A DNA stretch of 20,581 nucleotides from a virus. Location: positions 1 through 20,581 of the IMG/VR virus record IMGVR_UViG_3300024510_000155; one strand, written 5' to 3'. How positions within the stretch are numbered: the first letter of the stretch is position 1; every line of letters begins with the position of its first letter. Below, piece after piece: positions 1 to 20,581 of this stretch. A program made the position numbers and the translations under genes. Under the pieces are notes generated by a model, which was not told the origin of the DNA, did no database searches, and saw nothing but the letters and a program-made list of their open reading frames with translations.

Positions 1-211
1 GCGACCCCCCCCCCCGTCCTTCGCCGACCGCTCCCGACCGCGCCGCGCCTGCCGCCAGCCCGTCGCCGCCGGCCACCACCAGCGCCCGCACCACCGCCAG
101 ACCAGCCGCGCCCAGGCCGAGGTCACGCCGGGCGAGGCGCACCAAACCACCACCACGCCGCGCCGATAATGCCTTTTTGCTGGGGATTCGTGCCGAAAGC
201 GTGTGTTGCAT
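1..211 (-). CDS. Partial open frame after the TerS-like gene; possible start of the next late gene
   Basis: An ATG at 211 follows the stop of the terminase-small-subunit-like gene by two bases, and the frame stays open for 70 codons to the window edge. The peptide starts MQHTLSARIPSKKALSARRG and becomes rich in Ala, Gly, Val, Leu and Arg. By position this is where a large terminase gene would normally start, but no Walker A or B motif falls inside the visible part, so that is only inference from gene order. The last codons run through an 11-C tract at 5-15, where a base-count error would change the frame. It could also be a chance open frame in GC-rich DNA. Confidence 0.3.
   Translation of the reverse strand, partial: MQHTLSARIPSKKALSARRGGGLVRLARRDLGLGAAGLAVVRALVVAGGDGLAAGAARSGAVGEGRGGGS
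5..15. repeat. Homopolymer of 11 C
   Basis: Eleven consecutive C bases occur four bases from the window start, inside the partial leftmost frame. Such tracts are prone to length errors in sequencing and assembly, so the frame across it should not be trusted. Confidence 0.9.
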
Positions 212-213
212 AA

Positions 214-726
214 TCAAGCGATGGTGATGCTGGCCTTCTTCATCTCCTCCAAGAGCTGCTCCGGTGTGACGACCTGCACATGCTCCACGCGGCTGGTCGC
301 CTCGCCGTCGAGCAACAGCTTTTTGTCCGTGAAGATGCCGACCGCAATCGGTATCTGCGCCGCGGAAATCCTCCCGGCCTCGACAGCCTCGGTCCAGTGC
401 TCGATGCCCGCCTCGACCGCGCGCCCGAGCCGCGCCGAGAGCCTTGCTTTATATGGCTCTAGCCTGCCGTCGGCCTCGGCCCGCTTGACGAGCTGCGCAA
501 TCGTGTTGCGGCTCACCTTGAACCGCTCGGCTATTTGGCGCTGCGTCGCGCCGGCGACGAACGAGGACAGGATGGAGTCCACCAAACTCTGGTCCCGCTC
601 CGTGAATGCACCCGAAAACGCCGCCGTGCTGGCCAGCGCGGACGAAATGCGCGCCTCCGCTTCGTCCAGGATGACGGGCAGCGCCGGCTGCTGGTCAATC
701 TCCTGCTCTTCAGCGTCGTGCTTCAC
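214..726 (-). CDS. HTH protein, probable terminase small subunit
   Basis: This 170-residue protein starts at a GTG that overlaps the stop of the upstream gene (GTGA). A helix-turn-helix is visible at about residues 53-80, around ATQRQIAERFKVSRNTIAQL. A helical, charged region follows, with IAVGIFTDKKLLLDGEATSR near residues 125-145 and an acidic tail. DNA-binding N-terminus, helical middle and a size of about 170 residues fit phage small terminases, which recognise the packaging site and recruit the large subunit. Its position as the last complete gene before an open frame leaving the window also fits. It could instead be another phage HTH regulator. The family call is inference from motif and context. 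Confidence 0.5.
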   Translation of the reverse strand: MKHDAEEQEIDQQPALPVILDEAEARISSALASTAAFSGAFTERDQSLVDSILSSFVAGATQRQIAERFKVSRNTIAQLVKRAEADGRLEPYKARLSARLGRAVEAGIEHWTEAVEAGRISAAQIPIAVGIFTDKKLLLDGEATSRVEHVQVVTPEQLLEEMKKASITIA

Positions 727-914
727 TTGTTCACCCTCCGCGCCTCAAAAAAGCGATTTGCCGACGCCAGCGGCACCACCCAGTCACGCCCGAGGCGCAC
801 CGCCTCCAGCTCACCCTGGGCGATGAGGTCGCGCAGCCAGCGACTGGAACAGCCCCACACGCGCGCGAGTTCGCCCACCTTGATGCTGGGCTCAGGCAGT
901 CGCAGGAGCTTCAT
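723..914 (-). CDS. Small excisionase-type HTH DNA-binding protein
   Basis: This 63-residue protein has an ATG start overlapping the upstream stop (ATGA), and its own stop overlaps the GTG start of the TerS-like gene. Residues 12-50 form a MerR/excisionase-type winged helix: VGELARVWGCSSRWLRDLIAQ is the helix-turn-helix and GELEAVRLGRDWVVPLASAN is the wing and third helix. In phages this fold is used by excisionases (Xis), by small regulators and in some terminase small subunits. Coupling to the TerS-like gene argues for a packaging or late-regulation role. The presence of an integrase elsewhere in the window keeps Xis possible. The fold is fairly clear; the role is not. Confidence 0.6.
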   Translation of the reverse strand: MKLLRLPEPSIKVGELARVWGCSSRWLRDLIAQGELEAVRLGRDWVVPLASANRFFEARRVNK

Positions 915-1138
915 CGCGCCGCCTCTTTCAGTTTCGCCGCCCGTTCCTCCTGCCGACGCCGGTGTGCCTCAGCCAAAAACGCCGCGCCACTGGGCACCGT
1001 CGCGTCGAACTCACCGTGACGACCCAGCCAGCGCCGAAAAGCCCGGCCACGGCCGACCGTATCCCACCACCAGATGACGGAGACCGACGCGCCACCCAGG
1101 GCCGCGCCAGTCACCAGCAGCGACGCCACATCAATCAC
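911..1138 (-). CDS. Small single-TM protein of unknown function
   Basis: I place the start at the GTG at 1138, one base after the stop of the zinc-ribbon gene; a GTG at 1147 would overlap that stop. The product is 75 residues. Residues 3-26 (DVASLLVTGAALGGASVSVI followed by WWW) look like one membrane segment, and the remainder is a basic, helical tail ending in a Lys/Glu/Ala-rich stretch. The stop overlaps the ATG of the HTH gene. No family is recognised. Small one-TM proteins in phage operons can be lysis, exclusion or host-interaction proteins, but nothing in the sequence decides among these. Confidence 0.55.
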   Translation of the reverse strand: MIDVASLLVTGAALGGASVSVIWWWDTVGRGRAFRRWLGRHGEFDATVPSGAAFLAEAHRRRQEERAAKLKEAAR

Positions 1139-1139
1139 A

Positions 1140-1376
1140 TCATGCACAGCACACCTCCGGTTTGAGTTCCTCCACCTGCGGCGCGGGCGAAAACTGCGCG
1201 TCGCACCGCGGACAAATCCCATGAGTCACCGCGCCCTCGGGCAGCTCCAATGCCAGCCCCAGCCACCCACCGCACCAGGCACACCGCCGCACGCCACAGC
1301 CGGCCGCAGCCGCAGCGAAAATGAGCCCGACCAAACCGGGGTCCGCCGCGTGTTCATGAGGTGCGCGCGCGTTCAT
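1140..1376 (-). CDS. Small zinc-ribbon protein
   Basis: This 78-residue protein starts at an ATG at 1376 that overlaps the upstream stop (ATGA). After an Ala-rich, possibly membrane-interacting stretch (LVGLIFAAAAAG), there are two CxxC knuckles, CAWC near residue 33 and CPRC near residue 59. This is the usual zinc-ribbon arrangement, and the second knuckle (HGICPRC) resembles that of many small phage zinc-ribbon proteins. More cysteines occur at the C-terminus (EVCCA). It may bind nucleic acid or a host protein, but its role is unknown. It lies in a chain of translationally coupled genes running left from the divergent control region. Confidence 0.6.
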   Translation of the reverse strand: MNARAPHEHAADPGLVGLIFAAAAAGCGVRRCAWCGGWLGLALELPEGAVTHGICPRCDAQFSPAPQVEELKPEVCCA

Positions 1377-1594
1377 TCCTGCCAGCTCCTTGGAATCTCC
1401 CCACGCAACCACCCGGACAACTCCTCCTGCCCGCGAAAAGTCCGGCGGCCCCAATGATAAAGCACCGCGATAAGGCCGGACGGGTAGCACTCCACATGCT
1501 GGAGCCCACCGGCTCGGCCCGGGTCCGGCTCGGAAACCTGCCGGAGAGCGTCCGGGTGCGCTGCCAGCGCCGCCATGACCTCGGCCGGAATCAC
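1373..1594 (-). CDS. Hypothetical protein, 73 residues
   Basis: The frame starts with a GTG at 1594 overlapping the stop of the RHH-like gene (GTGA) and ends with a TGA overlapping the next ATG, so it fits into the coupled chain. The product has a helical N-terminus (PAEVMAALAAHPDALRQV) and a middle segment, HVECYPSGLIAVLYHWGRR, that looks like a beta hairpin. No family is recognised. Support for it as a real gene comes from the stop/start overlaps on both sides rather than from homology. Confidence 0.5.
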   Translation of the reverse strand: MIPAEVMAALAAHPDALRQVSEPDPGRAGGLQHVECYPSGLIAVLYHWGRRTFRGQEELSGWLRGEIPRSWQE

Positions 1595-1773
1595 GCCGGC
1601 ACCTCGTTCTTCTTGTCGGCCTGCTCGCCGAAAACGTCCTTCTCCAGCGAAGCCAAGCCCCGGCTGATGGCCTTGCGGAGAATGTGGGCCGTGTGGCTTT
1701 CATCAGCCTTCACCAACCGCTCCAAGCGGCGCACATCTCGGATTTCAATGGTGGTCGCAACTTGCTTCTTCAT
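1591..1773 (-). CDS. RHH-like small regulator, first gene leftward from the control region
   Basis: The ATG at 1773 gives a 60-residue protein; a GTG at 1806 in the same frame would add 11 residues but would fall in the operator-like DNA. A short strand (VATTIEI) is followed by two helices, DVRRLERLVKADES and HTAHILRKAISRGLASLE. This is the strand-helix-helix pattern of ribbon-helix-helix repressors, though short and divergent. It aligns by eye with the divergently encoded protein starting at 1860: shared K.Q, RRL, a Ser before helix 2, I.R.L and a final LE. It is probably a DNA-binding regulator acting on the intervening region. No Shine-Dalgarno sequence is seen before either start. Confidence 0.55.
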   Translation of the reverse strand: MKKQVATTIEIRDVRRLERLVKADESHTAHILRKAISRGLASLEKDVFGEQADKKNEVPA

Positions 1774-1781
1774 TATGGATT

Positions 1782-1799
1782 CATTGGATACATTGGATA
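1782..1799. promoter_or_regulatory. Tandem 9-bp repeat, candidate operator
   Basis: CATTGGATA occurs twice head to tail (1782-1790 and 1791-1799), and a weaker related sequence, TATGGATT, lies at 1774-1781. The repeats sit just upstream of the minus-strand RHH-like gene and cover the spacer and -10 region of its predicted promoter. Short tandem repeats of this size are typical binding sites for RHH dimers. That this is the operator is inference. Confidence 0.5.
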
Positions 1800-1813
1800 A
1801 ATCCACACGTCAA
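1785..1813 (-). promoter_or_regulatory. Candidate leftward promoter
   Basis: On the minus strand, TTGACG (1813-1808) is followed after 17 bases by TATCCA (1790-1785). The -35 matches the sigma-70 consensus well and the -10 only partly. Transcription would start near 1778, leaving only about five bases before the ATG at 1773. The elements overlap both the inverted repeat and the tandem repeat. Confidence 0.35.
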
Positions 1814-1818
1814 GTGTG
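1804..1818. promoter_or_regulatory. Inverted repeat, candidate operator
   Basis: CACAC at 1804-1808 and GTGTG at 1814-1818 form perfect 5-bp arms around GTCAA, in the 86-bp gap between the divergent RHH-like genes. It overlaps the predicted leftward -35 element and lies five bases from the predicted rightward -35 element, so a protein bound here could affect both directions. Confidence 0.45.
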
Positions 1819-1822
1819 AAAA

Positions 1823-1850
1823 TTGACAACGAGTGAAAGGGGCTTACGCT
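1823..1850 (+). promoter_or_regulatory. Candidate rightward (early) promoter
   Basis: A perfect -35 hexamer TTGACA (1823-1828) is followed after 16 bases by TACGCT (1845-1850), a weak -10. A transcript would start near 1857, three bases before the ATG at 1860, so the message would be almost leaderless. This would drive the plus-strand early genes. Confidence 0.4.
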
Positions 1851-1859
1851 TTCTCTGAA

Positions 1860-2186
1860 ATGGCCAAGATACAGGCAAATTGCACGGTTGACCCGGACAC
1901 CTACCGCCGGCTGCAAGTCATTGCGGAAGTGGAGGGCGACAGCATTGCCACGGTGGTTGCCCGGTGCATTCAGCGCGCCCTGCCAACGCTTGAGCTGGAG
2001 TTACAACAGCCCAAGCTCACGCCGGAAATGATGGCCCAGCTTCGCGCCGGCAAATCTGTTGCCGAGGTGCTCGCCGCTCGCTTTGCTCCGTATTCAATGG
2101 CGACGACGGAGCCCGCCACGCTAAACGACCCGCCATTCCCCAAACCGCCCACCGCGCCGCCCACCGCAAAGAAACCGCGCCGCTAA
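1860..2186 (+). CDS. RHH-like regulator, first gene of the rightward operon
   Basis: The ATG at 1860 gives 108 residues; an in-frame GTG at 1833 would add nine. Residues 2-45 show the strand-helix-helix pattern: strand KIQANCTV, then helix DPDTYRRLQVIAEVEGD, then helix SIATVVARCIQRALPTLELE. The first part is typical of RHH proteins with a DPDTYRRL-type helix 1. It is paralogous by eye to the divergently encoded 60-residue protein, with extra sequence here: residues 50-75 contain TPEMMAQLRAGKSVAEVLAA, and a Pro-rich basic tail follows (KPPTAPPTAKKPRR). It is likely a DNA-binding regulator, possibly acting on the shared control region in a cro/cI-like relationship. No Shine-Dalgarno sequence is seen before the ATG. 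Confidence 0.6.
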   Translation: MAKIQANCTVDPDTYRRLQVIAEVEGDSIATVVARCIQRALPTLELELQQPKLTPEMMAQLRAGKSVAEVLAARFAPYSMATTEPATLNDPPFPKPPTAPPTAKKPRR

Positions 2187-2245
2187 AAATAAATCTTCGC
2201 CTCCGTTGCCCTGATTTCATTGGCGTTTCTTGCTGTCCTCAATTT

Positions 2246-2260
2246 GATTGTTTGACAATC
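2246..2260. promoter_or_regulatory. Inverted repeat with TTGACA, upstream of the DUF4942 gene
   Basis: GATTGT (2246-2251) and ACAATC (2255-2260) form perfect 6-bp arms around TTG. The right half creates TTGACA, a -35-like hexamer, but 17 bases downstream there is only a poor -10 (GATGGT). The 157-bp gap between the RHH-like gene and the DUF4942 gene is larger than elsewhere in this operon, which fits a regulatory site. Which protein binds is unknown. Confidence 0.4.
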
Positions 2261-2275
2261 CACTGCTGTGGTGCG

Positions 2276-2347
2276 ATGGTCTTCCCGTTGGAGCTAATCC
2301 AACACCGACCCGGCGGGACCGGGAAATTGAAAGGCCAGACAGCATGA
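2276..2347 (+). CDS. Possible 23-codon leader peptide
   Basis: A short frame beginning MVFPLELIQHRPGG ends with a TGA that overlaps the ATG of the DUF4942 gene (ATGA at 2344-2347). The same stop/start overlap links most genes in this phage, so a translated leader is plausible. There is no clear Shine-Dalgarno sequence and the frame could be chance. Confidence 0.2.
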   Translation: MVFPLELIQHRPGGTGKLKGQTA

Positions 2348-3174
2348 ACACCACCACCGACCTGGAGCGCCGCAGCACGTTGACCGAGCTTTGCCGCGCT
2401 TGGCAGGACACTGAGCAAGAAATTAAAACCGCCTTCGAGGCCATCGCCCGCGCCGAGGCCCGGCTTGCGGCGGTCTTCGATGGCGGCTCCAACGCCTTCA
2501 GCGTGCAGGAACATCACGGCTACATTGACTGGAAGAACCCGGCCCACTGTCTTGAACGGCTCCAACGTCAGGCATGGCGCGCCATCACTAACCGCCTTGA
2601 GCTGCGGCCGCTGATGAGCTTGGCGCAAATTAAGGAACTGGACGCGCAGATTGAGACGGGCACCGGGCTTCCGCCGATTCGATACGAAGACTTGCTGGCC
2701 ACCGTTGAAGCACTGCACAGCCGGCGCGGTGAATTTCTGCGCGAGAAGGTCCACGAGTGCTATCGCTGGCTTCGCCCGGACTGCTGGAACGCCAACCGAA
2801 AATCCTACTACGAGCCATACAAAACCAACGCCAAGAGCTTCGCGGCGGGCGTTGGGGAAAAGGTCATTATCGAATACGGCGTCGAGCGGGGTTACGGGCG
2901 CGGCTACCGAGTCAACTACCACAAGCGGGACCATCTGCGCGCGTTGGACCAGGTGTTTCATCTTTTGGACGGCAAACCCCAGCCCACCAGCTATCAAGGC
3001 GCGCTGGCCGACGCCATAGACCAGCAAACCAAGCAGAACGACACCAACACAGCCGAGACGGATTACTTCCGCGCCATCTGCTACAAGAACCAAAACCTGC
3101 ATCTGGAATTTAAGCGCAAGGATTTGCTGGACCAGTTCAACGCCATCGCCGGCGGCTTTAATTTGAACGCCTGA
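2344..3174 (+). CDS. DUF4942 family protein
   Basis: The ATG at 2344 has an AAAGG sequence about 11 bases upstream and gives 276 residues; the frame is open further upstream, but that part reads like non-coding DNA. After a helical N-terminus (residues 5-45), the protein shows the features I associate with DUF4942. These are a W..A..Rl.. helical block, a conserved Lys/Tyr-rich stretch (SYYEPYKTNAKSFAAGVGEK, YGRGYRVNYHKRDHLRALDQ), a variable region and a C-terminal signature NLHLEFKRKDLLDQFNAIAG. DUF4942 proteins are found in phages, plasmids and integrative elements, sometimes fused to methyltransferases; no methyltransferase motif is present here. Its biochemical role is not known. It is the largest gene of the early operon and probably acts soon after infection or induction. 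Confidence 0.7.
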   Translation: MNTTTDLERRSTLTELCRAWQDTEQEIKTAFEAIARAEARLAAVFDGGSNAFSVQEHHGYIDWKNPAHCLERLQRQAWRAITNRLELRPLMSLAQIKELDAQIETGTGLPPIRYEDLLATVEALHSRRGEFLREKVHECYRWLRPDCWNANRKSYYEPYKTNAKSFAAGVGEKVIIEYGVERGYGRGYRVNYHKRDHLRALDQVFHLLDGKPQPTSYQGALADAIDQQTKQNDTNTAETDYFRAICYKNQNLHLEFKRKDLLDQFNAIAGGFNLNA

Positions 3175-3183
3175 CCCGCCTCC

Positions 3184-3209
3184 CTGCGCACGGTCGCAGC
3201 CGTGCGCAG
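3184..3209. other. Perfect 10-bp hairpin between two early genes
   Basis: CTGCGCACGG and CCGTGCGCAG pair perfectly around a six-base loop (TCGCAG), in the 94-base gap between the DUF4942 and DUF2786-like genes. No run of T follows, so it is not a standard rho-independent terminator. It could be an mRNA stability or processing element, or a palindromic binding site. Confidence 0.6.
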
Positions 3210-3268
3210 CCGGCGGGGCAGAACGCCCAGCAGCCACTCGGGGCCACCGAGAAAGAGAAAGCCCGAAG

Positions 3269-3964
3269 ATGAATCCAACTAAACCCGCCAAACCCGCCCA
3301 CCGACGCCTGCGCGCCAAGCTGGAAGCCCTCGCCGCCCTGGGCATTGAAGGCGAACGCACCACCGCCGCCCGCAAGCTCGCGCGCCTGCTCGCCCGCTAC
3401 GACTGGCAAGCGCAGGACGCCGCACCCGCCGGGGACATCCTCGCCGGCCGCTACCAGCGCGCCGAGCATGGCCGCCCCATTGGCCGCTTTACCTGCCCGC
3501 ACGTTGCCAACGCGGTAAAGTGGGCCATTGAATCCGCCTGCGGCGTGCCCTGCTCCCACTGTGCCGGCGAGCTGGTCGCGCACGCCACGCCCGACAGTTG
3601 CCGCCGGCTGGCCGCCGCTGCTCAGTCTATCGCGCAGGGCTTCACCGTCTCCTGGCAGCACTTCGCCACCGTGCCCGGCGTCGCCGCTGCCGACCAGCCG
3701 CTGTTCTTCATGGGCCTTTACGATGGCATGATGAACGAGACGCGCCCCATCGGCCAGCGCCTGCCCTCGCCCGCGCGCCGCCGGACCAGCGCCACCCGCG
3801 CCAAGCGCAACGCCGTGGCCCACGCGCCCGGCTTGGAGCTTCACCCCTACACCGTCGCCGTCGGCCTTGGCCGCCAAATCCGTTTTGCCGCGCCCCATGC
3901 GCAGCTCGTGGAGACCATCGAGCGCACCTTGGCCGGCGTCCTTCCCGCAGTCACCACCAAGTAA
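3269..3964 (+). CDS. DUF2786-like early protein
   Basis: The ATG at 3269 follows a purine-rich stretch (GAGAAAGAGAAAG) at a reasonable distance and gives 231 residues. The N-terminus, about residues 12-47 (LRAKLEALAALGIEGERTTA, ARKLARLLARYDW), resembles the helical DUF2786 repeat found in phage and plasmid proteins, though the match is loose. The middle has Cys/His residues (CPHVANAVKWA, CGVPCSHC near 90-110) that might bind a metal. The motif FFMGLYDGM near residue 150 is common in the C-terminal partner domain of such proteins. A basic Arg-rich stretch (RRRTSATRAKRN) follows. Function is unknown; DNA or RNA handling is a guess from its basic character. Confidence 0.5.
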   Translation: MNPTKPAKPAHRRLRAKLEALAALGIEGERTTAARKLARLLARYDWQAQDAAPAGDILAGRYQRAEHGRPIGRFTCPHVANAVKWAIESACGVPCSHCAGELVAHATPDSCRRLAAAAQSIAQGFTVSWQHFATVPGVAAADQPLFFMGLYDGMMNETRPIGQRLPSPARRRTSATRAKRNAVAHAPGLELHPYTVAVGLGRQIRFAAPHAQLVETIERTLAGVLPAVTTK

Positions 3965-3976
3965 CCACACCACCCC

Positions 3977-4000
3977 ATGAGCCTCGAAAACAACACCAAC
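3977..4000. repeat. 24-bp perfect direct repeat, copy 1 (copy 2 at 4222-4245)
   Basis: The two copies flank the 70-residue gene at 4006-4218 and each begins with an ATG. The distance between them is 245 bp. This is consistent with tandem duplication followed by divergence, or with insertion of a small gene at a gene start. Confidence 0.85.
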
Positions 4001-4009
4001 ACACCATGA
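3977..4009 (+). other. 10-codon ORF that copies the start of the gene at 4222
   Basis: MSLENNTNTP is encoded here, and its TGA overlaps the ATG of the next gene at 4006. Its first 24 bases are identical to the first 24 bases of the gene at 4222 (3977-4000 versus 4222-4245). It may be a remnant of a duplication or gene insertion, now possibly serving as a coupling leader. Confidence 0.5.
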
Positions 4010-4218
4010 AAACCAACACCTCCGAAATCGTCACTCGCCACTGCCTTCAACTGAAGGCTGAAGCGCAATGGATTCAAAAGTGGCTCCACGAATCTAATGC
4101 CGGCAAGGCGCTCCCAGAAGTGGACCGCGCCAGCCTCGGCGTCAGCCTGTCCAAACTGTTCACGCTCGCCAGCGGCGGCAGCGAACTGCGCCAGAAGCTC
4201 GGCACCAAAGCGAACTGA
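4006..4218 (+). CDS. Hypothetical protein, 70 residues
   Basis: The ATG at 4006 overlaps the stop of the 10-codon ORF (ATGA), which sets this start well downstream of the open frame's upstream limit. The product is mainly helical: SEIVTRHCLQLKAEAQWIQK, then WLHESN, then a second helix, SLGVSLSKLFTLAS. No family is recognised and no catalytic motif is visible. It lies in the coupled early operon, between the two copies of the 24-bp repeat. Confidence 0.5.
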   Translation: MKTNTSEIVTRHCLQLKAEAQWIQKWLHESNAGKALPEVDRASLGVSLSKLFTLASGGSELRQKLGTKAN

Positions 4219-4221
4219 CCT

Positions 4222-4245
4222 ATGAGCCTCGAAAACAACACCAAC
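4222..4245. repeat. 24-bp perfect direct repeat, copy 2 (copy 1 at 3977-4000)
   Basis: This copy forms the first eight codons of the gene at 4222. See copy 1 for interpretation. Confidence 0.85.
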
Positions 4246-4416
4246 GCGCAGAAAGGCCCGGAGCCGGCCGACACGTTTCTTGCCATGCGCATCACCCGCC
4301 GCCGCAAGGCCGCGTATGTCAAAGCCGCCCACCGCAGCCCGCAAAAGAAGTTGGTGGACTGGGCACAGCACCACCTCGACCAAGCCAGCAACTACCAAGA
4401 GAAAGGCACCAAATGA
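4222..4416 (+). CDS. Small basic protein, possibly RHH-like
   Basis: This 64-residue protein starts three bases after the previous stop and ends with a TGA overlapping the next ATG (ATGA). The central part (TFLAMRITRRRKAAYVKAAH followed by KKLVDWAQHHLDQA) has the strand, basic helix and second helix of a small RHH DNA-binding domain, with an Arg/Lys cluster suited to DNA contact. The C-terminus, ASNYQEKGTK, is shared with the C-terminus of the following gene (ASNYQEKATP) because both end in the same repeated DNA. If RHH is right, it would be a third such protein in the window, though it shows no close resemblance to the other two. Confidence 0.5.
   Translation: MSLENNTNAQKGPEPADTFLAMRITRRRKAAYVKAAHRSPQKKLVDWAQHHLDQASNYQEKGTK
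4387..4405. repeat. 19-bp junction repeat, copy 1 (copy 2 at 4626-4644)
   Basis: AGCAACTACCAAGAGAAAG is present identically at both positions, and similarity continues (CACC, then ATGACC) through the start codon of the following gene. Each copy therefore encodes the end of one small gene and also supplies the purine-rich AAGAGAAAG ribosome-binding region of the next. The copies lie 239 bp apart. Confidence 0.85.
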
Positions 4417-4655
4417 CCCTCAAAGAAGCACTCCAATGGGCCGACACCTTCGGCCCCATTCAATCCGACCCACCCGGCGGCGACGGGCCGGCCCTGCTCA
4501 CGCTCGCCGCCGAAGTCCGCCGACTGCAAAGCCTTCTCCGCAAGATTGTGGAGCAACCAGACGACCCCGCGCGCGGCGTGCGAGTCCGCCTGCCCTTCTC
4601 TCTCGAAGCAGAGGCTCGCGCTGCAAGCAACTACCAAGAGAAAGCCACCCCATGA
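4413..4655 (+). CDS. Hypothetical protein, 80 residues
   Basis: The ATG overlaps the upstream stop (ATGA), and the repeated AAGAGAAAG sequence gives a plausible ribosome-binding site. The product has an N-terminal helix (LKEALQWADTFG), a Gly/Pro-rich turn (DPPGGDGP) and a longer amphipathic helix (LTLAAEVRRLQSLLRKIVEQ) that could mediate dimerisation. No family is recognised. The last residues repeat those of the preceding protein. Its stop again overlaps the ATG of the next gene. Confidence 0.55.
   Translation: MTLKEALQWADTFGPIQSDPPGGDGPALLTLAAEVRRLQSLLRKIVEQPDDPARGVRVRLPFSLEAEARAASNYQEKATP
4626..4644. repeat. 19-bp junction repeat, copy 2 (copy 1 at 4387-4405)
   Basis: The second identical copy lies at the junction of the genes at 4413 and 4652. 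See copy 1. Confidence 0.85.
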
Positions 4656-4894
4656 CCACCGCCCAACACCTCGACGCCGCCCTCGAACATCTCCGCGCCA
4701 TCGGCCACGGCCACGAGGCCGACGAACTCACCCGCCGGCACATTGAATACGCCAGCGCCCACATCCGGCAGGCTTGGATTGCCAACGACGGCCAGCTTGC
4801 CGCCACGCCCGAAGGCACCCACAAAGCCGTCACCGGCTTCTTCAAGCTCGAAGCCGCTGCCAAGGCCAAAGCGCCCGCGCCGCTCTGCGCATAG
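4652..4894 (+). CDS. Hypothetical protein, last gene of the early operon
   Basis: The ATG at 4652 overlaps the upstream stop (ATGA) and is preceded by the second copy of the junction repeat with its AAGAGAAAG sequence. The 80-residue product is helical: TAQHLDAALEHLRAIGHGHE, ADELTRRHIEYASAHIRQAW and FFKLEAAAKAKA. No family is recognised. The gene ends 17 bases before a strong hairpin terminator, so it closes the rightward operon. Confidence 0.55.
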   Translation: MTTAQHLDAALEHLRAIGHGHEADELTRRHIEYASAHIRQAWIANDGQLAATPEGTHKAVTGFFKLEAAAKAKAPAPLCA

Positions 4895-4911
4895 TCCACC
4901 CGCCCAACTCA

Positions 4912-4944
4912 AAGGCCCGGCCCGCACCACGCGCGCCGGGCCTT
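4912..4944. terminator. Hairpin terminator shared by converging transcripts
   Basis: AAGGCCCGGC (4912-4921) and GCCGGGCCTT (4935-4944) form a perfect 10-bp GC-rich stem with a 13-base loop. On the plus strand it is followed by a pyrimidine-rich tail (CTCTCTTCT). On the minus strand the stem's own TT plus one T gives a short tract. It lies between the end of the early operon and the end of the integrase gene, which converge, so it probably stops both. Confidence 0.8.
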
Positions 4945-4951
4945 CTCTCTT

Positions 4952-6229
4952 CTATCCTCTCCCCTCTATCCTCTCCGCCACGCGCGCCCACTCCACCGCG
5001 CTCCCACCCCGCAGCGCCTCGGCCCCTATCCATCGGCTCGTGTAGTGGCTCTGCGTCGTCGTGATGCTCCTGTGACGAAGCCAAATCTGAGCCTCCTCCA
5101 GCCGGTAGCGAATCGTCACCTGCCCACCCGCCCAGGAGCGGAGCCCGTGGTTCGTTTTCTGCAATGGCCAGCCCAGCCCGCGCAGCCACTCGCTGACGCG
5201 CCGAAACACCAAGTCGCGCCGCTCCGTCTCCGAGCCATCGAGCACCGAGCCGGCCGCCTGCCATTTCCCCGACGCCCGTGCCCGCGCCTCGAACTGAGCC
5301 CAGAACGGATTCAGCGCCACCACCCGCAGCCGCCCCGTCCCGTTCTTGACCGTCGCCTGCGCGTCGAGCTGGTGGAGACCATCGCGCACCGTGAACCACT
5401 CCCACCGCGCCTGCGCCACCTCGCCGGCCCGCAGGCCAAACGCCAGTTCGAGCCCGACCGCCGCGAACTCGTTCCAGTCCTCCAGCCCCGGCCACGCCGC
5501 GAGCACCCCGGCCATCAGCTCAGGCCCCGGCGGCTCCTGCTCGAGATCCAAGCCCTTGTCGAATCGCTCCGCGTTGCCCTCCGTGACAAACTCCACCACC
5601 TCGGGCACGTTCAGCCCCGCGTCCCGGTATCTGGCCAGCGCCGCCACCTGCACCACGCTCTTGGCCTGATTGAACACCGAATTGGCCGACCGCTTCCGAC
5701 TCGCCGCCGTCACCTGGTCGAGGCTGGCACACTCCCGATTCACCGCATCAAAGAACCTCCGCGCCGTCCGCCCGCACAGCACATCCGCGCTCTCCTCCTC
5801 GGGGGCCGCAAAGCCCGCGCGCCGCAGGACATTCGCCAGCGCATTCGCCGCCGCCCGCTGATGTCCATCAGTGATGCCCAGCTCCAACCCGCGCCAGGCA
5901 TCGAGCAACTCGCCCACCGTCGCCCAGTGCCGCCGCTTCTTGTTCGAGTCCACAATGCCCCATTCCTTGTCGAGCGCCGGCTGGATGAACTTCACCTTGG
6001 CCACCTGCTTGGCCGTCTCCGCCTCGTTGGTGCCCAGCGCGTGGTTGAACCGCTTGCCGTTGATGGTCCCGACCAGATACCACGGCGCAAACTTCCCAGC
6101 CCACCGCTGCCTCAAAGTGAACTCGCGCCCCGCCACCCGGAACTTCACCTTGCCCAGCTTCGGCTCCGGGTTGGTGCTTGGTGCGTCTGTTTGGTGCGTG
6201 TTCTGGTGCGCAATCATGGTTCCAAACAT
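4952..6229 (-). CDS. int: Tyrosine site-specific integrase
   Basis: The ATG at 6229 is preceded by a good Shine-Dalgarno sequence (GGAAGCGGA) and gives 425 residues. The frame is open further, to a TTG at 6334, but that start has no support. The N-terminal part (about 25-90) is a plausible arm-binding domain with beta strands (KVKFRVAGREFTLRQRW); a helical core-binding domain follows, then the catalytic domain. Catalytic residues by eye: Arg in GLRAGE (about 264), Lys in TVKNGTG (about 293), His and Arg in HGLRSWAG (about 360-363), His in WLRHRS (about 385) and Tyr in QSHYT (about 394). All six of the R-K-H-R-H-Y set are present, so it should be active in strand exchange between attP and the host tRNA-Lys gene. 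It lies next to attP, as integrases usually do. Confidence 0.92.
   Translation of the reverse strand: MFGTMIAHQNTHQTDAPSTNPEPKLGKVKFRVAGREFTLRQRWAGKFAPWYLVGTINGKRFNHALGTNEAETAKQVAKVKFIQPALDKEWGIVDSNKKRRHWATVGELLDAWRGLELGITDGHQRAAANALANVLRRAGFAAPEEESADVLCGRTARRFFDAVNRECASLDQVTAASRKRSANSVFNQAKSVVQVAALARYRDAGLNVPEVVEFVTEGNAERFDKGLDLEQEPPGPELMAGVLAAWPGLEDWNEFAAVGLELAFGLRAGEVAQARWEWFTVRDGLHQLDAQATVKNGTGRLRVVALNPFWAQFEARARASGKWQAAGSVLDGSETERRDLVFRRVSEWLRGLGWPLQKTNHGLRSWAGGQVTIRYRLEEAQIWLRHRSITTTQSHYTSRWIGAEALRGGSAVEWARVAERIEGRG
6171..6210. promoter_or_regulatory. Integrase arm-type repeat cluster, left arm of attP
   Basis: TTGGTGC occurs at 6171-6177, 6178-6184 and 6191-6197, and a related CTGGTGCG at 6203-6210, all in the same orientation. 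The same motif recurs on the other side of the core at 6468-6488. Short repeats on both sides of a tRNA-derived core are what heterobivalent integrases bind as arm sites. These four lie inside the first codons of int, so integrase binding could also affect its own expression. Confidence 0.6.
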
Positions 6230-6374
6230 TCCGCTTCCGAGCGACGTTCGGCAAGCCAATTTCCGCCGCTGACCTTGATTCAGCCGCGACGCGCCCCTCA
6301 CAAACCCCCTGCAAACATTGAATAAACCGCACAAAACGCCAACAAAACCGGGGAGAATACGAAGGAGGAAAGAT

Positions 6375-6420
6375 TGGTGCCCCGGGTAGGACTCGAACCT
6401 ACGACCAATTGATTAAGAGG
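6375..6420 (-). other. attP: attP core: 3' half of a tRNA-Lys (CTT) gene
   Basis: Read on the minus strand, this 46-bp segment matches the tRNA-Lys pattern from the anticodon loop (CTCTTAA, anticodon CTT at 6417-6415) through the variable region, a perfect T arm (GTAGG TTCGAGT CCTAC), the acceptor strand CCGGGGC, discriminator A and an encoded CCA. The 5' half of the tRNA is absent: the bases before the anticodon loop do not pair with TCAAT of the anticodon stem. This is the usual form of a phage attachment core that restores the tRNA 3' end on integration. The host attB is therefore predicted to be a tRNA-Lys(CTT) gene. Confidence 0.88.
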
Positions 6421-6435
6421 GCAGCGGACACCCCG

Positions 6436-6474
6436 AAAAACACCAGCGTTTCGCGCAAATCCGGCGCTTTGGTG
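6436..6474 (-). terminator. Rho-independent terminator of the late operon
   Basis: On the minus strand, CACC-AA-AGCG (6474-6465) pairs with CGCTGGTG (6448-6441), an 8-bp stem with a two-base bulge and a 16-base loop, followed at once by TTTTT (6440-6436). It lies 12 bases after the stop of the giant virion gene. One stem arm overlaps an arm-type repeat. Confidence 0.65.
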
Positions 6475-6488
6475 CGTGAGTTGGTGCT
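6468..6488. promoter_or_regulatory. Integrase arm-type repeats, right arm of attP
   Basis: TTTGGTGCGTG at 6468-6478 is identical to 6190-6200 in the left arm, and TTGGTGCT at 6481-6488 is identical to 6171-6178. The second overlaps the stop codon of the giant virion gene. Orientation is the same as in the left arm. Confidence 0.6.
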
Positions 6489-9400
6489 ACTTCTTGGGCT
6501 TCGGCTCGTCGTGCTGCTGGAGGCCCCAGCCGAAGAGGGAGAGGATGCCCAGGGCGGTGCCTTTGGGAACGCCGTCTTCAAGCATGACCTTGTAAATATC
6601 CTCGAAGGAGAGCGGGACGGCAAGGCGCGAAAGTGTGGCCGTGGGCGTCGTCTTCTCGCCGATGACGTTCTCGCCTGTCCGAAGGTCCACCGCTGCGCCA
6701 ACCACAGGCGAGAGCTTGGTGCGGAGGAATTTGGTCAGGACATCCCAGGCCGTGTCCGCACCATAAGGCAGGTCGCCGTAAAGTGAACGCACTTTGCCGG
6801 CCTGCGTCTTGGTCTCGCCTGTAATCTCCCGCGAGAGCAAGACGGTAGCCTGCGCAAGTCCGGACAGCGGATCCACGCGGGTGTTGCCGAAGCGCAGCTT
6901 GCCGAAGTCTGATGAGCGCGGGTCTGTCTCAATCTCCGCGCCGGCCATGTTCGCCAGCGCATAGACGACGGCGAGGCCACCGAGGAATCCGGCGTATTCT
7001 GCGGCGACCGCGCGCGCCACGCGGGCGCTGCCGGCCTTGCGGAGCGGCTGGCCGGTGACGAGCTGGAAGCGGCTCAACACAAGGCGCGGAGAAAAGAACA
7101 CGGTGGCGAGCGTCTCGGCGGCGGCGGCGTGCTTGCCCATGTTGCCGCGCCCGGTGGACACGTTGATGAAGTTGCCCACGGCTTGCAGCTCCAAGTCCGT
7201 CAGCGGCGTTCCCTTGGCCTGGAGCCGGTCCACCAGCGCGTCAAAGCTGTCGGCGCGGAGCTTGTTGAGGAAGGTGATGTAGGCCCGCTCCGAGGAGCGC
7301 ACTCCGGGCATGACGCGGGAGAGGCGCGACATGTAAATCTCCTCCATCGCGGTGAGCTTGGACGTGTCCAGCGGCGCGAGGAAGAGCTTGGCGCGGGCGT
7401 AGAGTGGCGCGTTTGGGCGGTCGCGGATTTCCTTGTCCACCATGTGCGCGCGCGTCTCGCTGGCCAAGGCGCGAAACATCGGTGCCAGCCCCGACGCGGC
7501 CCGCCGCCAGTTCATCGGGTTGAGCGTGATGAAGCCGCCTTGCCGCAGCACCGCCGACACGTCCCACGAGGCCAGCACGGCGCGGGGCACGTTCAGCACT
7601 TCCTTGGCGTGCTCGATGGCGCGCTTGGTCGGGGAGAGGCGATGGAAGCGGTCGCGCTCCAGACCTTCGCGCCACTTGGCTTTCTCCATCTCGGCCTGCG
7701 CCCGGAGCCGGAGCGTGGTCGGGTCCGTCGGGACGGGCTTGCGGACGCGTGGGGCGAAGTCACCACGGGCGAGGCGGTCGGCGTATTCGGCGGCGGAGGT
7801 GGTGAGGCGGGTGTGCAGCGCCTTCAAGGCCCGCTCCTCGGGCGTGAGCTTGGGCTTGCGCGCCTCGGCCAGCCGGCGGTTCACGTCGTCGAGTTTCTGC
7901 CGTGCCATCTCCAAGGCCGGGTCGGCCAACGGCCGAGCCACCTTCGCGCGCGACTCGGTGGACAAGTCCCCTGCCGCCAGCTTGGCCTCGCGCTCGGCGA
8001 TGGACTCCTCCATCGCAGCCAGCCGGCGGGCGACGTTCTCCGCGTGCTTCTGTTCCCACGGCTTCTTGCGCGCCTCGGCCAGTTGCCGGTTCAGCGCGTC
8101 GCGCTTCTGCATCAGCTCCTCCAGCGCGGGGTCTGCCGGGCGTGACACCGCGCGGCCAGCCGGCGGCTTCGGGCCTTCGGCAATCTGCTTCTCCTTGGCG
8201 GCGATGGCTTCCTCCAGCGCGGACTTCTGCCGAGTCAAAGCAGCTTCCGCCTGCTGCCGTTGGAATTCCCCGTCCAGCTCGCGCAACTCCTGCCACTCGG
8301 CGCGCACGGCGTCGCGCCGCGCCTTGAGCGCGGCCAGCTCGGGGCTGGTGATGTCCGGCTTGGCCCGCTTGAGGTTCATCTCGCCGCCGGCAATGCGCGC
8401 CTCGTAGTCGGCGATGCTGCGCTCCACGTTGCGCATGGCCAGCTCCAGCAGTTGCGCGTCGGTGCGGCCGGGCTTGGGAACCAGTTCGTCGAGCTGGGCG
8501 CGCAGGGCGTCGCGGCGAGCTTCGAGCAGCTTGGTCTCGGCGTCGAAAGGCGCGTCCGTCTTGGACTTCACGATGCGCTCCTTGGTGGCAATCTGGTATT
8601 CGAGGTCCGCCACCTGGTGCTTGAGCCGGGTGCGGACGGCATCCAGCGCGCTCTTGAGCTGCCGGGCCGGGTCCGTGACCACCACGCCGAAGCGGCGCTT
8701 GGCCTCGTTCACCTGTTGGATGAGCCGGCGCTCCTCGTCGCTCTGGGTGCGCCGCTCCACGCCGGTCTTCTGCAACGGCTTCTTGGCCGTGATGTCTTCG
8801 AGCTTGGCCACCTGCTGCATCTGGCCCTTGAGGTCGCGGAGCTGCGCCTTGGCCGCGTCGGCATCCAGCGGTTTGAAGCGGCCGTAGCCGCTGATGGCGT
8901 CCATCGTCTCGCGCCGGCTCAACTCCATGCCGATGTCCTCGGTGAGCACCTTGTGGACGGCATCCACCAGCGCGTTGCGCTCGGTGACGCCACCGCGAAC
9001 AAAGGACAAGGCCAGCTTGCGCACGTAGTCGCCGAGCAGGCCGACGGGCAACCCTTCCGCCACGCCCTTCTTCAGTCCCTCGATGACGCCCTCGCGCCGG
9101 CCCGTCTCGTCGCGCTTGCGCAGGAGCCGCTTCACCGGCTCGGACTTGTCGCCATACTTCGCGCCCTCGTTCTCCAGATGCAGGTTGGCGCGGTCCCAGG
9201 CGGCTTGGAGGTAAGGCTTCACGCCGTCGCCGAACTCGGCGGCCATCTCGATGCTGAACTTGGAGAAGTCCAGCCCGAGGCGCGCAATCTTGGCCGCGCC
9301 GATGACGCCGAGGTGGTAGATGTCCTCCGGCGTGGGGGAAAGGAACTTGCCCTTGAGGAACGCGCGCGACTTCTCCGCCTGCTTCTCCAGCTTGCCAACA

Positions 9401-12400
9401 ATCTCCTCGGCAATCTTCACGATGCGCGGGTCGTAACTGGGCCGGCTGGCCAGCTCGCGCTTCATGTCGGCGATGGCCTCGTCGGTCATGCGCGAGGCGC
9501 GCTCCTGGGCCACCTGCTCCTCGCGCTCGACCGCCCGGCGCTCCAGGTCCGCGATGCGCTCTTGCAGTTTGGCCATGGCGGTGCGTTCCGCGTCCGTGAG
9601 CGGGGCACCGCCGAGGGCGGCGCGCTTCTCCATCTCCATCGCGGCGAGGGTGAAATCCTCGTTCGCCATCATCTTGCGGGCGGCCAGGCCGCGCCCGGTC
9701 TCGGTGCCCGCCGCCTTGTTCACGTCGTAGAGTTCGAGCAGTTGGTCGGAGAGTTCAGCCACCTGCGCCTTCAGCGACTCCACCGCTTCAAGCCGGTTGG
9801 GGAACGCCTTGCTGTCCTCGTAAGCCGCTGCCAGCTCGCGGGTGGCGCGGCCGTATTCGTTCTGCAAGTCAATCTGCCGGTGCAGCAGCAGGGCGTCCTC
9901 GGTGTCCGTGAGGGCGCGGGGCTTGGCCTTCAGCTCGGCGATGAGCCGGTCCTGCACGGCGGGGTCAACGTCCACGCGGGCCATGGCCTCGTCCCACACG
10001 CTGCCCCAGTCGCGCCGGGCGGCTTCCATGGCCGGGGGCAGGCCGCGCTTGGCGCGCTCGGCGTCCACCGTGGCGTTCTTGATGCCCGTGGGCGTGCCGG
10101 AGTTGCCCGCGAACTCGCCCGGCTTGGCCCCGCCCATGCCGGACTCGCCGAGCGCGCCGGAGTTGAGATTCGACTTGGGCGAAGGCGGGGCGAAGAGGTC
10201 TTGCGGGCCGGCGAGCAAATCGCCTTGGCCGAGGTCGCCGGTGGTGCCGGTCAAGGGCTTCGCGGCTTGCTCGGCGAGCTTGTCCTTTTGCGCCTTGGCC
10301 TCGCGTTGCGCCTGCTCTTGGGCCAGCCGGGCCTGCTGCTCTGGCACGGACTCGGCGGCGGCGAGGGAGAAGGCGGCACGCTTGCGCGCAGCCGTTTCCG
10401 AAACTAAAAGCATCGTCGTGTCGCTACCCCCGCCGTAAACGTATTCGTTCAGTTCGACCGCATCGAAGCCAGCTTCGCGAATGCGTTTTGATAGCTCCGG
10501 GAGGTTCCGATTCAATGCTTGCGCAAGTTCATCGTCGCGCAAGAATTGAATGCCCTTGGTGTCCACACCGCGTTGCTCCAGAAGCTCCTTCAACTGAACC
10601 CCACCATCGTCTGCGTCTGCACGAACCTCCGTTAAATCGAGTATCTTCTTAGGCGCGACTTCAACCTGAATAATGTTGTCCCCGAAGTTTCTGGCGTAAG
10701 ATTCTGTCGAAGCCACATAGAATGGCACCGGCGGCGCGGTGTCATACTTGCCCCGCGAGGCCATGAACATCATCCTGCTTCCTCTGACCTTCGCCACCAG
10801 CTCCGGCTGCATGGGCCAGTTCTCCCATTGCGCCAGCTCGGCCTTGAGTTCGCTGATGCGTTTGACCACGCCATCCGGGTCCTTCACGTCCACGCCGAGC
10901 TTGCGCGCGGCCTCGGGGCGCTTGGCCGCGCCTTGCACGGCGCGGATCTGCTCCACGATGTCCTTCTGAAACTGGCTGGCGCGCTCCGCCTGCTCGGCCA
11001 TGGTCTTCATGGCGGAGTCGTCCTTGCCGAAGAGGTCGAGGGATTCGGCGCGTTGGCCGGCCTCCGCCTTGCTGGCCTTGATGACGTTGGTGAGGAAGTC
11101 CGGGCCTTTGCCTTGCAGGGCGAACTTGCTGCCAATCTGCTGCGCGCCGGCGTCGCCGGGAGCCGCGCGGGCGATGGCTACGGCTTGTCCGTCCGTGAGC
11201 TTGTCCGCTCGCCAGAGGGCATAGACGTCATCGGTGGCAGCTTTCGCCAGGCTCCAGCCGGCATTGCCTTTAGCGCGGCTGAGTAATCCGCGCGTTCGCG
11301 CTTCGGCTTCCGTGATGGCGATGCCTTTGAAGTAGGTTGCATAGTCGGCGACTTCTCCCTGACCGTCCCTGATGTTGGCCTCGGCGTCAAATGTCAACGC
11401 CTGGTCTTTGGTGAACCCGTCGGCCTCGCGCACCACTTGGGCAGGGATGGTCTTCTCTCCCGTGCGGCGGGCGAGGTCAAAGCGATGGCGGCCGGTGATG
11501 ACTTCGGTGTCCCCGTTGAGCCGCTCCCAGACGACGATGGGCGCGGTGCCCGTGCGCTGGTATTTGCCCGCGAGTTCCTGCCCGACCACGGTGCCGGTCT
11601 CCTCGGACGCGCCGCCCTTGAAGTTGGGCACGTCCTTGGAGAGCTTGAGCTTGGCGAGGGGGAACTCGACGGTCGGGACCGCCGACGGGTCAAACGCGGT
11701 GGTGGCCGCAGGTTCGGCCGGGGGCGAGAGCGGGTCTTGCCACTCGCTGCGGTTGTCTTCGCGCACGCGGGGACGTGCGGCGGGGTCGCTGCCGGCGGTG
11801 TCGAACGGACTAAACTCGATTCGTTCAGGAGGAGCCCCCGCCAGATCCGGTGCTGCTGTTGAGGTGGACACCTCGGTCGGCACGGTCTCCGGCAGGGAAG
11901 GGGGTTTGTCGAACTGGTCGAACGGGTTGGCGCGCTCGGGGCGCTCCACGCGCAGGCCGCGCTCGGGTTGCGTGCGCTCCAAGGCCAGCTCCTGCGCCGC
12001 CTGCTCCAGCCGGGTAATCGTGGCGGGGTTGTCCGTGGCTTCTTGCAGCATCCGGCCCGCTCGCTCGCCGGGCGTGGGCACGCGGGGGAGCTTGGCATGG
12101 CCGCCGACGATGGCCGCCGGCAGGATGATTTGCGCCGCTGCGCCTAGGCTTGCACGGGTGCCTTCGGACACGTCGCCGCTGCCCACGAGTTCGCCGGCCT
12201 GCGTCGCGGCCTCGGGGGCGGCTTGGGCCATCTCAGCGGTGAAGCCCATGGCCAGCGCCCGCTTGGCCACCTCGGGGCCGAGCTTGCCAGAGAGCAGGGT
12301 GTTGATGCCGGTGGGCGTGGTGAAGAACTCGGCGAAGTCTATGCCCGCGTTGGCGATGCCCGCCATGCGCTCGTCCGAGACGCCGCTGGTGCGCAGCCAG

Positions 12401-12771
12401 TCACGGGCCTGCTCGGTGGTGAAGCGCGGGATGGCCACGATGGGCGTGCTGCCATCCAATGGGAAAGGCTGCTGCTGCTCCGGCGGCTTGCCTAGCTCGT
12501 TCACGTTCCACGCCAGGCGCGGGATGAGGGTGAGCGGGTTGGCCTTGCTGAGAGTGTCGCCCACGTAGCCCAGCGCGTCCGCGCCGGCCATGAGAGCATC
12601 CGCCCCGTAGCCGCTGCGGCGCTCGGCCACGAGTTCACCGCGCAAGGCCCGGCCCTTGGCAGCGCGGCGCGGGTCGGGAACCTCGGCCGTGGCGGTCGCC
12701 GTGCCGCCATCGAACTGGTCGAAGGGATTCGGGCTGGCGGGGGCGTCGAACTGGTCGAAGGGGTTGGGCAT
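6487..12771 (-). CDS. Giant internal virion / ejection protein with ParB-like and ADP-ribosyltransferase-like regions
   Basis: This 2,094-residue protein has an ATG three bases after the upstream stop. NPFDQFD motifs lie at residues 3-9, 15-21 and 282-288. About 355-470 is a ParB/sulfiredoxin-like domain with ITGRHRFDLARR near 425. About 660-795 resembles the ADP-ribosyltransferase-like domains of phage polyvalent proteins (FYVASTESYARNFG, then AGFDAVELNE and TTMLLVS). A long charged helical part follows, with a motif seen in large phage virion proteins (IYHLGVIGAAKIARLGLDFS). Five coiled-coil repeats occupy about 1375-1700. The last 390 residues contain a hydrophobic segment (GFLGGLAVVYALANMAG) and a C-terminus ending LFGWGLQQHDEPKPKK. 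Size, mosaic domains and last place after other internal-virion-like genes fit a protein carried in the capsid and injected with the DNA. No lytic transglycosylase motif is seen. Individual activities are inference. Confidence 0.7.
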   Translation of the reverse strand: MPNPFDQFDAPASPNPFDQFDGGTATATAEVPDPRRAAKGRALRGELVAERRSGYGADALMAGADALGYVGDTLSKANPLTLIPRLAWNVNELGKPPEQQQPFPLDGSTPIVAIPRFTTEQARDWLRTSGVSDERMAGIANAGIDFAEFFTTPTGINTLLSGKLGPEVAKRALAMGFTAEMAQAAPEAATQAGELVGSGDVSEGTRASLGAAAQIILPAAIVGGHAKLPRVPTPGERAGRMLQEATDNPATITRLEQAAQELALERTQPERGLRVERPERANPFDQFDKPPSLPETVPTEVSTSTAAPDLAGAPPERIEFSPFDTAGSDPAARPRVREDNRSEWQDPLSPPAEPAATTAFDPSAVPTVEFPLAKLKLSKDVPNFKGGASEETGTVVGQELAGKYQRTGTAPIVVWERLNGDTEVITGRHRFDLARRTGEKTIPAQVVREADGFTKDQALTFDAEANIRDGQGEVADYATYFKGIAITEAEARTRGLLSRAKGNAGWSLAKAATDDVYALWRADKLTDGQAVAIARAAPGDAGAQQIGSKFALQGKGPDFLTNVIKASKAEAGQRAESLDLFGKDDSAMKTMAEQAERASQFQKDIVEQIRAVQGAAKRPEAARKLGVDVKDPDGVVKRISELKAELAQWENWPMQPELVAKVRGSRMMFMASRGKYDTAPPVPFYVASTESYARNFGDNIIQVEVAPKKILDLTEVRADADDGGVQLKELLEQRGVDTKGIQFLRDDELAQALNRNLPELSKRIREAGFDAVELNEYVYGGGSDTTMLLVSETAARKRAAFSLAAAESVPEQQARLAQEQAQREAKAQKDKLAEQAAKPLTGTTGDLGQGDLLAGPQDLFAPPSPKSNLNSGALGESGMGGAKPGEFAGNSGTPTGIKNATVDAERAKRGLPPAMEAARRDWGSVWDEAMARVDVDPAVQDRLIAELKAKPRALTDTEDALLLHRQIDLQNEYGRATRELAAAYEDSKAFPNRLEAVESLKAQVAELSDQLLELYDVNKAAGTETGRGLAARKMMANEDFTLAAMEMEKRAALGGAPLTDAERTAMAKLQERIADLERRAVEREEQVAQERASRMTDEAIADMKRELASRPSYDPRIVKIAEEIVGKLEKQAEKSRAFLKGKFLSPTPEDIYHLGVIGAAKIARLGLDFSKFSIEMAAEFGDGVKPYLQAAWDRANLHLENEGAKYGDKSEPVKRLLRKRDETGRREGVIEGLKKGVAEGLPVGLLGDYVRKLALSFVRGGVTERNALVDAVHKVLTEDIGMELSRRETMDAISGYGRFKPLDADAAKAQLRDLKGQMQQVAKLEDITAKKPLQKTGVERRTQSDEERRLIQQVNEAKRRFGVVVTDPARQLKSALDAVRTRLKHQVADLEYQIATKERIVKSKTDAPFDAETKLLEARRDALRAQLDELVPKPGRTDAQLLELAMRNVERSIADYEARIAGGEMNLKRAKPDITSPELAALKARRDAVRAEWQELRELDGEFQRQQAEAALTRQKSALEEAIAAKEKQIAEGPKPPAGRAVSRPADPALEELMQKRDALNRQLAEARKKPWEQKHAENVARRLAAMEESIAEREAKLAAGDLSTESRAKVARPLADPALEMARQKLDDVNRRLAEARKPKLTPEERALKALHTRLTTSAAEYADRLARGDFAPRVRKPVPTDPTTLRLRAQAEMEKAKWREGLERDRFHRLSPTKRAIEHAKEVLNVPRAVLASWDVSAVLRQGGFITLNPMNWRRAASGLAPMFRALASETRAHMVDKEIRDRPNAPLYARAKLFLAPLDTSKLTAMEEIYMSRLSRVMPGVRSSERAYITFLNKLRADSFDALVDRLQAKGTPLTDLELQAVGNFINVSTGRGNMGKHAAAAETLATVFFSPRLVLSRFQLVTGQPLRKAGSARVARAVAAEYAGFLGGLAVVYALANMAGAEIETDPRSSDFGKLRFGNTRVDPLSGLAQATVLLSREITGETKTQAGKVRSLYGDLPYGADTAWDVLTKFLRTKLSPVVGAAVDLRTGENVIGEKTTPTATLSRLAVPLSFEDIYKVMLEDGVPKGTALGILSLFGWGLQQHDEPKPKK
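7665..8650 (-). repeat. Five coiled-coil repeats within the giant protein
   Basis: About five units of 55-70 residues follow one another. Each starts with a helix of the type RRLAAMEESIAEREAKLAAG, then a short linker often ending in DPAL or SPEL, and then a second helix of the type LMQKRDALNRQLAEARK. Units three and four are the most alike; the first, second and fifth are divergent. Each unit could fold as a helical hairpin, making a long rod. Confidence 0.65.
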
Positions 12772-12774
12772 GGT

Positions 12775-14085
12775 TCAACGTCCCAGTGCGCGGGCCGCTG
12801 CCCCGGAGCCATACTTGGCATCGAACGCCTCGCGCAGGCCGGGATTGGCGCGCAGGAACTCGACCGCACCACTCGGCGGTGCTACCGGAGCCGGGCCGGA
12901 GGCCGGCGCGGCGGGCGCGGGTGTGGCGGACGGACCGGCTTCCGCTTCGAGCCGGGCAATCTCGTCCTGCTTGCGCTTGATTTGGTTGCGCACTTGGAAG
13001 TAGGCCGCGCCGGTGAGCTTGGGCGATTTGTCCGGGTTCACCTCGGAGAGCTTGGCGGTGAGGTCGGCGATGTCCTTCTCGTTGTCGCGCACGATGCGGT
13101 GCCGCTCGATGTCTGTCATAGGCCGGGCGGTGCGGGCAGCGGCGTCCTTCTCCGAATACTTGCGGTTGGTCGGGGAGAACTCCGGGAAGAACTGCGCGCC
13201 GTTGGGACCCACGCGACCCACGGGCATCTCCACCTTCGTGCCGTCGGACATCGTGACCGTCTGCGTGCTGAGTGAAGGTGAGAAGGTTGAGCCGGGCTGC
13301 ATCCCACCCAAGGAGCGCAAAAGGTTGTCCAAGTTCGGGTCTTGGCGGGTGCGCGGAAACTGGCTCATGCCCTCGATGGCAGCCATGTCGAGCGGGATGG
13401 TCGGCCCCATGCCCGCCGGAGCGGTCACACGGGGAGCGACGTAGTTCCAGAAACCGGCCACATCCTTGTCCACCGCCTGCTTCTCGCGGAGGGCGGCAGC
13501 GCGTTGCGCCAGCGTGTCCGCGTGAATCTTCTCGGCCAGGGCGGTGCTGCGCTCGGCGCGGGCGTCCGCGCCCATCTGGCGCACATTCTCGAAGCTGCGC
13601 TGGCCGGCATCCCGCATGTCCAGCAGCCAGTTGCGGTCATTCGTGATCCGGTGCTGCTGCTTCAGCTCGTCAAACTGCGCCTGCCGGTCTTGGTTTTCGA
13701 GCAGCTTGTCTTGCTTTGCCTCCTTGCGGCGTTGCTCCTGCTCCTTCTGACCAATAAATTGCTCTGCATCCACCAGCACCGCCTTCTTCTTGGCCAGCGG
13801 CAGGTTGGTGAAGTTGGAAAGGTTGGCGGCGAGCTTGGCGGCGGGGCTGTTCTCATCGGCTAAGTTCTCGTATTGGGCAAACTTCTGGAGTGAAGGCCCA
13901 AGGCTTTCCACCCGCTGAGTGACGAACTGGTCCTCTGCCTTCTGTGCCGCATACCGTTGCAAGCCTTCGGTGATGGCATTGCCCGCCTGACTGATGCCTT
14001 GGGCGAGGAACTGCCCACCTTGAAACGTGACGCCGGGGTTGTAGGCGCTGTTGGTTTCCTGCTGGGGGGTGTGGAGTGAGCGCAT
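12775..14085 (-). CDS. Internal virion-like coiled-coil protein
   Basis: The ATG at 14085, four bases after the upstream stop, gives 436 residues; the open frame extends upstream, but that part is an Arg/Thr/Ser-rich shadow of the neighbouring gene. The N-terminus (NPGVTFQGGQFLAQGISQAG) is followed by about 250 residues of mostly charged helix with Lys/Glu/Gln-rich coiled-coil stretches (QEQRRKEAKQDKLLENQDRQ). After a middle with beta character (about 240-320) come another coiled coil and a Pro/Ala linker. The final domain, EFLRANPGLREAFDAKYGSG, is a C-terminal motif I associate with podovirus internal or ejection proteins. Placed between a gp14-like protein and the giant protein, it probably forms part of the ejection apparatus. 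Confidence 0.55.
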   Translation of the reverse strand: MRSLHTPQQETNSAYNPGVTFQGGQFLAQGISQAGNAITEGLQRYAAQKAEDQFVTQRVESLGPSLQKFAQYENLADENSPAAKLAANLSNFTNLPLAKKKAVLVDAEQFIGQKEQEQRRKEAKQDKLLENQDRQAQFDELKQQHRITNDRNWLLDMRDAGQRSFENVRQMGADARAERSTALAEKIHADTLAQRAAALREKQAVDKDVAGFWNYVAPRVTAPAGMGPTIPLDMAAIEGMSQFPRTRQDPNLDNLLRSLGGMQPGSTFSPSLSTQTVTMSDGTKVEMPVGRVGPNGAQFFPEFSPTNRKYSEKDAAARTARPMTDIERHRIVRDNEKDIADLTAKLSEVNPDKSPKLTGAAYFQVRNQIKRKQDEIARLEAEAGPSATPAPAAPASGPAPVAPPSGAVEFLRANPGLREAFDAKYGSGAAARALGR

Positions 14086-14089
14086 AGGT

Positions 14090-15007
14090 TCAGGGTGTCT
14101 TGCGGAAGAGTCCGCCCATGAAGCCGCCAGCGGCCGCGCCGGCGGGGCCGCCCAGCAGCCCACCGCCGATGGTGCCCAGCGCGCCGAGGCCCGCGCCAAG
14201 GATACCCGAGTTCTGGTTCGCACCGGCGATGTTGGCCGCGTTCTGCGCGTTGGCATTGAAGCCGTAGGCGTTGCCGAAGTAGCTGCTGTAGGGGTCGAAC
14301 ACTTGGTCCGGGCCGACGCCGGATGCCGTCTGGTAAAGCCCCTGCGGGTTGCTTCCGCTGGGACGGCCAAGGATTTGCTGGAAGGGGTCGCCGTAGAACG
14401 ACTGGTTCAGCCCGATAGCCTGCGACGCTCCACGGATGCGGTCTTCGTAGAGTCCGCGCTGGCGGTCGCCCAGATACATGGCCTCTTGGAAGGCGTCGGT
14501 CGGACCCATGCCCATGCCGCGCACGCTTTGCGCCCCGCGCACGTTCTGCTCGGCTCCGCGCCGCTGGCTGGCGCTCATGGCGTAGGGGTCGGCCAGCTCC
14601 TCCATCCGCAGCGCGTTGATGCGCTTGAGCATGGCCGCACCCTCGGGATTGAGCTGGTCGTAGGCCGTGCGGGAAGCCCCGGCGAGGTTGTTCACGTCGG
14701 CGATGTCCCCGGCGCGCTGGTCGGTGAGTCCGCGCCGGGCAATACGGTCCATCTCCGGGCCGGACTCGGCCATGAGGGCGAGCATTCCGTTGTTGCCCCG
14801 GTCGCCGTAGAGAGCGGCGCGGGCGGTGTCGTTGTCGAGCTGGGTGTATTGCGGGCGATACTCACGCTCGATGTTGATGCGCGGGCCAATGTCCTTGAAC
14901 GCGCCGGTGCCCTTCTCCATTTCGAGCTGCGCGCGCAGCGTATTAACGGTCTCAGCGACCGGGTCACGAGTGACAACGGGGGGCGGGTCAGGTGCGTAGA
15001 GTCCCAT
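14090..15007 (-). CDS. Internal virion-like protein with glycine-rich hydrophobic C-terminus
   Basis: This 305-residue protein has an ATG three bases after the previous stop. Residues 1-200 are polar and helical, with RNA/DNA-binding-like Arg residues and a Tyr/Gly/Asn-rich middle (FDPYSSYFGNAYGFNANAQN). The C-terminal 45 residues form a hydrophobic glycine-zipper-like stretch (GILGAGLGALGTIGGGLLGG, PAGAAAGGFMGGLF). Such tails occur in small podovirus internal virion proteins (roles like T7 gp14 or P22 gp7), which insert into the host envelope during DNA ejection. The assignment rests on this tail and on gene order, immediately before the coiled-coil and giant proteins. Confidence 0.6.
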   Translation of the reverse strand: MGLYAPDPPPVVTRDPVAETVNTLRAQLEMEKGTGAFKDIGPRINIEREYRPQYTQLDNDTARAALYGDRGNNGMLALMAESGPEMDRIARRGLTDQRAGDIADVNNLAGASRTAYDQLNPEGAAMLKRINALRMEELADPYAMSASQRRGAEQNVRGAQSVRGMGMGPTDAFQEAMYLGDRQRGLYEDRIRGASQAIGLNQSFYGDPFQQILGRPSGSNPQGLYQTASGVGPDQVFDPYSSYFGNAYGFNANAQNAANIAGANQNSGILGAGLGALGTIGGGLLGGPAGAAAGGFMGGLFRKTP

Positions 15008-15010
15008 AGG

Positions 15011-15475
15011 TCAGGTTTCAGGTTTCAAGAGCAGCTCGCGGACTTGAAGAGAAATTTGGCGGCGATGCTCGTATCCACCCACGAGATAGGCCACGAGCAG
15101 GCCCAGCTCGGTGAGGTAATCGCGGAAGACCAGCGCGTGCTGGCGGCGGATGTCTTGGTGCGCCAACCACGCATCGGCATCCTGCCAGGCGTTGAGCGTG
15201 GCGCTGTGCATGGCAATGAGCGCGTCGCGGTTCCGCTGGAAGAAAGCATTGGCAGGCAGCTCAACCAGCAGCACATGAAAGAGCCGGTGATATTCGACCG
15301 GGCCGTGGTCCGCGTCCACGGCGTCATCCATGAGCCGGGCCGCATAGCAAATGGCCTGCATGTAGCCCAAGGCCGCAAGGTCACTGCCAGCGATAAGCGC
15401 ACACACCCGGCGCACGCGCTCTTCGTAGCTGGCCGAGGCGGTCTGGCGGATGGGGGTCTGGAGTTCAGCGGTCAT
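15011..15475 (-). CDS. Small helical phage protein of unknown function
   Basis: The ATG at 15475 overlaps the stop of the tail fibre gene by one base (TGATG), giving 154 residues; a longer frame would overlap the fibre gene by 67 bases and is less likely. The protein appears all-helical, with an acidic motif, AARLMDDAVDADHGPVEY, near residue 50. It continues LFHVLLVELPANAFFQRNRD, then a Trp-rich helix, NAWQDADAWLAHQD. The NAFF..N pattern followed by AW.D is familiar to me from unannotated phage proteins, but no function is known to me. Position between fibre and internal virion genes suggests a structural, assembly or chaperone role. Confidence 0.55.
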   Translation of the reverse strand: MTAELQTPIRQTASASYEERVRRVCALIAGSDLAALGYMQAICYAARLMDDAVDADHGPVEYHRLFHVLLVELPANAFFQRNRDALIAMHSATLNAWQDADAWLAHQDIRRQHALVFRDYLTELGLLVAYLVGGYEHRRQISLQVRELLLKPET

Positions 15476-16992
15476 CAGATGGTGTAGCGGCGCAAGGTGA
15501 GTCGAAACATGTTCAATCCAGCGGTGTAGGTCTTCCACCAAATCGTTTGCGAGGTCTTCAGCGGCACGAGGTCAAACGGATGACCGCTGAGAAACGTGTC
15601 AATCGAGGTTCCAACGTCAGCCACAACTGAGCCCCAGACGCACGCGCACACTGTCGTGCCACCGCTTTCACCCGCGACCGCCATTTGGTTGTCGTTGTTT
15701 GTGCCGGCGGCGGCACTGCGGCCCATTGTGCCGGCCACCGCTTTGGCAATCGGCGGCACAATCGCGGCTATATTGGCGCTGGTCCACGCATTGTTGCTGC
15801 CCGTTTGGTTATTGAAGATTAGGCTGCTGGCGTTCGTTTCATCAAGCCACACCACGCGGTCCGCCTGATACATGGTGTCAAAGTCGCTGCCGGAGTCGTT
15901 GAAGACCGCGCCAAGAAGGGCTTTGTAGGTGTAGCCGGACGGCAGCGCGGCGGTCTCGACTGGATTGATGGTGCTCAACAGGGCGCTCGTGGTGGTGCCG
16001 TTGCTGATGGCCCACACGTAATACCAAGTCGTTGACTGCTCGGTGCCCGGCTCCGTGCCACCCGCGGCGCGGCCGTTGGCCCCGGTGGTAGCAACGCCTG
16101 CGGTCAGGCTGACAGCGGACGCCAACACACTGTCTCCACTTGCGTTCTTCAGCACAATTTCATCCGCCGTGATGGTGAGCTGATACGTCGGGTTGGTCGA
16201 ATGGTTCTTAATAAAAAGCCCTCGGGCAACGTCGCGGACCACCGCCGGCGTGCCGTTTGCAACGGGACTTTGTAGCTGGAAGCTGGTGCCGTCATACACC
16301 ACTGTCACCCACTGGCCGGCCTTGATGTCGCCGTCCGCAAGCGTTTGGTTGTAGCTTTTGACGATGGTTTTGGCGCTACCCAAGCCGCTGACTTGCAACG
16401 TGGCGGCTTCCGAGTTGATGGTGTTGGCCTTGAAGACAACGGGCACGCCGGTTAGGTCGGAGTAGGCGCGCACGCTGGGCGTGGGCGTGATGGCGTAGGC
16501 GTCCGTGCTGCCGGCATCAATGCCGACCACCACCTGCGAGCTGCCCAATGCCGAAAGCAACTGCCAGCGGATGCCGTCGTAAATGACCTCGCAATTCTGC
16601 CCAGCCCGCAAGTCGCCAGCCGCCAGCTCTACCCCAGCGGCGGTCGTAGAGTTGTAGTAGCGGAACAAGTCCTTGGTGCTGCCGCCAAACGTAATATCCA
16701 CCGCTCCAGTGTTGTCCGTTGCAACCTTAAAGCGGGCAATCATGCCCTCGACCAGTGTGATGGTGTGGCCCGAGGCCGTAAGCGTAATGGTGTTGGTGCC
16801 ACTGGCGGAGCAGTAAAACCACGCTCCAAAGGCTGCCTTCGCGGCAGTCACGGCGTCGTCCGTGATTTGCGACGTGTCCGCCGTGCCGCTCAACGTGACC
16901 GTGGGCGCGAAGCCCTGGTTGAGCTTCGAGTTCGTGACGCGCTCGGTGCCCACGAGCGTCTTGGCCGGCGTGACGGTTGCGGTAAGTGCCAT
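15475..16992 (-). CDS. Tail fibre protein
   Basis: This 505-residue protein starts three bases after the nozzle gene stop. The N-terminus (ALTATVTPAKTLVGTERVTN) is Thr/Val-rich, as in proteins that attach to a tail. Two similar beta-rich units follow, at about residues 55-150 and 151-245. Each has the pattern ending in GD.+AGQ..EV/TVVYDG..+QL (AAGDLRAGQNCEVIYDGIRW and DGDIKAGQWVTVVYDGTSFQ), a repeat known from phage fibres. The C-terminal half is Ser/Thr/Ala/Gly-rich with a possible trimeric tip (SGHPFDLVPLKTSQTIWWKT). It probably recognises the host surface. Low charge, few Lys and many Thr/Ser fit a beta-helical or beta-sandwich fibre. Confidence 0.7.
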   Translation of the reverse strand: MALTATVTPAKTLVGTERVTNSKLNQGFAPTVTLSGTADTSQITDDAVTAAKAAFGAWFYCSASGTNTITLTASGHTITLVEGMIARFKVATDNTGAVDITFGGSTKDLFRYYNSTTAAGVELAAGDLRAGQNCEVIYDGIRWQLLSALGSSQVVVGIDAGSTDAYAITPTPSVRAYSDLTGVPVVFKANTINSEAATLQVSGLGSAKTIVKSYNQTLADGDIKAGQWVTVVYDGTSFQLQSPVANGTPAVVRDVARGLFIKNHSTNPTYQLTITADEIVLKNASGDSVLASAVSLTAGVATTGANGRAAGGTEPGTEQSTTWYYVWAISNGTTTSALLSTINPVETAALPSGYTYKALLGAVFNDSGSDFDTMYQADRVVWLDETNASSLIFNNQTGSNNAWTSANIAAIVPPIAKAVAGTMGRSAAAGTNNDNQMAVAGESGGTTVCACVWGSVVADVGTSIDTFLSGHPFDLVPLKTSQTIWWKTYTAGLNMFRLTLRRYTI

Positions 16993-16995
16993 AAA

Positions 16996-19083
16996 TCAGC
17001 CCGAATACTTGGTGCCCATTGTCCGGTCGCCCGGGATGGCGTCCATGTTGACGCTCTTGAGAATGCACCGGCCCTGCGTGTTCGCCAAGGTGAGCTGGCA
17101 GGAATTGCCCCGCTGAACCATTTTCAGGCGAACTAATGAAGTCTGCTGAAGTTGCAGGTTCACACCGCTGCCGAGGTTAAAGCCCGCGCCCAGCGCCACG
17201 CTGTAGTCCTCCCGCCACGGGTCCCCGTGGTCGTCGTTGGCGTTGGTGCTGTCCCATGCCGTTTGGCTGATGGAGTAGGTGGTGTTGCTGCGCGTCTGCG
17301 CGGACGCCACGGTGGTAGTCTCGTTCACGCCGTCCGTGATGCCGGTGAGGGTGAAGCTGGGAGCCCATGTCTCGACCATCGCGGCCACCTGTTGGAAGCG
17401 TTTGCCATCCGGGTCCTGCATGGCGTAGCCCCGCGTGGTGACGCTGGTGCTCACGCTTTGCGTGGTGATTTGGGTGCCAGTCACAAGGTCCACATAAGCC
17501 CAGTCGAACGCGCCGGAGTTCTGGATGGTCACGCCGTTGATGGCAAAGGCGGGCAGGCTGCTCGTGCTGCTGGTCCAGCGGATGCCCCAATCCTGCTGCG
17601 TGACGGTGCCGCCCGTGGCCGCCCACGGGATGGCAGCCCAGCCGGCGAAGAGGTTGGTGCGGGCCAGCGCGGTGGTGCTGGTGCCCCAGGTAAGGCCGCT
17701 GTTCGCGCTGGCGGCCGTGCTGGCGGTCACGAGGTCGCCGCTGGAGGTGTTGAGCTGAAGCGTCTTGTCGGTGTCGGGCTGGCTCTCCACCGTGAGGTCC
17801 ACGTAGGGGTTGGCAATCGTAGTGATGCGTTCGTCCTCGAAGCCTTCTTCCCACAAGCGCAACAGGCCATCAGGCGTCACGGCCACGAGCCGTTGGCGGC
17901 CTTGGATGGTGGCGGTGAGCCACTCCTTCACATGCGTCACGTAGTCCGTCTGGTCCGCGCCCGCCCAAGCGCCGGTGAGGAAGTCATAGACCGCCACGGC
18001 GGTGTTGCAGTTGTAGAACGGCACGTAGTAAAGCGTCGCGGTGGTGGCGGCTCCCAGCGTGCCGTTGAAGACCACGCTGCTGGTGCTGGCGGTGAAGAAG
18101 CCGCTGCGCGTAAGCGTGCTGGCCCCGTTGGTCAGCGTCACCTCATTGGCCCCGAACTCGAAGTAATAGACCGCGCCGCTGGTGACGGAGAGGGAGAGGT
18201 TGCCCGTGACAATGTTGTAGGTGCCGGTGGCAAGGTTGGTGTCAGTATCAATGACCCGGCCATCATCGAGCGGCAGCGCCACGTAGAGCTTGTTGTCCCA
18301 GTAGCCGATGCGGATTTGGTCCCGCAGATTCCAGTTGATGCGCGCCCACGTCGCTGCCAGCGGCGCGGAGAGCGGCAAGTCCACGCCTTTCACGCGGTTC
18401 TCCTCGGTGAGCTGCAAGCTGGTCACGCCCTTGGTGCTGACGTAGAAGAGGTCGCGGCCTACGGGCACCCACGCATTGCGCGCGACCAGACCGTGCGTGC
18501 TGGTCACGAGGTCGGATACGGCGGTCGAGTAGTCCCCGTTGCTGTCCGGCACGAGGTTGTCCACGATGCGGACGGACTTCTGCTTGAAGACCACCATTGA
18601 GATGCGCCCGAACGGCGCGAGGTCCACGATGTCGTCATCCGCCCCGTCGTTAAAGCGAAACGCCTGCTGCGGAAACTTGTAGCGGGTGTAGTTGCCGATG
18701 TCCCCGACCGCCACAAAGTCCTTCTTGGTGCCTTCGTAGATAAACGGCACGAAGACGCGGTTCTGGAAGAAGCGCGCCCCGTCGCTGTTGGGAATCACCT
18801 GCGTGCCCGTGCCGTTGCCGGCGTCGCTGCTGGTCTGCGTGACGGCCACAAAGCCCGCGCCAAAGGTCTCCATCTGGAGCGGGCTGCTGGCGGTGCCGCG
18901 CCAGAGCAGGAGCTTGTCGTAGCATTGCGTGAAGCTGACGTTGCCCGTGATGGTCTCGCCGTTCAGAGAAATCTCGCGGGACACACGGCCCTCCCCCGTG
19001 GCATACACGCGCCCCCCGGCCGCGACGAATATCCATTCCGTCCCGTTCGGGTCCGAGTAAAGAGTGGCTCCTTGAACGCTCAT
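16996..19083 (-). CDS. Tail nozzle / stabilisation protein, beta-propeller part
   Basis: The ATG at 19083 overlaps the preceding stop (ATGA) and gives 695 residues. A repeated propeller-like pattern is visible: SDPNGTEWIFVAAGGRVYAT, FTQCYDKLLLWRG, FFQNRVFVPFIYE and FGRISMVVFKQKSVRIVDN. Next comes the signature STHGLVARNAWVPVGRDLFY with VSTKGVTSL, typical of P22 gp10/T7 gp12-type tail proteins that close the portal channel and form the nozzle. The C-terminal third is a Thr/Ser-rich beta region (TRGYAMQDPDGKRFQQVAAM) that would support the tail hub. The usual N-terminal start of such proteins is not here but in the overlapping upstream gene, so the complete protein seems split in two. Confidence 0.65.
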   Translation of the reverse strand: MSVQGATLYSDPNGTEWIFVAAGGRVYATGEGRVSREISLNGETITGNVSFTQCYDKLLLWRGTASSPLQMETFGAGFVAVTQTSSDAGNGTGTQVIPNSDGARFFQNRVFVPFIYEGTKKDFVAVGDIGNYTRYKFPQQAFRFNDGADDDIVDLAPFGRISMVVFKQKSVRIVDNLVPDSNGDYSTAVSDLVTSTHGLVARNAWVPVGRDLFYVSTKGVTSLQLTEENRVKGVDLPLSAPLAATWARINWNLRDQIRIGYWDNKLYVALPLDDGRVIDTDTNLATGTYNIVTGNLSLSVTSGAVYYFEFGANEVTLTNGASTLTRSGFFTASTSSVVFNGTLGAATTATLYYVPFYNCNTAVAVYDFLTGAWAGADQTDYVTHVKEWLTATIQGRQRLVAVTPDGLLRLWEEGFEDERITTIANPYVDLTVESQPDTDKTLQLNTSSGDLVTASTAASANSGLTWGTSTTALARTNLFAGWAAIPWAATGGTVTQQDWGIRWTSSTSSLPAFAINGVTIQNSGAFDWAYVDLVTGTQITTQSVSTSVTTRGYAMQDPDGKRFQQVAAMVETWAPSFTLTGITDGVNETTTVASAQTRSNTTYSISQTAWDSTNANDDHGDPWREDYSVALGAGFNLGSGVNLQLQQTSLVRLKMVQRGNSCQLTLANTQGRCILKSVNMDAIPGDRTMGTKYSG

Positions 19084-19724
19084 GCGGGTCCGTAGGTCAA
19101 ATAGCCGGTCAAGGTGCCGGTGCTTGTCACGCAATCCACGCGCAAGCAATGGTTTGCCATCTCGTTGTTGAAGACCGCCGGGGCATTCACCCCGAAGGCC
19201 ACCTGAAGCTCCTGGACGGTCACGCCCAAGTTGGACACATAGCTGGTGTTGGCGCGCACGCCGTTGATGATGGCTGACGCCGCATAAACGCCCACCACCC
19301 AGTCATAGGTGCCCCAGCCTTCCGCCCACGGAGCCGGATAGTCGTGGTAGATGCGCACCTGCTGCAAGCTCACCAGCTCCCCGAAGCGAATGCCAATGAC
19401 GGCGTTGTTGCTGCCATCTGGAGTGAATGACCCGGAGCCAGTGCCCACGTAGGCCGCATACGCATTGGGCGGACTGACCTTGAAGACGTGCATCGCGCCC
19501 GTGGTGATGAACGGCGTGCGGCCGTCCGCCTTCATCCACGGCAGGATGGTGATGCCGGCGCGGGGCTCCACGCGGCCGTTGCGGAAGCGGCAGTTGGTGG
19601 CGCTGGCCACCATGCCCGGCGGCAGGATGTCCGGGTCCAGGCGCTCGTCCACGCCCACAAAGCCGCCGTCGCCGTCCTTGAGCGGGGCGTCATCGAGCGG
19701 CCAGTAAGCGCGGTGGCGGTTCAC
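19080..19724 (-). CDS. N-terminal piece of the tail nozzle protein with inserted beta domain
   Basis: The GTG at 19724, four bases after the lipoprotein stop, gives 214 residues. Residues 18-57 (GDGGFVGVDERLDPDILPPG, then NCRFRNGRVEPRAG) match the N-terminus usually seen on nozzle/propeller tail proteins. Instead of continuing into the propeller, the protein has a roughly 140-residue beta-rich part (SLQQVRIYHDYPAPWAEGWG, VVGVYAASAIINGV) that looks like a galactose-binding or discoidin-type sandwich. It stops with a TGA overlapping the ATG of the propeller gene, in the -1 relative frame. The two products may assemble together, or an occasional frameshift may fuse them. The sandwich call is weak. 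Confidence 0.55.
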   Translation of the reverse strand: MNRHRAYWPLDDAPLKDGDGGFVGVDERLDPDILPPGMVASATNCRFRNGRVEPRAGITILPWMKADGRTPFITTGAMHVFKVSPPNAYAAYVGTGSGSFTPDGSNNAVIGIRFGELVSLQQVRIYHDYPAPWAEGWGTYDWVVGVYAASAIINGVRANTSYVSNLGVTVQELQVAFGVNAPAVFNNEMANHCLRVDCVTSTGTLTGYLTYGPA

Positions 19725-19728
19725 AAAG

Positions 19729-19839
19729 TCACGGTTCCGAGTAACGCATCGGCGGCGGGGCCGGCGTGGGCGGGGTGGTCTGGCAGCCGGTGACGCCCAG
19801 CGCCACCAGCACGGTCAGCAAAGCAAGTATCCGACGCAT
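19729..19839 (-). CDS. Small proline-rich lipoprotein, candidate outer spanin
   Basis: This 36-residue protein starts at the ATG at 19839, inside the last 25 bases of the peptidase-like gene. Residues 1-19 are a classic lipoprotein signal (MRRILALLTVLVALGVTGC), with the lipobox VTGC. The mature part is only about 18 residues and Pro/Thr-rich (CQTTPPTPAPPPMRYSEP). Tiny, Pro-rich lipoproteins in lysis regions are typical outer spanins (Rz1-like), which fuse inner and outer membranes at the end of lysis. This implies a host with an outer membrane. It overlaps the preceding gene rather than nesting inside it. Confidence 0.6.
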   Translation of the reverse strand: MRRILALLTVLVALGVTGCQTTPPTPAPPPMRYSEP

Positions 19840-20273
19840 GAGGTGATTTCGGTTTGAGTGAGTTGCAGGAGGCCGAACGTGTCCGCCTGCGGCTGCGGCT
19901 CGAAGAACACCACGCGGTAATTCCCATCCGGTGCTTTCACGATGGCAAAGCAGATGGCGTGATATTCCTTGGACCCGTCGGGCTGGTAGAAGAACAAGCC
20001 AAAGGCCAGCCCCTTGTTGCTGCCCGGCGACGTGAGCGAATGCGCCAGGCTCATGTCGGCAAAGGCCCGCACGCTGAAGTTGTCGCAGTCGTTGGCCTCC
20101 GGTCGCCACACCGCCACGCCGCGCCGGTATTGCTCGGCCCAGAACCACTTGGCGAAGTCGCCACGGATATAATCCTCGTCCGGGCAGGCATACTCCCGGT
20201 CCAGCACGAACTCCAGAAACATGGGCACCGCGCCCGCCGCATTCATCACCGTTTTGACCTGTTCGGCATTCAT
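19815..20273 (-). CDS. Cysteine-peptidase/transglutaminase-like protein in the lysis region
   Basis: The ATG at 20273 overlaps the upstream stop (ATGA) and gives 152 residues. The residues Cys63 (in NDCDNFS), His105 (in KEYHAICFAIV) and Glu125 (in VVFFEPQPQ) fall in the order and spacing of the Cys-His-Asp/Glu triad of papain-like/transglutaminase-like cysteine peptidases. An aromatic-rich segment (GDFAKWFWAEQY) precedes the Cys. No signal peptide is seen. Placed between two lipoprotein genes, it could be the cell-wall-degrading enzyme or a tail-associated peptidase. Fold and catalytic role are inference from three motifs; no classical lysozyme or amidase motif is visible anywhere in the window. 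Confidence 0.45.
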   Translation of the reverse strand: MNAEQVKTVMNAAGAVPMFLEFVLDREYACPDEDYIRGDFAKWFWAEQYRRGVAVWRPEANDCDNFSVRAFADMSLAHSLTSPGSNKGLAFGLFFYQPDGSKEYHAICFAIVKAPDGNYRVVFFEPQPQADTFGLLQLTQTEITSCVGYLLC

Positions 20274-20467
20274 GGCTCAGCCTTTCGCTCCAGCGCGTGG
20301 ATCATTTCCTGCATCCGCGCCCCCGGGACGAACCACCCATTGACCGGCGGGAGGAAGGCTTTCCCGGCGCTCACCGGCAGCACTTGGCGGTCGGACGGAA
20401 TCACCACCACCCTTCGGGTTAAGCAGCCGCAGCCGAGACTCAACGCGATCATTGACAGCAGCAGCAT
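20270..20467 (-). CDS. Small lipoprotein of the lysis cassette
   Basis: I choose the ATG at 20467, which starts a lipoprotein signal (MLLLSMIALSLGCGC, Cys at 13 or 15), rather than the longer in-frame start without a signal. The 65-residue product continues RRVVVIPSDRQVLPVSAGKA and NGWFVPGARMQEMIHALERK. The pattern of a dibasic segment, PSDR.V, G+aF..P.+GWFVP.ARM is one I associate with small phage lysis-region membrane or lipoproteins. The gene lies within an upstream frame that encodes a membrane-anchored protein, in the +1 frame, as Rz1 lies in Rz. It overlaps the following gene (ATGA). Confidence 0.6.
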   Translation of the reverse strand: MLLLSMIALSLGCGCLTRRVVVIPSDRQVLPVSAGKAFLPPVNGWFVPGARMQEMIHALERKAEP

Positions 20468-20581
20468 CTTGCTCCGCCAGTTCGCGGTCCACGTCGGCCA
20501 GCCGGTCCAGAAGCGTCGGTTCACGTTTGGGTTTCCAGAATTTCACCGCGGCCCCGACCACCACGGTCAGCAGGCCGATGA
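20277..20581 (-). CDS. Partial membrane-anchored coiled-coil protein, candidate inner spanin or holin-type protein
   Basis: The frame enters from the right edge and stays open to a TGA at 20277, for about 101 visible codons. The first residues (IGLLTVVVGAAVKFW) are the end of a transmembrane segment; KPKREPTLLDRLADVDRELA follows, then an acidic helix, which is a plausible periplasmic coiled coil. The lipoprotein at 20467-20270 is nested in its +1 frame. From about 20440 on, the reading looks less protein-like (Gly/Pro/Arg-rich), so the true gene could end by overlap rather than full nesting. The start codon is outside the window. Confidence 0.45.
   Translation of the reverse strand, partial: IGLLTVVVGAAVKFWKPKREPTLLDRLADVDRELAEQDAAAVNDRVESRLRLLNPKGGGDSVRPPSAAGERRESLPPAGQWVVRPGGADAGNDPRAGAKG

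Follow-up and report, generated by a model that had tools for sequence, protein, structure and literature searches.

The stretch of viral DNA analysed here (the window) is 20,581 bp long. Read on the minus strand, a late operon that ends in a gene for a giant protein is followed by an attachment site (attP) and then by an integrase gene, int (Table 1). This is the gene context that had been proposed from the letters, with int to the left of the attP core and the late operon to its right. One product of the operon, 717 aa long and encoded at 16996-19149, has a match (E 6e-8) in the head-closure protein of phage C75C1, which has a similar gene order (head closure, tail fibre, giant genes). The other late products encoded in 12775..19724 have no family match in Pfam or PHROG. 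Since the giant protein and the 717-aa protein match viral or phage sequences, no host gene is seen beside the core on either side. Elsewhere in the window, a gene at 2248-3174 (plus strand) encodes a DUF4942 domain (E 2.8e-34) and shows weak similarity to a PHROG annotated as DNA methyltransferase. Two pairs of direct repeats, 3974-4000/4219-4245 (27 bp) and 4384-4418/4623-4657 (35 bp), are 88-96% identical, lie close to small gene boundaries and are matched in a related contig (L031, see below).

Table 1. Coordinates of the attP locus and its neighbouring genes in the 20,581-bp window
Feature	Position	Strand	Evidence or remark
Tyrosine-recombinase integrase gene (int), 421 codons	4952..6217	-	PHROG integrase family, E 3.8e-9; catalytic residues
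P-side arm (putative): exact GCACCAA at 6171, 6178 and 6191, GCACCAG at 6203-6209	6171..6210	-	Within predicted first codons of int
attP core, 45 bp	6375..6419	-	Exact match to intact tRNA-Lys(CTT) in four Verrucomicrobiota-type genomes and to two other viral contigs
P'-side arm (putative): two GCACCAA sites 12 bp apart (6481-6487, 6469-6475)	6466..6487	-	22 bp identical in L030; conserved in L031
Last late-operon gene, giant protein, 2094 aa	6487..12771	-	27 viral contig loci encode relatives; phage records match in part
Late genes that precede the giant gene; products of tail or head-completion type	12775..19724	-	Match of the 717-aa product

The predicted start of int is the ATG at 6215-6217, and in-frame starts also exist upstream. 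The gene next to the core encodes the R-K-HxxR-H-Y residues of a tyrosine recombinase. R262, K290, H356xxR359, H381 and Y391 (numbered on a fragment that starts at residue 2) are invariant in an alignment with four relatives, and from its sequence the enzyme appears to be catalytically complete. It has no match in Pfam, NCBIfam or the PDB, and none among phage and plasmid records; the integrases of two relatives match Pfam weakly. Near the N terminus is a short pattern, WYL..GKR..LGT, which we take to be associated with arm-binding domains. The predicted structure has a pLDDT of 36.5, too poor to test for such a domain, so its prediction is drawn from the sequence pattern.

About 160 bp from int lies the core. 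The minus-strand read of 6375-6419 is CTCTTAATCAATTGGTCGTAGGTTCGAGTCCTACCCGGGGCACCA, which is the 3' half of a tRNA-Lys(CTT) gene from C32 in the anticodon loop to the encoded CCA. It contains the loop C32-T33-CTT-A37-A38, the 3' strand of the anticodon stem (5 bases), a variable loop (5 bases), a perfect 5-bp T stem with a TTCGAGT loop, the 3' acceptor strand, the discriminator A and CCA. The original prediction placed no tRNA 5' half nearby, and indeed that half is absent from the window: neither ARAGORN nor Rfam finds a whole tRNA there. A second copy of the core was not found in the 20,581-bp record. Ahead of C32 the phage has gctgcc whereas the host has gttga. Phage-host identity extends from C32 to CCA, which makes the core 45 bp long. 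Therefore, the identity of the core as tRNA-Lys(CTT) stands, but the length of 46 bp first given to it does not, as base 6420 differs from all of the host genes.

A search of 84,980 species genomes for the exact 45-mer gave four matching genomes, and in all four it forms the 3' portion of an intact tRNA-Lys(CTT) gene whose anticodon is confirmed. This bears out the predicted host integration gene, and it does so in Verrucomicrobiota. By a kinship search, three of the four genomes are members of a single family of Limisphaerales-type Verrucomicrobiota, and the fourth shares their order. By title, three are Verrucomicrobia or Limisphaerales and one is Proteobacteria. The record titled Proteobacteria bacterium (L034, RFSE01000135.1) groups with Verrucomicrobiota, being one of the three family members, and shares the tRNA-Lys; its title is probably wrong. 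A core site with up to two mismatches is found in 6 of 11 genomes of that family and in 1 of 388 in an even sample of the phylum. The GC content of the window (65%) is similar to that of two host contigs. A close integrated copy was not found in the 388 genomes of the phylum, in 293 of the order or in the four that match the tRNA. The sampled genomes held no lysogen with attL and attR, and the best integrase among them is 39% identical. This closest cellular relative (L072) has no half tRNA nearby.

Arm-type repeats lie on both sides of the core. Outside the core, TTGGTGC, the reverse complement of the sites in Table 1, has five exact copies on one strand, versus 0.05 expected under a second-order Markov model (0 of 4000 simulations). 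The single-mismatch version, CTGGTGC, has the same orientation. A sixth exact TTGGTGC, at 6374, is the CCA end of the tRNA. In addition, the 11-mer TTTGGTGCGTG is present at both 6190-6200 and 6468-6478, although 0.007 occurrences are expected per window. Same-orientation repeats that flank the core and share an 11-mer were part of the original prediction, and they are there. The giant gene reaches into this array, with its stop codon (TAG, 6487-6489, minus strand) overlapping the first P'-arm site by one base. As in lambda attP, where the core lies between unequal arms that carry repeated arm-type sites, the arms here are unequal and repetitive. Unlike in lambda, the target is a tRNA gene.

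The exact core is also present in two other IMG/VR contigs, L031 (integrase about 93% identical) and L030 (about 55%). On one strand, both have the order giant late gene, P' arm, core, P arm and integrase. In all three contigs GCACCAA keeps the same orientation in both arms, with a pair 55-68 bp before the core and, 200-242 bp beyond the start of the core, two or three more copies. The pair is at -68/-56 in the window and L031 and at -67/-55 in L030. The copies after the core start are at +222, +235 and +242 in the window, at +201, +213 and +231 (one mismatched) in L030, and at +210 and +221 (one mismatched) in L031. Comparison of the window with L030 gives 22 identical bp in the P' arm and 45 in the core, whereas only about half of the positions match when the 45/46-bp spacer and the flanks are aligned with gaps. 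Identity of arm and core amid a diverged spacer and flanks looks like the pattern of binding sites under selection, as expected of integrase arm sites.

What if the repeats on the left simply encode a His/Gln/Thr-rich integrase N terminus and bind nothing? In all three contigs they do sit in the predicted start of a coding region (int itself or, in L030, the frame that precedes it). However, the encoded N-terminal peptides are poorly conserved, while the same word in the same orientation recurs across the core in non-coding DNA and is best conserved precisely there. A purely coding origin is therefore very improbable. Another possibility is that the half tRNA is the relic of a decayed phage-borne tRNA gene and that integration takes place elsewhere. 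tRNA genes are common in phages, and a lysogen was not seen in the genomes sampled. Nevertheless, a relic would hardly begin at C32 in every contig, keep 45 bp unchanged while the flanks diverge, or lie so near int within a frame of conserved arm repeats, and a vestigial origin seems extremely unlikely. The claim of a complete attP with a tRNA-Lys(CTT) core and arm-type sites is thus supported, and the best reading of the locus is an attP by which an uncultured Verrucomicrobiota phage would insert into the tRNA-Lys(CTT) gene of its host.

The late-operon side of the locus is much less constant than attP. The giant proteins that end before attP have 2094 aa in the window and at least 1747 and at least 1738 aa in the other two contigs, and that of the window has no significant similarity to those of L030 or L031. 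Three unrelated giant proteins (L031:13-5256 and L030:46-5262 in the two relatives) occupy the same position at the end of the late operon, although the integrases of these phages are related. The L030 protein has a helicase C-terminal domain. Homology between the window and L031 crosses the core and the P' arm and breaks at about the stop codon of the giant gene. Therefore, the late gene beside attP has been exchanged at the arm and not at the core. An integrase-mediated swap of the late module at the core was considered for this pair and rejected, as the homology extends past the core to the stop codon.

L030 has another peculiarity. Directly before int is a separate 130-aa frame (L030:5884-6276) that is 42% identical to the N-terminal, presumably arm-binding part of the integrase, and the P-arm sites fall in the first codons of this frame. 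Judged by its sequence, it could be a domain duplication that acts as a competitor or directionality factor. No other viral contig was found to have a stand-alone N-terminal-domain frame of this kind.

A related tRNA-Lys(CTT) half, likewise truncated, is present in six further contigs, where the match to intact genes again begins at C32. Five of them, all viral, came from a degenerate search and the sixth is L073, from a metagenome-assembled genome. Two, L073 (integrase 35% identical) and L092, have the half near a related integrase. In L073 it lies about 530 bp upstream of the integrase gene, with phage genes on both sides. Three positions distinguish the half in L073 (contig C163 of bin G421) from the tRNA-Lys(CTT) of the bin itself (C54, L078), which suggests that this phage contig was binned with the wrong host. 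The viral contigs L088, L089, L090 and L091 have no integrase of the window's family within the stretch read. Because the core of L089 is flanked on each side by CCAGAGTCAAC-type repeats, different integrases seem to use the same tRNA position. A DNA search with the att region in phages gave only short matches, covering at most 16% of the query, and mostly to tRNA genes.

Is the DNA integrated or free? Phage genes flank attP in the window, in L030 and in L031. The original prediction regarded the window as a non-integrated phage genome, and the first part of that claim fares better than the second. The record is classed as linear and has no end repeats or circular map, and genes for a terminase, portal or capsid were not recognised in the window. 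The record is likely to be a fragment and not a whole genome. As for its state, non-integrated DNA is the simplest reading, because phage genes flank one core in three contigs, subject to two caveats. The first is that tandem prophages at the same tRNA-Lys gene would have an inner junction with the P'-core-P structure of a free attP, indistinguishable from it by sequence alone. A pair of different prophages could even yield what separates the window from L031, namely a wholly different late gene next to a shared int and attP. However, tandem prophages would be needed for three contigs, and the homology between the window and L031 does not end until the stop codon, beyond the core and P' arm, which places the switch of late genes away from the recombination core. 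This makes a tandem origin quite improbable. The second caveat is an assembly artefact in which the two ends of an integrated prophage were joined through the 45-bp attL/attR repeat. Such a join would rebuild attP exactly. A 45-bp repeat is longer than the short k-mers of common assemblers. Nevertheless, the same arrangement is present in three records, and none of the viral records with the core had a host flank; an artefactual join is improbable. Very probably, then, this attP belongs to a temperate tailed phage of the lambda type whose hosts are Limisphaerales-like Verrucomicrobiota, and it is carried on a non-integrated molecule that would be circularised, replicating or packaged.

How would such an attP work? 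By the lambda scheme, a predicted N-terminal arm-binding domain of the integrase would occupy the GCACCAA sites while the catalytic domain engages the core. The integrase would thereby bridge arms and core, and strands would be exchanged near the anticodon loop between the phage core and the tRNA-Lys(CTT) gene of the host. Integration would rebuild that tRNA, since everything from C32 to CCA comes unaltered with the phage. In the prophage, the rebuilt tRNA-Lys(CTT) gene would stand directly upstream of int on the same strand, and the displaced 3' half would mark the other prophage end, next to the late operon.

This arrangement has precedents. Mycobacteriophage Boilgate, which uses attB-4, has a tyrosine integrase and a core of about 43 bp that comprises a tRNA-Lys 3' half beginning with the anticodon loop (PMC10865867). 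In mycobacteriophages that integrate in tRNA-Lys, strand exchange takes place at the anticodon-loop end of the core, with the integrase spanning arms and core (PMC10865867). The window resembles Boilgate attP in its tRNA-Lys 3'-half core, in its putative arm-type sites on both sides and in the predicted rebuilding of the tRNA (PMC10865867). However, Boilgate targets a Mycobacterium tRNA-Lys(TTT) with five core mismatches, whereas here the gene is tRNA-Lys(CTT), the match is exact over 45 bp and the host is in the Verrucomicrobiota. A different strategy is tRNA-dependent lysogeny, in which a short core breaks the host tRNA and the phage encodes a replacement (PMC10865867). The window does not fit this strategy, as the 45-bp core would restore the tRNA and the 20,581-bp window has no tRNA gene.

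The position of the P arm raises the issue of int regulation. In the free phage int is downstream of the late operon, and in the prophage it would be downstream of the host tRNA-Lys gene. A scan for promoters and terminators gave nothing above chance, and no sigma-70-like promoter was recognised between the core and int. The nearest parallel is the STI arrangement of KplE1 intS/attL, where the recombination region overlaps the int promoter and leads to negative autoregulation in the tested cases (PMC2951348). As there, the predicted prophage would have the tRNA followed by int in the same direction, and the putative arm sites overlap the start region of int. Unlike in KplE1, they lie within its predicted first codons, and no promoter is recognised. 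By analogy, negative autoregulation of int through these sites is plausible. Perhaps there is more to it. The first codons of int might double as arm sites. Integration would then give int a new upstream neighbour and so switch its source of transcription, arm binding would turn the gene off, and the 130-aa frame of L030 could serve as a competitor or directionality factor. As a whole, this idea is rather unlikely.

Marine metagenomic phages have already been assigned hosts by attP-tRNA identity, including one Verrucomicrobia phage, group G11 (PMC3861242). Like group G11, the window is metagenomic phage DNA in which an integrase gene accompanies a tRNA fragment that matches a host tRNA exactly, although GC content is 43.8% in G11 (PMC3861242) versus 65% here. 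Assigning hosts in this way is thus established, Verrucomicrobia included, and what is new is another example with a host tag and conserved arms. A phage group without a close integrase in the searched collections of phages and plasmids thereby acquires a concrete host, namely a family of uncultured Limisphaerales-type Verrucomicrobiota, and a concrete insertion gene. The 45-bp core occurs rarely enough to serve as a host tag. Finally, the three contigs with conserved arm sites form a small comparative case in which attP is kept while the neighbouring late genes swap.
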